DNA of 64,000 nt from a virus (IMGVR_UViG_3300009508_000011:124001-188000); one strand, 5' to 3'; positions 1-64,000 are shown, numbered from the stretch's first letter. Notes: generated by a model not told the origin, from the sequence alone. Numbers and translations are program-made.

Positions 1-1057
1 TTGATTTACCGGTAATGACCTGATGTCTTTGCTCATGTGGTAGTTTATTCAACTCATGTAAACGAGAGTTCTCGAACACTAGTCGTCTATCCCAGCCAGA
101 CTTACGGACATACATTCTAATGTGACAGTTACCATCGGCTATATGCTGACGTAGGTATTCAACTTGGTCAACAGATATGGAGTAAGTGGCTGACGCCAAC
201 ATTCTAACGTTTGCTGGTTGATTGCGGTGTAACAACACACCTTCGATGGAATTACCATCTGCATCCAATTTAACAATACGTATCTCAATATCGTCGTGGT
301 ACTTAATTACCTCGGATACACCTAGGTCAACTATGTACTTACGAACGTTGTCCATTGTTGAATAGTTATAGTGAAGTTCATCGATGGATATGTCATGTAT
401 CTCATCTAGAGAATCATCAACTCTAACCTCAATGGTGTCACCAACTAATATTTGAGACGGTGGTAACTTATCTACCAACTTACCGTTATGTAATAATTGT
501 GGACGTTTACCAATGACCTTAGCAGTGTACCATTTATTGTAAAGAACAAGTACTTCGGGTTCGTTTGTGTTTGTTCTACGAACACTCTCTACCCAGAAGT
601 CTAATTCAGTACTGGCTCTGCTAGAACCCCAGAAAGCATTAGCATAGTGATGGAACCAAATATCTTCCTCTACCATATTAACACGTGGGTTTTCACGAAT
701 GGCCAATAATACAGCTTTGTTATCAAGTTGTATAATAAAGCATTCACCTAAGGGTAATAGTACACCCTTACCGTTATAGATATTTATCGTACACTTACTT
801 GCAGTACTTAACCCATCCAATTTTTTCCATTGGTTGGTTACGCCATTAAGTCCGAATATCGACGGAGGGTAGTGTCCAATTTGGTAAACAATGTAGTTTT
901 CAGCCGTAGGGACTTTTAATTCATCCCAGCCGATTTTGATACGTTCATAAACCCCACGGACTTTACCGTATCTAACAGGCTTTATAATAGCCTGCTTGTC
1001 TTGTTCTGGGGTACACCATATATTTCTAATGGCATGTTGTTGTAAGAAGTCGGACAC
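1..1057 (-). CDS. Unknown protein, probably virion-associated (3' end cut by window edge)
   Basis: An open frame of about 352 codons reads off the left edge with no stop, so the C-terminus is missing. An ATG at 1063 lies directly against the AGGAGG ribosome site, with no spacer. The GTG two codons later (1057), at six bases' spacing, is the likelier start and gives a protein beginning MSDFLQQH. The sequence is rich in aromatic residues and beta-type segments and has no catalytic motif I recognise. It lies 15 bases downstream of the stop of the next minus-strand gene and is probably co-transcribed with it from the promoter near 2020. A structural role is inferred only from its position beside the sheath and tube genes. 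Confidence 0.75.
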   Translation of the reverse strand, partial: MSDFLQQHAIRNIWCTPEQDKQAIIKPVRYGKVRGVYERIKIGWDELKVPTAENYIVYQIGHYPPSIFGLNGVTNQWKKLDGLSTASKCTINIYNGKGVLLPLGECFIIQLDNKAVLLAIRENPRVNMVEEDIWFHHYANAFWGSSRASTELDFWVESVRRTNTNEPEVLVLYNKWYTAKVIGKRPQLLHNGKLVDKLPPSQILVGDTIEVRVDDSLDEIHDISIDELHYNYSTMDNVRKYIVDLGVSEVIKYHDDIEIRIVKLDADGNSIEGVLLHRNQPANVRMLASATYSISVDQVEYLRQHIADGNCHIRMYVRKSGWDRRLVFENSRLHELNKLPHEQRHQVITGKS

Positions 1058-1072
1058 GACCATCCTCCTATA

Positions 1073-1960
1073 TTAACGTAGAAGACTGAGTATTGCTCGT
1101 TGGAACTGCTGGGCTGAATCACCCTTTGCTGAGCGTTGCAGCAATTTACCTATACGTGAGTTTCTTAAAGCTCTTGAATCAACGGCGTGGTAAATGCAAG
1201 CAATCCATGTGGGTGGCATTTCAAGTGCAACACCCATTACTTCAGAACCGTGCTGGGTAAACCAACCGTTAGCAAGGATGCTGTAGATTAAACCACTATT
1301 CATCTTAGCTAGGCGTGGGTTGTCTAGGTGCTGTGCAATATACATAGCTAGTTCATCAACAGAACTAAAGCGTAGTTGCTCAGGGAACCATTCTAACAAA
1401 CGCTGCGCTGGCACACGAGTAGCACGAGAAACTATAGCTACGTTACGCTGCCACACTTTATCATTTACTTCGCTTTCAATACAGCCAAGGTAGAACATAC
1501 CAGCAACGATAGCTAATTTAGCTTGTGTTTCTGGGTCAACGCCTAAACGATGAGCGATACCTTCAGAGAACCACTTAGTGTAAATCTCTAACGGTAGGTC
1601 AGAAATACTAAGTAAGTTATCGCGGAAGTCGTCATCGTTATTCCAGCTTAGTTCCAAAGCGGCACGTAGAACACGGAAATCGTATTCGGCTTTATCTTTA
1701 ATTCGATAGTCACCATTACTACTAGTAACAGAGATTAAACCACGAACATCGATATAAGCTGTGTCTTCAAAAATAACTGTGTGTCCAAAAACTGGTACTT
1801 CACTGTTCTTATCAATGAGGGTCTTGATAAATCCAAGACCTTTAGATTCCGCATTTCTTAATTGCCCTTGGGCACCAGCTATGCGTAATTCCTTGACAAT
1901 TTTGTCGGTGGAATATGAACGAAGCACCAATGCTTCGTATGGGTTATTATAGGGATACAT
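1073..1960 (-). CDS. Unknown protein, 295 aa
   Basis: The frame extends upstream to 1996, but the start chosen is the ATG at 1960 (MYPYNNPYEAL), which has a GGAGCGGAGAG ribosome site just before it. The N-terminal third looks beta-rich. From about residue 120 the protein becomes mostly helical, with Trp and Leu. I see no enzyme motif and no membrane segment. A class I promoter-like site (AAAAAATAA and TATG at 2020-1994) lies immediately upstream on the same strand. The gene is divergent from the tail sheath gene and heads a two-gene unit with the partial gene on its left. Function unknown; a phage structural or assembly protein is possible. Confidence 0.7.
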   Translation of the reverse strand: MYPYNNPYEALVLRSYSTDKIVKELRIAGAQGQLRNAESKGLGFIKTLIDKNSEVPVFGHTVIFEDTAYIDVRGLISVTSSNGDYRIKDKAEYDFRVLRAALELSWNNDDDFRDNLLSISDLPLEIYTKWFSEGIAHRLGVDPETQAKLAIVAGMFYLGCIESEVNDKVWQRNVAIVSRATRVPAQRLLEWFPEQLRFSSVDELAMYIAQHLDNPRLAKMNSGLIYSILANGWFTQHGSEVMGVALEMPPTWIACIYHAVDSRALRNSRIGKLLQRSAKGDSAQQFQRAILSLLR

Positions 1961-1993
1961 TTTTCTCTCCGCTCCTATTATTAATAGTAGAGT

Positions 1994-2020
1994 CATAAGA
2001 ATGCGACCAAATTATTTTTT
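1994..2020 (-). promoter_or_regulatory. Class I promoter-like site for the gene starting at 1960
   Basis: On the minus strand AAAAAATAA (2020-2012) is followed after 14 bases by TATG (1997-1994). This is one base shorter and one base different from the AAAAAATAC-N15-TATRG pattern seen before other genes. The box lies 34 bases upstream of the start codon. Confidence 0.45.
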
Positions 2021-2122
2021 AACGGTAATAAAGGTACTATACTTATGACGGTCTATGGCAGCTAGCGGCAATAGGTCAGATTTACCCATTTCAATTTTTT
2101 TGCAAAAAAATGGAGTTCAATA

Positions 2123-4195
2123 ATGAATGTATTAAGTGGCGCGCCCACCGTACAGTTAGCAGGTATTCAAGACCTGTCTATCCGTATACCTTTGCCTGAG
2201 GGTGAAGCTTTGCCAATGCATTTGCCTTTCTGTGTTCTGAACACGCAACGTGGTCCTGAGACTACGCAGCTTGTTGCTGGCTCAGATGCAACGCGAATGT
2301 ATGGTGCAAATTCGTTCGATGAAACTAAAGAGTTCACTAATCACGCAACAATGATGTTTAACACTATCAATGCTCGTGGTAACGTACAAATGGTTCGTCG
2401 TTTTATTTCCGACAGTCACGAAAAAGCAAGACTACGTCTTTCTTTAGAAATCAGTGAAGGCGAAGTTCCTGTTTGGGAACGTGATGCCACTGGTGAGTTA
2501 CTGTACGGCACTGATGGTCAACCAATTCAAAGAGAGATTGATGCTACTCCAGTAACTACTTCTGGGTACAATGCTCGTTGGGTTGTAACACCGATTGACA
2601 ACAGCGAAGACTCTACTGCACCATTTGGTGACGGTAAGAAAGTCGTTGGTAGTTTTGGTGGCGAATCTACTATCTATCCTTGGATGGATTTTGAAGTTTC
2701 ACATCATGGTAACTACGGTAACAATGTTGGTTTAGCATTAAGCTGTCCTACTACTGAAACGCTTGGCGGTCCAGTTAAAGAAGACATTGTTGAAGACAAC
2801 CAAGCGATGATGTATCGTTTACAGTTTGTTGAACGTCCTGACCAACAGTCTAGCCCTAACATCACCCAAACGTTAATGGGTGGTCAGTACACTGAGTTTT
2901 CTTTCAAGAAAGGCGCAGTGGACAAGAGCACAGACCGTAACCTACATATTGACAAGGTATTGCCAAAAGCTTACCGTGATGTTGATAGTAAAGGCTTTGC
3001 TCCTATCTTTGGTCCAATGGATAACTACCACGTTTACGAAAGTAATATGTTGGAAGCTTTAACATTGTTAGCTAATAAAGAAAGCAATGACCCTGAGTAC
3101 TTAGGTCTACCAATTGAGCCACACTTGTTTAATCCAGTTGGCGGTGTAGATGTAAGCGGTATTCGTTATATCACCTTCAACCTACAAGGTCCTGAAGCTG
3201 GTGGCGTATTACTTGGTGAAGGTATCTATCATTACGCTAATGGCGGTTCTGATGGTGACCAATCACCTGAAGCATTCGATGCTTTCGTTAAGAACGTATT
3301 CGATACTTTTGAATTCAACAATGTTGATGAGTTCATGGATTCTGCTGAATTCCCATTCAGTGTGTTCTACGATTCTGGTTTCTCTATAGAAACTAAGAAA
3401 TCAATGTTGGCTCCGATTGGTCTTCGTAAAGATGTGTACACTGTACTATCTACACAAGATGCTAACAAGCCACAAAACACTGCTGATGAAGAACTATCAA
3501 TTGCGATTGCTCTACGTGCTCGTGCTCGTTTGTATCCTGAATCAACTCACTATGGTACTTCTACATGTCGTGCTATTATCGTTGGTCATTCAGGTAAGTT
3601 GCTTAACAGTAACTACGATGGTTTACTTCCATTAACTATCGACTTTGCAAACAAGTGTGCTGGTTACATGGGTGCATCACACGGTTCAATGAAAGAAGCT
3701 GAGTCTATCGACACTGCTCCGTTGAACAACGTAACGATGTTCCGTGATATCAACTGCGTGTACAAGTCTCCACGTGTACGTCAGAAAGACTGGGCTGCTG
3801 GCTTAGTTTGGGTACAACGTAAAGACCGTCATGACTTCTTCTACCCTGCTTATCAAACTGTTTACGATAACGATACTTCTGTATTGAACTCGGCAATAAA
3901 CATGATGATTGCTGTGGAACTTGAAAAGGTTTGTGAGCGTACTTGGCGTAACCTTACTGGTGACACTAAGTTAAGTGACGCACAGTTCTTCGAGAAGTCT
4001 GATAAGATGATTGCAGATTACACATCTGGCCGTTTCGATGGTCGTGTAACAATTATCCCTGAGACTTATAAAACTGAAGCCGATAAGCTTCGTGGTTACA
4101 GCTGGTCTTGTAAGCTACACATGTATGCTAACAACATGCGTACTGTTGGTACTTACACAGTTACTGCTAACCGCGCTGAAGACTTACAAGCCTAA
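2123..4195 (+). CDS. Tail sheath protein
   Basis: This 690-residue protein forms the contractile outer layer of the myovirus tail. The N-terminal region (Met to about residue 110: LAGIQDLSIRIPLPEG, then LPFCVLNTQRGP) and the C-terminal core fit the sheath family. The C-terminal core has a conserved stretch around residues 545-580 (VYKSPRVRQKDWAAGLVWV) and a final FDGRVTIIPETYKT segment. The length is close to the roughly 700 residues usual in phiKZ-group sheaths, which carry a large variable middle insertion. The start has a GGAG site nine bases upstream. The tail tube gene follows after 15 bases, the standard sheath-tube order, so both are made from one late transcript in similar amounts. 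Confidence is high from size, motifs and synteny. Confidence 0.9.
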   Translation: MNVLSGAPTVQLAGIQDLSIRIPLPEGEALPMHLPFCVLNTQRGPETTQLVAGSDATRMYGANSFDETKEFTNHATMMFNTINARGNVQMVRRFISDSHEKARLRLSLEISEGEVPVWERDATGELLYGTDGQPIQREIDATPVTTSGYNARWVVTPIDNSEDSTAPFGDGKKVVGSFGGESTIYPWMDFEVSHHGNYGNNVGLALSCPTTETLGGPVKEDIVEDNQAMMYRLQFVERPDQQSSPNITQTLMGGQYTEFSFKKGAVDKSTDRNLHIDKVLPKAYRDVDSKGFAPIFGPMDNYHVYESNMLEALTLLANKESNDPEYLGLPIEPHLFNPVGGVDVSGIRYITFNLQGPEAGGVLLGEGIYHYANGGSDGDQSPEAFDAFVKNVFDTFEFNNVDEFMDSAEFPFSVFYDSGFSIETKKSMLAPIGLRKDVYTVLSTQDANKPQNTADEELSIAIALRARARLYPESTHYGTSTCRAIIVGHSGKLLNSNYDGLLPLTIDFANKCAGYMGASHGSMKEAESIDTAPLNNVTMFRDINCVYKSPRVRQKDWAAGLVWVQRKDRHDFFYPAYQTVYDNDTSVLNSAINMMIAVELEKVCERTWRNLTGDTKLSDAQFFEKSDKMIADYTSGRFDGRVTIIPETYKTEADKLRGYSWSCKLHMYANNMRTVGTYTVTANRAEDLQA

Positions 4196-4210
4196 GGGAG
4201 GTAAAAGCAA

Positions 4211-5089
4211 ATGACACGTTTAGCAAATAAAACTTTGGTTAAAAAGCCAAACGACGGAAATGCTCTCTTCGGTGGAGCTACGGAAGGTGCGGTTGCGGAC
4301 CTACGTTATAGTGGTCAGCATGGTTTTGCCACTAACCCTAAATCTCTAGTTAGTAATGCTAACTACGTTAAGCGTAACGTTATTGCTGTTTTGTTGGAAT
4401 CTCCAACTGGCTTTAATGACTTACCAAACTCAGAGTTACTTCACGGTACTTTGAAAGCTTTGGTTGAACGTCACGCTAAGCAGATTACCGGTCTTACTTC
4501 TACTCTTACGGTAGAATACGTTGCACAGACTGTTGGCGGTGCTGGTGAAGAGCAGGAAGACGTTTCTAACGTTACCCGTGCTCGTTCTAACCCATCGTTC
4601 GTATGGCCTGAGAAAGAAGGTATGCCAGTTCAGAAGTTCGTTGACTACTGGATTCTAAATCTTCTCGGTGACCCTGAGACTAAGGTACCTCGCGTAGTTC
4701 AGTTCACTGATGGCGACATCACTGACTTGTTACCTGACTATCGTGGAATGACTGTGTTATTCTTCGAACCAGATTCTACACACACTAAAGTTGAAAAGGC
4801 GTGGTTGACCACTGCCATGATGCCTCGTGTTGGTGGTACTGTTGAAGGTTCTCGTGACCTTTCAGCTGCTGGTGAAGGTTTGGAACACTCAATTGAGTTC
4901 ACTGGTGTGACTCAAGTAGGTGAAGGCGTTAAGCAAGTTGCTCAGAAGTTCTTGGACGAGATGGGTTTAACTTCGGTTAACACTAACTTACGACCTGCCA
5001 TTGTTGAGCAAGTTTCAGCTGACGTTGAAGCTTCAGAGCAAGGTAATGCGCAGATGATTGACGAAGCAGCTAAAGAATACGTTGAATAG
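4211..5089 (+). CDS. Tail tube protein
   Basis: This 292-residue protein directly follows the sheath gene and has a strong GGGAGG site. It is predicted to form the inner tail tube through which DNA passes. The sequence is beta-rich in the middle (VRYSG-like N-terminus, LTSTLTVEYVAQ about 95-107, GMTVLFFEPDST about 180-190, HSIEFTGVTQVG about 230-242), typical of tube folds. A helical, acidic Ala/Glu tail covers the last 45 residues. No catalytic motif is present. Identification rests mainly on position, size and fold-type composition; direct sequence motifs for tube proteins are weak. The alternative is another small tail structural protein. Confidence 0.75.
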   Translation: MTRLANKTLVKKPNDGNALFGGATEGAVADLRYSGQHGFATNPKSLVSNANYVKRNVIAVLLESPTGFNDLPNSELLHGTLKALVERHAKQITGLTSTLTVEYVAQTVGGAGEEQEDVSNVTRARSNPSFVWPEKEGMPVQKFVDYWILNLLGDPETKVPRVVQFTDGDITDLLPDYRGMTVLFFEPDSTHTKVEKAWLTTAMMPRVGGTVEGSRDLSAAGEGLEHSIEFTGVTQVGEGVKQVAQKFLDEMGLTSVNTNLRPAIVEQVSADVEASEQGNAQMIDEAAKEYVE

Positions 5090-5112
5090 CTGATTGATTT
5101 AATCACATCTCT

Positions 5113-5132
5113 GGGAGTCCTTAGGGACTCCT
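5113..5132 (+). terminator. Hairpin after the tail tube gene
   Basis: Stem GGAGTCC (5114-5120), loop TTAG, stem GGACTCC (5125-5131). It lies 24 bases after the tube gene stop. There is no long T run directly after it, so it may work with the A/T-rich hairpin just downstream. Confidence 0.55.
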
Positions 5133-5148
5133 AGTTATGCCGCATGGA

Positions 5149-5176
5149 CAAAAAAATAAAGGGAGCCGAAGCTCCC
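5149..5176 (-). terminator. Rho-independent terminator, TTCG loop
   Basis: Read on the minus strand: GGGAGC-TTCG-GCTCCC followed by TTTATTTTTTT. It lies directly after the stop of the gene ending at 5181. The tetraloop and T tract make this a strong call. Confidence 0.85.
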
Positions 5177-5180
5177 GATG

Positions 5181-5927
5181 TTAGATTGTACTACTGAGTG
5201 GGTCAATGATAGTCCCTTTCTCTTTGTGTAGATTATTACTGAACTTAAAGTCAGTTGCCTTGTAGGACATAAATGGTTCTTCTACCAGATTTACCCATCC
5301 GGATGTACACTCTTGAGCTATGGTGTATTCCTCACCCACTTTCAAGTATCCATCACTTCTGATACAAATAGCCTTTCGTAGTAGAGGGCCGTCTATAGTC
5401 GTCCCTATCGGTACAAAGATACATTCGATAAATGGGTTATCTAATCTCTCTAAGTTCAATAGAGGATGTCCTATGGACTCTAGGAACGCATTTATCTCCA
5501 CATAGACTTTATGTTTACTATCTAACAGGGCTTTATATACACCCTCGTCGAGTTCTGCCTGTACGTAGAATACATCAAGTATGGCTCTGGCATCATTTGA
5601 CTTTAATAATTCACGATACTTATTAAAGGTTCTTACATCGCGATATGATAACCAGATAGCCATGTCTATAAACGTATCGTATTCGTTAGGGACACTACTA
5701 AAGCTCTTATGTAACTTTTCGGTCAGTAGAATGGTAGCCCTGGTAGTGACCGAGTTACTATAGTCGTAGTAGGTGAACTTCTCCATCGCCATACGCCAAT
5801 ATTTCTTCCAACCTGACTCATTACGCACTAAACGATTAAGTACCGCTACAGTGGCATACAGAGAGAATATTATACTACCCTGTAACATGTGTAACCAGCA
5901 CCATATGTGTGTCTTTAAATAATTCAT
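5181..5927 (-). CDS. Unknown protein with N-terminal hydrophobic segment, 248 aa
   Basis: Two adjacent ATG codons lie at 5930 and 5927. The second has better spacing (five bases) from the GGAG site. Residues about 5-30 (THIWCWLHMLQGSIIFSLYATVAVL) form a hydrophobic segment that could anchor the protein in a membrane. The rest is soluble and mixed helix/strand, with several Cys and Tyr residues. No domain is recognised. The ribosome site directly follows the T tract of the preceding gene's terminator, so transcription must come from read-through or an unseen promoter. It ends in a clear TTCG-loop terminator. Confidence 0.7.
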   Translation of the reverse strand: MNYLKTHIWCWLHMLQGSIIFSLYATVAVLNRLVRNESGWKKYWRMAMEKFTYYDYSNSVTTRATILLTEKLHKSFSSVPNEYDTFIDMAIWLSYRDVRTFNKYRELLKSNDARAILDVFYVQAELDEGVYKALLDSKHKVYVEINAFLESIGHPLLNLERLDNPFIECIFVPIGTTIDGPLLRKAICIRSDGYLKVGEEYTIAQECTSGWVNLVEEPFMSYKATDFKFSNNLHKEKGTIIDPLSSTI

Positions 5928-5936
5928 CATTACTCC

Positions 5937-5964
5937 AAAAAAAATAAGTGGGGGATTCCCCACT
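5937..5964 (-). terminator. Rho-independent terminator
   Basis: On the minus strand AGTGGGG-AATC-CCCCACT is followed by TATTTTTTTT. It closes the acidic-protein gene ending at 5976 and abuts the ribosome site of the next gene. Confidence 0.85.
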
Positions 5965-5975
5965 GTATTCTATAC

Positions 5976-6473
5976 TTAATCTTCGTCGCCTTCGTTATCG
6001 TTGTCTAACGAATCGAATGCTTCTGTTTCATCAGCTTCCGACTCTTCATCGATAATGTAAAACTTAACGGAGATGTTGTACAGTCCCATATCTTTAATCA
6101 GACCAAAGGAATGTGAATGCGGTGGCTGCTTAGCTACTTCTACTCCGTGTACATCCGTAGGTTGGATATTCACTAAGAGTACGTTATCACCATAAGCAAT
6201 TTTGACATCACCATTGTTGAACTTGGTCTTCCACGTCTTCTCGTCGAAGTCTATTACGGCTTCAACCATTTCATCGTAGAGTTCTGGTAAATCATCACCA
6301 TGTACCAAATCAAGCCACATGTCCTCAACTGACTCTGGACACGCTTCTGTAACAAAACTATATACGCCAGCTGGTACTGGCACGATAGCATCTTTGTTAT
6401 TATCAAAATCTTCACCCTTATAAAAGCTAAGTATAAAGGCGGTGTTAATACTTTGTTGTTCTTCGTCCGACAT
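5976..6473 (-). CDS. Acidic unknown protein, 165 aa
   Basis: The start has an AAAGGA site and ATG. The protein is strongly acidic throughout, with a C-terminal tail of about 25 residues that is almost all Asp/Glu (EESEADETEAFDSLDNDNEGDED). The middle has short beta segments (VKIAYGDNVLLVNIQPTD). Acidic phage proteins of this type can be DNA mimics or inhibitors of host DNA-binding proteins, but nothing here proves that. It has its own terminator downstream and a terminator upstream, so it may be a single-gene unit. Confidence 0.65.
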   Translation of the reverse strand: MSDEEQQSINTAFILSFYKGEDFDNNKDAIVPVPAGVYSFVTEACPESVEDMWLDLVHGDDLPELYDEMVEAVIDFDEKTWKTKFNNGDVKIAYGDNVLLVNIQPTDVHGVEVAKQPPHSHSFGLIKDMGLYNISVKFYIIDEESEADETEAFDSLDNDNEGDED

Positions 6474-6502
6474 AACGTGTTCCTTTTAATTGTACGTTAT
6501 TG

Positions 6503-6532
6503 AAAAAAATAAAGGAGGACCGAAGTCCTCCC
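6503..6532 (-). terminator. Rho-independent terminator
   Basis: On the minus strand GGAGGAC-TTCG-GTCCTCC is followed by TTTATTTTTTT, after the gene ending at 6555. Confidence 0.85.
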
Positions 6533-6554
6533 CTACTCTTGCAGGTAATAAACC

Positions 6555-7025
6555 TTACTTAGCCATACCGGCGAAGTGAGACTTAACTTTAGCTAGTGCG
6601 CCAGATGGAGCACAGCTTTGAGTTTTGTGCTTAACAACTAAATAGTTTTGACGGGTTTCTTTAGTTGCAGGTGCACCATTACGGCCAGGGATTGTTACTT
6701 CGCGAGCACGGTCCATTGAGGCAGCCATTTTGTCACCGAAGAACTTAACCGCAGATGATGCAGCTTTAACGTCTTTACTTTCGCCGAAGATGTCTTGAGC
6801 CATTTCACCAGTTGCATAACCAAGAGCGGCTAACGTAACCTTTTCTTCGTCTTTAAAGCCTTTAGCCATTTTGGCAGTCATGCCTTCAGGAAGATTTGCT
6901 TCAAATACAGATTGTATTGCTTTTTGGTCTACGTTGATGATGCCTTCACCAGCATGGGTCATGTGCTTACGGAATTCTTCTGCGCGGGCTACTACGTTTG
7001 CTGGTACTTGATTTTCATTTGACAT
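6555..7025 (-). CDS. Unknown helical protein, 156 aa
   Basis: The start is supported by AAAAGGAC seven bases upstream. The protein is predicted to be largely helical (VVARAEEFRKHMTHAGEGI, AALGYATGEMAQDIFG, AASSAVKFFGDKMAASMDRA). It ends in a basic segment with KHKTQSC and KVKSHFAGMAK. I see no catalytic motif. It is a single-gene unit: two promoter-like sites lie in the 164-bp upstream gap (a class I site at 7182-7154 and a class II site at 7125-7099) and a strong terminator follows. Two promoters and a private terminator suggest high or temporally distinct expression, as for an abundant virion or DNA-associated protein. That is inference. Confidence 0.7.
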   Translation of the reverse strand: MSNENQVPANVVARAEEFRKHMTHAGEGIINVDQKAIQSVFEANLPEGMTAKMAKGFKDEEKVTLAALGYATGEMAQDIFGESKDVKAASSAVKFFGDKMAASMDRAREVTIPGRNGAPATKETRQNYLVVKHKTQSCAPSGALAKVKSHFAGMAK

Positions 7026-7098
7026 AATGCTGTCCTTTTATTTCTCATTGATTAAAGATTATTAATATACATTCGAATGTATAGAGTAAGTTCTCTAT

Positions 7099-7125
7099 GC
7101 ACTAGGATGATATGTGCGTGAAATT
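7099..7125 (-). promoter_or_regulatory. Class II promoter-like motif, copy 1
   Basis: Read on the + strand: CACTAGGATGATATGTGCG then TGAAA. It shares at least 18 of 24 positions, without gaps, with copies at 30910-30933 and 50953-50976. All three lie 35-80 bases upstream of a minus-strand start codon (here 7025). Confidence 0.5.
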
Positions 7126-7153
7126 ATCTTAACTCCACTTATAGCCTAGTGTA

Positions 7154-7182
7154 CATATAAGAGTTTGTGTGTGTATTTTTTT
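7154..7182 (-). promoter_or_regulatory. Class I promoter-like site for the gene starting at 7025
   Basis: On the minus strand AAAAAAATAC (7182-7173) is followed by exactly 15 bases and then TATG (7157-7154). It lies about 130 bases upstream of the start codon. Confidence 0.6.
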
Positions 7183-7189
7183 ACCTGCT

Positions 7190-7576
7190 TTAATTTGCAG
7201 CTTCTGCTTGAGATGTCCATGTATTCATAAACTCTCTATCATAGTCACCATTGCCTGCATGGTCAGTTACGAACTGAGCACAGCGTTTATTTGCAATGTC
7301 ACCTAATCCAAGTTCTTCTCCAGTTTTCATATTGTACTTGTCAAACAGTAAACCAAATAGAACCTTATCTTCTTCTGTAACAACTACGTCAGTACGGAAC
7401 TTCAGATAGTTGTTAGTCCAAGATTCAAAAGACTTATCCACGCTAGGAATACGTCCACTATAGGATACTATCCAACAAACCATAGAAAAGTCTTTCTGTA
7501 CCGTACCACTTGGTTGCGTACGTGTTACTTTACTGTACCAATCCTTAAAGGCTGGTAGATGATGTATCTCAGTCAT
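7190..7576 (-). CDS. Unknown protein, 128 aa
   Basis: The start ATG overlaps the stop of the DUF488-like gene by four bases (ATGA) and has a GGGGGAG site, so the two genes are translationally coupled. The protein is mixed, with many Trp and aromatic residues (FKDWYSKVTRTQPSG, VCWIVSYSGRIPS, FESWTNNYLKF) and a helical C-terminal half. No known domain is recognised. The coupling suggests it works with, or in the same process as, the upstream DUF488-like protein. Confidence 0.65.
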   Translation of the reverse strand: MTEIHHLPAFKDWYSKVTRTQPSGTVQKDFSMVCWIVSYSGRIPSVDKSFESWTNNYLKFRTDVVVTEEDKVLFGLLFDKYNMKTGEELGLGDIANKRCAQFVTDHAGNGDYDREFMNTWTSQAEAAN

Positions 7577-7932
7577 AACTCCCCCATGTATTCAAATGGT
7601 ATCCCTAGAGACTCACAGACTCTTTGGAATATATCTTTTAAAATAAACCTATGGCAGAAATTGCCAGAGGGACAATAACAACCAATGGCTATGGTTTCTT
7701 TAGAGAGTAGGTTAACCCACTCTTCTTTGTTGTTAGAATAACTATCGCGCATCAACTCGTAAAACCGTTCAGTGTATTCATCTTCGGTTATTAGCTTTGA
7801 TTGATACTTAGCCAATAGAGGCCATGTCGGTGCGAAGATTTTATTACCACTTTTAACTGTAATGTCTTCAAAGTGTATATCTAACTTTTTAGCCACCCGC
7901 CAACTTTGTACCCGTATTGTGTATAGTTTCAT
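7573..7932 (-). CDS. DUF488-like protein
   Basis: The start is the ATG at 7932 (MKLYTIRVQSWR), four bases after AGGAGG; the frame upstream lacks a ribosome site. The protein has 119 residues. The signature is near residues 82-98: IAIGCYCPSGNFCHRFILKDIF. This matches the C-terminal Cys-Tyr-Cys...Cys-His-Arg motif of the DUF488 family, small proteins found in bacteria and phages whose biochemical role is not settled. The two or three Cys plus His could bind metal or form a disulfide. It is coupled to the following unknown gene. DUF488 membership is moderately sure from the motif; function is not assigned. Confidence 0.65.
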   Translation of the reverse strand: MKLYTIRVQSWRVAKKLDIHFEDITVKSGNKIFAPTWPLLAKYQSKLITEDEYTERFYELMRDSYSNNKEEWVNLLSKETIAIGCYCPSGNFCHRFILKDIFQRVCESLGIPFEYMGEL

Positions 7933-8001
7933 AAAACCTCCTAACACGTCATAAGAGAGACACCGTATAGATGCCTCTCTAATATAGTACGCAGTGAAGC
8001 A

Positions 8002-8715
8002 TCAAACCTTACCTATATAGAAAGCTCTAGTCGTATCGTACGCTAGGGCAATCCATCCAACATTTTCTCTGTATATCACGTTACCTAAAACTAAACCATC
8101 CTGCATAGACTCATTTACCATGGAAAGTAATCCATTAAAGAACTCTTCAGCTTCTCTATCCTTAAGTAGTATACCATCTTGTTCCCTAGATTTGTCATAT
8201 AACTCATCATCGGAATCTCCTTGGTAATACCTATCAGGGTTTTGTAGTAAAGGTTCATTATGGTAAATGCGACTAACTATCATATTGCGGTCAAAACAAT
8301 CAGATACTTTTGATGTAGGTAAATCATATCTAGTTCCGACACGGTCAGTGTATGGGAATCTAAAAATAATTTCTTGCTTCAAAGTCCAGAATTTATCTTC
8401 AGTCATTGCGATAGCTGCATGTTTAGTTATGTTAGGGTAATCGTGTTCACGTAATGCGAATCCAGAACCTGCGTCTAGGTCTTCCATAGATATTAAAGTA
8501 CTGAGAGGTGGGTTCTCACCACCATTGGGAAACTTCTGAGGTACTGTCAGTTGTTTATAGTTCTCAATTAATATCTGCGTAATTCCATCAAACTCATTAT
8601 CGGTTAGGAAACTGTCTAAGTCAGGACGTAGGTAATATAGGTAAGATGCCATTAGCCAGATACGTGCTGCATGGTTTACGTTATCTGACGATACTGTAAA
8701 TCCATCGTGTATCAT
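8002..8715 (-). CDS. Unknown protein, 237 aa
   Basis: The ATG lies four bases after the stop of the upstream gene, with an AGGG site overlapping that stop, so it forms an operon with the gene at 8720-9298. The protein has helical N-terminal segments (NHAARIWLMASYLYYLRPDL), an acidic stretch near residues 155-170 (YQGDSDDELYDKSREQDG) and a beta-rich C-terminus (ENVGWIALAYDTTRAFYIG). No enzyme motif was found. Function unknown. Confidence 0.7.
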   Translation of the reverse strand: MIHDGFTVSSDNVNHAARIWLMASYLYYLRPDLDSFLTDNEFDGITQILIENYKQLTVPQKFPNGGENPPLSTLISMEDLDAGSGFALREHDYPNITKHAAIAMTEDKFWTLKQEIIFRFPYTDRVGTRYDLPTSKVSDCFDRNMIVSRIYHNEPLLQNPDRYYQGDSDDELYDKSREQDGILLKDREAEEFFNGLLSMVNESMQDGLVLGNVIYRENVGWIALAYDTTRAFYIGKV

Positions 8716-8719
8716 AATG

Positions 8720-9298
8720 CTACCCTGTTGCTTCTAACTCATTAACTGCCTGCTCTGCTTCAATGATATCCGTAGCTGCTATGATAGCCAACCGTGAACG
8801 CATGTGTTCAGAATCAAAGAAGCATGTTTCAGCCATCCAAGGTAATAACTCATTGATGTAATCTTCTTCATCGTAGTTATCTGGTAGTAGCTTTGGCATC
8901 GCCATCCACACTTGACCTATACGAGTCTCAGGGTCTTGTTGACTGAACTCCTTAGCCATTGTGTAGTTAGCTGCCATAGCCATACCATCTGAGTTACCAG
9001 AACTTACTGTTAATGAATCTACATCAACTGTATATTCATCATTACCGTGGTCATGGACGAAACCGTAAATTACAGTCCAGTCGTGTTCTACATACTGTAG
9101 ACATTGAGATATTGCTTCAGCTAGCATTTCCCTATCTTTAAGACTAGTAAGTCCCTTAAGCATGTGTTCCATACCGACTATACTAGTTGATTCCAGAGCT
9201 GTTCCACCGATAAAGCGTAACTTACCGCCTCTTCTTTTTAACAGTCCTTGTGCCTTGCGCGCATAACGCTGGGCCTGTGCTTCATTGTTTTTCGCCAT
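8720..9298 (-). CDS. Unknown protein, 192 aa
   Basis: The start has a GAGG site and lies downstream of a class I promoter-like element at 9361-9333. The N-terminus is basic and helical (AQRYARKAQGLLKRRGGKLRF), and the rest is acidic and mostly helical. No catalytic motif is visible. It is the first gene of a two-gene unit with 8002-8715. The basic N-terminal arm could bind nucleic acid, but this is only a suggestion from composition. Confidence 0.7.
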   Translation of the reverse strand: MAKNNEAQAQRYARKAQGLLKRRGGKLRFIGGTALESTSIVGMEHMLKGLTSLKDREMLAEAISQCLQYVEHDWTVIYGFVHDHGNDEYTVDVDSLTVSSGNSDGMAMAANYTMAKEFSQQDPETRIGQVWMAMPKLLPDNYDEEDYINELLPWMAETCFFDSEHMRSRLAIIAATDIIEAEQAVNELEATG

Positions 9299-9332
9299 TT
9301 TTTAGTACCTCTTTTATTTTACTTGCAATGGA

Positions 9333-9361
9333 CATTAATAATAGGGAATGGTGTATTTTTT
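9333..9361 (-). promoter_or_regulatory. Class I promoter-like site for the gene starting at 9298
   Basis: On the minus strand AAAAAATAC (9361-9353), 15 bases, then TAATG (9337-9333). It sits in the 80-bp gap upstream of 9298. Confidence 0.55.
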
Positions 9362-9378
9362 ATTGTCACCAACAATTT

Positions 9379-9678
9379 CTATAATTTAGATTTGTTCTTA
9401 CCAGTAAGAGAGGACACCAAATACATAGTGCCTCTTTTAATACCACCCATGATTGAAGCAGGTGCCATAGAACCATTACGTGTTTCATATTCGTGAATTA
9501 TATCATCGAACGATACACGTGGGTCTAGGTCATATACATTCTTACCAGTTAGGTTTTCGATTGTTACAGGTTTACCGTCTTTAAGTACATAGACGCTATC
9601 GCTATCATCCAATTTAACTTCGTACTCAACAGGTACGGTAATTGTGCGATATTTCAGTAAGTCTACTTTATCAGACAT
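9379..9678 (-). CDS. Unknown small protein, 99 aa
   Basis: The start has an AAAAGGAA site. The protein is beta-rich at the N-terminus (YRTITVPVEYEVKLDDSDSVYVLKDGKPVTIENL), followed by a helical, weakly basic C-terminus. It lies 13 bases after the stop of 9692-10114 and is probably co-transcribed. No domain is recognised. Confidence 0.65.
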   Translation of the reverse strand: MSDKVDLLKYRTITVPVEYEVKLDDSDSVYVLKDGKPVTIENLTGKNVYDLDPRVSFDDIIHEYETRNGSMAPASIMGGIKRGTMYLVSSLTGKNKSKL

Positions 9679-9691
9679 TTTTACGTTCCTT

Positions 9692-10114
9692 TTATTTAGG
9701 ACCTTTTCTACCGCGATTTCCCAACATAGATTTTGGTTGACCCAAAGCTTGGGACCCGGCTAATGTGGAAGTGAATAATTCACCTTGTTTAATACCACCC
9801 TTACCATCTAACAATTCAGATAACTTAGGACAATCTCCAGATGCAGGCATCTCGAAATCTAATTGTTCTGGTTCCTTATTAAGGATGGACTCCTTCTTAT
9901 TGAAGCGTCCTTTTAAACCTACCTCAGTCGCGACCTTATCTTCAGTTTCAAACTGACTAGTTAAGAAATCTATTGCTAGTTCCATAGATATATTGTTTAG
10001 TTGCATTCTTGGGCTGTGGTATATAAAACCACTTGATGTTTTAGTGATGCTACCATCACCAACCTTTATGGATTTACCAACCCTAAGGTTTTCTAATTTA
10101 CTTTTTATTGACAT
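9692..10114 (-). CDS. Unknown protein, paralogous to the adjacent 95-aa protein
   Basis: This 140-residue protein starts with an ACAGGAG site. Its first 60 residues (LENLRVGKSIKVGDGSITKT, then YHSPRMQLNNISMELAIDFL) match in pattern the N-terminal region of the next gene upstream (10219-10506): Leu-x3-Gly-x-Ser-Ile, Gly-Asp-x3-Ile, Tyr-x-Ser-Pro-Arg, Ser-x-Glu-x-Ala. The rest (residues 75-140) is a polar, poorly ordered tail. A weak class II promoter-like copy lies upstream at about 10198-10219. Function unknown. Confidence 0.65.
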   Translation of the reverse strand: MSIKSKLENLRVGKSIKVGDGSITKTSSGFIYHSPRMQLNNISMELAIDFLTSQFETEDKVATEVGLKGRFNKKESILNKEPEQLDFEMPASGDCPKLSELLDGKGGIKQGELFTSTLAGSQALGQPKSMLGNRGRKGPK

Positions 10115-10218
10115 AATCTTTCTCCTGTTATTTGTTAAAGATTGTTTAGGATATTTAGATACTTGAAAGCTGTTAAGGCTTCTTGATTAGGCTCTAACCC
10201 CAATAGTATTATATATGT

Positions 10219-10506
10219 CTAAGATTTTGTTAAGGAAGCAAACCTATCTTTAATTTCTTTTATAACCTCGGGTGTGAACGTATCTTCATACATCTCTGCC
10301 ACACGTAGTTCGTAACCGAAAGAATCCTTAGCAATCTGATGTGCCTCTGTTTCACTATGTCCAGATGTTCCAAATCTAGGTGACCTGTAACTGTATGATT
10401 TGCCACCGTAGATATGTCTACCGCTAACGGTTATAGTTGCATCTGTCCCGGTATATATACTTTCCCCATGTTCCAAACCTTTAAGTCTCTCTAATAACCT
10501 ACCCAT
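10219..10506 (-). CDS. Unknown small protein, paralogue of its neighbour
   Basis: The 95-residue protein starts at ATG with an AGGG site. It shares with the 140-residue neighbour a domain of about 60 residues with the pattern GESIYTGTDATITV, then YRSPRFG and a helix with SETEAHQIA. The two genes lie head to tail with a 104-bp gap, so a local gene duplication followed by divergence is the simplest explanation. The domain is not one I can name. Confidence 0.65.
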   Translation of the reverse strand: MGRLLERLKGLEHGESIYTGTDATITVSGRHIYGGKSYSYRSPRFGTSGHSETEAHQIAKDSFGYELRVAEMYEDTFTPEVIKEIKDRFASLTKS

Positions 10507-10573
10507 GTTTATACCCTAAATCTTATTTACACCATATCAATTACCTGACCTGTAAAAAATATGATACGACATA

Positions 10574-10595
10574 GATAACGGGTTTCCCCGCTATC
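10574..10595 (-). terminator. Hairpin after the prohead protease gene
   Basis: On the minus strand GATAGCGGG-GAAA-CCCGTTATC, a nine-pair stem with one wobble, 11 bases after the stop at 10607. The T run lies about 17 bases further on, so termination may be less efficient than at other sites here. Confidence 0.55.
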
Positions 10596-10606
10596 TAGAA
10601 GAACCA

Positions 10607-11353
10607 CTACCAGCCAGCTAGCGCGCTGAGGTTGGCGACCTTGCGTTGAAAACCTTGTTGGTCAACAACTGTCATTATGTCCAGACCTGATTCCATCGAA
10701 ACACCAGATGTATCTTGGTCACGTTTCGCTGTTTCAAAATCTTCCACACCTAACTGGATAGACTCCAGAGATGGGTTACTAAACTTAGTAGCAACTGAGA
10801 TACCAGGCTCATTAACATAATCCCAAGTAACAAGCGTAGTCATGTGCTTGTACTTCTGACCAGCGATGCGAACATCACGAGTTAGTGAACGTACGGAGAA
10901 TGCAACATTCTCACTAGGGTTTTCCAATTGTTCTCTAAGTGCAGGACCCATAGGACCAGATGGTTTAACTTTACCCATCACTGCAACTACAGGGCGACCA
11001 TTAGGACCTTTAACAGTCTGTTTGTCAATCCACACTTCTTTCATGTGGAAAGCCGTACGGGTCTCCTCGATTGTACAGATACGGGTAATGTACTGGGCTT
11101 TGGTCATGCCCGGTTCCATCTTAGGGTGACCGCACTCACCACGTTGTTGACCCGTCTGTATACGACGCATCAAGGCACCAGAAGCTTCGAAAAGTTTCTG
11201 AGCAGATTTCCATGGGTATATATCACCCACTGAGTTAGGGAAATCGAAAGCACCTAGGATAACAGTATAGTAACCGTCTGCATCAGGCGTTAACTTCCCT
11301 ACCTTGTTTGTACCAGCCAAAGCAGTACAGTTGTAAAAGACTTTATCCGTCAT
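10607..11353 (-). CDS. Prohead protease (T4 gp21-like, S80 family)
   Basis: This is the predicted capsid-maturation serine protease, which cleaves scaffold and internal head proteins before packaging. The start chosen is the ATG at 11353 (MTDKVFYN), preceded by GGAG; the upstream ATG has no site. In this 248-residue numbering, GECGHP places the catalytic His at 76, matching GELNHP of T4 gp21. NVAFSVRSLTRD places the nucleophile Ser at 153, matching the VSSRGLGS region. A beta segment (VVAVMGKVKPSGPMG) between them fits the fold. It lies in the RNA polymerase/virion gene block; phiKZ also has its protease (gp175) near the virion polymerase genes. Assignment is from motif order, not alignment. 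Confidence 0.75.
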   Translation of the reverse strand: MTDKVFYNCTALAGTNKVGKLTPDADGYYTVILGAFDFPNSVGDIYPWKSAQKLFEASGALMRRIQTGQQRGECGHPKMEPGMTKAQYITRICTIEETRTAFHMKEVWIDKQTVKGPNGRPVVAVMGKVKPSGPMGPALREQLENPSENVAFSVRSLTRDVRIAGQKYKHMTTLVTWDYVNEPGISVATKFSNPSLESIQLGVEDFETAKRDQDTSGVSMESGLDIMTVVDQQGFQRKVANLSALAGW

Positions 11354-11403
11354 CAGTATCCAACTCCACAAAAAGTAGTTATAAGCAGCAAGCTCTCAAA
11401 CAA

Positions 11404-12144
11404 TTAACGTCGTAAGAGGTCTTCTACGCCTTCAGTCTGTTTTGTTTCAGTTACTAATGCAGATGATAAACCATCGTTGAAGTAGTTACCCATGAGCTTA
11501 GCAGTGGTGTTTGTAGCACCCAACTCAATGTTCTTGAGAGAGATATAACTAACTCCACCGTCACCTAACATTTCAGGATGTTCGAACTCTGCCTGTGATT
11601 TAAGAGCATGTCTCAAATACTTTGTTCTATCCTTTACCTGTCTAGATAAACTAGCAGCGATAAGTTCAAGAATGGCAGGGTCAACATTCAAGTCTGTACC
11701 TGCATGTTTAATGGCCGTATCGAATAACTCAGATAAATCATTGTAGTTTATAAACCAAGGTACATCACCTTTGGAATAAAAGTGGTCAGATATATAGTAA
11801 ACTAATACAGCTGATTGTACTAACTTCAATGACTTAGCAATTGTGGTACCTGCTTCGAAAAACAGCTCAATGAATTCTTCATCTTCAATTACAACACTAC
11901 GAGTACTGGTTGGCGTTAAATCGATATTGGCACATACTTTCATTACTGAATAGTCGTTACCTATTACGATTGGGAATATAGCCACAGTACGTGTGTTAGG
12001 ACCAAAGGTAGCCAAGTTACGAGTACGGTACTTAAGAGGGATATAAATCCGAGTTTCTTTTTTAGCCACTAGACTACCGTCTTTGGCTTTAGTCAGTTGC
12101 GACATTACCGCATCTGGTTTTCTAATGAGTTTTGAGATATCCAT
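11404..12144 (-). CDS. Unknown protein, probably structural, 246 aa
   Basis: Three in-frame ATGs occur at 12156, 12147 and 12144. The last has the best spacing from GGGGA and is used here. A hairpin without a T tract (12159-12178) ends just before these codons and could affect translation. The protein is mixed: beta segments at residues 30-75, helices from about 95 (EEFIELFFEAGTTIAKSLKLVQSAVLVYYISDHF) and a polar C-terminus. It sits between the prohead protease and the polymerase block, where phiKZ-like phages keep virion genes. No specific function is assigned. Confidence 0.65.
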   Translation of the reverse strand: MDISKLIRKPDAVMSQLTKAKDGSLVAKKETRIYIPLKYRTRNLATFGPNTRTVAIFPIVIGNDYSVMKVCANIDLTPTSTRSVVIEDEEFIELFFEAGTTIAKSLKLVQSAVLVYYISDHFYSKGDVPWFINYNDLSELFDTAIKHAGTDLNVDPAILELIAASLSRQVKDRTKYLRHALKSQAEFEHPEMLGDGGVSYISLKNIELGATNTTAKLMGNYFNDGLSSALVTETKQTEGVEDLLRR

Positions 12145-12158
12145 CATATTCCCCATAG

Positions 12159-12178
12159 AGTGGAGAGCCGAAGCCCTC
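12159..12178 (-). other. Hairpin before the 246-aa gene
   Basis: On the minus strand GGAGGGC-TTCG-GCTCTCC, a seven-pair stem with one G-T wobble. No T run follows, and the next gene starts within 20 bases, so this looks like an intercistronic processing or translation-control hairpin rather than a terminator. Confidence 0.5.
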
Positions 12179-12192
12179 CATTCATTTTAAGA

Positions 12193-13566
12193 CTATGCTC
12201 GTTCAGTAGTTAGCTGTGCAGCCAACCATTCGCCAACAAGGTCGATGGTTACTAACGTAGCCGCTTCACGTTGTGTGAGTGACTCATCGTTAGACATGTG
12301 TTCCATGATACCAGTCAATACAGAATATGCATTGTAATCAGGGAATACAGAACCACATACTGCACGCAATACATAGTTATCCAAATCGAACTTCTTACGG
12401 AATGGGTTAGCCTTAAGCCAATCTTTAACATCACGTACAGTTACAGGTGCAATACCTTCAGGTAATTCTTTAGCATTGATAACTTCACCAACTACTTGAA
12501 TGATTGCATTATGAACATTCGCTTCGTATTCGTTTTGTAAACGACTTTGAAGGATACGTTCATTTACCTGTACAGCCTTTTCACCACCGTAAGCATCTTC
12601 CAACAAGTCTTTATAGACAGGTCGTGCGATACCACGAAGACAAGCACCAATGATTGCTTCTGGTTTACCGCCTTCTTTAATAAAGCGACGATATACTTCA
12701 GCATGGACACGGATGTCTGCACCAGTAGCAGAGGCAGGTGGCATATGTTCAATCATGTCATTTTGACGATTGATACGTTCAGCACGACGTAAGTTTTGGA
12801 AGATACGACGACCAAACTCAGCAACGAAGTAACCAGTACGCTCACGGAAGTAAGCTAGGTCTGCAGTAACACCATCTGGAACATTCATGTTAAAGCTACG
12901 GGCAAGAACGAATGCAACTACGGCTTCTGCTTGATAAGAACCGCTACCGCTAAAGTAATCACCTTTACCTAAAAAGTACTCATCGTAAACACGAGTAACT
13001 ATGTCGGCACTGCTTTCAACTAAAATAGTAAGCTCTTTATCAACACTTGACATACCAGTTTTAACACGAGCAATCAAATCTTCAGCTGATATTTCAGGCA
13101 TGATGTTACCAAGTGGAGATAACTCAAGTTGTGGTTGACTTTTAAAACGGTCTACCATGTCTTGTAACCCAGCAACGTTATACACTGGTGGCATACTAAC
13201 TTCAACGATTGAGTTACGCAACTCTTGTAGAGGTGCTTCATCAAGATGTTTAGATACGCGTTCAAATACATCGGTAACAGTAGGACGTACAAGTTCACGA
13301 GCAAACTTAAGTTGTTTCTGTACAGCTTCCGCCGCAATAGATACCAACTCATCAATTGCTTGTGAGTGTTCCTGTTCACCCAATACATCTTTAGACTCAC
13401 TGGCAGCTACTAGAGCAACGTCGATGTCTTCAGCCTTAGGCAGTGTACCGATAGCGCTGTTAAGTACCGCTAGTGGCGTATCAGCCATTGGTAGTACTAC
13501 GGTTCCTGTTTGCTCAGCTACCTGAGCAAGGGAATAGATAGAGGTAACACTTTGACGTGAAATCAT
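12193..13566 (-). CDS. Unknown protein, probably virion, 457 aa
   Basis: The start ATG overlaps the stop of the upstream 63-codon gene by one base (TAATG) and has GGGGGTAAAG in front. The protein is almost entirely helical. It has a low-complexity N-terminal third (AEDIDVALVAASESKD), a long central helical region with basic patches (GRRIFQNLRRAERINRQN) and a helical C-terminus. No enzyme motif is seen. An extended helical N-terminus near a prohead protease gene would suit a protein trimmed during head maturation, but I cannot point to a definite cleavage site. Confidence 0.7.
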   Translation of the reverse strand: MISRQSVTSIYSLAQVAEQTGTVVLPMADTPLAVLNSAIGTLPKAEDIDVALVAASESKDVLGEQEHSQAIDELVSIAAEAVQKQLKFARELVRPTVTDVFERVSKHLDEAPLQELRNSIVEVSMPPVYNVAGLQDMVDRFKSQPQLELSPLGNIMPEISAEDLIARVKTGMSSVDKELTILVESSADIVTRVYDEYFLGKGDYFSGSGSYQAEAVVAFVLARSFNMNVPDGVTADLAYFRERTGYFVAEFGRRIFQNLRRAERINRQNDMIEHMPPASATGADIRVHAEVYRRFIKEGGKPEAIIGACLRGIARPVYKDLLEDAYGGEKAVQVNERILQSRLQNEYEANVHNAIIQVVGEVINAKELPEGIAPVTVRDVKDWLKANPFRKKFDLDNYVLRAVCGSVFPDYNAYSVLTGIMEHMSNDESLTQREAATLVTIDLVGEWLAAQLTTERA

Positions 13567-13757
13567 TATGCTTTACCCCCATTAATCATTAATGACTTAG
13601 AGATGCGAGCAGTAAGAGAATCCTTAACGGTTTCCTTTACCTGTACACCACCGACTTGGTCAGAAGCTTCATTACCAGCAACTTTCTGAACCACACGAGC
13701 GCCTAACTCCACTGCATTAGCAAGAGTGGCATATGTGATATGGTTTCTATTTTTCAT
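13566..13757 (-). CDS. Small unknown protein, 63 aa
   Basis: This short gene links the polymerase beta gene and the 457-residue gene and overlaps the latter by one base. It is helical and polar (ATLANAVELGARVVQKVAGNEASDQ). Its own ribosome site is weak, because a hairpin lies just upstream (13770-13788). The start-stop overlap with the next gene and the conserved coding sense support its being real. Confidence 0.55.
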   Translation of the reverse strand: MKNRNHITYATLANAVELGARVVQKVAGNEASDQVGGVQVKETVKDSLTARISKSLMINGGKA

Positions 13758-13769
13758 AGTGTTCAGTAA

Positions 13770-13788
13770 GGGGAGCGATTAACTCCCC
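13770..13788 (-). terminator. Hairpin after the RNA polymerase beta gene
   Basis: On the minus strand GGGGAG, seven-base loop, CTCCCC, nine bases after the stop at 13798. No T run follows, so it is a weak or partial terminator that may lower expression of the genes downstream of the polymerase. Confidence 0.45.
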
Positions 13789-13797
13789 ACTCCTTTA

Positions 13798-16700
13798 TTA
13801 CAAATTTGTAAAGTATGTGTCCGCTACCTTTTTGGAGAGAACCTCTAACACACGATTCGTAGTTCCCATTACATCGGGACTAAGTACGATACGGTTAGCA
13901 ATCGATTGACGCCCAAAGATTACATCAATAGGCTCACCGCTCTCTGTTTCATTAGTACCAGTCATTACACGACCAATGATGGTTTTCAACTGGTTACCAA
14001 GTACCGCTTTGTCACCAACGCCTGCAGGCAGCGACTTAGTGATATATACCTTGATAACAGCTTGGTCCATTACTAGACGTCTCCCTTCGACATTAATCGG
14101 TTCCTTTACCTGTCCGGTAAGGGCACCATCAATCTCTAGACGTTTGACTCTTTCAGCTCGTTCTTTATCAGCACGATTGATAACAGTCTTAAGAGTTTTA
14201 GACATGTCTGACGTTTCGCCATTGTAGAGAACTTCAATTTTCTCTACCACACCTTTACTCTTCGCCTTAGGGTTTAACTGACCTAACGCTTTCAAAGATT
14301 CCGCACTATCACTGTCGAATAATGTATTATCGGCCGTTAGTGGGTCCTCTAGCGTACATAGGATAGTTTCTAAATCTACTTCATCTCCTACTTTAACCAA
14401 ATTTAAAATACCTTGATTAAAGTCTAAAACGATGTTTCTTACTTCAGTAACTTCAGTCGATAAACCGTACCCAAGTTCTTCAGATACAGCACATGAATCC
14501 TCAAGGGTATCAACAGATTCCATCAAGGCTACATTAACCAACGCACCAGCTTTCCAGTTAACTTGAGTGTTATCGAAATAATCACGTTCAAAGAAACCAG
14601 TGTTATAAGACAGGACATGTCCAGCTTTAAACTTCTGACCTTTAGTTAAGTCAGATGCAATACGTTGCGGTACGTTAGTACCATTTACTGTACCGTAGAT
14701 TGTACCAAGTTCAATCTTAGTGGAAGTACCATCTTTGTAATCCACCGACAAATGACTCTCGCCTATATCAGTAACCTTACCGTCCTGTTCTGCAACATAT
14801 GCAAACATTGGGTCGACTCGATGAGCAAGTACCTGTTCGTATCCAGTTGTTAAAGGCATTACCTTATAATTATCAGCGGCTACACCGTGAGAATGTTGAA
14901 TACTAATAAAGTTAGTACGTTTAGGGTCATCACTGGTAGCACCAGGTGATAAGATAGCTGAGGTAGATAACAACTGAGATGATGAAGCATCCTTAGCCTT
15001 AACTCGTTTCGTAGTACCCCTAAGTGAATTGAAATTAGGGTCTGCTGACAAGTAAGTGTTGATTGCTACTGAACCAGAGTCAACTGTTGCCTCTGAGATA
15101 ACACCCATATCGTTCTGGTGGTAAACACGAGAACTAGCAACCATTGAACGAGCGGAACGTCCACCATCACCAGAGTAAGTAACTAACTCTTTCTCTTTAA
15201 GGTTATGGATTGGATTCAACTCTTCTACTGTTTTAGTAGTGGCGTCTTTAAGGACATCCATCCACACAGCTTTTGGATTCATCTCAATACGTGACTGTGA
15301 ACTCATAGGCTGAGACTGTTGTTTACGAATAGAAGCTATTAGCTCCTTGTAAATAAAGCCAGGCATACGTTCATAGCCTTTAATACGCATGTACTCAGTA
15401 TCGGTTTCGTCTGGAGTACGGTCGTCTTTTAATAGCTCCACAGCTTTGACCACCAACCCTTCGAATGTACGAGGCTCTTTACGCTCTTCCAATATACCAT
15501 CGGTAATTGGGTCAATGAACATTGGTTGTAACAAGTCCATCTCACGAATGAATCGTAAACCTACACCACGTGATTCTAGTACTGGCTGATACACAGTCTT
15601 CTTATCAAACTCATCACGATTGAATTGTTTAATAGCAGAGCGATATTCGTAGAAGCCATTTAGTATCATGGTTACCTGAGGGTCATCGGTATTATATACC
15701 AAGGTCTCATCTTTAAAGACTACCCCTGCCTCACCATCTTCCAATTCTAAACGTTGTCCCTTAGGAACACTTCTAGTCTTAGCATTTAGGATACGTAACA
15801 GTTTAGATAGACCTAGCATGTAACCGAGTACTACGCCAGCCGGGATACCAGTAGAGTAAATCTTGACTTCAGCCATATCGTTCGGTTCGCGACCAAGGTC
15901 AGTACCGAGCAAACTAGCCAAACCGCCAATAGTATCAACACTGCCATCACTGCCATGATAATGATACAACCCAGAGTTATCCAAGGTAATGAATCTATCA
16001 CCTTTTGCTTTACCGCAGACCACATGTCCACGACGCTCAAGCTTCTTAAGTATTGTCTCACCGTATAACTCCTCACGTTTAGAATACTCGTAAGACATAA
16101 CCCCAGAGTTACAAGTAAAGCCCAATACGCCTTTGGCCATACCACTATATACTGGCGGAACCTTAGCTGACTTGTTACTAGCATCGCCCTGTCGAATATT
16201 AGTTACTACATCATTGGTATCATCAACACCCATGTGTATAACTTTCTTACGTTGCCATGCTGAACGGTCATATACCGCCTTAGGGCTTCTGGTAACGAAC
16301 AATTTACCATAGTAACTTGTAAGGGCTACTGTATCCGCTTTGGTTTTACGGATTGGTAAATCACCACGTTGCTTAGCCATGTGATAGGTAACGCCATTAG
16401 CTGTAAACTTACCATTCTTATCTACACTAGGTAGCTTAACATGAACAGTAGACGGCTTACCACCAAGTGGGGTAAACTGTATCGAGTAATGGTCGTACTT
16501 ATTAGCGGCGTCAACTACAGTTTCTTTTTTGAAACCAGTAACTGCAATACCAGTGTTTTGAACATTGAGTACCATTGAGGCTATATCTTTCTCCATCACT
16601 TTTTCGATGTAATGGGAATCCATAGTCTTCAATGACGATTTAAGCATCGTCTTATCTAATACGCCATCTAGTTCTGGAGCACTCCACTCTGGCACAACAA

Positions 16701-17769
16701 GGTCGCTTGCATTAACCGTGGCTTGTTCGTCGAGCGTACCATCGCCAGTCGTTGCTTCGATAGTCTTGAAAGTGTTGGCCAGACGTATGGCGCGTTTATA
16801 TTCCGGTAGCGACATTTGACCAGAGTCTCTAAGTTCTCTGGCCTTGACCTCAACTGTAGCAGTGCGGTCATTAAGATAGACATTGGTAGATAAGTCCAAG
16901 TCTTCTTCTGTAAAGTCTTCTTCTGTTGCATTGGTAACAGTCTCCAATTGTTGAATCTTGGTGATGTAGTTAACAAAAGTCTTATCGAAGATTCCATTAA
17001 TGGATTCACCGTCGTCAAGCTTCTCTTGTTTCCACTGCTGGAACTCACCTAGATTAAGAACACTGAATTTACCACCACGAATGAACACAAGGTTTACGTA
17101 TCGGATATTATCACCAAGGATAGTATCTAATTCATGTACGCCCTGAGTACAATACTGCCAGAGGTAAAAGAAATTAAGAGATTCAGGTTTCTTGAACGCT
17201 TCTAGAGATTCTAGAGTAGGCTTCTTATTGAGAAGCTTAAACTCTTCTAGAGTAGGTAGAACATCAGGTATCTCTATATGGATAAATTGGTTACGTAAAG
17301 TATCACCAGTATACTTAGCAACGTTATCCCATAATGTACGGTTAAGGTTATTCCATTCGTACCAACTGGATAGGGCATTGCGAGTATAGCGATATAGGTG
17401 AGGAACTATTGCGTAGTTTATAACCACCAAGTTATTAGCGTCACGTACACCTTGTTCAAACTTTCTCAATTGACGAATCTTACGATTGCGTTTATGGTAA
17501 GCTTTTACACGTGAGCGTAATTCGGTAGTTCTTCGACGAGGTCTACCCTGCTCCGCCGTTAACTCTTCGATATGCCAACAATGACTAGAGTCACGTCCGT
17601 TAAACAACGGTCCGTCTTGGTCTGGACCATTATCAGTATCATCTGTAGGCATGTAGTGCAGTAGTGATTCTTTTGGAATAACTAAAGAAGTGACGTCAGT
17701 AAATATTGGAGATTTTAGTTTCTCAAAGTTACGTACGCCAAACTTCCTATAAAATTCTGGATAAAGCAT
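13798..17769 (-). CDS. DNA-directed RNA polymerase beta-like subunit
   Basis: This 1323-residue protein is a catalytic-core subunit of a phage-coded multisubunit RNA polymerase. Its length is near that of bacterial beta (about 1340), so beta is not split here. Motifs run in beta order. GATSDDPKRTNFISIQHSHGV (near residue 940) fits the region carrying the conserved Asn/Arg of the active-site fork. GVVEKIEVLYNGE (near 1165) follows. KVYITKSLPAGVGDKAVLGNQLKTIIG (near 1240) fits the beta GDK...GNKG segment, though the usual RHGNKG has become VLGNQLK. The AGGGG site supports the ATG start. It lies downstream of the beta'-like gene on the same strand. By synteny with phiKZ gp178 it most likely belongs to the virion polymerase injected with the DNA; that detail is inference. 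Confidence 0.85.
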   Translation of the reverse strand: MLYPEFYRKFGVRNFEKLKSPIFTDVTSLVIPKESLLHYMPTDDTDNGPDQDGPLFNGRDSSHCWHIEELTAEQGRPRRRTTELRSRVKAYHKRNRKIRQLRKFEQGVRDANNLVVINYAIVPHLYRYTRNALSSWYEWNNLNRTLWDNVAKYTGDTLRNQFIHIEIPDVLPTLEEFKLLNKKPTLESLEAFKKPESLNFFYLWQYCTQGVHELDTILGDNIRYVNLVFIRGGKFSVLNLGEFQQWKQEKLDDGESINGIFDKTFVNYITKIQQLETVTNATEEDFTEEDLDLSTNVYLNDRTATVEVKARELRDSGQMSLPEYKRAIRLANTFKTIEATTGDGTLDEQATVNASDLVVPEWSAPELDGVLDKTMLKSSLKTMDSHYIEKVMEKDIASMVLNVQNTGIAVTGFKKETVVDAANKYDHYSIQFTPLGGKPSTVHVKLPSVDKNGKFTANGVTYHMAKQRGDLPIRKTKADTVALTSYYGKLFVTRSPKAVYDRSAWQRKKVIHMGVDDTNDVVTNIRQGDASNKSAKVPPVYSGMAKGVLGFTCNSGVMSYEYSKREELYGETILKKLERRGHVVCGKAKGDRFITLDNSGLYHYHGSDGSVDTIGGLASLLGTDLGREPNDMAEVKIYSTGIPAGVVLGYMLGLSKLLRILNAKTRSVPKGQRLELEDGEAGVVFKDETLVYNTDDPQVTMILNGFYEYRSAIKQFNRDEFDKKTVYQPVLESRGVGLRFIREMDLLQPMFIDPITDGILEERKEPRTFEGLVVKAVELLKDDRTPDETDTEYMRIKGYERMPGFIYKELIASIRKQQSQPMSSQSRIEMNPKAVWMDVLKDATTKTVEELNPIHNLKEKELVTYSGDGGRSARSMVASSRVYHQNDMGVISEATVDSGSVAINTYLSADPNFNSLRGTTKRVKAKDASSSQLLSTSAILSPGATSDDPKRTNFISIQHSHGVAADNYKVMPLTTGYEQVLAHRVDPMFAYVAEQDGKVTDIGESHLSVDYKDGTSTKIELGTIYGTVNGTNVPQRIASDLTKGQKFKAGHVLSYNTGFFERDYFDNTQVNWKAGALVNVALMESVDTLEDSCAVSEELGYGLSTEVTEVRNIVLDFNQGILNLVKVGDEVDLETILCTLEDPLTADNTLFDSDSAESLKALGQLNPKAKSKGVVEKIEVLYNGETSDMSKTLKTVINRADKERAERVKRLEIDGALTGQVKEPINVEGRRLVMDQAVIKVYITKSLPAGVGDKAVLGNQLKTIIGRVMTGTNETESGEPIDVIFGRQSIANRIVLSPDVMGTTNRVLEVLSKKVADTYFTNL

Positions 17770-17778
17770 TACTTACCC

Positions 17779-18027
17779 CTAAGTAAAGGTGGTGAATATT
17801 TGTTCGAATATGTTACCCTCGAAAACCGCATACACACCTTCGCGATTTCTTACGATATATTTACCGCTGGCTACATATGTTGGAGTACCACTAACTGTAA
17901 GCCTTACTCCGCCGTCTGGACCTTTAGTGATGACACCATTACCCCAATCAACTATTTGTTGTTGAGTAACGGTATCCTGTCCCACTTTACGCCATTCGAC
18001 TATGTCTGCTGATAGAGCTGCTCGCAT
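17779..18027 (-). CDS. Small unknown protein between polymerase genes, 82 aa
   Basis: The ATG overlaps the stop of the upstream Cys/His gene by one base (TAATG). The protein is beta-rich (GGVRLTVSGTPTYVASGKYIVRNREGVYAVFEGNIF). It sits inside the beta' to beta operon, nine bases before the beta gene's ATG, so it is made with the polymerase. It could be an accessory polymerase protein, but there is no sequence motif to support that. Confidence 0.6.
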   Translation of the reverse strand: MRAALSADIVEWRKVGQDTVTQQQIVDWGNGVITKGPDGGVRLTVSGTPTYVASGKYIVRNREGVYAVFEGNIFEQIFTTFT

Positions 18028-18173
18028 TAGGACTCTTCCTCTTCCATCTCTTCGTCTTCGTTGGTAGCTAGATGTTCAATGCAGTGATAGGTAGGTTTAC
18101 CTTCTGAATCGTTACCAGTACCGTGAATAGATACACCGTTAGTTGGCCCTAGGCCACATACTGCACATTTCAT
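18027..18173 (-). CDS. Small Cys/His (zinc-ribbon-like) protein, 48 aa
   Basis: The start is taken as the ATG at 18173, three bases after the beta'-like gene's stop. The frame runs upstream inside that gene but has no ribosome site there. The protein begins MKCAVCG and later has YHCIEHL, giving a Cys-x2-Cys and a His-Cys-x2-His pair about 26 residues apart, which could hold one zinc ion. The C-terminus is very acidic (NEDEEMEEEES). Coupling with the polymerase genes makes a small polymerase-associated zinc protein possible, but this is inference from position. Confidence 0.6.
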   Translation of the reverse strand: MKCAVCGLGPTNGVSIHGTGNDSEGKPTYHCIEHLATNEDEEMEEEES

Positions 18174-18175
18174 AA

Positions 18176-19810
18176 TTACAATACCTTTTCTGAGCCAAAG
18201 GTTAGACCACGTAGAGTCCAATCGATGGTATCTGTACCAAACATCTGTAAACCACCGCGAGGGTCTATATAACCAGTAGGTTGGTCAAAGTACTTATGGA
18301 TTTCTGCTTCCGCATCGTCCGATAGTAAGAAGTTACAACTTACGGTATCGCCATCAAAGTCGGCACCTAGACCAACTAGCCTGTTAGGGTTTACACCTAT
18401 AGTGTCGAAGAACGGAACTCCATGTCTAGGGAATTCGTAAGCGATATGGTCATCACCTATCTGTTCCCATTGGTCATCAAGTTCATGTAGGATATCACCC
18501 TCAACAGTAGTTTTAAGATATACTGTAGATGGGTAAGTAGAACCAAGGCCAGTAATCGGATAACGAGTAACTGTACAAGTCAAGCGATTCCATTCCTTAT
18601 ACCCTGCTAGATATAAAAACTCAGCGTAGGTAATAGGGTGGACGTTCTCTTTGCGACTAGGTAGCATTCTATCGTATTCGCCTGGATTAAGGATACGGAA
18701 GCTAACACCATCTTTATAGATTAATGCTAGGTACTTCCCCTCTACCAAAATAGGCTTATGGCGAATTGTTGCATTACCGTAATAGTTAATAAACTTCTCA
18801 AGCCCTTCAACAGTAGCCCATCTATCCATAGTGTCTGTAGATACATTGACCCAGACAGTCTTTCTAGTTTTACGGTCTACTAGCGGTACATTATTAGAAC
18901 CAGTGAATATCTTAGATAGATGTCCTTTAGTCAACCAGTTAACAGCTAAAGGTAGAACACCCTTTGCAGTCTGGTATAACCCCACTACTGTATCAGTTGA
19001 ATCGATAGAGCGTGGTGAATCTAAATCATCGGTACCAACATCCATACTGGTGATTACATTACGAGTACCGTTAAAGATTCTACGTGAACCCCATTTAGCC
19101 TGAATGAAACCTTTCTTACCAGTTAGGAAGTTTTCGATATGTTCATAGATTGCATTAACTGCTGTCTGTAGAGAATAACGAGAACGGTCGTATACTGGGT
19201 CATTGGTATTGCCTGCACCGACCATAATGGTATTTGCTACAGATAGAACCTTACGATACATATCGTTTATTTCATCTTCCTGTACATAACCATCTTCGGA
19301 GATTTGTATCTCCCTTAGTCCTGCTGGTAACACTAACCATTTATCAACGGTAGCGTTGTTTCTGTAAGTGTTAACAACTTTAATTCTGAGGTTACGCTGG
19401 TCTGAGTTACTTTCTTGTAACTTCAAGTCTTTAAAGTATTCCATAAAGAAAGCAAAACCAGTACGTCCCTCTATTTCGTCAGAGGCTACAAAGTCTTTAT
19501 CTTTAGGTACCCACTTAGCATATTTCTTACCTGAGATGATATCACCGTACAATGCTTTTATTCTTGTAAGGTGTCTGTGAATTAACGGATGTAGAACACT
19601 AACCTTTAGGTCTATGAAACTAAATCTATTGTTACGTTCTTTAGTGCCGGTAGCACCAAATGTTGAAACAGAATATAGCCCATCTTCATGGAAGTTAGTT
19701 GTACCGCCATCGTATATATCGGAAACCTTTATTGGTTTCATAGCGGCGGAATTCTGACCCGTTAGCTTTAGCAGTTCAACGTTAAACGGCAGCTTGCTTA
19801 TTTGTGTCAT
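18176..19810 (-). CDS. DNA-directed RNA polymerase beta'-like subunit, N-terminal half
   Basis: The 544-residue protein contains LGADFDGDTVSCNFLLSD, with the three catalytic Asp residues in ADFDGD at about 483-488. This is the Mg2+-binding motif (bacterial NADFDGD) that defines the RNA polymerase active centre. The protein ends about 56 residues after it, so the bacterial C-terminal part (trigger loop, bridge helix and rest) is absent and must be coded elsewhere, as in phiKZ-group phages, which split beta'. The order upstream of beta and downstream of a divergent tape-measure gene matches phiKZ gp180. AGGA precedes the ATG, and a class I promoter-like site lies 26 bases upstream. Confidence 0.9.
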   Translation of the reverse strand: MTQISKLPFNVELLKLTGQNSAAMKPIKVSDIYDGGTTNFHEDGLYSVSTFGATGTKERNNRFSFIDLKVSVLHPLIHRHLTRIKALYGDIISGKKYAKWVPKDKDFVASDEIEGRTGFAFFMEYFKDLKLQESNSDQRNLRIKVVNTYRNNATVDKWLVLPAGLREIQISEDGYVQEDEINDMYRKVLSVANTIMVGAGNTNDPVYDRSRYSLQTAVNAIYEHIENFLTGKKGFIQAKWGSRRIFNGTRNVITSMDVGTDDLDSPRSIDSTDTVVGLYQTAKGVLPLAVNWLTKGHLSKIFTGSNNVPLVDRKTRKTVWVNVSTDTMDRWATVEGLEKFINYYGNATIRHKPILVEGKYLALIYKDGVSFRILNPGEYDRMLPSRKENVHPITYAEFLYLAGYKEWNRLTCTVTRYPITGLGSTYPSTVYLKTTVEGDILHELDDQWEQIGDDHIAYEFPRHGVPFFDTIGVNPNRLVGLGADFDGDTVSCNFLLSDDAEAEIHKYFDQPTGYIDPRGGLQMFGTDTIDWTLRGLTFGSEKVL

Positions 19811-19835
19811 TGTGCTGTTCCTATGATTGGGTGGT

Positions 19836-19863
19836 CTTATTATAAATAGACACAGTATTTTTT
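19836..19863 (-). promoter_or_regulatory. Class I promoter-like site for the polymerase operon
   Basis: On the minus strand AAAAAATAC (19863-19855), exactly 15 bases, then TAAG (19839-19836), 26 bases before the beta'-like start. It lies in the 72-bp divergent gap with the tape-measure gene. Confidence 0.6.
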
Positions 19864-19882
19864 AATTTAAAAGGAGTCCGTT

Positions 19883-22800
19883 ATGTCCGACGATTATGAC
19901 ATCGAAGATGATGGCTTTGATAGCTTTGATGATTTCGATGCTCCTGATTTCGACGGTGATGTCGGGGGCGGAAGTAAAGACCGTACACCCATCACGGTGG
20001 CGGCTACTAGCTTCACCGAAGCAGCTACTAGTAACCTATTAAGTGTTAACGCTGCGCAACGCATTGCCAGAAAGGGCTTACCTAAAGGATATAGCGAAGC
20101 TGCCGACCTTGTCGACGATGTAGCATTTGAGGCTTCTGACCTATACGATAAAGCCGAGAAAAGGTTAGAACCTGCTATTAAATCTGCCAAAGAAGCTACT
20201 CGTGGTCTTCTCCCTAAAGCTGAAGGTATTTTACCGAAAGGCGTCTACGAGAAAATAAACTCTTGGTCAGAGGACGATTCACGTCGTGGTAGTAATGTAA
20301 ATGCGGATGAGGAAAGTATAAGTACTGCCCTTAGTAGCATCTTTACTACGCAGATGGAAGAACAGGAAAGGGATAAGCAAGAAGAAAGAGTTCAGGGTGC
20401 GTTTAAAGACCAAGTCGAGAACCAACGACATGAACAAAGCGTAGATAAACTTTCACTTATCCAACAGTCTATGTCTAGACTTGTAGGGTATCAGGATAGT
20501 ATTACCGCTGCTTACCAAAAGAAATCCCTTGACTTACAATTCCGTCATTATTTTGCTGCTCGTGATTTACTCAAATTACAAACTGCTAGTAACACTGATG
20601 TAATCACAGCGTTAAACGATATCAAAACAAACACTGGTTTACCTGACTGGGTTAAAACTCAGAACTCAGAGAACTTCCAGTCTATGTTACAAGAACGTCT
20701 TATGGGCGGGACTGTTGATAACGTAAGTGACTACATGCAAAGCTTTCGCACTAATCTGATTAGTGGCGTTAAAGATAAAGTAATGGAGACAGTCGGTGAA
20801 GTAGCTGACGGTATCAGTGAAATATCTGGCGGTATTACACAGTTAAATGAAGCCTCTGAAATGATGGGTGGAATGGAAGATGGTCCTAAGGATTCTGGAG
20901 CTACTAAAGCTGCTGGCTTTGCCGGTGATGCTGCAGGTGGTGCCATATCTAATAAAATCATCGGTATGGCTGGTAAAGCCTTACAGAAAGAAACTGGGGC
21001 TAGTAAGTACATTGTAGAGAAAGGTCTAGCTGCTTCTAACATGGTTCGCGGTGCTGATGGTAAACTTAAAGAGTTTATCGACACTGCTGATGATAGAGAT
21101 GGCATTGCTGGTATGTTTGGTAGATTCCTTAAGGAAGCTGCCCCTACTCTTAATACTAGACCTGAAGTATTGCAGAATTTATCTAAGGATGCTACTGCTA
21201 GTGTTCAATGGGATGTATTGTCCCGTAGGACATTAATAGAAATAATTCCTGAGTACTTGGCACGCATTACCCAGAATACTGAATCTATGGCTACGGGTCA
21301 ACCAGCTGAGAAGATGGTGTTCAGTAAACTTAGTGAACGGTTTGTCACTGAGGGTGAGGCTGTTGCTGAAGCTACTGATAAGTTTGTTAAGCGTTCTGAA
21401 ATTACCGACTATCAAGAAAGGAATCAAAAGCTACTGAATAAAATATTTGGTGATGCTAAGATATCTGAAGAAGCAAGAGCAGTTATGTCCGAGCAGATTC
21501 ATACAGACCTTGACCGTGGTTGGAATATAGACCCTCGTCGTTATGTTGAGACTGGTGCATTCGAAAATAGATTTGACCGTGATGCAGTTGGTGAACTTCA
21601 GGAATTCTTCCGTGATAAGTTCAAGGCTAAAGACGTAGGTGAGGGCGGTAAGGAAGACTGGGAGTTTGATTTAAGCGAACAGAACCTGAAACAGATTGGA
21701 AACATCTTCAATGAAGGTAAGAATCTACAACAGGTTATTCCTAACATGCAAGGGGCTATTAACGAGTTCGTAGGGACTGGTGATAAAGACTTGTTACGTT
21801 CTACAGGATGGATTGATGATACATCGGGTAAAGACCAATTTAATCTGGAAAGAATGAATGGTTTACTCACTGGTCGTTTGTCTCTGGATGACCTACAGTC
21901 TGAATGGGATAGGTACTCTTTAAAAGAGGAACGTAAAGAAAATAGTACTAAGTGGAGAGAACAGGACAGAGGTGAGTGGCAATTGGGAGACCAACCACAG
22001 ACACCTACAGTTGAACGTACTCGTTCAGTTGAGCAATCCGTTACTCCAATGGCTGGTAAAGACTTAGATATAGTTTCACAACTTACTAGGGTACTTAACC
22101 AACATGCTGACAACAGTAAGGGTAGTTTGGATAAGTTATCATTATTAGTTAGTACTGGTACTGAAGCCCAAACTCTAACAAGTCAACAAGTAGGACTCCT
22201 AACGGAAATCCGTGACATACTTGCTACTCAACAGGTCAATGGTCTTTCTGCTGAAGAATCGGCAATGGGTGCTGAGCTACTTAAGAAATTAGGAGCTGGT
22301 GCTGGTATTGACCAACCATCACTGATGGGTAATCTATCTAGTAAAGTTATGGGTGCTGGTAAAGCTGGTATCGATATGCTTGGTAGTTACTATGGAATGT
22401 TGGGTAATGCTGCTGGGTCTGCCTTAAACTTTGCTAAAGAGAAAGGTTCTGCCGCACTAGGTTACTTAGGTGCTAAGAAAGATACCGTTGATGTATTCAT
22501 TGCCGGTATTAAGAAACCTGCTCTTAGGGCTGACTTTATAAAGGCTGGTAGATATGTCGATGTTGCTACTGGTAATGTCATCACTAACCTTAAAGATATA
22601 ACTGGTGCTGTTAAGGACTTGTCCACAGGTAATCTAGTTATAACTGAAGAAGACTATGAAAATGGTATTTTCGATGGTTCTGGTGAATCTTTAATCAGTA
22701 GACTTGGTACAGGTGCTAGAGATTTAGTATCTGGTGGTGTAGACATGCTAGGTGGTTACTATGGGTTCCTATTCAAGGGTGCTAGTAGTATCATTGGTGG

Positions 22801-25800
22801 TGTGAAGGAAAGAGCCATTGGCTTAGACCGTAAACTTAAAAACCAAGTCGATGTGTATGTTAAAAGTCGCATGGGGGATGGCCCTGCTTTATTAAGGACT
22901 AAATTACTACGTGGTGCTTACTTCGATAAGGATGGTAATTCGATATTCTCCATTGGGGACATCGATGGACCTGTCTACGATGAAGAAGGTAACATGGTTC
23001 TTACCGATGAAGATATTTCAGCTGGATTAGTTGACCCTCAGGGTGAAGAGATTCAAATTGCTGGATTATTCGGTAACGGCGTTGGTATGATTGGTTCTGG
23101 TATTGGGTTAGCAAAGACTGCTGGTTCTAAAGTGTGGGAAGCCTTAAAGGGTTACTACTCTGGAATTGGAAAAGCTGGTAAGAGTCTGCTAGATAGATTT
23201 AAGGGTGGTATTCCATCTATGGGTGGCGGTGATGTTGATGTAATGAACATCAGTGCTAACACAGTTTACCTTAATGGTAACATCCAACAATCTCCTGCGG
23301 AAGCTGCTGGTACAGCTGCACCTACCGTTAACGAAAATGTTAGCGATATTGGGGAGCAGTTGAAAGGTACTGCTACAAACATCAAAGACCGTGCTACTGA
23401 AGAAATAAGCGTTGCTGCTTCAAAGGCTAAAGATGTTGCCGATAAGGCTGTCGACAAAGTCAAGTCTGTAGATACAACCAAAGCTGAAGAGACTATCAAG
23501 GATGTTAAGAACAAAGCTACTGACAAGCTTGCTCAGGCTAAGGATAAACTACTTGGTAAGGAACTCGGTGAGGATACTGTATTAGTTGGTGATGCTGATG
23601 GTAACGTTAGTATTAAGACTGAGAACAATACAATCCCTGCTGGCGATGGTTCTACCAAAGGCTATATGGCTTCATTGCTAGCTTACTTCCATGGTAAGGA
23701 TGACCGTGAACTGAATGACACCGACGGTGATGGTTTCAGGGACGGTGGTTGGAGAAGTAAACTCTTCGGTAAAGATGAAGAGGAAGACGGAACCGACAAG
23801 GGTGATGGTCAATCTGAAACTAAACCTAAAGGAAAAGGTATGCTAGCTGGTTTAGCTGGTGCACTTGGGTTTGGTGGAGATGATGATGACGGTGGTAGTC
23901 TGGCTGGTGATATAGCATCTGAAGCTGCTGGTGAAGTTATCGGTGATAAAATATCCGGTAATGGTAAAGATGAAGATGGTGGTCGTAGAAGACGCAACGG
24001 TCCTAAGGTTAAACCAAAGGGTCGTATGGGTCGAGCATGGCAAGCCATTAAAGGTGTCGGTAGTGGGGCTAAGAAATTAGCTACGTCTGGTAAAGGCCTT
24101 GGTCTACTAGGTGGGACTGCTGCTACTATTAGTACCGCAGGTGGAATGCTCTCAGGGGCTGGTGGTTCTGTAGCTACTAAGATGGCTGCTACATCAGGAC
24201 TTAAGAAAGCCGCACTGTGGGGACTCAAGGGAGCATTAGGTTTAGCAGGTGGTATCTTAGCTGCGCCAGCAGTTGGAACAGCCTTAGCGATAGCCGGAGC
24301 TGCTTATACGGCATATGAAGTATTTAGCTTCTTTAGTAACCGTGAAGGCACTGAGCCATTGGAAGAATACCGCTTCCGTCAGTATGGTTTAGACCCAGAG
24401 GACAGTAGTCACCGTTCATTCATTCGTCAGTTAGAAGATGAAGCAATTGACCATGTTAATTATCGTGGTCAAGAGGGAACTGAGAATAGTCTAGATTTAC
24501 CAGAGGACTTCCATGATGACATTCTGGAACTATTGAATATAGACCTTAGTGTTCCTTACGAAGAAGACCCAGAGAACTCTAGACGAGCAAGTGCTTACGG
24601 TCAGTGGTTCAATAACAGATTTAAAGAGGTATTCCTTTTACATCATGGTATTTCCATGGCGTTGGACCCCGATGTTGATTTGTTGGACATTGATGATGAG
24701 TTAGATGACTCTAAGAAGTTAAAGTTTACTAAGGGAGCTTACTATCCTAACGATGGAACTGGTCGCAGCCCTTACTTCATTCCAGCAGATATGATGGAGG
24801 ATTATGAATCTGATGTCGGTTACGACAAGATTGATGAGATGAAGAAAGGTCTCATGGAAGAGTACAAGGAAGATGCTGAAGGCGAAGAGAAGACCAAAGA
24901 AGAAGGTTCTAGTTTCTTAAGTAAATTAGGAACAGCTGCTTTAGCGGTGACTCCAGTTGGTGCTTCATTAGCACTTAAGAAAGTCATCAGCGATAAACCT
25001 AAAACGGAAGACAAGGTTGCTGAAGTAGTTGAGGGTGATGGTGGAAAGGAAGTAGTTACTGAAAGAAAAAGAGCTGACTACGACGCCATAAAGGCAAAAG
25101 CCCTGTCCCGAATGTCCGATAAAACTAGGCAATATATAGAAGGTAAAACTGAAGAACGGTCTGCTAAGGCTGGTACTGAAGCAGTTACTAAACCACCTAT
25201 ATCTACAGCCACTGCTGTGAAGCGTAAGTTGAAGACTTCTAAGGTCTCTGGTAAGAGCGGGTTTATAATGCCCACTGATGGAAGAATAACTTCTAACTTT
25301 GGTAAGAACACCAACTCCGATACTGGTGAGGTTACTTTTAATTCTGGTATAGATATCGTTGCTCCTAAGGGAACAGAGGTATTGGCTACTCAGGGTGGGG
25401 TGATAACTCGTAGAGGATACTCTCGCAATGATGGTAATGTTATCTACATCGATAATGATGATGGTACACATAGCCGTTACGCTAATCTTGACAAATTCGA
25501 AGCTGGCTATACGGTTGGTGATAGAGTTGAACAAGGGGCTAAAATTGCAGAGGTTGGTGACACTGGTTGGGTTACTAGTCCAAGACTACACTTCGAGGTT
25601 CGTAAAAATGCGCACGATAAGAAATCTGCTGTAAATCCACTTGACCTATTCAAGGGTTCAGTTGGAACTAAGGCTAAGGAACAAGTCGCTGCTGCTATTA
25701 AAGAATCTAAAGAGCAAGTTAAGGTTAGTAAGACGCATGACCAGAAACGTGAGAACGTATCACGTAAGACCACTCCTTTAGTTAAACCTAGTTTAATGGT

Positions 25801-26293
25801 CCCTACTCAGGTAGGTACTAACACTAAACCAAGTTACACTGAAGATACCATTGCTGTAGCAGATACTGACACAGTAGTGGCAACTCCTAAGTCCAAACTT
25901 AACATGGCTCCCGCGAGTCCTATTAGGAAAGGAACTAAGGAAGATAGTGTTGTAGTTGAAGGTGAAGTAATTCAGCAGAGACGTGCACAGTTAAGTCAGG
26001 AGAACGCTAACGTTCGTAGTGAAAAGCAGTTAGAGGCTATCGGCATGTTAATGTCGGAACAGTTGAAGACTCAGCAACGAATGGTTGACGTACTACAAGA
26101 GGTGGCTACCAATACCAAGGCTACGGCTGAAGGTGTACATAAGCAACCTCAATCGACTACTATCGAGGGTGAAGCAACCCAAGTTAAAAAGCCGGTACAA
26201 CCTAACTTATCAGTGAAGCAACTAAGTGGTCTAATGAACCAAGGTAAATCTAAATCAGTTTCTTACCCTCTACTTATGGGTCGAAACAAGTAA
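19883..26293 (+). CDS. Tape-measure-like virion protein with degenerate M23 peptidase domain
   Basis: This 2136-residue protein is the largest in the window. It has an acidic N-terminus, then long helical segments with low-complexity Ala/Gly. Two tandem copies of a repeat of about 130 residues follow (about 815-1060), each with VDV(F/Y), GRY/GAY...DxxGN and (I)TxEDxxxGxxDxxGE. Next come a polar linker, a strongly hydrophobic segment (about 1439-1484: ALGLAGGILAAPAVGTALAIAGAAYTAYEV) that could insert in a membrane, and a peptidase M23 (LytM) fold at about 1792-1905. Only two of the five usual M23 active-site residues remain, so it is probably inactive. Size, hydrophobic patch, cell-wall domain and position next to the polymerase genes match phiKZ gp181. 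It likely sets tail length and helps DNA entry. Confidence 0.8.
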   Translation: MSDDYDIEDDGFDSFDDFDAPDFDGDVGGGSKDRTPITVAATSFTEAATSNLLSVNAAQRIARKGLPKGYSEAADLVDDVAFEASDLYDKAEKRLEPAIKSAKEATRGLLPKAEGILPKGVYEKINSWSEDDSRRGSNVNADEESISTALSSIFTTQMEEQERDKQEERVQGAFKDQVENQRHEQSVDKLSLIQQSMSRLVGYQDSITAAYQKKSLDLQFRHYFAARDLLKLQTASNTDVITALNDIKTNTGLPDWVKTQNSENFQSMLQERLMGGTVDNVSDYMQSFRTNLISGVKDKVMETVGEVADGISEISGGITQLNEASEMMGGMEDGPKDSGATKAAGFAGDAAGGAISNKIIGMAGKALQKETGASKYIVEKGLAASNMVRGADGKLKEFIDTADDRDGIAGMFGRFLKEAAPTLNTRPEVLQNLSKDATASVQWDVLSRRTLIEIIPEYLARITQNTESMATGQPAEKMVFSKLSERFVTEGEAVAEATDKFVKRSEITDYQERNQKLLNKIFGDAKISEEARAVMSEQIHTDLDRGWNIDPRRYVETGAFENRFDRDAVGELQEFFRDKFKAKDVGEGGKEDWEFDLSEQNLKQIGNIFNEGKNLQQVIPNMQGAINEFVGTGDKDLLRSTGWIDDTSGKDQFNLERMNGLLTGRLSLDDLQSEWDRYSLKEERKENSTKWREQDRGEWQLGDQPQTPTVERTRSVEQSVTPMAGKDLDIVSQLTRVLNQHADNSKGSLDKLSLLVSTGTEAQTLTSQQVGLLTEIRDILATQQVNGLSAEESAMGAELLKKLGAGAGIDQPSLMGNLSSKVMGAGKAGIDMLGSYYGMLGNAAGSALNFAKEKGSAALGYLGAKKDTVDVFIAGIKKPALRADFIKAGRYVDVATGNVITNLKDITGAVKDLSTGNLVITEEDYENGIFDGSGESLISRLGTGARDLVSGGVDMLGGYYGFLFKGASSIIGGVKERAIGLDRKLKNQVDVYVKSRMGDGPALLRTKLLRGAYFDKDGNSIFSIGDIDGPVYDEEGNMVLTDEDISAGLVDPQGEEIQIAGLFGNGVGMIGSGIGLAKTAGSKVWEALKGYYSGIGKAGKSLLDRFKGGIPSMGGGDVDVMNISANTVYLNGNIQQSPAEAAGTAAPTVNENVSDIGEQLKGTATNIKDRATEEISVAASKAKDVADKAVDKVKSVDTTKAEETIKDVKNKATDKLAQAKDKLLGKELGEDTVLVGDADGNVSIKTENNTIPAGDGSTKGYMASLLAYFHGKDDRELNDTDGDGFRDGGWRSKLFGKDEEEDGTDKGDGQSETKPKGKGMLAGLAGALGFGGDDDDGGSLAGDIASEAAGEVIGDKISGNGKDEDGGRRRRNGPKVKPKGRMGRAWQAIKGVGSGAKKLATSGKGLGLLGGTAATISTAGGMLSGAGGSVATKMAATSGLKKAALWGLKGALGLAGGILAAPAVGTALAIAGAAYTAYEVFSFFSNREGTEPLEEYRFRQYGLDPEDSSHRSFIRQLEDEAIDHVNYRGQEGTENSLDLPEDFHDDILELLNIDLSVPYEEDPENSRRASAYGQWFNNRFKEVFLLHHGISMALDPDVDLLDIDDELDDSKKLKFTKGAYYPNDGTGRSPYFIPADMMEDYESDVGYDKIDEMKKGLMEEYKEDAEGEEKTKEEGSSFLSKLGTAALAVTPVGASLALKKVISDKPKTEDKVAEVVEGDGGKEVVTERKRADYDAIKAKALSRMSDKTRQYIEGKTEERSAKAGTEAVTKPPISTATAVKRKLKTSKVSGKSGFIMPTDGRITSNFGKNTNSDTGEVTFNSGIDIVAPKGTEVLATQGGVITRRGYSRNDGNVIYIDNDDGTHSRYANLDKFEAGYTVGDRVEQGAKIAEVGDTGWVTSPRLHFEVRKNAHDKKSAVNPLDLFKGSVGTKAKEQVAAAIKESKEQVKVSKTHDQKRENVSRKTTPLVKPSLMVPTQVGTNTKPSYTEDTIAVADTDTVVATPKSKLNMAPASPIRKGTKEDSVVVEGEVIQQRRAQLSQENANVRSEKQLEAIGMLMSEQLKTQQRMVDVLQEVATNTKATAEGVHKQPQSTTIEGEATQVKKPVQPNLSVKQLSGLMNQGKSKSVSYPLLMGRNK
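22330..23065 (+). repeat. Two tandem coding repeats inside the tape-measure gene
   Basis: Each unit is about 130 codons and reads GIDMLG(S)YYG / GVDMLGGYYG, then VDVFI / VDVYV, GRYVDVATGN / GAYFDKDGN, and ITEEDYENGIFDGSGE / LTDEDISAGLVDPQGE. A third, partial copy of the first part (GSGIGLAKTAG, then KGYYSGIGKAG) follows at about 23085-23180. Confidence 0.7.
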
Positions 26294-26299
26294 CGTTTT

Positions 26300-26329
26300 G
26301 GGAGGCCTCGTGCCTCCCATTATTTTTTT
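26300..26329 (+). terminator. Rho-independent terminator after the tape-measure gene
   Basis: GGGAGGC-CTCGT-GCCTCCC followed by ATTATTTTTTT, seven bases after the stop. The next + gene starts only 20 bases later, so it needs read-through or a separate promoter. Confidence 0.85.
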
Positions 26330-26349
26330 CTTTTATAGGGAGTAGTTCT

Positions 26350-28296
26350 ATGAGCGGTTTAAAAGATTCGTCATGGCTACGACAAGCATTCATACTTCCG
26401 AGTACTGAAAAGGCTATCACTGCCAAAGATAATTTTAATCGTAGTTACAGTGCAGCTTTTAATAAGTTTACAGATACTACCCCTGGTGGTAACTTTACGA
26501 TTAACAATCCGCCACAAGCATGTCGGAATGCCGATATTAAAAACATAGCACTCAGAGACTATCTGGGTAGACAGAACATCAAGGCATCCAACTGTAAAGG
26601 TATGGGGCGTTTCTATAGTGAAGCGTATGATGATAATTCTGTAAAGGTTCACCTTAGTTTTGGTGTTCCTGAATTCAACAGTATAACTAGATTCTTTTCT
26701 AACTTCTACGACCCTGAGATGGGTTCTATGGCTAGAACTGGTGAAACAGCAGGGCTTAGTTATTCATTAGGTAAAGCCTTGGGTTGGTTAGTATCAGCAC
26801 CGTTGATTCCTTTCGTACTTGCCGGTTCTTTAATTAGATACTTAAGTGGTAAGCCTAATAGTAAATTCTATTATGTCAAGCCTACCATGGGTCCTTATTG
26901 GAACGCCGTAAACTTAATGGCTAATAAGTTAGCTGTTAATATTGGTATACAGCCTGGTGTATTTGGTAGTAGTACTACTGAAGAGATTGTTGCCGGTATG
27001 GGACAAACAGCTGGTAAAGCTAAACGTGCCGATTATTCCAGTGATACCCCAGGTGCTAGTTGGGATGACTATACTAAAATACTACCAGATGTCTTCAGAC
27101 GTGAGGGTGGTATAGACGTATACGCTATGGCTACTAGGGCACAACGCATTTACGATGCGCAATTAAACGCACAGATAAAAGCCATTGAGGGAGCTGCTAC
27201 TGAAGCAGACCTTGAAGCTAAACTTGCTGCTATTGCTGGTGGTAACTTCGATAAGAATGTTAACAACAAAAATATTCGTGACTACACAGAGAACTATCGT
27301 AAGTCTAGTCTTGCTAAAGTTAAGGATGCCGAAGCTAGAGAGAAAGCAGCGGCTGGTGGTGAAGAAGTACTTAAGTCTGACGACTCAAGCTTTACTGACT
27401 ACCTACAGGCTGAGCTACGAGATGGTTCTAATTGGGTAGCCTTTCGTTTAGATGAAGTTGGTAGCATTGGTGAGAGTTTCAATAACTCTACTAAAGAACC
27501 AGGCATCGCATCTACTATCAATGGTATTTCTAGTAATGCTAGGGATATGAAAACAAACGCTATGAACTTTAATCTAGGTGATGGTGTTGTTGGTGAAACT
27601 ATTGGTGCGTTTAAAGATGCTATCGTTAGCTTTGCTCAGGGTGCTCTAGATGGTGTAGGTCTAAGTGGTGTTGCTGTTTTAGGTGGTGGTGCTATGGCAG
27701 ATATTCAGAATGTGTGGGATAGTTCTTCAGCTAGTCTTCCGTCTGAATCCTTTACCATTCAGTTAAGAAGTCCTTATGGTAACAAGGTAAGTCTTTTCCA
27801 GAATCTTTACATTCCATTGTCAATGATTCTTGCTGGCGCTTTACCTCTATCTACAGGACCTAGTTCTTATACCTCACCGTTTATGTGTCAATGTTTCGTT
27901 CCGGGACGTATGCAAACTCGCTGTGGTATGATTACAGACTTGAGTATTACTCGTGGTACTTCAAATGCTGGATGGAGTGTTGATGGGTTACCTACTGGTA
28001 TTGATATAACATTTACCGTTACTGACATGTCCTCTATTTTACATGTTCCTCTAGATGAGCGAGCTGGTATTCTAGATGACGACAATGCCTTTAATGATTA
28101 CATGGCTATATTAAGTGCCTTAGGAGTAGCTGAACAATTCTACCCTACTGCTAAACTTAAGCGGGCGTGGGCTACTAAAGTACGAAGCTTCGAGAGTATG
28201 TTCTCGTATGGTAGAACTGCTCAGTGGGCTGCTGGTACAATGCCTGGTAAATTATTATCAGCATTCTACCGTGGTGGTGCTAGTATTAGTAACTAA
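26350..28296 (+). CDS. Baseplate/tail virion protein, 648 aa
   Basis: The start has a GGGAG site. A hydrophobic stretch near residues 150-170 (GWLVSAPLIPFVLAGSLIRYL) lies in the N-terminal half, and residues 280-420 are helical. The C-terminal 180 residues are beta-rich (FTIQLRSPYGNKVSLFQN...MITDLSITRGTSNAGWSVDGLPTGIDITFTVTDMS). The last part resembles tail-hub/baseplate proteins that lie after the tape measure in contractile phages. With the order tape measure then this gene, a baseplate hub or tail-tip protein is likely, but I cannot give an exact family. Confidence 0.65.
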   Translation: MSGLKDSSWLRQAFILPSTEKAITAKDNFNRSYSAAFNKFTDTTPGGNFTINNPPQACRNADIKNIALRDYLGRQNIKASNCKGMGRFYSEAYDDNSVKVHLSFGVPEFNSITRFFSNFYDPEMGSMARTGETAGLSYSLGKALGWLVSAPLIPFVLAGSLIRYLSGKPNSKFYYVKPTMGPYWNAVNLMANKLAVNIGIQPGVFGSSTTEEIVAGMGQTAGKAKRADYSSDTPGASWDDYTKILPDVFRREGGIDVYAMATRAQRIYDAQLNAQIKAIEGAATEADLEAKLAAIAGGNFDKNVNNKNIRDYTENYRKSSLAKVKDAEAREKAAAGGEEVLKSDDSSFTDYLQAELRDGSNWVAFRLDEVGSIGESFNNSTKEPGIASTINGISSNARDMKTNAMNFNLGDGVVGETIGAFKDAIVSFAQGALDGVGLSGVAVLGGGAMADIQNVWDSSSASLPSESFTIQLRSPYGNKVSLFQNLYIPLSMILAGALPLSTGPSSYTSPFMCQCFVPGRMQTRCGMITDLSITRGTSNAGWSVDGLPTGIDITFTVTDMSSILHVPLDERAGILDDDNAFNDYMAILSALGVAEQFYPTAKLKRAWATKVRSFESMFSYGRTAQWAAGTMPGKLLSAFYRGGASISN

Positions 28297-28298
28297 CG

Positions 28299-28328
28299 AA
28301 AAAAAAATATGGAGGGCGCAAGCCCTCC
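28299..28328 (-). terminator. Shared terminator between convergent genes
   Basis: GGAGGGC-GCAA-GCCCTCC (28311-28328). On the minus strand it is followed by ATATTTTTTTTT, a strong terminator for the gene ending at 28341. On the + strand only TATTTATG follows, so termination of the 648-residue gene is weaker. Confidence 0.8.
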
Positions 28329-28340
28329 TATTTATGTCGT

Positions 28341-29474
28341 CTAGACTCTTGGTCGGATATGCTGTGGATAGATAGTATAACTAATCTTCCTATGGCTTCC
28401 AACGATAGCTACGTTTGCAGTATGTGGTTTCCTATAACCTAAAACATACAGTGCTTCATCAGTTGCTCTATAGTAATGCGTTAGGTCATTAACCATTGTA
28501 CCGTTACGGTTAACTTTAAACCAATCAGGGTCTATGTCATCTAGGGCCTGAACTAGAGCATCGTGTGCTGTTCCGATATCTTGATTAAAGCTATCCATGA
28601 AACCCCAAGGATAAACTCTGAGTATATCCGGTACCAACTTAGGATTGAATCTAGTTAGGTATTCGGTAGCTGCCTTGTCCTGATTGTTAGTCTTTAACTT
28701 AGAGGCAACCTTTCTAACAAACCTTACTTGCTTATCGCTTTGGAAGTCTGTTAGTGTAGTCTCCATGAAGTTAGTCGATAACCCTTCAAGGCGAGGACCT
28801 TGTTTATCAAGGATGGAATCGTAAGAGTCATCGGTTAACCACTTAGCCCCACAACGTAAAGCTGCCAAAAGACTTGCATCCTTTGCTGCTCCCCTACCAC
28901 GGTCATCGTCATTACTACCGAACAATACATCAGGAAACAGAGATGACATATTGGATAGTAAACCCTTCATTGACTTATCACACTGCGTAGTGCTCCAGTC
29001 ATATTCTTTTAAAAGGTTTAACTTAACTTTATTGTTGTAATCGTCCAGTGAGAACTCAGGTGCAATATCTTTAAGTCTCTTTTCAAGACCTACTGCTTTA
29101 GATAGTTTATCAATTGCTTTGGTATTACCTTCCAAAGAATCAATGGAACCATCTTCTTTCATTTCGTTAACAACTTCATTAGCTTTGTCAACGTCGTTAG
29201 TTGGTATATTGGCAACAGCATTAAGTGCAGCTGCTCCACCGGGTGAGGAATTGACCTCTGAAGCCGTAGAAGACATACTCTTGCCAGCTTCTGATTTCAT
29301 AGCTTCTTGTTTTTCTGGTGGGGTAACTTCAGGTATTAAGGCATCGAATGTTGCCAACTCCCCTTCAGCATTAACCGCTGCTGCTTCTGCAGCCACTACC
29401 GCCGCAGAATCGCCAACTAATAAATCATCATCGCCCCCATTGATGTAATAGGGTTCTGCAAGTTTACCTGCCAT
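28341..29474 (-). CDS. Unknown virion-type protein, 377 aa
   Basis: GGAG lies before the ATG at 29474. The first 115 residues are low complexity and Ala/Glu/Ser/Asn rich (AAVVAAEAAAVNAEGELATFDALI), resembling a scaffold-like or cleavable leader. The rest is a mixed domain with several Asp/Arg clusters (FGSNDDDRGRGAAKD) and Tyr/Trp near the C-terminus (FNPKLVPDILRVYPWGFMDSF). No motif of known function is seen. The disordered N-terminus would suit a head protein processed by the prohead protease; this is inference. The stop is followed at once by the GACGACATAAA element and a terminator. Confidence 0.65.
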   Translation of the reverse strand: MAGKLAEPYYINGGDDDLLVGDSAAVVAAEAAAVNAEGELATFDALIPEVTPPEKQEAMKSEAGKSMSSTASEVNSSPGGAAALNAVANIPTNDVDKANEVVNEMKEDGSIDSLEGNTKAIDKLSKAVGLEKRLKDIAPEFSLDDYNNKVKLNLLKEYDWSTTQCDKSMKGLLSNMSSLFPDVLFGSNDDDRGRGAAKDASLLAALRCGAKWLTDDSYDSILDKQGPRLEGLSTNFMETTLTDFQSDKQVRFVRKVASKLKTNNQDKAATEYLTRFNPKLVPDILRVYPWGFMDSFNQDIGTAHDALVQALDDIDPDWFKVNRNGTMVNDLTHYYRATDEALYVLGYRKPHTANVAIVGSHRKISYTIYPQHIRPRV

Positions 29475-29513
29475 CTCGGTAGCTCCATTAATTTAGAATC
29501 ATAGAAAAGAGCA

Positions 29514-29550
29514 CAAAAAAAAGAAGAGGGGCTGCCAAGCACCCTCTTCT
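29514..29550 (-). terminator. Rho-independent terminator after the duplicated-domain gene
   Basis: On the minus strand AGAAGAGGG, an 11-base loop (TGCTTGGCAGC), CCCTCTTCT, then TTTTTTTT. It lies about 70 bases beyond the stop at 29619. Confidence 0.85.
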
Positions 29551-29569
29551 CTTATATTCAAATGGAATA

Positions 29570-29606
29570 AATATAATACTATACTCTATAGATTCAGTAT
29601 TATATT
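29570..29606. repeat. Perfect 11-bp inverted repeat
   Basis: AATATAATACT (29570-29580) and AGTATTATATT (29596-29606) with a 15-base spacer containing CTATAG. It lies between the stop at 29619 and the terminator at 29550. It could be a transcript 3'-end hairpin or a binding site for a dimeric regulator. Confidence 0.6.
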
Positions 29607-29618
29607 CACTTCGCCCAA

Positions 29619-30383
29619 CTAAGACTTTACGATTGGCTGTCGTAATTTCTCAAAACGTTCAAGTCGTTGTTGTTCAACTTCTTTATAACGGCGTTGGAAA
29701 CACACTCGATTGCACACATTTCTTATTTTGATTCTGTGACTAGATTCTTCGCCATCGCGAAAACAGATTACCTTTAGTGACATTTCATGTACACCTAGGA
29801 ACCTTAATCCACGTAAGAACATTTTCCAAGTCATGGTCTCTGTATGTAGTTCTTTCTCCACTCGGGATTTAACGGCACTTCGCTCACCGCCTCTGTCTGG
29901 TAAACCCAGCTCAGGTGCTTTGAGGAATGTATCCATTAACATTAACCACTTTTCAGGACCTATCTCTAAATCAAGACGTATGTTATTAAATATTTCTGCA
30001 AGTAGGAATCCAGCATCTTTGTTACGTACGATGTTATCGCAGACGTGGATACTTACCTGATTGAAACGTTGTAGTTCAATTTCAAAAGCGACTCGTTCCA
30101 TTCCAAGAACCATAAAGGTTTTACAGAAAACTTTCCAAGCTATTTCATCTTTAGAAAATTCCTTTGTTATATTTCCTTTAAGGGTGGAGCGTGAACTTCC
30201 AGTGTGGACTTCTTCCTGTAGCTCTTTGTCTAGATACTTGTTAACTCTTCTTTCCCATTCCATCGGTGTAACTTCTAGGTTACTTAGGATAGTTCTGAAA
30301 AGTCCAGCTAATGCATCTTTGACACGTCCTCTACCATAGTCGTCTAACTTAAGCAATTGAACCATGCGATTTCTTCCGCGCAT
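29619..30383 (-). CDS. Unknown protein with internal duplication, 254 aa
   Basis: GAGG precedes the ATG. The protein has two related domains of about 90 residues. Domain 1 (about 24-110): ALAGLFRTILSNLEVTPMEWERRVNKYL ... AWKVFCKTFMVLGMERVAFEIEL. Domain 2 (about 125-215): LAEIFNNIRLDLEIGPEKWLMLMDTFL ... TWKMFLRGLRFLGVHEMSLKVIC. Conserved positions include Leu-Glu-(V/I)-x-Pro-x-x-Trp, then Trp-Lys-x-Phe and Leu-Gly. A basic C-terminal tail follows. The domain resembles small all-helical phage proteins, but I cannot name it. The gene lies downstream of 30403-30882 in one operon. Confidence 0.7.
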   Translation of the reverse strand: MRGRNRMVQLLKLDDYGRGRVKDALAGLFRTILSNLEVTPMEWERRVNKYLDKELQEEVHTGSSRSTLKGNITKEFSKDEIAWKVFCKTFMVLGMERVAFEIELQRFNQVSIHVCDNIVRNKDAGFLLAEIFNNIRLDLEIGPEKWLMLMDTFLKAPELGLPDRGGERSAVKSRVEKELHTETMTWKMFLRGLRFLGVHEMSLKVICFRDGEESSHRIKIRNVCNRVCFQRRYKEVEQQRLERFEKLRQPIVKS

Positions 30384-30402
30384 GATGACAATCCTCTGTG
30401 GT

Positions 30403-30882
30403 TTAAGTTATACTGTTGACTAGCATTCTAAATTCGATAGCCTCGGTTATGTAGGGTTTAAGCGTTCGCCTGTAATAGCTACACCTTACTTCGTCCGTAT
30501 CTTGTAATCTCTCAAGTGTATCTGAAATCTCACCTAATACTTTTTGAAGTTCCCCATCGGCGTTCTTAATAGAATACGGATATCCGTCGCTTGTAGTTAG
30601 ATATTTTGTTAACGATATTTCTCCTTTTTCTCTGCTGATAAATTTAATCTTAGGTAGGTTCTCTCTTTTCCCCATAGCGCTACTTACGGAATAGAGTGAC
30701 TCTACCAGCTTTTCCACGGTACCACATCTTGACATAATGGAAAGTCTATCCAGAGCCTTGGATGTTAGTTCGATACCAACATACACGGGTAGGACTTTCT
30801 GGTTATGCAGTCTGTATTCCCAGTCTACTTTGTCAGAGTTAAAATGTGATAGTCTCCTTTTAAGTAACCATCTTTTAAACAT
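30403..30882 (-). CDS. Unknown protein, 159 aa
   Basis: The start ATG at 30882 follows AGGAAAACAAACAA. The N-terminus is basic (MFKRWLLKRRLSHF) and could bind membrane or nucleic acid. The rest is mixed, with a C-terminal helical half. It is the first gene after the class II motif at 30910-30933, 28 bases upstream, and is followed 19 bases later by the duplicated-domain gene. No domain is recognised. Confidence 0.65.
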   Translation of the reverse strand: MFKRWLLKRRLSHFNSDKVDWEYRLHNQKVLPVYVGIELTSKALDRLSIMSRCGTVEKLVESLYSVSSAMGKRENLPKIKFISREKGEISLTKYLTTSDGYPYSIKNADGELQKVLGEISDTLERLQDTDEVRCSYYRRTLKPYITEAIEFRMLVNSIT

Positions 30883-30909
30883 TTGTTTGTTTTCCTATGA
30901 TACTATAGC

Positions 30910-30933
30910 ACCTGAATGATATATGTGTGAGAT
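30910..30933 (-). promoter_or_regulatory. Class II promoter-like motif, copy 2
   Basis: Read on the + strand: CACCTGAATGATATATGTG then TGAGA. It is ungapped-alignable with the copies near 7099 and 50953. It lies between divergent genes (start 30882 on minus, start 30952 on plus), so it could serve either. The other two copies precede minus-strand genes. Confidence 0.5.
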
Positions 30934-30951
30934 TTATTAACCGGAGTTCCC

Positions 30952-31401
30952 ATGACACACGAAGAACTATTGAAGCTTGTCCAACAGGGTGAGCTGTCTG
31001 AAGATTTAATACTTCAGATAACCCAAGAAACAAGACGTAGTATGTTAGTCAATACTTTACAGGATGGTATTCCTGGTGGTAAAGACATGTACCGCGTTAT
31101 GAAGCTATTGGAAGACATGGATGGCACAGCACTCAACATGAAGAAAATTGAGAGTGATGATGCTAACCAAGATGCTGACCGTAAGGCTGCTGTTATCATT
31201 GCTTCTATGAATAAACAACTAGGTGGTACTAACCCATTCGAAGTAGACCCCAATGAACAGGGTAGACGGGAAATAGATATTACCCCACCAGCTGACGAGA
31301 TTCCATTAATAGAACCTAAGTGTGAAGAAGATGCCATTGGTGTATCTAACTTAACCTACGATGAGTTTGTTACCGAGAATCCTCAAGTAGACGAAGACTA
31401 G
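30952..31401 (+). CDS. Unknown acidic protein, 149 aa
   Basis: The start ATG follows an ACCGGAG site. The N-terminal half is helical (EELLKLVQQGELSEDLILQITQETRRSMLVNTLQ), and the C-terminal half is Pro/Asp/Glu rich and probably disordered. Its size and helical N-terminus would suit several small phage proteins, but nothing specific is visible. It converges on the next minus-strand gene so tightly that the two stop codons share the four bases CTAG (31398-31401). Confidence 0.65.
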   Translation: MTHEELLKLVQQGELSEDLILQITQETRRSMLVNTLQDGIPGGKDMYRVMKLLEDMDGTALNMKKIESDDANQDADRKAAVIIASMNKQLGGTNPFEVDPNEQGRREIDITPPADEIPLIEPKCEEDAIGVSNLTYDEFVTENPQVDED

Positions 31402-32090
31402 ATTATTATCGAGACTTCCTGTGGTGTAATCCACTCGACGCCAAGAAACTCTACTAGTGCTCCGGAAACTTCTAAAGTTGGGTCCATCTCAATGTCTTCA
31501 TCTAATGGTTTCTTAAGAAGCCTTGGTGCTATACATATTACAGATGGAATTGGGGTGTCGAGTAATGCTTCACTGTGTATACTAAACCACTCGTCGAAGT
31601 TATATATACTAAAGCTACACCAGCTACCACGTATTGCCTTAGGGGTTAATTCCTCTGGGGCAATATTAATTATTCCGACTTCTAAATCCTTACCGATATA
31701 TTCACGAATAACTTCTTTAAGTTGTTCGCCTTCAACCATTCCAAGTTTATATGGCCAGATGTTAATGTCAACAGCTACAGTACCAGCCATGGGGTGACTC
31801 TCTGAACCATCTCTAAGGATAGTTATATCAGCTATTAACCTAGACATGTAACCAGACATAACTGAGTTAGTGTGTACATCACCATCTCTACCGCGATACC
31901 AGTAATGCGTATTGAATAGTTCCCTATCGAAATCTGGTATCCACTGTTCGTAGAAATCACCATCTCTAGTCTTCCAACCATTCTCCAATACTACACTTGG
32001 ATATTCAATATCCATCTTAGCCAAGGTTGCTAATCGGGTATCCAGTAAGACGTCCAGACTAACTAGTAGCCTTTGTTCTTGACGCTTCAT
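31398..32090 (-). CDS. Unknown protein, 230 aa
   Basis: The ATG at 32090 lies within the last 32 bases of the upstream gene and has GAGG nine bases before it, so the pair is translationally coupled. The protein contains many aromatic residues and beta segments (ENGWKTRDGDFYEQWIPDFDRELFNTHYWYRGRDGD, then GTVAVDINIWPYKLGMVEG). It ends with a hydrophobic stretch (EFLGVEWITPQEVSIII). No domain is recognised; its style is that of structural or baseplate-assembly proteins. Confidence 0.7.
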   Translation of the reverse strand: MKRQEQRLLVSLDVLLDTRLATLAKMDIEYPSVVLENGWKTRDGDFYEQWIPDFDRELFNTHYWYRGRDGDVHTNSVMSGYMSRLIADITILRDGSESHPMAGTVAVDINIWPYKLGMVEGEQLKEVIREYIGKDLEVGIINIAPEELTPKAIRGSWCSFSIYNFDEWFSIHSEALLDTPIPSVICIAPRLLKKPLDEDIEMDPTLEVSGALVEFLGVEWITPQEVSIII

Positions 32091-32568
32091 CTAAATCAAC
32101 CTCATCAAAATCAATTGAAAACAGTGCCATTATCGTAATGGCCCATCTGTGTTTACATAACACATCTTTGACCTGCGTAGGTTCTTTACAGATTCTAGAC
32201 CCTAAGTCTTCATCACCGTATAGTTCAGTGATGTCACCTATAAATATACTGTTAGAGTAAGACTCACGTACTGAATCTAGAACATACTCTGTGCCACTAG
32301 CTAAAGATATACGACGATAGGTATTCATAAACCAATCGATAATCTTCTGGTCGCGGTTACGGGCATGTTCCCATGTTTCAACTATACTGTCTTCGGTCAT
32401 TAGTATATTAGGTACACTACTACTAATGATATCAGTGATGAAGTCCTGCACCACCTTATCTGCGGTTACTAGGGAATCTATTGCGATGTTTTCCACCGTA
32501 GCAGTAGCACTAAGTATATGTGCCGCTAGTTCAAACTTTTCCAAACTGACTGTTGACTTGTTAGTCAT
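32059..32568 (-). CDS. Unknown helical protein, 169 aa
   Basis: GGGTGA lies before the ATG. The sequence is predominantly helical, with acidic patches (DEVDLDEASRTKATS at the end). No motif of known function is seen. The 3' end overlaps the next gene by 32 bases, and the gene lies 11 bases after the stop of 32580-33251, so it belongs to one operon of unknown genes. Confidence 0.65.
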   Translation of the reverse strand: MTNKSTVSLEKFELAAHILSATATVENIAIDSLVTADKVVQDFITDIISSSVPNILMTEDSIVETWEHARNRDQKIIDWFMNTYRRISLASGTEYVLDSVRESYSNSIFIGDITELYGDEDLGSRICKEPTQVKDVLCKHRWAITIMALFSIDFDEVDLDEASRTKATS

Positions 32569-32579
32569 TGTAATTCACC

Positions 32580-33251
32580 CTATAAATTAATAGGCGATAT
32601 CATCATGCCTCTGAAGAATGCAGATAGGCTCTCGGTTGATTTAACTTTACCGCCTGCCTTAGATACCTGCTCTAAAGAGAAACCGCCTGTTTCATGTGCT
32701 GCTTTATTCATTGCAATGTATGCTGCATCGTTACCGCCACGTACCTTCAATAGTTCTTCGATTGTACTATCTAAGCCCAACGCATATAACACTTGCATTT
32801 CAGGATTAGATAACGAAGAACCTTTGGACTTACCAGTAGGTTGACCAGTTAAGTCATCTCGTGAATCATTATCTGCTGGTACAGACATCTTCTTAACTAG
32901 ATGTTGCGCCTGACGACGGAATGGTAACGAAAGGATTAGGTACTTATGTGGCGTGGTGTACTGCTGACCAGTAGCTGGGTCTTTAAGGCTCAACTGTTGG
33001 AAGAACTCGTACCCCAACTCTTTACCAATTTTGACATTTCTAGATACGCTTAATTTACTAGCTGCTAGATTAGGTGCCTTGATTTGAAGTGTGGTAACTC
33101 CATCCTTTAAGTCTTTCATGAATGTAGCGAATTGTTTATCGCTCATTGACTCTAGACGAGATTTTAATTTTTCGCTGTTGCCCGACTTAGGACTTATCTT
33201 CTCGATATACGACACAGCCATTTCTGTCGCTAACTTACGTGCTTTAGACAT
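32580..33251 (-). CDS. Unknown protein, 223 aa
   Basis: The frame opens at a TTG, but the ATG at 33251 (MSKARKLATEMA) has the GGAG site and is used. The protein is basic at the N-terminus. It has helical and mixed segments, a central FRRQAQHLVKKM and a Gly/Ser-rich linker (GQPTGKSKGSSLSN). The first 60 residues suggest helical coiling (KLKSRLESMSDKQFATFMKDL). No domain is recognised. It is first in the operon 33251 to 31398. Confidence 0.65.
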   Translation of the reverse strand: MSKARKLATEMAVSYIEKISPKSGNSEKLKSRLESMSDKQFATFMKDLKDGVTTLQIKAPNLAASKLSVSRNVKIGKELGYEFFQQLSLKDPATGQQYTTPHKYLILSLPFRRQAQHLVKKMSVPADNDSRDDLTGQPTGKSKGSSLSNPEMQVLYALGLDSTIEELLKVRGGNDAAYIAMNKAAHETGGFSLEQVSKAGGKVKSTESLSAFFRGMMISPINL

Positions 33252-33289
33252 TATAGTCTCCAATAACTATTCGGACTCAAATGATTTGG

Positions 33290-33790
33290 CTAAGCTGCTT
33301 GTGGAAACTCTTCATTAAGTAAAGGTATTAACTTACCCCATCCGAGTTCCTTAACCTTATCAGACATTCTTCTATTTTCATAACTTCTAATAGGTATAAC
33401 TTCCTCGACCGACATGTCTTTGTCCAATCTTACTACAATGCAACGTTTTGATTTCTTGATGGCGTAGTCTATAGCATGTTTAGTGCCTTTACTCTTACCG
33501 TCCCAGAAAGCAATTACCATATCCCCAGCATTTATCATTTCAATGTTGCGGAGTATACCTGCTCTCTTACCAAATTTGTCCCAGTCGGCATCGAATCTTT
33601 CTCGCTTTATACCACGCATTATGGCGTAACGTAACGCAAGTCTATCAATACCTCTAGCGCCACCCTCTAACAGTCTTATATTTCTACCAGTTCTTTTAAC
33701 TTTAAGTAAATCATCTAAGGAGTTGGCAAAGGTATTGAACTCGGTAAATTCTCTAGAGCCTGAGATTACTATATTGAATGTATTATCCAT
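33290..33790 (-). CDS. YspA/SLOG-family (DUF2493-like) protein
   Basis: The 166-residue protein has the pattern of small YspA-like SLOG (Rossmann-type) proteins: IVISGSREF (about 7-15), a Gly-rich loop LEGGARGIDRLALRYA (about 41-56), DADWDKFGKRAGILRNIEMI (about 67-86) and MVIAFWDGKSKGTKHAID (about 91-108). SLOG proteins bind nucleotides or nucleotide-derived ligands, and many SLOG families sense signals in phage-bacteria conflict. The substrate here is unknown. The ribosome site is weak (AGGC). Family membership is fairly sure; the role in the phage is not. Confidence 0.75.
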   Translation of the reverse strand: MDNTFNIVISGSREFTEFNTFANSLDDLLKVKRTGRNIRLLEGGARGIDRLALRYAIMRGIKRERFDADWDKFGKRAGILRNIEMINAGDMVIAFWDGKSKGTKHAIDYAIKKSKRCIVVRLDKDMSVEEVIPIRSYENRRMSDKVKELGWGKLIPLLNEEFPQAA

Positions 33791-33805
33791 GGCTGTGTAG
33801 CCTAG

Positions 33806-34183
33806 TTACTTTTCTGGGTTATGTCCCCACAGTAACAACGAAGTGTGTTTTCTAGTTTTATTACCCTTGTCGTCGTATAGTGGACCTTTATTACCAATCA
33901 TTCTGGAGTTGAAGCTAACTTGTCGTTTAGCCCACTCCCACATTTTATCCGTCCACTCATTACGCTTAGTGCGTTTCATTTTAATAATCCACTCTGCGGA
34001 CTCTTGACCAGACTTGATACCTTTGTCCTTAGCTTCTTCTTTACTAAGACCAGCTTCCTTGCCCTCATCAGTTTTCAAGAAAGCTTCTAGTTCCGAGGCA
34101 GACATATTAACTAATTCTTTCCACTTAGTATAAAGTTTGTCCTTGGCTTCATTATCCAATTTTTTCTTTATATTAGAACGCAT
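33806..34183 (-). CDS. Unknown conserved-type phage protein, 125 aa
   Basis: The start is the ATG at 34183 (MRSNIKKKLDNEA), seven bases after CCGGAG; the upstream part of the frame overlaps the previous gene. The protein is basic and helical. The C-terminal half has Trp-rich KMWEWAKRQVSFNSRMIGNKGPLYDDKGNKTRKHTSLLLWGHNPEK. I recall this motif type from other large viruses and phages as an uncharacterised domain. No function is assigned. Confidence 0.65.
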   Translation of the reverse strand: MRSNIKKKLDNEAKDKLYTKWKELVNMSASELEAFLKTDEGKEAGLSKEEAKDKGIKSGQESAEWIIKMKRTKRNEWTDKMWEWAKRQVSFNSRMIGNKGPLYDDKGNKTRKHTSLLLWGHNPEK

Positions 34184-34199
34184 AACGAAACTCCGGATT

Positions 34200-34496
34200 T
34201 TAATGTAGGTTTGCATCCAAGAAAGGTATTACCTTATTTCTTAGGTTCATAGACCAATATTCGATATTATCGTTATCGTCCAATAGAATACGAATTTCCA
34301 TAGTGTCTATCTGCAATTCTGACAGACTGGCACGTAGGGTACGATTTAACTGCTTACGAAAATCATCAATGGTAGCACAGTTTCTACCTAGGTTACTAAT
34401 AGTGTTTCCAAACATGGTGGTCAACTTAGGGGAGACTGAGTTAAGCGTACCCAGTAGACGTTGACTAAACTCCACGGCCGGTGTTATTTCGGACAT
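34200..34496 (-). CDS. Unknown small protein, 98 aa
   Basis: The start ATG has an AAGGAA site and lies 51 bases downstream of a class I promoter-like TACAG box (34551-34547). The protein is helical (FSQRLLGTLNSVSPKLTTMFGNTISN, then FRKQLNRTLRASLSELQID), with a short beta C-terminus. It is the first gene of a minus-strand unit that continues through 34183 and perhaps 33790. No domain is recognised. Confidence 0.65.
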   Translation of the reverse strand: MSEITPAVEFSQRLLGTLNSVSPKLTTMFGNTISNLGRNCATIDDFRKQLNRTLRASLSELQIDTMEIRILLDDNDNIEYWSMNLRNKVIPFLDANLH

Positions 34497-34546
34497 TGTA
34501 CATTTCCTTACTTAAAAGGGTTTAAGTTTATCCCTATAAAAAATAA

Positions 34547-34575
34547 CTGTACTGTAATTTATGTACGTATTTTTT
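34547..34575 (-). promoter_or_regulatory. Class I promoter-like site for the gene starting at 34496
   Basis: On the minus strand AAAAAATAC (34575-34567), exactly 15 bases, then TACAG (34551-34547). It follows directly after the terminator of the RecA-like gene. Confidence 0.6.
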
Positions 34576-34596
34576 AGCGGTATTATATATTTGGTT

Positions 34597-34623
34597 GAAA
34601 AAATAAAGGAGTCCTGAGACTCC
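34597..34623 (-). terminator. Rho-independent terminator after the RecA-like gene
   Basis: On the minus strand GGAGTC-TCAG-GACTCC followed by TTTATTTTTT, about 17 bases after the stop at 34640. Confidence 0.85.
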
Positions 34624-34639
34624 GATATTCAGTTAACGC

Positions 34640-36073
34640 TTATGCTTTTTTCTTAGGTAGCCAGTATGGGTGATACTCATCATTAGCCATTTTGAGTAAG
34701 TCCATAGTAGACAAGAAGTTAAGTGGGTCTGTAGAGCCCTCAAACACCCAGTAGCCACGAGTATTCAATAACACTGACCAATCATAGCCTTTGTCTTTAA
34801 TACGCGCATATAGCTCTTCTGGGGTTATACGATACTTGTCTGCTAACTTGTCACCTTTCCAGATTAACTGCATCTGACACATTTCAGAGGTTATTTCCAT
34901 AGCTCTCTGAAGTAAGTAGTCTGCATCACAGATACCACGAACTGTAGTACGCATCAATTTAACATCGGGATAAAGGTCTAACATGTAACCACGGTCATTA
35001 CCATGGATACCAAAACCCATAGGGTAATTAATGTTAGATACTTTCTTATTGCTACGTAAATACGTAAGTTCAGTAAGTGATGGCAGAAGACCTTCAGACT
35101 GAGATACAACTATCTGGAATGGAATGCCAGACGGGCCAGATTTAGCACGCAGGTTTTGAACCTGAATGATTTGTAAATCTTGGTCCATTGGATTACGGTC
35201 GTTCTCATCCTTAGGGAAGTATGGAGTTTTATCCGCTTGGTTGTGATGTGCCTTAGCGCCTGAACAATAATACAAGTTGTTAGTAAGGAACGTAAAGTTC
35301 TCTGGTACTTTCTTGAACTTGATTTTCTGCTTCATGGTAGCAAGTTTTTTCTGAGGTGGTGCCATTGGGTCTAACGCTAGGTCATCGCCCATGTGCGCCA
35401 CTACAGTAGTATAGATTTGACCTTTAGATGCAACACTAGGCATTTGTCCTAACATACGAGATTTAATTAGGTTATCACGTAGCGCCATTGTGTTCTGGTC
35501 TTTAGAATCTACTTCTGCTTTTGTATTAACTGTTTCAGTAGCATCGAATTGCATTTGTGACATTGAGTCTAGTAATAGTAGACTAGGTACAGTTATACTG
35601 ATAGTTTTACCGTCGATAACAAAAGGAGTTAAGATTTTAGCCTTGTCACCCATCTTGTGTTTTTTCTCTGAGAACTGACGAACGCTTTCCCAGTAATCAT
35701 TAGCCATGGTTGTACCATCTGTAAGGATACAACGCCCTTCAGCAAACAAATCTAATCCACCGATATTGTGCATACGTGAAGCTAGGCTATTAACACGTGC
35801 TGGTGTTTTTGAGTATTCTGAATCATAGGCCATTTCATTAACTTGTTCGTAGCGATTAACTACCGTTAAGTTAAGCCAGTCCGATAGAGTCGACTTATAC
35901 GAGTTACCACGACCACATGCACCAGTGACTTGTTGTAGACCACCGTTTAATATTGACTCACCATGTTTACCGGTGTAGTAGGTACCAATAGGTATGTCAA
36001 ATAAACAACCGACGTTCATCGCTGGTCGTAAAACTGGTACCTGTGGAAATAAATCTTCAGCTCCGAAATTCAT
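34640..36073 (-). CDS. uvsX: RecA/UvsX-like recombination ATPase
   Basis: The 477-residue protein has a P-loop at 51-62 (GACGRGNSYKST; a diverged Walker A with Lys-Ser-Thr). A hydrophobic Walker B-like strand follows (TVPSLLLLDSMSQMQF, near 160-175), then conserved polar segments (YTTVVAHMGDDLALDP, FLTNNLYYCSGAKAHHNQ) and an extended C-terminal region. This matches large phage RecA/UvsX relatives (phiKZ-group phages have one). The predicted role is ATP-dependent strand exchange in recombination-dependent replication and repair. A consensus Gly before the Lys is missing (N-S-Y-K), but the Lys-Ser-Thr is present. The nearby SbcC/gp46-like and RNase H genes fit a recombination/replication group. 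A class I promoter-like site lies upstream. Confidence 0.8.
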   Translation of the reverse strand: MNFGAEDLFPQVPVLRPAMNVGCLFDIPIGTYYTGKHGESILNGGLQQVTGACGRGNSYKSTLSDWLNLTVVNRYEQVNEMAYDSEYSKTPARVNSLASRMHNIGGLDLFAEGRCILTDGTTMANDYWESVRQFSEKKHKMGDKAKILTPFVIDGKTISITVPSLLLLDSMSQMQFDATETVNTKAEVDSKDQNTMALRDNLIKSRMLGQMPSVASKGQIYTTVVAHMGDDLALDPMAPPQKKLATMKQKIKFKKVPENFTFLTNNLYYCSGAKAHHNQADKTPYFPKDENDRNPMDQDLQIIQVQNLRAKSGPSGIPFQIVVSQSEGLLPSLTELTYLRSNKKVSNINYPMGFGIHGNDRGYMLDLYPDVKLMRTTVRGICDADYLLQRAMEITSEMCQMQLIWKGDKLADKYRITPEELYARIKDKGYDWSVLLNTRGYWVFEGSTDPLNFLSTMDLLKMANDEYHPYWLPKKKA

Positions 36074-36120
36074 CTGCTGTTCCTTATAATTTTACTTTAA
36101 TTTAGCTAAATAGCTTTACA

Positions 36121-36148
36121 CATAGGTAGTGCTATTTGAGTATTTTTT
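36121..36148 (-). promoter_or_regulatory. Class I promoter-like site for the RecA-like gene
   Basis: On the minus strand AAAAAATAC (36148-36140), exactly 15 bases, then TATG (36124-36121), 48 bases before the start codon at 36073. Confidence 0.65.
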
Positions 36149-36199
36149 AATAATGGTATGTCTAGACACTATTTCACTTGCATCTTAAGGAGCTATACA

Positions 36200-37009
36200 G
36201 TGGACCACTTAATTAACTTATATCAGCGGGCTTCGCTAGAGGCCCGTGCTGATGTTGAAGACCAGACAATTTTTGGGACGCACCTAGGTCGTTTCATAGA
36301 CGGTCTCAAAGAATACACAACCGGTATGGTTGGTAATGGAATTTTTAGTTTTAACGGACAACTGCAGAAAGTTCGTTCTAAAGAAGATTACATGGCTATC
36401 CGTAGTAAAACGGTTTATCGTCCTATCCATCTTAACTCTAAGGCTACTATGGCTGAGTTAGTGGAATTGGTTAAAGAAAACTTCGAAGCTCAACAAGACA
36501 TTGAGAAACGTATCTTTGGACCATGGCGTGCTATACTTGCAAACTTCTTGACAAACCCATCTGCCCTACAAGCAATATACGATGTTAAAGAATTACACAA
36601 AGGTAAGTTATTTAAACTAACTCCTTTGGACAGTATGGAAAAGAAACTTAAAAAGATTTATAATCCTACTAAGTCTCAACCTACTGATTCATTTGGTAAT
36701 CTTTATCGCAACTCCAATGAATGGACAGATACTTGCCGCACTATGGTTAAGCTTAATGAAGAAGCCATTAAATTCAACTTTGCTGATATCATTTCACAAG
36801 CTGAAGAAATTAATGAACTTGCTTCTAAGTTAGCTGATAACATATTTAACAATCCAGATGATTATCAGGTATCTAACTCCGCTATGGACTTACTTACTGA
36901 AGGTAGTTATCTAATTGGTAAAGAGTTAGAATTCCTTGGTGCCACTGGTAGCATGATGGATTCAATCTCAGGTGCCATTGCTTCCACAGCAGACGTGCTT
37001 AAGAAGTAA
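36200..37009 (+). CDS. Unknown protein, 269 aa, GTG start
   Basis: An ATG at 36158 opens the frame but has no ribosome site. The GTG at 36200 follows AAGGAG by seven bases and is the likely start (VDHLINLYQRASLEARAD). The protein is helical and Asn/Lys-rich, with an acidic/basic pattern (EAQQDIEKRIFGPWRAILANFL, then ADIISQAEEINELASKLADNIF). The C-terminus has ATGSMMDSISGAIASTADVLKK. No domain is recognised. The gene ends in a clear GACGGCATAAA element and terminator. Confidence 0.65.
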   Translation: MDHLINLYQRASLEARADVEDQTIFGTHLGRFIDGLKEYTTGMVGNGIFSFNGQLQKVRSKEDYMAIRSKTVYRPIHLNSKATMAELVELVKENFEAQQDIEKRIFGPWRAILANFLTNPSALQAIYDVKELHKGKLFKLTPLDSMEKKLKKIYNPTKSQPTDSFGNLYRNSNEWTDTCRTMVKLNEEAIKFNFADIISQAEEINELASKLADNIFNNPDDYQVSNSAMDLLTEGSYLIGKELEFLGATGSMMDSISGAIASTADVLKK

Positions 37010-37010
37010 A

Positions 37011-37055
37011 GACGGCATAAAACTAGGGCGGGGTGACCCGCCCTTGCTTTTTTTG
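37011..37055 (+). terminator. GACGGCATAAA element and rho-independent terminator
   Basis: GACGGCATAAA (37011-37021) follows the stop. Then AGGGCGGG-GTGA-CCCGCCCT (37025-37044) and TTGCTTTTTTT. This is the clearest example of the recurring post-stop element. Confidence 0.85.
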
Positions 37056-37056
37056 C

Positions 37057-37443
37057 TTAGGCATATTGACCAAGTGAAAAAGATACTGCGTGTTGAACAT
37101 CATTCTGCATATCACTATAGCGACCGTACCGTAACCATGATGGGATATTATCCATTATCTTGGCTACTATCGAGTCATGCCCACCGTGTAAATCAAGGTT
37201 ATCTAACTCACTACCTTCCCAAATGCCTTTACTTAATGTAGCAGGAAAGTCGAGTGCTTTAACGTTGTGTGATAAACGACATGCATCGTTGAGGTCAGAC
37301 AACTTACACTCTTTGCTTTTGCTAAGGGTGTGTAGATAGGTGGCTGTAGAAACGACTAGAATCATTCTACGCATTTTCTGATTTAAAACCAGACCAAGTA
37401 CGCCACCTCCTATTTGTTTACTAAGTTTGTTAAGTTTGCCCAT
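37057..37443 (-). CDS. Unknown protein with hydrophobic N-terminal segment, 128 aa
   Basis: GGAG precedes the ATG. The N-terminus is basic then hydrophobic (KQIGGGVLGLVLNQKMRRMILVVSTATYLHTL, residues 9-40), giving one or two possible membrane segments. The rest is soluble, with several His/Asp. It lies 12 bases after the stop of the RNase H gene, so the two are co-transcribed. No domain is recognised. Confidence 0.65.
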   Translation of the reverse strand: MGKLNKLSKQIGGGVLGLVLNQKMRRMILVVSTATYLHTLSKSKECKLSDLNDACRLSHNVKALDFPATLSKGIWEGSELDNLDLHGGHDSIVAKIMDNIPSWLRYGRYSDMQNDVQHAVSFSLGQYA

Positions 37444-37455
37444 ATTAATCTCCGA

Positions 37456-38940
37456 TTAAACTAGACACAGGTTAGAATAAGCCGAAGCGTAAAGTGCTAC
37501 ATCATCTTCAGTCTCGACCACCACTGCGTATCGGATAGTTTGTTTAGATTCTGGCCAAGTAATAACCGTAATGGTTGGTGACTCTTTAGCCATTGCAGTT
37601 AACATATTCTTGGTCGGTGCATCCATACCAACTGTAAGCACTACATCCTTTGTACCACTGCGCTTACCTGACTTCCAGCCAACAGGAACAGTTAGGAATT
37701 TCGCATTTTCTACGATATCCTTACTTGGGACAAGTTTGACCTTACCTTTAGAATCTTCTTCCGATACATAGAATTTGTCTGTAACATCGGTAGAAACCAT
37801 TTCTGACTTCTTCTTACCCTCTACTCCCTTAGGGTCTAAATACTCTTCTAAGCGGGCGGTGAGGTGGTCTAAAGTCTCTAAACCTATAAAGGCTAAACCA
37901 GGTGGATGTGCAGGGTTCGTCAGTACTTGTTCACCAACTGTTGATAGTGTTGGTACACGTAATCCAACTTGTAGGTAGTCTGCACCGTTATGGTAGATTT
38001 CAGGGTATATCTTAGAACTACGAATTGTATCGAAGCGACCATAGATTGGTACTATGTATTCATTACCCACAGAATCTTGCTTGGTACGTAATGTTTCCAA
38101 TACTTTGTTTTCTTCTTTAAGGAAGACTACTGAGTTAGAAGCATCCGATACACGCTTACCATGAAGTTCATCATCACTGTGTACACCAAACATGTATACG
38201 TTGCGTCCATCTCTAGATAACTGTTTACCAGTGTTAGTGGTGAAGTACCACTTAGAGTGTAACAATAAACGATTGTACGGTGGAGTCTTAGGTTTCTTAG
38301 GCTTGACCGATTTACCTTTGTCTTTGCCGTCTTCTGCTATTTCCAATATTGTTTCATGCACTGGTTCATATACACCAGACCCAGCTAAGGCACCGCCTTT
38401 CTTGGCGCACTCATCAGCCTTATCATTACCAACATTACCAGAATGACCTTTAACCCAAGTATACTTAATATTGATGTTACTAGCATCAATGATTGCAGTA
38501 TCTAACATTTTCCATTGTGGTAGATAAGATGGGGTTACACCATCACCTTTTTTCCAACCACGGGCTTTCCATCCGTCAATCCACTTAGTAGCACCATTAA
38601 GTGCTATTTTAGAATCAGAACGAATTTCTAAATTTTTAATATCTTTATCGATGGCGTAGTTTATTGCATTTGTAATTGCATAAATCTCACCCTCGTTATT
38701 GTCACAGCGACCTTTCAACCCGCCCCAAGATTGCCATTCACTAAGCTTGACAGGTTCAGCAGGTTTGCCGTCCTTGCCTTTAACTACTTCCGTCGTAACC
38801 TTAAGACCTTTAGTGTCAACAGGTTTATCGTAAGTAATTGTCTCAGTGTAAGTATAACCATAATTACCCCAGCCACTCATTGTACCGGGATTCGGGCGAG
38901 CCGAGCCATCTGTATAAATTATGGCGTTTAATTCACTCAT
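37456..38940 (-). CDS. RNase HI domain fused to a 300-residue C-terminal region
   Basis: The N-terminal domain (about 1-185) is a type 1 RNase H. The expected catalytic residues are present: Asp11 (YTDGS), Glu85 (DNNEGEIYA), Asp109 (RSDSK), His166 (KGHSG) and Asp176 (DKADECA). There is an insertion of roughly 40 residues between the first strands compared with the E. coli enzyme. It should cut RNA in RNA-DNA hybrids, for example primers. Residues about 215-494 carry a second, beta-rich part (WYFTTNTGKQLSRDGRNVYMFGVHSD) with no motif I recognise. The start has a GGAG site, and a class I promoter-like site lies 36-58 bases upstream. Confidence 0.85.
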   Translation of the reverse strand: MSELNAIIYTDGSARPNPGTMSGWGNYGYTYTETITYDKPVDTKGLKVTTEVVKGKDGKPAEPVKLSEWQSWGGLKGRCDNNEGEIYAITNAINYAIDKDIKNLEIRSDSKIALNGATKWIDGWKARGWKKGDGVTPSYLPQWKMLDTAIIDASNINIKYTWVKGHSGNVGNDKADECAKKGGALAGSGVYEPVHETILEIAEDGKDKGKSVKPKKPKTPPYNRLLLHSKWYFTTNTGKQLSRDGRNVYMFGVHSDDELHGKRVSDASNSVVFLKEENKVLETLRTKQDSVGNEYIVPIYGRFDTIRSSKIYPEIYHNGADYLQVGLRVPTLSTVGEQVLTNPAHPPGLAFIGLETLDHLTARLEEYLDPKGVEGKKKSEMVSTDVTDKFYVSEEDSKGKVKLVPSKDIVENAKFLTVPVGWKSGKRSGTKDVVLTVGMDAPTKNMLTAMAKESPTITVITWPESKQTIRYAVVVETEDDVALYASAYSNLCLV

Positions 38941-38975
38941 TGCTTTTGGCTCCGTTAATCCATACTACTACACAT

Positions 38976-38998
38976 CATAGTACAGTTAAATATTTTTT
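38976..38998 (-). promoter_or_regulatory. Class I promoter-like site for the RNase H gene (variant)
   Basis: On the minus strand AAAAAATAT (38998-38990) is followed by TATG (38979-38976) after only ten bases. This departs in both last base and spacing from the other sites. It lies 36 bases before the start. Confidence 0.4.
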
Positions 38999-39012
38999 GT
39001 TCGGGACATAGA

Positions 39013-39028
39013 GGCGGGAAACCCCGCC
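39013..39028 (-). terminator. Weak hairpin after the 199-aa gene
   Basis: GGCGGG-AAAC-CCCGCC, read either way, six bases from the stop at 39034. No T run follows directly on the minus strand. Confidence 0.45.
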
Positions 39029-39033
39029 ATCTA

Positions 39034-39633
39034 TTATGGGTTCAAAACCTTTTGCTCTAGAGCAATGACTTTATCATTGAGTAACGCATTACGTTTCTCT
39101 AACTCTCTACGTTTGGCATAGTCTGAAGTACGGTTGTTAATGTCTATTTCACGAATAGCTTCTAGAACAGGTACGTCCTCAGAAGACACCCTACCCAATA
39201 ACGGGATAGCGTGCACATTAGCTTCTGGTTCACCACCAACAATATCACTTGCCAGATTAGTAATCTGGTTAAGTAAATACTGCGGGTCCCAATGACTGCT
39301 TATAACTCCTAAGTCAACCGAAACAACTATACGTTGTGGGATTGCTTCACCCATGTTAGGGTAAGAGGTTATATGACTATCTGGGATGTACACGGTACTT
39401 TCACCATCGGTACCCAACGCAATAACGTTGATTCCTTTAGATGAATCTTCCAAATACACTGCTCTATCCAGACCTACCTTTTCGTAGACCTCTACCCAGA
39501 CATCCATTCCACGCTCTTCACATTCTTGGAATGTACGAATAGCCTGACACGTATAGTCTATACCGTCAAGTAGAGAAAATGGTTCCTTAACCGTATATCT
39601 ACCTCTAGCATAGATTGTTGGCGTAAGTTGCAT
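39034..39633 (-). CDS. Unknown protein with C-terminal coiled coil, 199 aa
   Basis: AAGGAG precedes the ATG. The N-terminal two-thirds are beta-rich (TPTIYARGRYTVKEPFSLLDGIDYT, then TVYIPDSHITSYPNMGEAIPQRIVVSVDLG). The last 35 residues form a heptad-like helix (YAKRRELEKRNALLNDKVIALEQKVL). This layout is common in phage structural proteins that trimerise. It lies ten bases after the 436-residue gene and is probably co-transcribed. Confidence 0.65.
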   Translation of the reverse strand: MQLTPTIYARGRYTVKEPFSLLDGIDYTCQAIRTFQECEERGMDVWVEVYEKVGLDRAVYLEDSSKGINVIALGTDGESTVYIPDSHITSYPNMGEAIPQRIVVSVDLGVISSHWDPQYLLNQITNLASDIVGGEPEANVHAIPLLGRVSSEDVPVLEAIREIDINNRTSDYAKRRELEKRNALLNDKVIALEQKVLNP

Positions 39634-39643
39634 TATCTACTCC

Positions 39644-40954
39644 TTATTGAGGTGCTGTTAACTCTACGTAAGAACGTTTAGTCAGCGCATGGTAAAGATA
39701 CCCATTTAAACTATAGGTAATGAACTCACGGTTATTACGGACTGTTTTACTAAACCCTTCCGGTAGAGCAAAATAATCATTGTATTTTTCAGCGTAAGTC
39801 AGTAGACTATAAATCAGGGCAGCTACTTCACGAGTAGGTTCATTCATGCGATGGAAGTCTGTGTCTGTAGTTCTTGTCAGAATGTAATCTGGGAACAATA
39901 CTCCAAACTCAGGGCTTGGTTTATCATCGGCAGGCTCGTGTGGTGTTACAGCCATAACTATACCACGCCATAGCGTAGGTACCTGATTTACCTTTTCGGC
40001 AATATGTACAGGTGAGAAGTTAGGTGTAAAGTCCAAAGCCAGTTGCTTGATACGGTCTGGGTGCACTACCGAACGATATATGTCATCTTCCAGAGGGTCG
40101 TACGATTCTAATACTGACTGCCAGTATGGAATCATTACCATCTCGTTAGGGCTAAAAAGCTCAGGTAGTACCTTTGCCCAAGAAGAACGGTCGTAGTTAC
40201 TCTGTGCTAATATATCACTAACAATTGATTCACGGATAACATCTACGTTATCACCAGCTTTACCGTAAATGACTACAGCGAAACTAATTGGTAAGGTTGT
40301 AATACTAGAAGATTTATCATGCCAAGTATAATCTTCACCCTTGTTAACCGTTGACGGGGCTTCTTTTTCGATAGCCACAATCTTGTTAAGTATAGATGTG
40401 GAAGTAGACTTAGCCAGTTCACCCTGAACATAAACATAATCCCGATGTAGGTCATCGATGTTATCTACTGGGAATACTGTCTCAACATGGTATTCATCAT
40501 ACTGGGCTTGGAATTCAGCATCGCCTAACCATAACTTCCAGCTTCCAGAGTCTGTCACATAACTAACAGAAGATGCGAACCAACCACCGTTCATCTGGAC
40601 TAGGTTACCGACACTGAACTCACCGGTCATCTCAATAAAGTGTCCGGTTATAGAATCAATGTATGATGGTAAGTCAGATGGTGCTAGCTTTAAATCACCT
40701 TGGGACATTACCCATTGAGCGATAGTTTGCATCAAGTCAAGGTCATCTTGTGAGGGAGACGTATACTCAGTTGTCCCGCTCTCATGAGCAGAAAACAAAT
40801 TAATTAATATTTCCGGCTCAGTTGGATTCGGAAACAGTTTGATGTCGCGACTGTAAGAGCGACTTATTTTGCTAAGCTCCCCTATGGGGGCTGTCGCATT
40901 ACTTTCATTGTTGGCATAAGTCGTCTTAGTGACGAAAGCCTTTATTTCTAACAT
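39644..40954 (-). CDS. Unknown virion-type protein, 436 aa
   Basis: Two ATGs lie at 40960 and 40954. The second has an eight-base spacing from GGAG and is preferred. The protein is Tyr/Ser/Asp-rich with many beta segments and no enzymatic signature. Pairs of polar loops and aromatic residues (NGGWFASSVSYVTDSGSWKLWLGDAEF) resemble baseplate or tail accessory proteins. It is divergent from the spanin genes and operonic with the coiled-coil protein downstream. Confidence 0.65.
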   Translation of the reverse strand: MLEIKAFVTKTTYANNESNATAPIGELSKISRSYSRDIKLFPNPTEPEILINLFSAHESGTTEYTSPSQDDLDLMQTIAQWVMSQGDLKLAPSDLPSYIDSITGHFIEMTGEFSVGNLVQMNGGWFASSVSYVTDSGSWKLWLGDAEFQAQYDEYHVETVFPVDNIDDLHRDYVYVQGELAKSTSTSILNKIVAIEKEAPSTVNKGEDYTWHDKSSSITTLPISFAVVIYGKAGDNVDVIRESIVSDILAQSNYDRSSWAKVLPELFSPNEMVMIPYWQSVLESYDPLEDDIYRSVVHPDRIKQLALDFTPNFSPVHIAEKVNQVPTLWRGIVMAVTPHEPADDKPSPEFGVLFPDYILTRTTDTDFHRMNEPTREVAALIYSLLTYAEKYNDYFALPEGFSKTVRNNREFITYSLNGYLYHALTKRSYVELTAPQ

Positions 40955-40998
40955 GGACATAGCTCCAAGCTGATTAAAAAAATAAGGGAGGTTTAGCT

Positions 40999-41532
40999 TT
41001 GTTTACCATACTGGAAAAGCTACTAGTATTCATACTAGAAGGGGCAAAGGACGCACCCGGTGACGGTGGTGCCGAAGTGCTACCAAGCCGTAATCATAAA
41101 AAGCCTATGGTTATATTGTCTGTGTTGACTATAATAGGTATTGGTATATGGTACGTTTGGTACGATAGTTACGTTAAAAATGCTCGGGAGATAGCTAAAA
41201 TAAAAGAAGCTCAGTCAAAAAGAGTCATTGCTGATTTACAAAGGGCTAACCTTAGTCTTAAAGATGAACGCATTCGACTAGCGGCTGATGTACGTAGAAT
41301 AACCGATAACTTAACTACCGTAACCCGTGAAAGGGATAAACTCCAAAACGCCTATGATAGGGTAGTGGTTACTCTTAAGGCAGAACAGACTGTAGTTACT
41401 AAACAGGTAGAACAGTTATCTAATCTTAAACATCAAATTGAGAAACTACAATTACAGCTAGATACCTATGCTAAAGATAATAGGATTATCTGGGACGAGA
41501 TAGTTACTTTAGGTAAAGAGGAGGGCACCTAG
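40999..41532 (+). CDS. i-spanin (inner-membrane spanin, Rz-like), TTG start
   Basis: The start is TTG at 40999, seven bases after GGGAGG. The 177-residue protein has a single membrane segment (about 36-56: KPMVILSVLTIIGIGIWYVWY) followed by about 105 residues of charged coiled coil (about 60-165: EIAKIKEAQSKRVIADLQRANLSL...). This is the layout of type II inner-membrane spanins, which reach through the periplasm and help disrupt the outer membrane at lysis. The next gene is a lipoprotein that overlaps its stop by one base. The protein family is too diverse for sequence proof; topology and gene pairing are the evidence. Confidence 0.7.
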   Translation: MFTILEKLLVFILEGAKDAPGDGGAEVLPSRNHKKPMVILSVLTIIGIGIWYVWYDSYVKNAREIAKIKEAQSKRVIADLQRANLSLKDERIRLAADVRRITDNLTTVTRERDKLQNAYDRVVVTLKAEQTVVTKQVEQLSNLKHQIEKLQLQLDTYAKDNRIIWDEIVTLGKEEGT

Positions 41533-42086
41533 TGCGTGTAAAACTATTTATACTTATAATGTCCCTAGCACTGACTTCATGTGTAACCACGGACGAGATT
41601 TTAGGTACTGACAATACCAAGGACAAGGAATTGGGTAATAGTTCATATATACCTTACCAGTATATACATACTAACCCACCTGATAAACTACTGCCATCTC
41701 CTACGTTTATACATTCCGCTAAAGGTGAGTATACTTACTACAAAGAGAAAGAACTTGAGGCTTATGCTGATGCCCTGATGGAATACCATGGTTACCTTGA
41801 AAGATACATACGTTCTTTAGAGGGTAGTGATGGTAAACCATTAGTTACTATTGGTAGGGAAAGATGCCTGATAGAGCTTGCAAGGGTAACCGTTATAACT
41901 CCACCACCTAACCGACCTATACCACCTACCTACAGTAGTGTGGAAAAGTCAGAGGGTACAGACTTAATGATTTCCTATCTCAATGAGGTAGACAAGTGGA
42001 TTGAGAATCTTGAGAAACACAACAGTGACTCAGTTAAACAATTCAATAAACTCATTATGTCAATAAAGAAAGTGTGTAGTTCATAA
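41532..42086 (+). CDS. o-spanin (outer-membrane lipoprotein, Rz1-like), GTG start
   Basis: The start GTG at 41532 overlaps the i-spanin stop (TAGTG) and has GAGG eight bases before it. The 184-residue protein begins with a signal peptide (MRVKLFILIMSLALTSC). The lipobox is LTSC, with the lipidated Cys at 17. A Pro-rich segment (TPPPNRPIPPTYSS) lies near residue 120 and a helical C-terminus near 145-180. A lipoprotein partly rich in Pro directly after a TM/coiled-coil protein is the signature of a separate Rz/Rz1 pair, here not embedded. No endolysin or holin gene is visible beside it. Confidence 0.7.
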   Translation: MRVKLFILIMSLALTSCVTTDEILGTDNTKDKELGNSSYIPYQYIHTNPPDKLLPSPTFIHSAKGEYTYYKEKELEAYADALMEYHGYLERYIRSLEGSDGKPLVTIGRERCLIELARVTVITPPPNRPIPPTYSSVEKSEGTDLMISYLNEVDKWIENLEKHNSDSVKQFNKLIMSIKKVCSS

Positions 42087-42087
42087 T

Positions 42088-42124
42088 CGACATAAGGGAG
42101 AGCTTTCGCTCTCCTTTACTTTTG
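42088..42124. terminator. Bidirectional terminator between o-spanin and thioredoxin
   Basis: GGAGAGC-TTTC-GCTCTCC (42097-42114), with CGACATAA before it and TTTACTTTTGCCGTC after it. The + side has a short T tract. On the minus strand the hairpin follows the TAGACGGCAAAA after the thioredoxin stop. Confidence 0.7.
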
Positions 42125-42128
42125 CCGT

Positions 42129-42455
42129 CTAGATGTTTTCGTTTAAGAAGCCCACTAGTTGCTGTTTACTAATAGCGCCTACTTTACTACCTACAACGGC
42201 CCCATCTTTAAACATTAGCATAGTGGGAATGCCACGAATACCGAACTTAGGGGCAATGTCGCCATGGTCATCGATGTTAAGTTTAGCTATTGTAGCCTTA
42301 CCATCAAACTCATCTGCTGCTTCATCTAATAAAGGAGCAACCATTTTACAAGGACCGCACCAAGGTGCCCAGAAATCAACCAATACTGGACCATCTGCAT
42401 TTAACACTTCACTATCGAAATTATCACTAGTTAGCGTTACAATCTTTTCGTTCAT
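42129..42455 (-). CDS. trxA: Thioredoxin
   Basis: The 108-residue protein is a full-length thioredoxin with the redox motif WCGPC (Cys33 and Cys36), [12 protein letters not shown], a cis-Pro region (GIRGIPTML, Pro77) and the C-terminal Gly-x-Ile segment. It is predicted to be cytoplasmic. Possible roles are supplying reducing power to a phage ribonucleotide reductase or acting as a polymerase processivity partner as in T7, but neither partner is in the window. AGGAG precedes the ATG. The gene is the last of the SbcC-Cys/His-thioredoxin unit. Confidence 0.95.
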
Positions 42456-42464
42456 ATACTTCTC

Positions 42465-42740
42465 CTATTTATTTCCCGTCATCATTACATTACTACGGAA
42501 AGCTAAGTCATTAATAAATGATATCGCCACATCTGCACTTGACCAAGTTGACCCTATGGCGAATGACTCTACCTTTTTATCAGAGTAGAGAGATACGTGT
42601 CTTCTACAACGAGTACACATTCTCTCTGACCCTGACGTGAATTTCATGTTTTCCCAAGGTTGCCACAAGTGACCCTCATCATAACACCTTTCGATTAGAT
42701 GTTTGTGAGCACCACTCATTACCTGTAATCCATCAGACAT
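42465..42740 (-). CDS. Small Cys/His protein, 91 aa
   Basis: The ATG overlaps the SbcC-like gene's stop by one base (TAATG), with GGAG eight bases before. Cys residues at RCYDEGH and MCTRCRRH (Cys-x2-Cys) could bind zinc. The rest is short and Ser-rich. It is coupled to the SbcC-like ATPase upstream and to thioredoxin downstream, so it may take part in DNA processing or redox control. No family is recognised. Confidence 0.6.
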   Translation of the reverse strand: MSDGLQVMSGAHKHLIERCYDEGHLWQPWENMKFTSGSERMCTRCRRHVSLYSDKKVESFAIGSTWSSADVAISFINDLAFRSNVMMTGNK

Positions 42741-45232
42741 TATCCGAACTCCACATGTTCATTGTATCTACTAGGAACTGTAATGTTAGATTTGTCTACT
42801 ACGCATGTCTCACAAGCGCCTAAAGAATTTTGAACGGCGTATGCATGGGAGATAGTCCACAACTGACTACAGTTACTACTGTCGATTAGGAGTTTAAGAA
42901 AACGCTGTAAATTCTCTCTATGCTCTTCATCAAAAGAAGAACCTAACTCATCGGTGTAAAGTGGGTAATCGTCCATACCTAGGTAAGACATCGATACTAA
43001 GATGAATGCGAAGTCTATAATATCCGCCTGACCAGTAGAGGATAGAGCAACGTCGGCATTAGCTTCTGGTTCTCCCTCTACGCGCAATGGAAATTTATAG
43101 TCTAGGTTTTCACCTGAGCCCTTACATGGTAAAACTTCTAAGTCGTGTGTCCAGACTTTATCTATTATACCGTTTATAGATTCAGTGAATTTATGCATGA
43201 AGCCTAATAACTGTTCAGCAATCAATCCAGTAGTAGGAGATAAGGCACTGGTAAGTAACTTCCACATTTCACCATCCTTTTCCAACTTAAGTGATTGTTC
43301 CTCTAAGTCGTTCAGGATACCTCGTTGTGTCTCCTGTTCTTGTATTGTTTTGGTTACAGTTGCTAACTTCTGTTGGTGGATAGCTATATCTTCCTGAAGC
43401 CTTAGTTCGCGCATTGCCTCAACCCGTTCTTCCAATAGTCGTTCATAATCACTAAGCATGTTACCAATGACTACTTCAGCGCGAGAGACAAAGTCAGCTC
43501 GTTTAAAATTGGACTGTAGGAACGTTCTAGTCTTTTCTAGCTCCTCTAACGCCTTCAGAGAGCCGTTTAACTTATCGGTTAGGCTTGACTCTCGTTTAGC
43601 TATGGACTCAAGACGACTGCTTACGTTGCTTGATTCACCAGCCTTGATTAACTTGCGCTCTGCATCTAGAATAGTATCTTGGAGTTGGTTAATCTCCTGC
43701 ATGTTCAACAATTCTAATTCTGCATCAACTAGGTAATGTAAAACATTCATTGGGTCATTATAGAGTACTTCGTCAGATATTACTTCTTTCCATACTCCAC
43801 GGAACATCATGAAACCATTTATGATATTCCTAAATTCACGCATGTTAGATTCACATCGTTCAAAACCAATTACCGCCTCTTCTATTTTTTCCAAGGCTTT
43901 GGTTTCTTTCTCGATGAAGGCAACACCGTTTTCAATCTTAGCTTCTAACTCAGCTGATTCTTTTTCACTAACGCCAGGGATGTATATATAACTACACTTA
44001 GGACACTCTTCACGCTTAGCTTCTTTAATGTCCTGTACACGATGGCGTAATTTATCTAAGGTGTTTTCAGCTCTAACGAATACTGTTCTTCTTTCATGTA
44101 GTTCATGTTTAAGTTTCCCGTACTCACCACGTTCTATCTCACCCTTGAAATCAATAGCTGTCTTACAGTCAATAAATTCAGATAACATACCACGTACTTC
44201 GGTAAGTAGTGGAATATATTCAGAGTCGAAGTTCATCCAAGCGAATCTTTCTTCCTTAGCTTTGAGTTTCTCAAGTTTCTTCTCAGACTCTTCTTTAATA
44301 CGTGCCCACTTAACAGCATCAATGGATTCAAACTTACGTAGGTCTTCTAACTCACGCTGTAGTTCATCTAGTTCACCCATGATGGTATCACGGTTTGTAA
44401 CTAGTCCAGACTTATTACCATTTAATTCAGATAGTCTGTGTTGGTAGTCGGATAGGGAAAATATACTTTCTTCAGCTATTACCAATGGTTTAAAGCCCAT
44501 GTACTCATCTAGATGCTTATCCACTAGATTGTGCATTCTACCTGCTTGTTCTTGAAACTGTCTATCTACCTCATTGAAGTTACGAGCACTTGAATTGGTA
44601 AAACCCATGAGTTGTGTTAGTGTAGATGATAACCTATCTTGAATACCTCTCCACTGTTCCCAATCCTCATCTTTCCAAACATTAGCTGTTTCGTTAACCA
44701 TACGTTTATCTAACAATTTCTTAGCGCCAGCAACGTCACGAGAGGCTGAGGCTACACGTTTAAATAAACCAATGGCATATGTAAGGTCAAGGCCAGATAT
44801 CTTCGTAAGGAACTCCCTACGCTGAGTAGGATTCATTTTAGTAAAGCGTACCTTACCCAACATTATATCCATAACTTCAGAATCTAGACCGAAGTGTATC
44901 TTAAGTAGTTCTTTCTGGACAGCACCTGTCTCACCTTCGTTTATATTCGCCCCATCGACAATGAACTCAAACGTTGAATTCTTCTTGTGGAAATATTGTC
45001 GTGTTTCGTATATGGTGTTGTTGTGCTCAACTTTAACTATCTTCTTACCGCCTACTTTAAAATCTTTTCTATCGGCAACCCAACAGTTAACTTGTTCTTG
45101 TAGACTCGACTTACCAGAGCCATTTGTTCCAATAATCAATTGTATTAGTTCAGATGCCGTTATCTTAATACTGTTTACTTTGTTAAGTTTTAAACGACGA
45201 TACCCTTCAAGGTATACTTCAATTATTCTCAT
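42740..45232 (-). CDS. SbcC/Rad50-like (T4 gp46-like) recombination ATPase
   Basis: The 830-residue protein has an SMC-like ABC ATPase layout. A Walker A (GTNGSGKSSL, residues 35-44) lies near the N-terminus. Long coiled-coil arms (about 180-400 and 480-660) flank a central Cys-Pro-x-Cys zinc-hook-like motif (EECPKCSYIY, near residue 415). The C-terminal nucleotide-binding half has an acidic Walker B/D-loop region (YTDELGSSFDEEHRENL). The partner nuclease (SbcD/gp47) is not seen in the window. It is expected to process DNA ends in recombination and host or phage DNA metabolism. The class I site lies 25-53 bases upstream. Confidence 0.85.
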   Translation of the reverse strand: MRIIEVYLEGYRRLKLNKVNSIKITASELIQLIIGTNGSGKSSLQEQVNCWVADRKDFKVGGKKIVKVEHNNTIYETRQYFHKKNSTFEFIVDGANINEGETGAVQKELLKIHFGLDSEVMDIMLGKVRFTKMNPTQRREFLTKISGLDLTYAIGLFKRVASASRDVAGAKKLLDKRMVNETANVWKDEDWEQWRGIQDRLSSTLTQLMGFTNSSARNFNEVDRQFQEQAGRMHNLVDKHLDEYMGFKPLVIAEESIFSLSDYQHRLSELNGNKSGLVTNRDTIMGELDELQRELEDLRKFESIDAVKWARIKEESEKKLEKLKAKEERFAWMNFDSEYIPLLTEVRGMLSEFIDCKTAIDFKGEIERGEYGKLKHELHERRTVFVRAENTLDKLRHRVQDIKEAKREECPKCSYIYIPGVSEKESAELEAKIENGVAFIEKETKALEKIEEAVIGFERCESNMREFRNIINGFMMFRGVWKEVISDEVLYNDPMNVLHYLVDAELELLNMQEINQLQDTILDAERKLIKAGESSNVSSRLESIAKRESSLTDKLNGSLKALEELEKTRTFLQSNFKRADFVSRAEVVIGNMLSDYERLLEERVEAMRELRLQEDIAIHQQKLATVTKTIQEQETQRGILNDLEEQSLKLEKDGEMWKLLTSALSPTTGLIAEQLLGFMHKFTESINGIIDKVWTHDLEVLPCKGSGENLDYKFPLRVEGEPEANADVALSSTGQADIIDFAFILVSMSYLGMDDYPLYTDELGSSFDEEHRENLQRFLKLLIDSSNCSQLWTISHAYAVQNSLGACETCVVDKSNITVPSRYNEHVEFG

Positions 45233-45256
45233 TATCTTAATATCCCCTAAGACGTT

Positions 45257-45285
45257 CTATACTAGAAGGGAGTGAAGTATTTTTT
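45257..45285 (-). promoter_or_regulatory. Class I promoter-like site for the SbcC-like gene
   Basis: On the minus strand AAAAAATAC (45285-45277), exactly 15 bases, then TATAG (45261-45257), 25 bases before the ATG at 45232. It directly follows the terminator of the gene ending at 45319. Confidence 0.65.
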
Positions 45286-45286
45286 A

Positions 45287-45325
45287 GACGGCATAAAGGA
45301 CGGTTTCCCGTCCTAGGTTTATGCC
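45287..45325 (-). terminator. Compound hairpin terminator with GGCATAAA/TTTATGCC outer stem
   Basis: The inner stem GGACGG-TTTC-CCGTCC (45298-45312) lies inside an outer GGCATAAA (45290-45297) / TTTATGCC (45318-45325) stem. The outer arm includes the stop codon of the gene ending at 45319. A promoter-like site begins two bases downstream. Confidence 0.65.
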
Positions 45326-45561
45326 ACATCTAAAGCTAGTTCTGGTTCTACGTCACCAATGATTTCTCTATTGGTTAAGTTACCTACTAACCTACTAAGT
45401 CTACCTTTTACAGATTTAGTAGATGTATCAAGTCCTCCTGATAAAAAGACTTGTATGTTGCCTTGGTTTGTCTGGTTAGTCACTTCGGCAAATTCGGAAG
45501 CATCTAACCAAGCGGCTGGTACTACTTCCACTTTATCGGATTTACGATTTCGTTTGCTCAT
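45319..45561 (-). CDS. Unknown small protein, 80 aa
   Basis: The start is the ATG at 45561 (MSKRNRKSDKVEV), after AAAGGACGG; the frame upstream opens at TTG inside the previous gene. The gene overlaps that gene by 20 bases. It has a basic N-terminus (KRNRKSDKVEV), then a mostly polar body and an acidic C-terminus. No domain is recognised. It ends within the outer stem of a compound terminator. Confidence 0.6.
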   Translation of the reverse strand: MSKRNRKSDKVEVVPAAWLDASEFAEVTNQTNQGNIQVFLSGGLDTSTKSVKGRLSRLVGNLTNREIIGDVEPELALDVA

Positions 45562-46336
45562 CCGTCCTTTCTCCAATATCTTCAACTGGGACTTTAGCCA
45601 GTTCCTCAGCTATCTTCTGCTTGTAGAACTTTTTAAGGTTAATGCCCTCTGGTGAATCATGTCTAATCATGAAGAGTTTAAATACCAACTCTTCCTCAAT
45701 GGTTGCTCGCCTTAACATTTCATCTTCAGGTAACTTAGTACGTTCAGAATCGCTATCACGGAATACTAAAAACTCATCACTGAACCAGTGAGGTTTCATT
45801 CCCATATTTCGCCAATCCATTAAGTCTTTGTTGATTAGATGTTGTGACGTAAAAACCTCTTCGGTTGAGATACCCACAGCTGTAAAGTTTGAGCGTTTAT
45901 TAACCATACGCTTACACAACATGATAATGCGCATTAGTCCAGCAACTGGCTTCTCTACACTGAGTTCTTGTAACCTTGCTTGTTCCTGAGCGTAAATTTC
46001 CTCACGTCCCTTTAGAGGCATACCTGATAATGCTTCTACCCGTAAGAAGAAACTACTAACCTCGTCCGGTAGTGGGGTTGCCATTACGTCAGGTTCAAGT
46101 GCAGTCATGAACTCGGTTGCATATACCCAACCATTCATCGCCTCTGATGGCGTTTGGTTAGCGTTGATAACCCCAATTATTTCAAGTTGTCTAATTGCAG
46201 CTTTATAAGCCTGCTCTCGATTATCGTTATCTGGCAGTAACAATGTATCTAAGCAGAGCTTTAGGAAGCGAAGACGTCTAACTAAAGTAGTGTCCACCGC
46301 TAAGTGTTCATGGTCGTGATGGTCGTGGGTACTCAT
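45542..46336 (-). CDS. Unknown protein with His-rich N-terminus, 264 aa
   Basis: The N-terminus MSTHDHHDHEHLAVD contains five His in nine residues, a possible metal-binding arm. The rest is a helical body with charged segments (RLRFLKLCLDTLLLPDNDNREQAYKAAIRQLEIIG) and a basic/acidic C-terminus (IAEELAKVPVEDIGERTDEQTKS). No domain is recognised. AGGATT lies 11 bases before the ATG, and a class I site (TATAG box at 46387) lies 47 bases upstream. The 3' end overlaps the 80-residue gene, so the two are coupled. Confidence 0.65.
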   Translation of the reverse strand: MSTHDHHDHEHLAVDTTLVRRLRFLKLCLDTLLLPDNDNREQAYKAAIRQLEIIGVINANQTPSEAMNGWVYATEFMTALEPDVMATPLPDEVSSFFLRVEALSGMPLKGREEIYAQEQARLQELSVEKPVAGLMRIIMLCKRMVNKRSNFTAVGISTEEVFTSQHLINKDLMDWRNMGMKPHWFSDEFLVFRDSDSERTKLPEDEMLRRATIEEELVFKLFMIRHDSPEGINLKKFYKQKIAEELAKVPVEDIGERTDEQTKS

Positions 46337-46382
46337 TTTGTTCTAATCCTAAATAACATGTGATTGGGTAGTACGCCCTAGT

Positions 46383-46411
46383 CTATAGTATTATCTAGGT
46401 ATGTATTTTTT
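46383..46411 (-). promoter_or_regulatory. Class I promoter-like site for the His-rich protein gene
   Basis: On the minus strand AAAAAATAC (46411-46403), exactly 15 bases, then TATAG (46387-46383). Together with 45257-45285 this gives the best match to the consensus. Confidence 0.65.
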
Positions 46412-46429
46412 AAAGGCTCATTGTCTGCA

Positions 46430-46732
46430 TCAAATGACCCCCTGTCCTATTAGCATACGTAAATCCTCAGTTGACAGTACAATATGAAAATCGTACTCAG
46501 TGTCTTGTGGAGTAAGTACTTCAACAGTTTCCTTAAGTTCCTTTTCCCATAAGCCATACATAATTTCAACAGCCGTGTCGAAATCTTCCGCTAAGAGTGC
46601 TTTAGTAGCTATATGCATATCTACATAACCTACCTTACCAACAACCCTTAACATAGCCTTTGACATATACATGTCAGGTTCAAGTTTAATAATACCCTGA
46701 ACTATATTCGAAAACTTATTATCTCTATCCAC
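46430..46732 (-). CDS. Unknown small protein, 100 aa, GTG start
   Basis: The start is GTG at 46732, eight bases after GAGG. The protein is mainly helical, with a basic/hydrophobic middle (MLRVVGKVGYVDMHIATKALL) and an acidic C-terminal part (DFDTAVEIMYGLWEKELKETVEV). No domain is recognised. It lies at the edge of the long noncoding gap and may be transcribed from that gap on the minus strand. Confidence 0.6.
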   Translation of the reverse strand: MDRDNKFSNIVQGIIKLEPDMYMSKAMLRVVGKVGYVDMHIATKALLAEDFDTAVEIMYGLWEKELKETVEVLTPQDTEYDFHIVLSTEDLRMLIGQGVI

Positions 46733-47344
46733 TATAGATACCTCATTAATTAGTGACTTCTTGAGTTATCTCTGGTCGGGCTTATAATTATAGTTATTCC
46801 CATACGCCCTCATGCAATAAACATGGAAAAGAAAAAATACTTCACTAACTCCTCTTCTGGGGAGGGGAGAGATTATATAAAAACAATATTAATTCGAGTT
46901 CTACGAGAGTTAATATTGTATCCTTATCCCTTCTCTTCAATCTCTTAATTGTTTAATATTTAATCATCTTTATTCGCTATCTTAAGGATAGCTATACACT
47001 CAATATTTTTAATATATTTTTTTACTATATATTATGTCTCAACTAAAAGAAAGAGACAGAGAGAGTTCCTATGGTAACTAAGGAATATCGAATCGCCAAT
47101 AGTCTTCGACCTGCTTTATACTCTTTACGGGGTATAGGGTAGGTTGGACTTCCAGTGTTCTTAGAACATTCGTTGGCGTGGAGGAGAGTAGAGAAAGAAA
47201 CACCCCAACAAGTAGGAGTGTTATAACTATTAAAGAGACTCCCTAAGAGTCTCGCATTAATATTGTTATAGACTAGTAAATACTAAGAGATTATATAAAT
47301 TTTCTAAAAAAATTCGATTTTTGATTATTTTTTAAACAAAAAAA
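46733..47344. other. Gap of about 610 bp without a clear gene; hairpins and possible small RNA
   Basis: No supported ORF is present on either strand. The gap holds AAAAAATAC on the + strand at 46832-46840, an AT-rich perfect inverted repeat (ACAATATTAA 46883-46892 / TTAATATTGT 46910-46919), a poly-A/T stretch near 47010-47040, and further hairpins (GAGACTC-CCTAA-GAGTCTC at 47235-47253; TATAC...GTATA and TGTTC-TTA-GAACA between about 47118 and 47170). A 41-codon + frame (46823-46948) has no ribosome site. A noncoding RNA, a replication or packaging signal, or a regulatory region are all possible. Confidence 0.55.
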
Positions 47345-47377
47345 GAGGAGCCGTCAAGCTCCTCGATTTATGTCGTC
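47345..47377 (-). terminator. Terminator with TTTATGTCGTC element
   Basis: On the minus strand, after the stop at 47381: GACGACATAAA (47377-47367), then GAGGAGC-TTGACG-GCTCCTC (47364-47345) and TTTTTTTG. Confidence 0.85.
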
Positions 47378-47380
47378 TAA

Positions 47381-48046
47381 CTAATCTTCTAATCCAGTCT
47401 TGAAGAAGTCAGGATTGATGATGTTGATATGGTCTTCATGTGTCACATGAACTTTCTCACCATGTAGCAACAACACAATTGACTCACCTGGGGCAGGCCA
47501 CTCATCATCATTCAGTTCCGAATGTCTCTCTCTGAAGTCTTCTAAACCTTCATGGGTTAGGTCACACACTCTATAAGCACCGTGTGTTTCCCAATGAACA
47601 ATGGGTGCAAGTGGGCGAATTGGTTCGTTAGTTCCCCAAATCTTTATAACCTTACCCTTAACATCGCTGTTAGGGACATTGTGGTTAGTAACGAGTAGAT
47701 ACTGATTACCCTTACGTTCGATAGACCAAGAGTTCTTCACGAACTCAGCTAAGGTACTACTGAATGCCATCTTCTCAGCTATACTACTAGTTAAGTAGAT
47801 ACGTCCTTCAAGAGACTCACGGAGAGTCTCCTCGTCAAACTTACCAATGGCAAGCTTACCCTGAATCTCAATACTGAACCCAGCACCTTTGGTGCAGATA
47901 TAGTAAGCATTGAAATCACGACGTACATCTGGAGTAGCGTTCTGTAAAGAAACACTCCATTCTGCAGTTTCAGGAATAGCCCCACGAATGATATCATGTT
48001 CGCCATCTTTCACTTCTTGTAGTTTACGAGGTTTAAATTCTGACAT
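47381..48046 (-). CDS. Unknown protein, 221 aa
   Basis: AAAGGAG precedes the ATG. The protein is beta-rich with charged turns (PRKLQEVKDGEHDIIRGAIPETAEWSVSL, then IVLLLHGEKVHVTHEDHINI). It has many Trp and His residues near the C-terminus but no known motif. It lies 28 bases after the stop of the next upstream gene and is the last gene of a run of unknown genes. It could be an accessory or structural protein. Confidence 0.6.
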   Translation of the reverse strand: MSEFKPRKLQEVKDGEHDIIRGAIPETAEWSVSLQNATPDVRRDFNAYYICTKGAGFSIEIQGKLAIGKFDEETLRESLEGRIYLTSSIAEKMAFSSTLAEFVKNSWSIERKGNQYLLVTNHNVPNSDVKGKVIKIWGTNEPIRPLAPIVHWETHGAYRVCDLTHEGLEDFRERHSELNDDEWPAPGESIVLLLHGEKVHVTHEDHINIINPDFFKTGLED

Positions 48047-48074
48047 TGTATTCTCCTTTTAGATTTAATGTCGG

Positions 48075-48725
48075 TTAGATTGATAGATTGTTTATACGGT
48101 AGTTTAGGATAGTATCCAAATATACCTCTGAGTCATCGAGTATGAAGTAAACACGATGTCCGTCAGTTTGTGGTTTATGTACTTGATAGTCCCCGTCTAA
48201 AACATAGCCACGGTATACGAACGTATACTTCACATCGTTATGTTTAAACAGCGCACAGTTAAACTTAAGTTCATCCATTGAGAGATTAAAGAGTGGATAA
48301 GTTCGATTAATCTCTTCGAAAGTATTCTTGTCACAGGCACCAATGGGTAAGGAGTCAAACGCCAGTAAACTATTAAGTAGTTGGCAACTGCTACCCAGCA
48401 CTTTATTACTAGACCACCTGACAACCACTTCACGATGATAACTTAAAGTCTTTACTAACTTACCAGACTCTGAGTTACCACCATCCATTTCAAGTACGTA
48501 CTTGAAGTTCAATGACTTTGTTAACATGCTACTAAAACGTGGACACTCTTCACCAATGTAGATACATGGAGAACGTGAAAGTATAGATTCAACAGTATCG
48601 TAATCCTTACCAGTGTCCATCACTCTAGCTGACAATACCCACCCAAGTGCTTTGTTTCTTTCACCAATAACTCGGTAGCGGAAAGCATTAACCGCGTAGT
48701 TAGATTCAATATGTTTTAAGCGCAT
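48075..48725 (-). CDS. Unknown protein, 216 aa
   Basis: The start is the ATG at 48725 (MRLKHIESNYAVNAFRYRV), with AGGGGG before it; the frame opens upstream without a ribosome site. The sequence is Tyr/Arg/Ser-rich with mixed helix and strand, and has two Cys (SPCIYIGEECPRFSS). No domain is recognised. It lies 13 bases after the upstream gene's stop. Confidence 0.6.
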   Translation of the reverse strand: MRLKHIESNYAVNAFRYRVIGERNKALGWVLSARVMDTGKDYDTVESILSRSPCIYIGEECPRFSSMLTKSLNFKYVLEMDGGNSESGKLVKTLSYHREVVVRWSSNKVLGSSCQLLNSLLAFDSLPIGACDKNTFEEINRTYPLFNLSMDELKFNCALFKHNDVKYTFVYRGYVLDGDYQVHKPQTDGHRVYFILDDSEVYLDTILNYRINNLSI

Positions 48726-48738
48726 TGTAAGCCCCCTG

Positions 48739-49212
48739 TTAGCCAACAACTAATGAATGGTTACCAATGGGTCTAGCTGTCTTAACAAACAGACATAGAC
48801 GCTGTGAGGACCACACATCAAATAGAACCACTTCTTCCCACTCACGCGATGGAAAGTCCAGTTTACGAGTACGATTAATGTCTAGACGGAACAACTTAAG
48901 AATTCTAGATTCTTCAGTATCTAGGTTCTTAATGGTTATTTGTAATAGATGCCAAGCACTATCCAACTCGTCAGCTATATTACATAACTCGTAAATTATC
49001 TCCTCAACCTCCCTATTATCGATAGTAGAGGTAGCTGGGTGACCGCTATCAATAGCCGGTTGAAACGCAGGTAGGAATCTAGATAACTCAGCTAACATTT
49101 CATCAGCTCCCACAATCTTCTTATCTTCTTTCTTACGCCACGGTACCACGCCCTCAGTTGAGTCCGCCATGGTTATTTTTGTTATTTCTACTCGTTCGTT
49201 AGATTGATACAT
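48739..49212 (-). CDS. Unknown protein, 157 aa
   Basis: The start is the ATG at 49212 (MYQSNERVEITKITMAD), with an AGGAAAAAG site. The protein has a polar N-terminal part, then an amphipathic helix (IDNREVEEIIYELCNIADELDSAWHLLQITIKNL) and a beta-rich C-terminus (WEEVVLFDVWSSQRLCLFVKTARPI). No domain is recognised. It lies 67 bases downstream of the 389-residue gene's stop, with a hairpin in the gap. Confidence 0.6.
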   Translation of the reverse strand: MYQSNERVEITKITMADSTEGVVPWRKKEDKKIVGADEMLAELSRFLPAFQPAIDSGHPATSTIDNREVEEIIYELCNIADELDSAWHLLQITIKNLDTEESRILKLFRLDINRTRKLDFPSREWEEVVLFDVWSSQRLCLFVKTARPIGNHSLVVG

Positions 49213-49279
49213 TTTCTTTTTCCTGTTAGTAAAAGATTTAAACGGCATAAGTGAGGGTCCAACGACCCCCGCTTACATT

Positions 49280-50449
49280 TTAACCAGCATCGAATCCGTT
49301 AAGGATACTTTGCCATTCTTCGTAAGTTAACTCTACGTCCCCAAAAGGAGTAGGTAACATTACTTCTTCACCTTCTTCTGGCCAGTCTACAGTTGGAATG
49401 TAGTTGACTAGGTTGGTTTCAATTTCCTGACGTTGCTCAATAGACAATTCAGATAATCGCATTTTAGGAAACTCCTCAGTAAGTAGGTCCATATGCCTTA
49501 CAGGATTGAATTTAATAGATGGATACTTCCAACCATTCAACTCTAGGTCACATGCTTTAGTTAAAAGTGCAGATAGCAGCTCTTGGGTCAACCCGTAGAA
49601 CTTTCTACGTAACTCAAAACCAGTGGTTAAACATAAGGCTTTGAACGTGTCTTTGGACAACGCTGCATTCTCATACACAGTAGACCATTTATAATTAAGT
49701 TCACGCAGTATACGATGTCTTGTATCCCAATCGCTAACGTCGAACTCATCGCTAATGATTAGTATGGCACTACAGCCACTTAGATTACCAGTGACTATTA
49801 TTTTCCAGCCATCTGGACCAACTTTAGAAAGTGGTTCACGAACCTTAAATACTGAAAGACTACCCTGAGACATAGTTTCCCTAGGTAAAGGTGCTAGTCT
49901 ACCACCCTGTACAGGTACCCAGTTATCCAAACCTAGTAAACGCATACATGTTCTATCGCTCACTACTTCAACAACGTATGAACTCTTAACACTACTACCA
50001 TCAGGTACGAATAACCGAACGGCATCTACTGTGTAGTCGTATGTAACAGCATCGTCGTGTTCCACTATTCGGTTAACTTGGTCGTCTTCATATTTTGATT
50101 TAGATATACTTGGTGGAATCTTAGCATTGATGCTTGTCTCATATTCAGCTATGTCCATCTTAGTGGCTACGTTAACCCATTGTTCCAACTGAGCAGTATT
50201 CACTATCTGGTCATTCCAAGCCTGCGATAAATCAACTACGTCACTAGTGGCAAAGCCTACATTAGGCTTCATCCAAATGAGACAGTCCAAATAACGCACA
50301 GCTGTTTGACCATTACTTAATTCAGGAGACAACTCCCAACGTATGGCGAAATCTAACACATCCAACTTATCAAACAAGTCAGTGTTATCTGGTAAGTCAC
50401 CCAATTCAACTCTTCGTAGTGAACCTCTTGCTATTCTAATCTGAGACAT
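49280..50449 (-). CDS. Unknown protein, 389 aa
   Basis: The ATG overlaps the stop of the 156-residue upstream gene by one base, and AAAAGGAA lies upstream. The protein is mixed helix and strand, with an acidic C-terminus (YIPTVDWPEEGEEVMLPTPFGDVELTYEEW). A middle section (GSLSVFKVREPLSKVGPDGWKIIVTGNLSG) resembles small beta domains. No enzymatic motif is seen. It is co-transcribed with the membrane-anchored upstream protein. Confidence 0.65.
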   Translation of the reverse strand: MSQIRIARGSLRRVELGDLPDNTDLFDKLDVLDFAIRWELSPELSNGQTAVRYLDCLIWMKPNVGFATSDVVDLSQAWNDQIVNTAQLEQWVNVATKMDIAEYETSINAKIPPSISKSKYEDDQVNRIVEHDDAVTYDYTVDAVRLFVPDGSSVKSSYVVEVVSDRTCMRLLGLDNWVPVQGGRLAPLPRETMSQGSLSVFKVREPLSKVGPDGWKIIVTGNLSGCSAILIISDEFDVSDWDTRHRILRELNYKWSTVYENAALSKDTFKALCLTTGFELRRKFYGLTQELLSALLTKACDLELNGWKYPSIKFNPVRHMDLLTEEFPKMRLSELSIEQRQEIETNLVNYIPTVDWPEEGEEVMLPTPFGDVELTYEEWQSILNGFDAG

Positions 50450-50919
50450 TAACTTATTCCTTTTATAAAATTAACTACCACGTTACCAAGGGTAACCGCA
50501 ACCACAACCGATAGGAGTAATATAGGAACTAGGTTAGACTTCTTTTTTACTTCACCGGTATTTGGTTTAGTACCAAGACCATAAGCACTCTTAATCAGAC
50601 CTACTTCTACATCTCTACGTTCCCATCTAGCTTTATTAGCTTCTGCAAATATTTCTAAATGTCTACCCCAGCTTGTAATAACCTTTTCAAGTTCAGAGTC
50701 TTCAACCTTATACTTGTTAGGTACCTGAATGAAACATTCCATGGATGGAGTAGTTACGTGACTACCAATTCTACCACCATACGGAACGAACCAAGCTTTG
50801 ATATTCATTTCTGACACACCGCCTATTACAGCTTTGCGTTCAATTTCTTTTGCTTCCTGTATTACTTTAATGGTACCTAGAGACATGGTTAGTCCATGGT
50901 ACGATACGTCAACAATCAT
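50449..50919 (-). CDS. Unknown protein with C-terminal membrane segment, 156 aa
   Basis: AAAAGGAT precedes the ATG, and a class II promoter-like motif lies 34-57 bases upstream. The soluble part is followed by a C-terminal hydrophobic segment (NLVPILLLSVVVAVTLGNVVVNFI, about 128-151), so it is a tail-anchored membrane protein. The preceding residues are basic (TGEVKKKSN). It is coupled to the 389-residue gene. No family is recognised. Confidence 0.65.
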   Translation of the reverse strand: MIVDVSYHGLTMSLGTIKVIQEAKEIERKAVIGGVSEMNIKAWFVPYGGRIGSHVTTPSMECFIQVPNKYKVEDSELEKVITSWGRHLEIFAEANKARWERRDVEVGLIKSAYGLGTKPNTGEVKKKSNLVPILLLSVVVAVTLGNVVVNFIKGIS

Positions 50920-50952
50920 TTTAACTATCCTTTTAATTTAGTTACTTAAATA

Positions 50953-50976
50953 CATTAGAATAATATATGCGTGAAA
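50953..50976 (-). promoter_or_regulatory. Class II promoter-like motif, copy 3
   Basis: Read on the + strand: CATTAGAATAATATATGCG then TGAAA. It lies 34 bases upstream of the minus-strand start at 50919 and overlaps the T tract of the terminator at 50973-51000. Confidence 0.5.
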
Positions 50977-51000
50977 AAAGATGGAGCTTACGCCCCATCT
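50973..51000 (-). terminator. Rho-independent terminator after the DUF2829-like gene
   Basis: On the minus strand AGATGGGGC-GTAA-GCTCCATCT, a nine-pair stem with one G-T wobble, followed by TTTTTT. Confidence 0.85.
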
Positions 51001-51018
51001 AATTAGTTGGTTATGTAT

Positions 51019-51543
51019 TTATTGTTGTGCAGCTAGTGCTGCATCATCTTCAGCCTTACGAGCATCAGCTTTTTCCTGAGTCCATAAGTACCAGTTACTT
51101 GCTTGCATTTCCTGCCAATCAGGATACCAGCCATTAAATACTTCACCTTCTTCAGTTACTATGTCAAATAAGAATGCATTGTATTTATCAGTTACGCTAG
51201 TAGGGTATTCCGTTAAACTACCGTCTGCTATTTCCGACAATGGTGGGATTGTTTTCTTAGTTGTACCTAACTTCACATGCATGAAGTATGTTCTCCAGTT
51301 GCTGCAACCAACCTTATGTCCTTGTAACATTAAATGTAATGCTTCAGGGAAAGTTAGTTCAGTTTCAGGATTGTATTCAGAATCGAATACAGATTTAGGT
51401 ATCCAAGTAACGGAAGCATCCGCACTTGTTACTTCATAACCGTCAGCACCTTCTGCATGACCGGTCATTGAGGGATACTGTGGTGTTGCAGCTACTTGCA
51501 TAGGAACTGCGTCGACTACTTTGATGGCAACGTGTTTAGTCAT
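51019..51543 (-). CDS. DUF2829/Tad2-like candidate protein, 174 aa
   Basis: AAAGGACAAT precedes the ATG. The first 55 residues resemble a phage segment ending GYEVTSADASVTWIPKSVF. The second part has the pattern LTFPEALHLMLQGHKVGCSNW (64-83), then YNAFLFDIV (121-129), WYPDWQEMQASNWYLW (139-154). This is close in spacing to DUF2829 proteins (TFEEAL..GKKV.R.GW...., then W.P...D..A.DW), the fold of Tad2, a phage protein that sequesters the Thoeris signal. It is only a pattern match: if correct, it would be an anti-defence protein. A strong terminator follows. Confidence 0.5.
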   Translation of the reverse strand: MTKHVAIKVVDAVPMQVAATPQYPSMTGHAEGADGYEVTSADASVTWIPKSVFDSEYNPETELTFPEALHLMLQGHKVGCSNWRTYFMHVKLGTTKKTIPPLSEIADGSLTEYPTSVTDKYNAFLFDIVTEEGEVFNGWYPDWQEMQASNWYLWTQEKADARKAEDDAALAAQQ

Positions 51544-51593
51544 CAGATTGTCCTTTTGTTGTGATTAAAATTAAATTTACCGAGGAGTAAACA

Positions 51594-52580
51594 ATGCTTA
51601 CTGGTCTTAAGATGATAAGCTTAGGTATCGTGGCCGAACATAAAAAGCCTTCATCTAAGTTAGCACTTGTACACCCTGCGGAGGCATTAACCGAAATAGA
51701 TGGGGAATTACGAGCAATCCCTATCACACTATATGCCGCAGGAGTGGACGGGGAGAACCGTGAATATCAGGTTAATATCCAAGCCACTACCTCATTGGAG
51801 TGTGAATGGTTACAACTTGGTGAACATCGCATGACTGCCCCAGATATAAGAAGGGGCGAACAGGTAATTATTTGGGAAATAGAAGGCTCTACGGATGAGA
51901 AATATTATTGGAGTAGCGTTGGACGTGATTCTAACTTACGTAGATTAGAGACGATTCTATGGGCCTTCAGTAATGTATCCGACCCAGAGGAAGACGTAGA
52001 GGAATTGAACTACGATAATGCATACACCGTTGAGTTTTCGACCCATACGAAGCAGCTGACCATCCGTACTAACAAATATGATGATGAGCCATTTGCTTAC
52101 GTTATACAGTTGAATACCAAAGACGGTAACTACACGGTACAGGATGACGTAGGTAATTACATACAGCTTGATTCGGCCGAAACAACCATCGACCTTACCA
52201 ACAAGGATAAGACTCACTTTAGACTAAATAAGAAAGACATCTTTGGCTATGCTCCAGATAGCATGTACATGAAAGCTGTTAACACTATGGAGTTTAAGTG
52301 TAAGGACTTTATCCTAGAAGCAGAGAAGACTATAAGTACTAAAACTGAAACTGCGACACATGAAGCTAAGACCATGTTACATAAGGCTGATAACATAACC
52401 CTCAAAGCTACAGCAGTTAAGATAGATTCTCCCAATACGGAATGTACTGGGTTACTTAAGTGTAAGACACTGGATGCTGGCGGAGGAGCGTTAACCGCAG
52501 ATTCTGGTGGTATTAAAGCTAAGGCGGCGGCATTTGATGCAGCACCTACCGCACCTGGTGGTAAGTGGCATATGCCATAG
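51594..52580 (+). CDS. Central tail spike / baseplate spike protein
   Basis: GAGGAG precedes the ATG. The 328-residue protein starts with a beta-rich, OB-like region. It continues from about residue 165 in short strand-turn repeats (YTVQDDVGNYIQLDSAETTIDLT, FRLNKKDIFGYA, MEFKCKDFILEAEKTISTKTETATHEAKTMLHKADNITLKATAVKID), as in the triple beta-helix of gpV/gp5-type spikes. It ends GGALTADSGGIKAKAAAFDAAPTAPGGKWHMP. The last His could mark the tip, where some spikes bind iron through two or more His; here only one is present. The predicted site is the tail tip, which pierces the outer membrane. Confidence 0.75.
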   Translation: MLTGLKMISLGIVAEHKKPSSKLALVHPAEALTEIDGELRAIPITLYAAGVDGENREYQVNIQATTSLECEWLQLGEHRMTAPDIRRGEQVIIWEIEGSTDEKYYWSSVGRDSNLRRLETILWAFSNVSDPEEDVEELNYDNAYTVEFSTHTKQLTIRTNKYDDEPFAYVIQLNTKDGNYTVQDDVGNYIQLDSAETTIDLTNKDKTHFRLNKKDIFGYAPDSMYMKAVNTMEFKCKDFILEAEKTISTKTETATHEAKTMLHKADNITLKATAVKIDSPNTECTGLLKCKTLDAGGGALTADSGGIKAKAAAFDAAPTAPGGKWHMP

Positions 52581-52581
52581 C

Positions 52582-52617
52582 AAAAAAAAATAGGAGGGCA
52601 TTAAGCCCTCCGTTTTT
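52582..52617. terminator. Bidirectional terminator after the spike gene
   Basis: GGAGGGC-ATTAA-GCCCTCC (52593-52611), with GTTTTT after it on the + strand and nine A bases before it, which serve as a T tract on the minus strand for the gene ending at 52622. Confidence 0.8.
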
Positions 52618-52621
52618 GACG

Positions 52622-52966
52622 CTAACCTATCTCAGCATGTTCCATATCTGAACGTGTGATTTGGTAACGTAGTTTATTTTCACGCGATGGGTATAACCCA
52701 TGGTTTAACAACAGTTGAAACCAATCGGTGTGTTTTGATTCCCCTTCCAAATTAACCACTATCGCCACCGTACCTAATTCCTTAGCTATGGTAAAGATGC
52801 GACCGAAGTAATATTGAAAGCGCATGAAGAGGTCATCGGTACGTTTCATGTTTACAGTAATGACGCCTTCAATAGACCCGTCTACGATAAACCCCTCATT
52901 AATAGATTCTTGATTAAGCGCACCATTCTCAATTAGTTGAGATTGTAATTCTGTTTTCTCTGGCAT
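52622..52966 (-). CDS. Unknown small protein, 114 aa
   Basis: AAAAGGTAG precedes the ATG. The protein is beta/alpha mixed, with GVITVNMKRTDDLFMRFQYYFGRIFTIAKELGTVAIVVNLEGE in the middle. No domain is recognised. It follows the 97-residue gene by 13 bases, and the bidirectional terminator follows its stop. Confidence 0.6.
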   Translation of the reverse strand: MPEKTELQSQLIENGALNQESINEGFIVDGSIEGVITVNMKRTDDLFMRFQYYFGRIFTIAKELGTVAIVVNLEGESKHTDWFQLLLNHGLYPSRENKLRYQITRSDMEHAEIG

Positions 52967-52979
52967 TTGTAACTACCTT

Positions 52980-53273
52980 TTAATTATTATAGTCTTCGTT
53001 TAATTCAGCAAGTATAGTATCAATTGTATCAACCAACTCAATGTCTGTATCTTGAGCTTTCCACAAACGGTAACGTATGTGGGTGTCAGAGTAACCTCTG
53101 TTCTCAAACTCTGCATATAGCAAAGGGTGAAGAAGTTTAACTGCTGACTTAACTGATACATCAAAGAAGGCACCGTCTGCTTCAGGGATACCGTTAGTTG
53201 ACTGCTCCCACGATTGGGTGGTTACAAATTGTTCTATTACTGGATTTAACTCGACGTTATTTACTAGGGACAT
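52980..53273 (-). CDS. Unknown small protein, 97 aa
   Basis: CAGGAAGAG precedes the ATG. It is helical and acidic (DTHIRYRLWKAQDTDIELVDTIDTILAELNEDYNN). No domain is recognised. It belongs to a row of four or five short minus-strand genes at 52.6-54.5 kb, each with its own ribosome site. Confidence 0.6.
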   Translation of the reverse strand: MSLVNNVELNPVIEQFVTTQSWEQSTNGIPEADGAFFDVSVKSAVKLLHPLLYAEFENRGYSDTHIRYRLWKAQDTDIELVDTIDTILAELNEDYNN

Positions 53274-53319
53274 ATTTTCTCTTCCTGTTGTTTAGAGATT
53301 GTTATTATTAAATAATGGT

Positions 53320-53673
53320 CTAGGCTACTAACTTAGACCAGTTGTTTTTGTAACTCCACACCGGAGTCTTTAGTACAGGCATTTCGGACACATCACCAAA
53401 CTCTTGGTCATTGATAATCTCCTTAACCACCTTAAGTACACTCATGGTCTTATCAGTACAATTAAAGTCACCGATAATTTTCTCACGAGTATCTGGAATT
53501 ATTACTAAGTCATCGATGTCTTCTACTGACACCTGTTGACCCTCACCTAACATGGTGTAGACATAGTAACAAATATTATCGTTATCACCTACAGACATAC
53601 GCTGTTCGATGTATACCTTAGGAGCAAACTTCTTTTCCTTCATGTAGCTTACTATACAGCTCTTGCTATACAT
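53320..53673 (-). CDS. Unknown protein, 117 aa
   Basis: AAAGGAAAAGAG precedes the ATG. It is a mixed protein with beta segments (NICYYVYTMLGEGQQVSVEDIDDLVIIPDT) and a short C-terminal helix. No domain is recognised. Confidence 0.6.
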   Translation of the reverse strand: MYSKSCIVSYMKEKKFAPKVYIEQRMSVGDNDNICYYVYTMLGEGQQVSVEDIDDLVIIPDTREKIIGDFNCTDKTMSVLKVVKEIINDQEFGDVSEMPVLKTPVWSYKNNWSKLVA

Positions 53674-53703
53674 ACTCTTTTCCTTTAATTTAAGAGAACG
53701 GGC

Positions 53704-53723
53704 GTGGTAGCATATGCTACCAC
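53704..53723 (-). terminator. Perfect palindromic hairpin after the 143-aa gene
   Basis: GTGGTAGC-ATAT-GCTACCAC, a 20-bp perfect palindrome seven bases after the stop at 53731. No clear T run follows, so it may be an RNA-stability hairpin as well as a weak terminator. Confidence 0.6.
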
Positions 53724-53730
53724 TATTAAA

Positions 53731-54162
53731 CTACAACCATACGTTGGAGTTTACCTTACCCGGTGTTGTATGCCATTCTGTTGCTAGACAGGCATAGAGT
53801 TTAGTATTGACGTCTTCTGTAGTGGATGCTTTAGATAAGATATCAAACTTATCAATTATATCCATAGCCAGCGACGACATAATGGTTTTGAAAGTACGTA
53901 GGAAATCCATAATACTAACAGCAGATAAAGTAGGTTTCTTATCAACCACGAAATGGAACTCGTTATCACGTAAACATATCTGCAATGCATCGATAGTCAT
54001 GTGAGGTCGGTTTACCAATTCTAGGTTATCAAATCCACCTAACTTTAAAAGTGTATCGTTACACACTAAAGTGGCAACGTGTAGAACACCATTAAGTTCT
54101 TTACACTGTAGTACTACCCTGCCTTGTGGTACAGGTACATTTACTCTGATTAACTTTTCCAT
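53731..54162 (-). CDS. Unknown protein, 143 aa
   Basis: CTAGGAG precedes the ATG. The N-terminal half is beta-rich (RVNVPVPQGRVVLQCKELNGVLHVATLVCNDTLLKLGG) and the C-terminal half helical (IMDFLRTFKTIMSSLAMDIIDKFDIL). No domain is recognised. It lies ten bases after the 106-residue gene. Confidence 0.6.
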   Translation of the reverse strand: MEKLIRVNVPVPQGRVVLQCKELNGVLHVATLVCNDTLLKLGGFDNLELVNRPHMTIDALQICLRDNEFHFVVDKKPTLSAVSIMDFLRTFKTIMSSLAMDIIDKFDILSKASTTEDVNTKLYACLATEWHTTPGKVNSNVWL

Positions 54163-54172
54163 GAGTATACTC

Positions 54173-54493
54173 CTAGTGTGACATTAAGTCATCTACCATT
54201 TCAGCAAGTTTATATTTATCAGTACCAATGCTCTCAGCACTACCTTCATAGACTACTGGAACCATGGTAGTAGTATCTACTGCCAACAGAGTCTTTGTTT
54301 TTGCTATTGTAGAAATACCATTAGCAATAGTATTCTTAACAGCTTCAACAACCTTGATTTCCAAGTAACCGTCTTCAAGGTTAATGATACAATAACGATG
54401 AGTAGTGCTCTTACGTACTAAGTCACGGATTGTATTTTGAAACGATTGGAAAGGTGTTAATACTTTATCTTCTGTACATTTATAAGTTGTCAT
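54173..54493 (-). CDS. Unknown protein, 106 aa
   Basis: AAAGGAAGAG precedes the ATG. It begins with a short polar N-terminus, then a helical part (FQNTIRDLVRKSTTHRYC) and a mixed C-terminus. No domain is recognised. A divergent class I-like site (AAAAAACGA and TTAGT, 54583-54555) lies upstream. Confidence 0.6.
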   Translation of the reverse strand: MTTYKCTEDKVLTPFQSFQNTIRDLVRKSTTHRYCIINLEDGYLEIKVVEAVKNTIANGISTIAKTKTLLAVDTTTMVPVVYEGSAESIGTDKYKLAEMVDDLMSH

Positions 54494-54554
54494 GATTCTC
54501 TTCCTTTTATTTAGAGATAGATTATATAACTACAATTGTTTAAGTAGCTACTTC

Positions 54555-54583
54555 ACTAATGTAATATGTATCTATCGTTTTTT
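54555..54583 (-). promoter_or_regulatory. Possible class I promoter-like site (divergent copy)
   Basis: On the minus strand AAAAAACGA (54583-54575), 15 bases, then TTAGT (54559-54555). Both boxes depart from the consensus, so the call is weak. Confidence 0.3.
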
Positions 54584-54587
54584 GGAA

Positions 54588-54631
54588 ACGACATAAATGG
54601 GAGTCTTTCGACTCCCATGGTTTATGTTGTC
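54588..54631. terminator. Compound hairpin with CATAAA/TTTATG outer arms
   Basis: ATGGGAGTC-TTTC-GACTCCCAT (inner, 54597-54618) lies between ACGACATAAA and TTTATGTTGTC. It follows the stop of the 417-residue gene at 54632 on the minus strand. Confidence 0.65.
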
Positions 54632-55885
54632 TTAGAAGTTATCAGGTAGTACATGGTACTGTACCATCTTAACCTTATCCATGGTAAAACCTTTACCACC
54701 CACATAACTACCTTGTGTCCCGTATTGAGTCTTACCACCTAACCTAGTATCGAAGGAGTCAGGATAGTGTCCCATCAATGGTAGATTGAACATGGTGTAC
54801 TCTTCCCTAGCTATGTCGTAACTACAACGGTCTCTAGACTTCTTATAGGAAAATGTTTCCCCGTCCCCAGTAAATGCAACCCCAGTTAAGTCGTGAGGGT
54901 ATTCATAAACCCCAGGTAGACCTTTACTGATTAACGGTGTTATTGACTTGGTGATGTCTGGACGATTGAAAACCATCAAGAAGGTAAACATAGATGAAAC
55001 TATATCTTCAATCCATTCATTGGACGTAACATCACTCTCAGATACTAACTCCTTATTACGGACAGTAGTTAACCAAGGTGTCTTACCTTTGATTTTTATT
55101 GCCCTGTCCAATAATGGAACCTTTCTCCAATCTACCTTAATTTGCGTCTTACCAACTATTTCGATTACACCATCAAGCAAGTGTAGGTACCCATCCAATA
55201 CCACTCCGAATACTTTATCGGTTACGTCATATCCAAGGTCAAAGCAACAATTATCGTACCACTTAACACTACCCTTATCCATTTTGTACATCTTAGACCT
55301 AGGGAGTCTCTCTACTACATAACCACCAATGTTCTCAAAATTTATTAAGTTAATGTCCTTGATGGTTGAGCCGTGTAAGGCATCGTATCCACCTTTAGCA
55401 TACATACCAAAATCGTTAAGTATCAAAGGGTGTATTACACCGTTTATTGATACCAGTACCTTACCTACTAATAGGCTGTAGTCAGTATTATCGCGAGATA
55501 GCCGTAAGTCCTTACCTAAACTATTGGCATCTGAGGCAGGATTAATATACGCATTGGAACGCTCTGCATTAAAACCAACATCAAATGCACTGTAACTATC
55601 TATTCGTTTTAAACCTGTAAAAGTAAATGGTGTACTAGTAACATCTAACCGTATGTCATTATCATTACAATGACTAATCCATTCCAGTAGGGTGTATGAA
55701 GTTCTATACATGTCTGCATAGAACTCTGAAGTCATAGGTCGCCAGTTAACGAGAGAACCGTCGTTGTCTAAAGTAATGTGTACTTCCTCAAACCCTGTGA
55801 GGACCTCTGACATCTTTTTACTGGCTAAGTCTACCTCAAGCCATTCTCGTTTACTTCTAGCATACGAGGCTGTTATTAAATACAT
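54632..55885 (-). CDS. Unknown virion-type protein, 417 aa
   Basis: GAGGGG precedes the ATG. The protein is Tyr/Ser/Asp/Asn-rich with many beta segments (VEIVGKTQIKVDWRKVPLLDRAIKIKGK) and Gly-rich loops near the end (GGKTQYGTQGSYVGGKGFT). No enzymatic motif is seen. Its composition and length resemble other putative structural proteins of this window (for example 1..1057 and 39644..40954). It is divergent from the fibre-type gene at 56032. Confidence 0.65.
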   Translation of the reverse strand: MYLITASYARSKREWLEVDLASKKMSEVLTGFEEVHITLDNDGSLVNWRPMTSEFYADMYRTSYTLLEWISHCNDNDIRLDVTSTPFTFTGLKRIDSYSAFDVGFNAERSNAYINPASDANSLGKDLRLSRDNTDYSLLVGKVLVSINGVIHPLILNDFGMYAKGGYDALHGSTIKDINLINFENIGGYVVERLPRSKMYKMDKGSVKWYDNCCFDLGYDVTDKVFGVVLDGYLHLLDGVIEIVGKTQIKVDWRKVPLLDRAIKIKGKTPWLTTVRNKELVSESDVTSNEWIEDIVSSMFTFLMVFNRPDITKSITPLISKGLPGVYEYPHDLTGVAFTGDGETFSYKKSRDRCSYDIAREEYTMFNLPLMGHYPDSFDTRLGGKTQYGTQGSYVGGKGFTMDKVKMVQYHVLPDNF

Positions 55886-56031
55886 CTGATTTCCCCTCAG
55901 AAAGTTGAATAAGTGCTAACATAAAAAAACCCATTTTTACTATTTAATCTGTTAATGAGAGAAATAGTATGTTGGGGCAGTTAAGGCCTTAGCTGTCTCT
56001 AATGTAACCGAATTCGCTAAAGGAGTTCATT

Positions 56032-57564
56032 TTGACTAGTCAATACCAATACCCATACGACCCGACAGGCACTGCGCCCGAAAATGTCGTTACGGATTTA
56101 CCACATCCGCTTACCCCGGTACAGGGTAAGGGTTACTCTCTAATCGTTCCTAAAGCTGGTCCATTCTTTAAGAAAGATTTCAAACTTGTACATAAATCAA
56201 GTGGTAAGATACTTACTCCAGACGTGGATTATGTTTTCACTCACTTGGTCATGGATTTATCACATGCTTTACAGCTCCACATATATGGCTCTGTGACAGT
56301 GGTAAACCAAAGAATTATGGGCGACGTCGTTCCAGTATACCGCACCATTGGTGGAGAGTATGTACTGGAAGAAGATAAATTCGCACAGTATGCAATCCAC
56401 CTTTTGGAAAGTGATGGTGCATATCCGTGGGATAAGTTAACAGATATACCTGGTGAGTTTCCACCAGACCGTCATGAGGTACCTTTGGGTACTACTGGCG
56501 GTCACGATGAACTGATAGCGGCTATTCGTCAAATCAGTCTTGGTGGCGACCACATGCATGATATCTCTAACATTCGTCACTTGGATGACAGACTAAGTAA
56601 TAAGTTGGATAGTAACGGTAGTTATAAAATCCTAACCGATGCTAAGTTACATATTCAAGGTATCTTTACTGGTAGCGTTCAGTGTCGTTTACCTAAGGTT
56701 AAAACACGCTGTTTGATAAAGGCAAAGATTCAAATTACTGAAGGTAACGAGGTAAGTACACTAGAAGTTTCCGGTAGCATAAAGGCATACAACGATGGGG
56801 TCATCCCAGAGAAGTGGAGTAATATTAAAATTACCCCAGCCTATAGCTGTTGGGATGGTGATGTATTCATCACTTACGATAGTGAGCACTACCCTGTTAT
56901 TATCTTAGGTAAGGACAAAGACTGGAACGATGCCCATATCTCAATCATCGAATACTTCACGGTTAACCCTGAAGAGATAGAAGGTGAGATTAATCCTTTC
57001 CGTGTTAGCATGGCCTCTTCATTAGCTGGGTTACAATATACCAACACTAATGACGAAGGACTTATACTACTACCTGCTACTACAGAAGGTGAGTTATCAA
57101 ATGTTATCAATCGTCGTTACTTTGGAGTTATGCCTGAGGGTCTTTACCATGGCTTTAGTATAACCCAGACAGCAGTTGATAAGATTAGAGTTGGTATTAA
57201 TACCGAAAGACACTCTGCTGTTATTTACGATGGTCAGGAAGCGGCTACTATTGTCCTAGACAAAGATGCTCAAATCTTAACCGTTAGTGAACCACAGTAC
57301 AGTGCTATCGTGTTGGAACTTGTTCCTGTCGGCGAGGTAGGTGACCCTAGAATCATGGTTGATTTACCAGATAGAGAAGCACAGATTCGTCTTGTCCATA
57401 CCAACTCTGTTACCGATAACATGTTAATTATTGGTGAAATTAACTGGCCTGCCAACGAAGCAGAGTTAACCACTGCCCACTTGTCTTACGATAATCGTCA
57501 GAATGCTCAATGGAACGCTGGCACAATACTACCTATAACATCAGAAGTTGTATTCCAAGGCTAA
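56032..57564 (+). CDS. Tail fibre-type or baseplate virion protein, 510 aa, TTG start
   Basis: The start is TTG at 56032, seven bases after an AAAGGAG site. The first 200 residues have a mixed domain (YDPTGTAPENVVTDLPHPLTPVQGKGYSLIVPKAGPFFKKDFKLVH...DVDYVFTHLVMDLSHALQLHIYGSVTVVNQ). A His-rich link follows (GGDHMHDISNIRHLDDRLSNKLDSNG), then a beta-rich remainder of about 300 residues. The pattern is like tail fibre or baseplate proteins of large myoviruses. It is the first of a + strand fibre group. No ligand is inferred. Confidence 0.65.
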   Translation: MTSQYQYPYDPTGTAPENVVTDLPHPLTPVQGKGYSLIVPKAGPFFKKDFKLVHKSSGKILTPDVDYVFTHLVMDLSHALQLHIYGSVTVVNQRIMGDVVPVYRTIGGEYVLEEDKFAQYAIHLLESDGAYPWDKLTDIPGEFPPDRHEVPLGTTGGHDELIAAIRQISLGGDHMHDISNIRHLDDRLSNKLDSNGSYKILTDAKLHIQGIFTGSVQCRLPKVKTRCLIKAKIQITEGNEVSTLEVSGSIKAYNDGVIPEKWSNIKITPAYSCWDGDVFITYDSEHYPVIILGKDKDWNDAHISIIEYFTVNPEEIEGEINPFRVSMASSLAGLQYTNTNDEGLILLPATTEGELSNVINRRYFGVMPEGLYHGFSITQTAVDKIRVGINTERHSAVIYDGQEAATIVLDKDAQILTVSEPQYSAIVLELVPVGEVGDPRIMVDLPDREAQIRLVHTNSVTDNMLIIGEINWPANEAELTTAHLSYDNRQNAQWNAGTILPITSEVVFQG

Positions 57565-57723
57565 ATACATTAAGTGGTTTTTACGCCTACTCTTATGTAG
57601 GGCGTCGTTGAGGGTTTATTGAAAAGCGTCCTATGTTCTTCGCTAGTGAGGAACTTCAATTGGGACTAGCAGGCCAACAACCCTCTCAACTATTTATTCC
57701 GGTAAACCTTAAGGAACCAAAAA
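57565..57723 (+). promoter_or_regulatory. Structured 159-nt leader before the Mtd-N-type fibre gene
   Basis: The leader can fold with an outer pairing GTTGAGGGTT (57607-57616) with AACCCTCTCAAC (57679-57690, two bases bulged). Inside it is a hairpin GTTCTT (57635-57640) / AGGAAC (57649-57654). No ORF is seen. It may be a terminator for the upstream gene, a 5' untranslated regulatory RNA, or both. The gene's AAGGA site follows after 20 bases. Confidence 0.45.
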
Positions 57724-58812
57724 ATGACAGTACAAATTCGCGTGAAAACTGGTTTGGAAGCTAACCGTCTGGCATATACGCCTGCATTAGGTGAACTTCT
57801 TGTAACCACAGATACTCGCAAAATCTACGCTGGTGACGGCGCTACCGCTGGTGGTGTTGGAATCGGTGCAAGCTGTGAGTTAGTTGCAGACCAAACAGCC
57901 ATGCTTGCTTCTAAAGCAATGCCAGGTGATTTGGTATTCCGTTCTGACCTTGGTCATGTGTTCGTATTGGCTGGTGCCGATGCTACAGTTCTTGCCAACT
58001 GGATTGACACAGACCTTACTACTGCGTCTGACGTCGGTCTTGGTAATGTTCAAAACTTCGGAATCAGCGATTCAGTTGACGAAGACGTTTCTGGTCAATA
58101 CGCAAGTTCTAAAGCAGTTTACACTGCTAACCAACGTGCTATCTCAGCAGAAAACAATGCTGTTGCATATGCTGACCAAGTTAAAGCTGACTTGTTAGGT
58201 GGAGCACCTGATGCTGCACTTGATACTCTTCTTGAGCTAGGTGCTGCCATCACTGATAACGACAGTGAAATTGCTGGTATCGTTTCTGCAATAGCAACTA
58301 AGTTGGATATCACTACGTTCGATGCATTTACTGCACGTACAGATAACCCACATGCTGTTACTAAAACTCAAGTTGGTTTAGGTAACGTAGAAAACTACGG
58401 CATCACTGATTTGGTAACTGAAGATGTTTCAACTCTTTACGCATCTGCTAAAGCTGTTAAAACTGCATACGACATGGCCGCTCTTGCTCGTTCTGAATCT
58501 TTGGATTCTCAACAGTTAGAAGGTAAGTCTCTTGCTGAAGTTATCTCATTGGCACAAACTGGTCTTGCTACCGATACTAACTTACAAGCTCACATTACGG
58601 ATACTGCTAACCCGCACAACGTAACTAAAGCACAAGTTGGTTTAGGTAAAGTTGAAAACAAAACAGTTGCTGAAATCTTAGCATCTGATGCAGTAACTTT
58701 AGCTTCTACTGATGCGTCAGAAAGCATTGCTACTACTAACTTTGTTCAAAACAAATTAGTTGACGACAAATACCTTAAAGACGGTGATGTTCTTGACGGC
58801 GGTAGCTTCTAA
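57724..58812 (+). CDS. Tail fibre protein with Mtd-N-like head and VGLGNVxNxxxTD repeats
   Basis: AAGGAACC precedes the ATG. The 362-residue protein starts with a particle-attachment domain (residues 1-45: RVKTGLEANRLAYTPALGELLVTTDTRKIYAGDGATAGGVGIG), matching the N-terminal motif of major-tropism-determinant-like fibres. Two or three tail-fibre repeats follow (DVGLGNVQNFGISDSVDEDVSGQYASSKAV, NPHAVTKTQVGLGNVENYGITDLVTEDVSTLYASAKAV, NPHNVTKAQVGLGKVENKTVAEILASD). The C-terminus is a short AGA-type coil. The role would be host receptor binding or a fibre shaft. Confidence is high on motif grounds. Confidence 0.85.
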   Translation: MTVQIRVKTGLEANRLAYTPALGELLVTTDTRKIYAGDGATAGGVGIGASCELVADQTAMLASKAMPGDLVFRSDLGHVFVLAGADATVLANWIDTDLTTASDVGLGNVQNFGISDSVDEDVSGQYASSKAVYTANQRAISAENNAVAYADQVKADLLGGAPDAALDTLLELGAAITDNDSEIAGIVSAIATKLDITTFDAFTARTDNPHAVTKTQVGLGNVENYGITDLVTEDVSTLYASAKAVKTAYDMAALARSESLDSQQLEGKSLAEVISLAQTGLATDTNLQAHITDTANPHNVTKAQVGLGKVENKTVAEILASDAVTLASTDASESIATTNFVQNKLVDDKYLKDGDVLDGGSF

Positions 58813-58840
58813 GACTAACCCCTTAGACAGTTAAACTGAA

Positions 58841-58864
58841 AAGGCGGGTAATTCCGCCTTTTTT
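58841..58864 (+). terminator. Rho-independent terminator after the fibre gene
   Basis: AAGGCGG-GTAATT-CCGCCTT followed by TTTT, 28 bases after the stop at 58812. Confidence 0.8.
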
Positions 58865-58884
58865 GCCGTACATGCGGACATAGT

Positions 58885-58905
58885 GGAGAGGGATAGACCC
58901 TCTCC
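58885..58905 (-). terminator. Strong hairpin after the Nudix gene
   Basis: GGAGAGGG-ATAGA-CCCTCTCC (an eight-pair stem) lies 14 bases beyond the stop at 58919 in the minus direction. No T run follows on the minus strand. Confidence 0.5.
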
Positions 58906-58918
58906 AAAAATATGACGT

Positions 58919-59539
58919 TTAAAGTTCCAACGTATCTAGAATGGTGCAAATCTTCTTAGTCCACGTTTCATTCTTATCGGCACCAATGACTAATAACTCA
59001 TCTGGTTTAAACCAACCGTACCAATATAGCTCATCTTCCACTGGGTTAGGCATTAGGTCTTCTTGGTCTAGATGTACCACGGTAACCAATGCAACATATT
59101 GTCTATCGGTAATGGTTTCATCAGCGGCTATTGCATATTCTAGAGTTTCAGATTTAATAATCTCTACATCATCACCAATTACTACTTCTTCTTCAATTTC
59201 ACGTGAAGATGCTTTTAAGATAGCTGCCTCTATATCTATAATAGAATTGTTGTGTTGTAGGTCGCGTAGCTCAAAGTGTCCACCTACACCTAACGTTATC
59301 TTACCGCGCAATGCTTCGTGTTGATGGTCGTCCCTTCTCATAAAGGCTGCCACCTTACCATGACAAACAAAAATTGTAAGGGGCATAAGTTTACGATAGT
59401 TAAAATCGTTTAGTAAAGACGCTCTACGTTTTAAAACGATATGGTCGGAAAGTTTACTTGGTAACCTAACAATGCCATCTGTTCTTTCAGTAACTATTGA
59501 TGCGGGAATAGCTACTATGTGTTCTTGATATTCTATCAT
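58919..59539 (-). CDS. Nudix hydrolase family protein
   Basis: The 206-residue protein carries a Nudix box: ...EAAILKASSREIEEEVVIGDD, with REIEEE at about 113-118, and a Gly-rich loop GVGGHFELRDL upstream (84-94). The spacing from the Glu before the box to Arg is eight rather than seven, and a 10-15 residue insertion lies between the Gly loop and the helix, so it is a divergent member. It probably hydrolyses a nucleoside-diphosphate derivative; the substrate cannot be told. CGGAAG precedes the ATG. It is the only minus-strand gene among the fibre genes. Confidence 0.85.
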   Translation of the reverse strand: MIEYQEHIVAIPASIVTERTDGIVRLPSKLSDHIVLKRRASLLNDFNYRKLMPLTIFVCHGKVAAFMRRDDHQHEALRGKITLGVGGHFELRDLQHNNSIIDIEAAILKASSREIEEEVVIGDDVEIIKSETLEYAIAADETITDRQYVALVTVVHLDQEDLMPNPVEDELYWYGWFKPDELLVIGADKNETWTKKICTILDTLEL

Positions 59540-59588
59540 TGATATTTCTTCCGTCTGTTAATATAGTCAAAACAATAATGAATCGAGT

Positions 59589-59617
59589 AAAAAATACCCT
59601 TGTAAGTAATAGCTAAA
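59589..59617 (+). promoter_or_regulatory. Class I promoter-like site on the + strand before the fibre-attachment gene
   Basis: AAAAAATAC (59589-59597), 15 bases, then CTAAA (59613-59617). The first box is exact but the second is poor. It lies about 100 bases upstream of the start at 59713. Confidence 0.4.
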
Positions 59618-59712
59618 GATTACGGGCTATCCTATGAGTAGTGTCTCCGGAGATGCTGCTGTAGGTATAATTCGTACCCAATTTTTTCGAAAAAATAAAT
59701 GGAGAGACTCCA

Positions 59713-60072
59713 ATGATTATTTTGGACATCATTACGTCTACCGAGAGTGGACGTAACAACTTTATACCTGAAGAGGGACAGTTCCTAGTCTGTACCGATT
59801 CTGAGAAGTTGTATCTAGGTGATGGCATAGCCGTGGGTGGAATACCAACCACTAAAAAAGCGGTTAGATTAGGTGTAGGTCTCGATGAGTTAGGACTCAA
59901 AGAAACCATGGAATCACACTACGTCATAGCCATTCCTGAAGAAAAACGTACTGATGAAACAGAAGGCAGTATGTTCCTTGTAACCGATGAGAGTCAAGAA
60001 CCTATGTTCGGCTCCGCAAAAGAACCGAATGCTGACGATTATCTCGTTGGTGATATCGTGTTCGTATACTAA
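59713..60072 (+). CDS. Small Mtd-N-like protein, 119 aa
   Basis: GGAGAG precedes the ATG. Residues about 5-48 (IITSTESGRNNFIPEEGQFLVCTDSEKLYLGDGIAVGGIPT) match in pattern the N-terminal attachment domain of the fibre at 57724 (Gly-x(1-2)-Leu..., (C/T)TD(S/T).K(I/L)Y.GDG.A.GG). The C-terminal half is polar (EGSMFLVTDESQEPMFG, then DYLVGDIVFVY). It ends 14 bases before the Thr/Ser-repeat protein, so it may link that protein to the particle. No other function is known. Confidence 0.65.
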   Translation: MIILDIITSTESGRNNFIPEEGQFLVCTDSEKLYLGDGIAVGGIPTTKKAVRLGVGLDELGLKETMESHYVIAIPEEKRTDETEGSMFLVTDESQEPMFGSAKEPNADDYLVGDIVFVY

Positions 60073-60086
60073 GTGGGGAGTTGATA

Positions 60087-63000
60087 ATGTCACAGTTAGA
60101 TGTTTTAATGCGCGACCAGCATTCCCTACTGCGTGTACGCAAGATAATGCAGAAGCAAACAGACGGTGCGTGGAATACCATGTACTCTCTAAGTAACGAT
60201 GCTGAAGTTTCTACTGCATGGGAAACTGGTGTGCAAACCCAGACCCAATGGGATTCTATTTTCACCACTAGTCACAGCACAATCAGTGCGTTTGATACTG
60301 ACGTTGTTACTAGTAAACAAACAGGCACGGCTTGGATTACTGACCGAACTACCGACGCTTCTAGAATAACTGCTGCTTCTACTCAAACAGAGTGGACTAC
60401 CAGTCGTATTACAGAACACGCTACTTCTCAGGATACCCAAACCAACTGGAACATTCAGACGACAACTTCTTTTGTTACTGACCAAACCACACAAACCGAT
60501 TGGACGTCTAATCGTCAAACTGACTATAGCTATTCTAAGTCAACTACGACCAATTGGACTACTGTTGTGGATACAACTTTAACTACCAATAGAAGTACAA
60601 CGACTCAATGGACGACGTCTCACTCGTCAGCTACTATGTGGACTACAAGTCACAGTACTGATTATAATACGTCACATACTACTACTACCTCATGGAATAC
60701 CAGTCAGGCTACCAACAAGTCAACTACGACCCAATGGACTACTGCCCGCGATACAAGTAATAGTACTTCCAAGTCTACCAATACGGTATGGACAACTGGA
60801 CACGCAACGACTAGAACCACTACGGTTAATAAAAATACCGCAGGTACTACGTCACGCAGTACTAGTAGGTCTACCTCGACTGCGTTCAATACGTCAGTAA
60901 CAACTAGTCACAGTACTACAACTCTGTGGGGCACTGCTGTAACAACAACGTTCAGTACTAGTAGGTCCACGAGTACTAGTTATGGAACATCGTATAATAC
61001 AAGTAGAAGTACAGCTACCAGTTTCAATACTTCACACAGTACGACAAAGACCGCATCTAGAAGCACAACAACTTCTTACAATACTACCTGGGGAACTTCT
61101 CACGGTACGTCTAAGTCTACTTCGTATAGTGCAAGTACTAGTTGGACTACTTCGCATGGAACGTCTAGAAATACCTCTTATAGTGCTACTACTACTTGGA
61201 GTACTGCTAAATCAAAGACAACGTCTAGGTCTACGACAAAGTCAAAGACAACGTCTAGGTCTACGACCAAAGCAGCTAGTAGAACCACCACATGGACAAC
61301 TAACTATTGGACATTTTGGGGTGAGGATTGGGATGGTGCTGGTGGTTCAAGTAGACAGACAAGTAGAAGTACTTCTGGTACTACTTCCTGGAATTACTCT
61401 GCAACAACTAGTTTCAGTACTAGTTACGCTGCCAATACGTCGTATACAACCTCGTATTCAGCTAATACTAGTAGGTCTACGACCAAGTCTCGCTCTACTT
61501 CTTTAACAACTAGTTATAGCACTAGTAGGTCTACGACCAAGGCACGTACTACTAGCTACACTACTAGTTACAATACGTCTAAGTCTACGTCTAAATCTAC
61601 TAACACTTCTTGGGGTTACTCTGCCAATACTACGTATGGTACATCCAAGAATACTGTAACTACTTTTGGTACTTCCCACACCACTTCCAAGAGTACAAAT
61701 ACTTCTTGGAATACGTCACGTGGTACTACTAGAAACACGTCTAGAACCACAAGTACTGCGTATGGAACTACGTGGGTAACGTCTAAGAGTACTAACACTA
61801 CTTATAACACGACTTACGCCACAACTAAAGTTACTACGTCTAGTTGGTCAACTGGGTACACTACTAACTATGCCACTAACAAGTCAACTACGACTACGTG
61901 GACTACGACGAAGAGTACCAACGTGGTGACTGGTAAGTCAACAGATACTACATGGACAACATCGTGGGGTACGTCTAAATCCACTACGACTACTTACGCA
62001 ACTGCTAAGGATACTAATTACCAAACATCGTTCGGTACATTAACTAGTTATACGACTTCCAAGTCTACTACTACCTCCTTTACAACAGTTCGTGAGACTA
62101 ACAGAACCACAAGTCAGGCAACTAACACTGCTTGGTCGGTAAGTTCTACCACTAGTGTTGCAATGAGTACCTCGACCACCACGTCTTGGGACACAAGCAA
62201 GTCTACCTCTGAAGCTAGAAGTGGGACAACCACAACTGCATGGACTACATCGTATAGTACTAACGTGCAAACAACTATCATGACTACAACAAACTGGATG
62301 ACTTCATTCCAGCGTCAGACTGATATTGATGCAGGTAAGACAACTACAACAAACTGGGTCACTCAAGTGGCAACAACCACAAGTTGGACTACGTCTTATA
62401 GTACCGGTGTATCAACGGTTAAGTTTACCAATTCAAATTGGACGACTTCGGCCAATACCACTAAAGAGGTTGGTGAACTTACTACGTCGGCAACGACTAC
62501 GTGGACAACCATGCGTAATACCCAAAGTGTGTTCAATACCGCAGGTGATGCTTCTGTGGCTACGGATACTTCTTGGACTACCGCTAAATCTACGTTAACT
62601 GTTTGGTCAACGAATACTTCAGCGACTACTCAAACAACGTGGTCAACTGATGGTACCATGACCACTAGCGTTGAAATAACTTGGAATACTACCGAATCTC
62701 GTAATACAGATTTGGGTGCCGGTACTATGATTAGTACTGACTTCTTAGTTAGCACAAGTCGTTATAGTGACAGACAAACTGATGGCTCGTTCAATACTTC
62801 CGTATCCACTGCAACTGCATGGGCTACTGATACAGTTAAGTCAACGACAACATCGTGGCAAACTACTATATCAACCACCACTACGGTAGCTGGTAATGTA
62901 CAAACTACGACTACGTGGACTACGTCTTACAGCACAACTGCTGATGTTACGTATACTACAAATGCTGACTACACTACCCAGTGGACTACTGCTAGACAGA

Positions 63001-63158
63001 CAGATGTATTACATGCTACGTCGGTTCTAACATCGACTTCTTGGAATACTACTGATTACTACGGTGCAGAGCGTACTACATCACAAGTTGCCTCAACAGC
63101 TTGGATAACTGGTGAAGAACGTCAAACAACGTGGGTTACTAGTCGAACTACTTCTTAA
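60087..63158 (+). CDS. Thr/Ser/Trp tetrad-repeat protein, likely tail adhesin or fibre
   Basis: The frame opens at TTG 60081, but the ATG at 60087, six bases after GGGGAG, is the start. The 1023-residue protein has a short polar N-terminal domain (about 1-50). Almost all of the remainder is a four-residue pattern (T/S)(T/S)(x)(x), in which positions 3-4 alternate aromatic (W, Y, F), basic (R, K, H) and N, e.g. TSRSTSTSYGTSYNTSRS. Its only break is YWTFWGEDWDGAGGSS near residue 410. There is no signal peptide or membrane segment. The gene lies in the fibre/host-recognition module after a small Mtd-N-like protein, so an elongated tail adhesin is likely; the fold is unknown. Similar TS-rich repeat proteins occur in other large phages, but none is characterised to my knowledge. 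Confidence 0.75.
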   Translation: MSQLDVLMRDQHSLLRVRKIMQKQTDGAWNTMYSLSNDAEVSTAWETGVQTQTQWDSIFTTSHSTISAFDTDVVTSKQTGTAWITDRTTDASRITAASTQTEWTTSRITEHATSQDTQTNWNIQTTTSFVTDQTTQTDWTSNRQTDYSYSKSTTTNWTTVVDTTLTTNRSTTTQWTTSHSSATMWTTSHSTDYNTSHTTTTSWNTSQATNKSTTTQWTTARDTSNSTSKSTNTVWTTGHATTRTTTVNKNTAGTTSRSTSRSTSTAFNTSVTTSHSTTTLWGTAVTTTFSTSRSTSTSYGTSYNTSRSTATSFNTSHSTTKTASRSTTTSYNTTWGTSHGTSKSTSYSASTSWTTSHGTSRNTSYSATTTWSTAKSKTTSRSTTKSKTTSRSTTKAASRTTTWTTNYWTFWGEDWDGAGGSSRQTSRSTSGTTSWNYSATTSFSTSYAANTSYTTSYSANTSRSTTKSRSTSLTTSYSTSRSTTKARTTSYTTSYNTSKSTSKSTNTSWGYSANTTYGTSKNTVTTFGTSHTTSKSTNTSWNTSRGTTRNTSRTTSTAYGTTWVTSKSTNTTYNTTYATTKVTTSSWSTGYTTNYATNKSTTTTWTTTKSTNVVTGKSTDTTWTTSWGTSKSTTTTYATAKDTNYQTSFGTLTSYTTSKSTTTSFTTVRETNRTTSQATNTAWSVSSTTSVAMSTSTTTSWDTSKSTSEARSGTTTTAWTTSYSTNVQTTIMTTTNWMTSFQRQTDIDAGKTTTTNWVTQVATTTSWTTSYSTGVSTVKFTNSNWTTSANTTKEVGELTTSATTTWTTMRNTQSVFNTAGDASVATDTSWTTAKSTLTVWSTNTSATTQTTWSTDGTMTTSVEITWNTTESRNTDLGAGTMISTDFLVSTSRYSDRQTDGSFNTSVSTATAWATDTVKSTTTSWQTTISTTTTVAGNVQTTTTWTTSYSTTADVTYTTNADYTTQWTTARQTDVLHATSVLTSTSWNTTDYYGAERTTSQVASTAWITGEERQTTWVTSRTTS
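60240..63150 (+). repeat. 12-base tandem coding repeats in the Thr/Ser protein
   Basis: The region is a long array of four-codon units (ACT/ACA/ACG/ACC, AGT/TCT, x, x) with varied codon choice. Local exact copies exist: a 26-base block at 61212-61237 recurs at 61242-61267 with 30-base spacing. ACTAGT recurs often. Synonymous codon variation is wide, which argues for protein-level selection or recombination mixing, not recent slippage alone. Confidence 0.8.
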
Positions 63159-63166
63159 TCTAAAAT

Positions 63167-63186
63167 GGGGTTGTTTATTCAACCCC
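63167..63186 (+). terminator. Hairpin after the Thr/Ser repeat gene
   Basis: GGGGTTG-TTTATT-CAACCCC, eight bases after the stop, followed by TTCGTTT. A modest terminator. Confidence 0.6.
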
Positions 63187-63207
63187 TTCGTTTAAAGGAT
63201 GGTTAAA

Positions 63208-63975
63208 TTGAATGACGTGACAAATAACCGTGCCTCTGTCTTCAGTCAAGTTTGCGGAAAGAGAGGTATTGAATTATCAACTTCCCACAGAGTAAATACT
63301 GGAGTATACGGTAAAGGCAAAGATTTGATTTATGGGGAACTACTAGGTGGGGTGATACTATTACCTAAGTCTCTAGGCCTTCGTATTAGAACTTTGAATG
63401 AGGTTATGGACAATAGGGAACACGATGATTTCATCAAAGACCTTATTCCGGTACATCAAGAAACAACTAACAATGCCAAGGTTGTTGTTCTACCGGAACG
63501 TTTTGTCTTGGAAATGACCCCTAAGTGTTGTAATCAAATAGTTGATTGGGCTGCTGGTGAACCATGTTTCGTTATACCTATGGGGGATACCCCTCCTGAA
63601 CTAATTGCAGGACTCCATAAGACAGGTGACAATTTTACTATACTATCAACAAATACTGATAGACATGCCCTAATGGTTAGGTCCAAGGAAGCTATGTTCA
63701 GTACAGTAGACGCATTGGGTATTGTGGCTGTTTGGTACAATAAACCTTTCTCTTTTTTGAAAGAAGGTGGTAAACATGACTTTGGTCCGTTTAGACTAAT
63801 AAATATTTTATTAGCTAATGACCTAACCAATAGACGTATACGTCTAAACAATTTACTTAATTCGGAACTTGGTGGGTTTTTTTTACCAACAAAAAATGGT
63901 ATTAATGAACTTAACAAATTCCTAGATTATTACGAGGATAGACATGGAAAATTTACCAATACACATCGCACTTAA
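63208..63975 (+). CDS. Unknown protein, 255 aa, probable TTG start
   Basis: An ATG at 63199 has AAAGG directly against it, while the in-frame TTG at 63208 has eight-base spacing from AAAGGA; TTG is used elsewhere in this phage. The protein is mixed, with beta segments (VNTGVYGKGKDLIYGELLGGVILLPKSLGLRI) and two Cys pairs (PKCCNQIVDWAAGEPCFVIP). No domain is recognised. The last 32 bases overlap the next gene. Confidence 0.6.
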   Translation: MNDVTNNRASVFSQVCGKRGIELSTSHRVNTGVYGKGKDLIYGELLGGVILLPKSLGLRIRTLNEVMDNREHDDFIKDLIPVHQETTNNAKVVVLPERFVLEMTPKCCNQIVDWAAGEPCFVIPMGDTPPELIAGLHKTGDNFTILSTNTDRHALMVRSKEAMFSTVDALGIVAVWYNKPFSFLKEGGKHDFGPFRLINILLANDLTNRRIRLNNLLNSELGGFFLPTKNGINELNKFLDYYEDRHGKFTNTHRT

Positions 63976-64000
63976 CATGACTAGTGCATGTAACATGGAT
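63944..64000 (+). CDS. Start of a gene cut by the right window edge
   Basis: ATG at 63944 with GAGG six bases upstream and 19 open codons to the end (MENLPIHIALNMTSACNMD). It overlaps the previous gene by 32 bases, a spacing seen elsewhere in the window, which supports it as a real coupled gene. Product unknown. Confidence 0.45.
   Translation, partial: MENLPIHIALNMTSACNMD

Follow-up and report, generated by a model that had tools for sequence, protein, structure and literature searches.

The window, by which we mean the whole 64,000-nucleotide stretch of DNA that was analysed, belongs to a virus record of 206,117 bases (G000:C1), from a large, marine-type phage, and carries a tail-fibre locus near its end. 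The locus includes a virion structural protein with the N-terminal domain of the phrog_2163 family (56032..57564, + strand; phrog_2163 match 5e-43), a tail-fibre protein with Mtd_N and Phage_fiber_2 domains (57724..58812, + strand; both Pfam matches above cut-off, phrog_11029 tail protein 9e-25) and a small Mtd_N-like, attachment-type protein of 119 aa (59713..60072, + strand; Mtd_N match in Pfam with E 1.1e-4, short of the gathering cut-off). Directly 3' of this small gene lies repeat protein A (60087..63158, + strand), which comprises 1,023 aa: a non-repetitive N-terminal part of about 45 aa and then a Thr-register ('TS') repeat up to the C-terminus. Further 3' follow p258 (63199..63975, + strand; 258 aa), a radical-SAM/SPASM-like protein of 319 aa that starts in the window (63944..64000, + strand) and runs on to G000:C1:188903, a second repeat protein of 1,464 aa, B, just beyond the window, and an endolysin-type gene of family GH108. 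Two other large phages have A, p258, radical-SAM and B in the same order, with protein identities of 53–70%. Mtd is a tropism determinant. The placement of A in a fibre module, proposed earlier in a sequence-only reading, is upheld by the Mtd_N proteins 5' of A and by its paralogue B, which opens with the virion-structural domain phrog_2163 (2e-40) that is also found in the protein at 56032..57564; we infer that A is part of the virion fibre, where it may act as the adhesin of the sequence-only reading or as a shaft or coat. In other phages, repeat genes lie directly 3' of tail-fibre-like genes as well.

The reading frame of A is open from 60081 (TTG) to 63158. The ATG at 60087 is most likely the true start, since GGGGAG lies just 5' of it and the homologue at locus L015 begins at the same place; the N-termini align from the same residue (MEQLDVLMHDQHS in A, MSQLDVLMRDQHS in the homologue). 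The 1,023 residues contain no Cys and no Pro, and the counts from residue 46 onward (T 35.1%, S 17.7%, L 1.0%, I 1.2%, E 1.3%) agree with the Thr/Ser-rich, Leu/Ile/Glu-poor composition that the sequence-only reading had described. That reading had also held that a frame disrupted in close relatives would speak against the protein; the frame is intact in both relatives found, up to the contig limits (one copy ends at a contig edge), with a dN/dS of 0.14–0.26, and the gene is under strong selection at the protein level. Pfam and PHROGs gave no match for A. The NCBIfam model NF033849 (serine-rich protein) reached 19.1 bits against a curated cut-off of 650, and assignment to this family was rejected as the match is composition-like and far under the cut-off.

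The repeat follows a strict register, best written as Omega-s-T-s, in which Omega stands for W, Y, F, H, K or R and s for a small residue. From about residue 46 of A, 95% of the Omega–Omega spacings are even (0 of 1000 shuffles), and 71% of all spacings are 4 or 6, compared with 17% for 500 shuffled sequences (maximum 26%). At a distance of two residues from an Omega, 80% of the sites are Thr, as against 20% of the directly adjacent sites, a distribution matched by 0 of 1000 shuffles, and Omega-x-Thr is found at most Omega residues. The even Omega spacing together with Thr at ±2 implies that the underlying period is two residues, as in a beta strand. A would thus form an extended strand with Omega and Thr alternating on one face and S/T/N/G/A on the other. 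Aligned with its homologue in contig 3300020375_000001, A keeps its even-register Thr in 98% of 216 cases (Ser in 1%) and its odd-register Thr in 51% (Ser in 23%), so that, in these sequences, Thr in the even register is hardly ever swapped for Ser. This strict choice of Thr over Ser may reflect a packing rule rather than an acceptor rule. The tetrad (T/S)(T/S)xx of the sequence-only reading is real, although it is better described by Omega-s-T-s, with Thr and not Ser at the fixed site and a period of two. Its "only one clear break" does exist, at residues 408–423 (WTFWGEDWDGAGGSSR; 61308..61355, + strand), but the wording was slightly generous, as the pattern loosens past about residue 690. 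The break lies in a segment of A (about 61256–61413) that has 92% DNA identity with the gene of repeat protein B.

How widespread is this repeat class? BLAST of the repeat region of A against 50,697 phage records gave no match; its low-complexity filter probably masks the repeat, and degenerate DNA patterns were adopted for that reason. One such pattern, K-[ST]-T-T-T-[ST]-W-T-T-[ST], returned 46 stretches in IMG/VR, mostly within long repeat ORFs of about 300–1,700 aa, which are often paired in tandem and mostly have no radical-SAM motif close by. About 110 repeat ORFs of the A type occur in viral contigs. Over the 116 ORFs that pass a filter on composition and parity, of which a few are false (e.g. 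opposite-strand or bacterial ORFs), the median even register holds 92% T and 1% S, and the median odd register 34% T, 32% S and 22% N+G+A. Among 84,980 genomes of bacteria and archaea, the same pattern, in one motif variant, found no true repeat; an occurrence in bacteria was rejected because the 29 pattern matches were all due to chance (other frames or unrelated proteins). No profile library searched contains the repeat, and the literature on radical SAM with tail fibres and on threonine-rich tail-fibre repeats yielded nothing on it.

The repeat gene has a regular neighbour. We call it MEMF after its first residues: a protein of about 300 aa that belongs to PHROG family 26179 (phrog_26179), for which no function is known. 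A search that started from MEMF found a repeat ORF directly 5' in 75 of 78 loci, and the other three have only 60–215 nt of 5' sequence; the search kept the 80 loci nearest one query, 78 of which were analysed, so that the count samples mainly one large clade. Divergent checks on the linkage came from KVP40, Lullwater, Cr30 and loci L041, L064 and L074. Starting instead from the repeat, tblastn located MEMF at 25 of the 27 repeat loci with room downstream, the two exceptions being L060, which belongs to the clade of the window and has p258 in the place of MEMF, and L030. Pairs of repeat and MEMF are present in GenBank as Caulobacter phage Lullwater gp41/gp42 and Vibrio phage KVP40.0254/0256, and Cr30 gp254/gp255 is the same pair with a weaker repeat; all these genes are annotated as unknown or hypothetical. 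As a matter of gene linkage, it is close to certain that MEMF belongs with the repeat. The phage of the window has an intact copy, MEMF2 (G000:C1:86432-87277), which has a GT8-like gene as its neighbour and lies about 97 kb from the fibre locus. MEMF2 carries KPHP and is 82–84% identical in two relatives. Further glycosyltransferase genes adjoin MEMF or MEMF2.

What kind of protein is MEMF? Its AlphaFold model, built from 43 sequences, has a pLDDT of 90.1 and a pTM of 0.87, and the best full-length PDB match of the model is KpsC (8fux; Foldseek probability 1.00, TM 0.46, 309 columns, E 1.3e-3), at about 10% sequence identity. The other fold matches are mostly GT-B sugar enzymes, such as the polysialyltransferase 5wcn, GtfA and SdgB, the latter two being protein O-glycosyltransferases. 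The two lowest E-values belong to GPCR entries, which presumably match through their glycogen-synthase fusion partner, in line with a match to 2bfw. A diverse MEMF profile gave a single PDB match at E<=10, again KpsC (6mgb, E 0.24), with the alignment falling on the HP motif. This motif, H161 and P162 in MEMF, is invariant in the 43 sequences and is aligned to the HP of KpsC; KPHP, LPG(S/T)N, NKY/DKY and SE are invariant or nearly so among MEMFs of 20–30% identity, and D46 and D94 are conserved; enzymes of the KpsC/WbbB type have their catalytic nucleophile in a QxxxD motif. Pfam gave no Capsule_synth match for MEMF. The HP motif is common to beta-Kdo and CMP-sialic-acid transferases (PMC10148158, PMC2169525), and KpsC is a retaining beta-Kdo transferase (GT99 and relatives; PMC10148158). 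Each of these lines of evidence is weak to moderate singly, and they were obtained separately and agree. MEMF is likely a glycosyltransferase of the GT-B type with an HP motif, similar to KpsC, as judged from its predicted structure and conserved motifs.

The fold match to KpsC and the HP motif led us to look for CMP-sugar genes. PF02348 matched in the phage genome of the window and in two relatives. KdsB (TIGR00466; 210 bits, cut-off 155) and a KpsF/KdsD isomerase (TIGR00393; 338 bits, cut-off 204), whose genes overlap, are present in all three phages of the clade. A search of the other phage records, which include several fragments and the complete genomes of KVP40, Cr30 and Lullwater, turned up neither gene, so that the phages with complete genomes would need CMP-sugar of the host. 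KdsA was found in none of the phage records searched, and the host must therefore supply it. The phage kdsB and kpsF genes may serve host metabolism only.

At the fibre locus itself the place of MEMF is taken by p258, a diverged member of the same family. Its kinship comes from profile comparison: against the diverse MEMF profile (A5), hhalign gave a probability of 98.8 (E 5e-17, 238 columns), whereas column-shuffled, reversed and unrelated controls reached at most 1.0; an AlphaFold model of p258 (three sequences, pLDDT 32) was set aside. p258 has four invariant Cys and lacks KPHP and LPGSN, with other sequence (e.g. DTPPEL) at the KPHP and LPG(S/T)N sites in three phages, and on these grounds we class it as a diverged relative and not as an active enzyme. 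The p258 and radical-SAM genes overlap by 32 nt, and the overlap is the same in three phages. The radical-SAM protein matches Pfam Radical_SAM above cut-off (7e-12) and a SPASM domain just below it (E 0.0016), and has a CxxxCxxC motif whose Cys 16, 20 and 23, along with four further Cys, are invariant in the three phages. Its best NCBIfam matches are RiPP maturases, PapB first with 80.7 bits against a cut-off of 340; no curated maturase model was passed, and all scores are far below the cut-offs.

Taken together, the reading we prefer, and hold to be somewhat more probable than not, is that A is a scaffold in the virion whose Ser/Thr repeat is glycosylated by the MEMF family, with a radical-SAM step added in this clade. 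A would serve as scaffold in the phage fibre itself or in a fibre coat, and its repeat would be one very long beta-type strand pattern in which Thr alternates with aromatic or basic residues on one face, with small residues (S/T/N/G) on the other. The sugar may be carried by the fixed Thr or by the variable S/T of the other face; the fixed Thr could serve packing and the variable S/T could form the acceptor face. The Ser/Thr-rich repeat would be the acceptor of a dedicated cytoplasmic MEMF glycosyltransferase before assembly. As p258 has no HP motif, glycosylation at this locus would need MEMF2, encoded some 97 kb away, and MEMF2 is probably the active enzyme in the clade of the window. The donor would be CMP-Kdo, which phage KdsD and KdsB would help to make while the host gives the rest of the pathway. 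p258, possibly a dead MEMF that has become an adaptor, would bind the repeat and hand it to the radical-SAM enzyme, with which it would be co-translated, for a second modification, and the product would be a long, stiff, sugar-coated virion fibre. The strength of these parts differs. Fibres with the repeat are probably sugar-coated, because over a hundred phage genes share the register rule and are nearly always found beside a gene that resembles a sugar-attaching enzyme. That the repeat is the acceptor of MEMF seems, on balance, the better supposition; for the sugar, Kdo is a reasoned guess; and the radical-SAM enzyme may act on the repeat. Of the two suggestions made in the sequence-only reading, that of a heavily glycosylated surface is the better supported, since a gene for a KpsC-like glycosyltransferase accompanies the repeat, with the role of acceptor as qualified above. 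A more far-reaching version, which we consider doubtful, would make the repeat proteins a phage-wide fibre class with a new fold, in which the Thr ladder is a modification scaffold that carries Kdo-type acidic sugars added by its own KpsC-like enzyme family, kdsB and kdsD work for the virion and not for host metabolism, and in one clade the radical-SAM enzyme acts through a dead-glycosyltransferase adaptor to give a doubly modified fibre.

Could MEMF act on the fibre without modifying it? Chaperone genes classically lie directly downstream of fibre genes, and MEMF is found directly 3' of the repeat gene almost without exception. A fibre-assembly chaperone of glycosyltransferase descent would leave the repeat unmodified, its Thr/aromatic pattern being structural as in a long beta fibre or silk-like shaft; the Thr-only choice in one register fits beta packing, and p258 retains the MEMF kinship without the catalytic-type motifs. 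However, the near-invariance of KPHP, LPG(S/T)N, NKY/DKY and SE at 20–30% identity is what would be expected for catalysis, the clade that has no local KPHP retains a separate KPHP copy (MEMF2, at 82–84% identity) and CMP-Kdo genes, and more glycosyltransferase genes are found next to MEMF or MEMF2. We therefore regard a chaperone as unlikely. The sugar might also be destined for the host, as phage glycosyltransferases often alter host serotype: MEMF or MEMF2, with KdsB and KdsD, would then change sugars of the host envelope (e.g. Kdo on LPS) so as to prevent superinfection or attachment to debris, and the fibre would recognise the sugar. The closest fold to MEMF is indeed that of a capsule enzyme, KpsC, which builds the Kdo linker of capsules (PMC10148158), and a fibre and a receptor-modifying enzyme could be co-inherited. 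Yet what MEMF is linked to is the repeat gene itself, in phages that differ greatly in genome type and host, and a Thr/Ser-rich repeat is the form expected of a protein acceptor, which makes a target in the host envelope quite unlikely.

The remaining question is the weight to be given to the radical-SAM enzyme. As the main modifier it would introduce cross-links or epimers along the repeat (e.g. at aromatic-x-Thr) to yield a rigid RiPP-like fibre, with p258 as recognition partner. Its gene lies between both repeat genes and has the 32-nt overlap with p258 in three phages, RiPP maturases with PapB first are the top NCBIfam matches, the four extra invariant Cys are as expected for an auxiliary cluster, and most Omega residues offer an Omega-x-Thr. 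Against this, a radical-SAM gene of the family was found in only 3 of the 17 records searched (none was found in KVP40), and thus the repeat does not need the enzyme. Related radical-SAM genes are also part of tail modules that have no such repeats, in Fusobacterium phage phiKSUM and in prophage-like contigs, so that the target may be another tail protein, and the maturase-model scores all stay far below their curated cut-offs. We consider the radical-SAM enzyme as main modifier distinctly improbable. Radical-SAM chemistry as the reason for having the repeat at all was dropped as a general explanation, as most repeat phages have no such enzyme.

The glycosylated scaffold that we prefer has several partial parallels. 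Gram-positive bacteria have the serine-rich repeat glycoproteins Fap1 and GspB with GtfA/GtfB (PMC6973325, PMC5207161). As in that system, a long Ser/Thr-rich repeat surface protein would have its own dedicated, here putative, O-glycosyltransferase, and GtfA is among the fold matches of MEMF. In contrast to Fap1 and GspB, the genes described here form a phage module, the repeat combines bulky residues with a strict register of Thr, the enzyme is nearer to KpsC than to GtfA, and accessory Sec export and a cell-wall anchor are not expected in a virion. With KpsC/WbbB (GT99 and relatives) MEMF shares the HP motif; KpsC is its best full-length fold match and the one PDB match of its diverse profile, and the clade phages carry CMP-Kdo genes. 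MEMF differs in a TM of 0.46, an identity of about 10% and the missing Pfam match, and the acceptor of KpsC/WbbB is a lipid-linked sugar or O-antigen whereas that of MEMF would be a protein. Mycobacteriophage virions are glycosylated, with glycans on capsid and tail-tube C-termini, according to the work cited in PMC12619734 (ref. 45). They use phage-encoded glycosyltransferases for structural proteins, as is proposed here, and differ from the present arrangement, with its dedicated repeat protein, in where the glycans are placed. PapB-type ranthipeptide maturases resemble the radical-SAM protein in the CxxxCxxC motif, a SPASM-like end and a gene beside a repetitive candidate substrate; unlike such RiPP systems, the locus has no short precursor peptide, and scores are far below the curated cut-offs.

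Bacterial repeat surface proteins with a dedicated glycosyltransferase and glycosylated virions are thus already known, whereas the repeat class, a KpsC-like enzyme at a fibre locus and their combination are not in the libraries searched. The register rule, the partner enzyme family, the radical-SAM gene, protein B and the breadth of the family were also absent from the sequence-only reading. If our preferred reading is true, a widespread module of two unannotated genes in environmental phages and in the well-known isolates KVP40, Lullwater and Cr30 would gain a function; the reading would also predict a chemical coat on the fibres of the phages that bear the module, and offer a testable reason for phage Kdo-activation genes. 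The register rule, with Thr almost never replaced by Ser on one face and bulky residues at even spacing over hundreds of residues, is a sequence-to-structure puzzle in its own right, and a virion repeat protein would be an unusual neighbour for radical-SAM chemistry. In KVP40.0254/0256, Lullwater gp41/gp42 and Cr30 gp254/gp255 the module has the same two-gene order, repeat then MEMF, with repeat proteins that are much shorter (116–215 aa), and in other phages methyltransferase-like and Hint-like genes lie between repeat genes or are fused to them.

Within the window's phage, the DNA of the break segment that interrupts the Thr-register repeat is 92% identical between repeat protein A (window 61256-61413) and the second such protein, B, encoded downstream of the window (G000:C1:191282-191439). 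The counterpart segments in locus L015 differ in sequence (QTVTGGAFDEGPVSR and a variant). This resembles a displayed loop undergoing gene conversion inside each phage. The L015 locus also retains an opposite-strand gene of the fibre module (window 58919-59539 (-); L015:3220-3912 (-)), whose product we take from its sequence to be Nudix-like. In locus L014, repeat protein B is split between two frames (about 6350-7170); the DNA there is repetitive, and the split may be an artefact of sequencing or assembly.

What might modify or process these repeats? All three phages of the clade keep their own genes for KpsF/KdsD and KdsB, a pair that serves CMP-Kdo synthesis (G000:C1:103035-104803; L012:3035-4803 (-)). 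MEMF2, the second copy of the KpsC-like putative glycosyltransferase family, with its KPHP motif intact, is followed by a GT8-like gene (L011:6432-8252), an order identical in both relatives. Elsewhere, the position held by the radical-SAM gene in this clade, between two tandem repeat genes, is occupied by a gene whose methyltransferase-like product has a Hint-like C-terminus (L058:4321-5373; L036:8088-9149; L034; L052), a further candidate modifier of the repeat. In further phage contigs, Fusobacterium phage phiKSUM among them, genes for tails or fibres have radical-SAM enzymes as neighbours (L017:7863-11292, with three consecutive enzymes; L016:6769-9071; L027:8971-9780; L075 and L077, about 8001); association with tails may be a broader theme for such enzymes.

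Repeat proteins of a different clade carry a C-terminal Hint/intein-like domain (ECIVEG...GILTHN; L045:6080-6652; L028:5267-5815 (-); also L032, L035, L046 and L071), which scores under the cut-off for Pfam Hint_2/Intein_splicing and suggests fibre self-cleavage or ligation. A short Thr-register repeat fused to Pfam Gly_rich_2 (3e-14; L041:5949-7145 (-)) resembles a shaft bearing an adhesin-type tip, and a 1,701-residue repeat protein (L037:4590-9695) has a Cys-containing non-repeat domain inserted mid-array.
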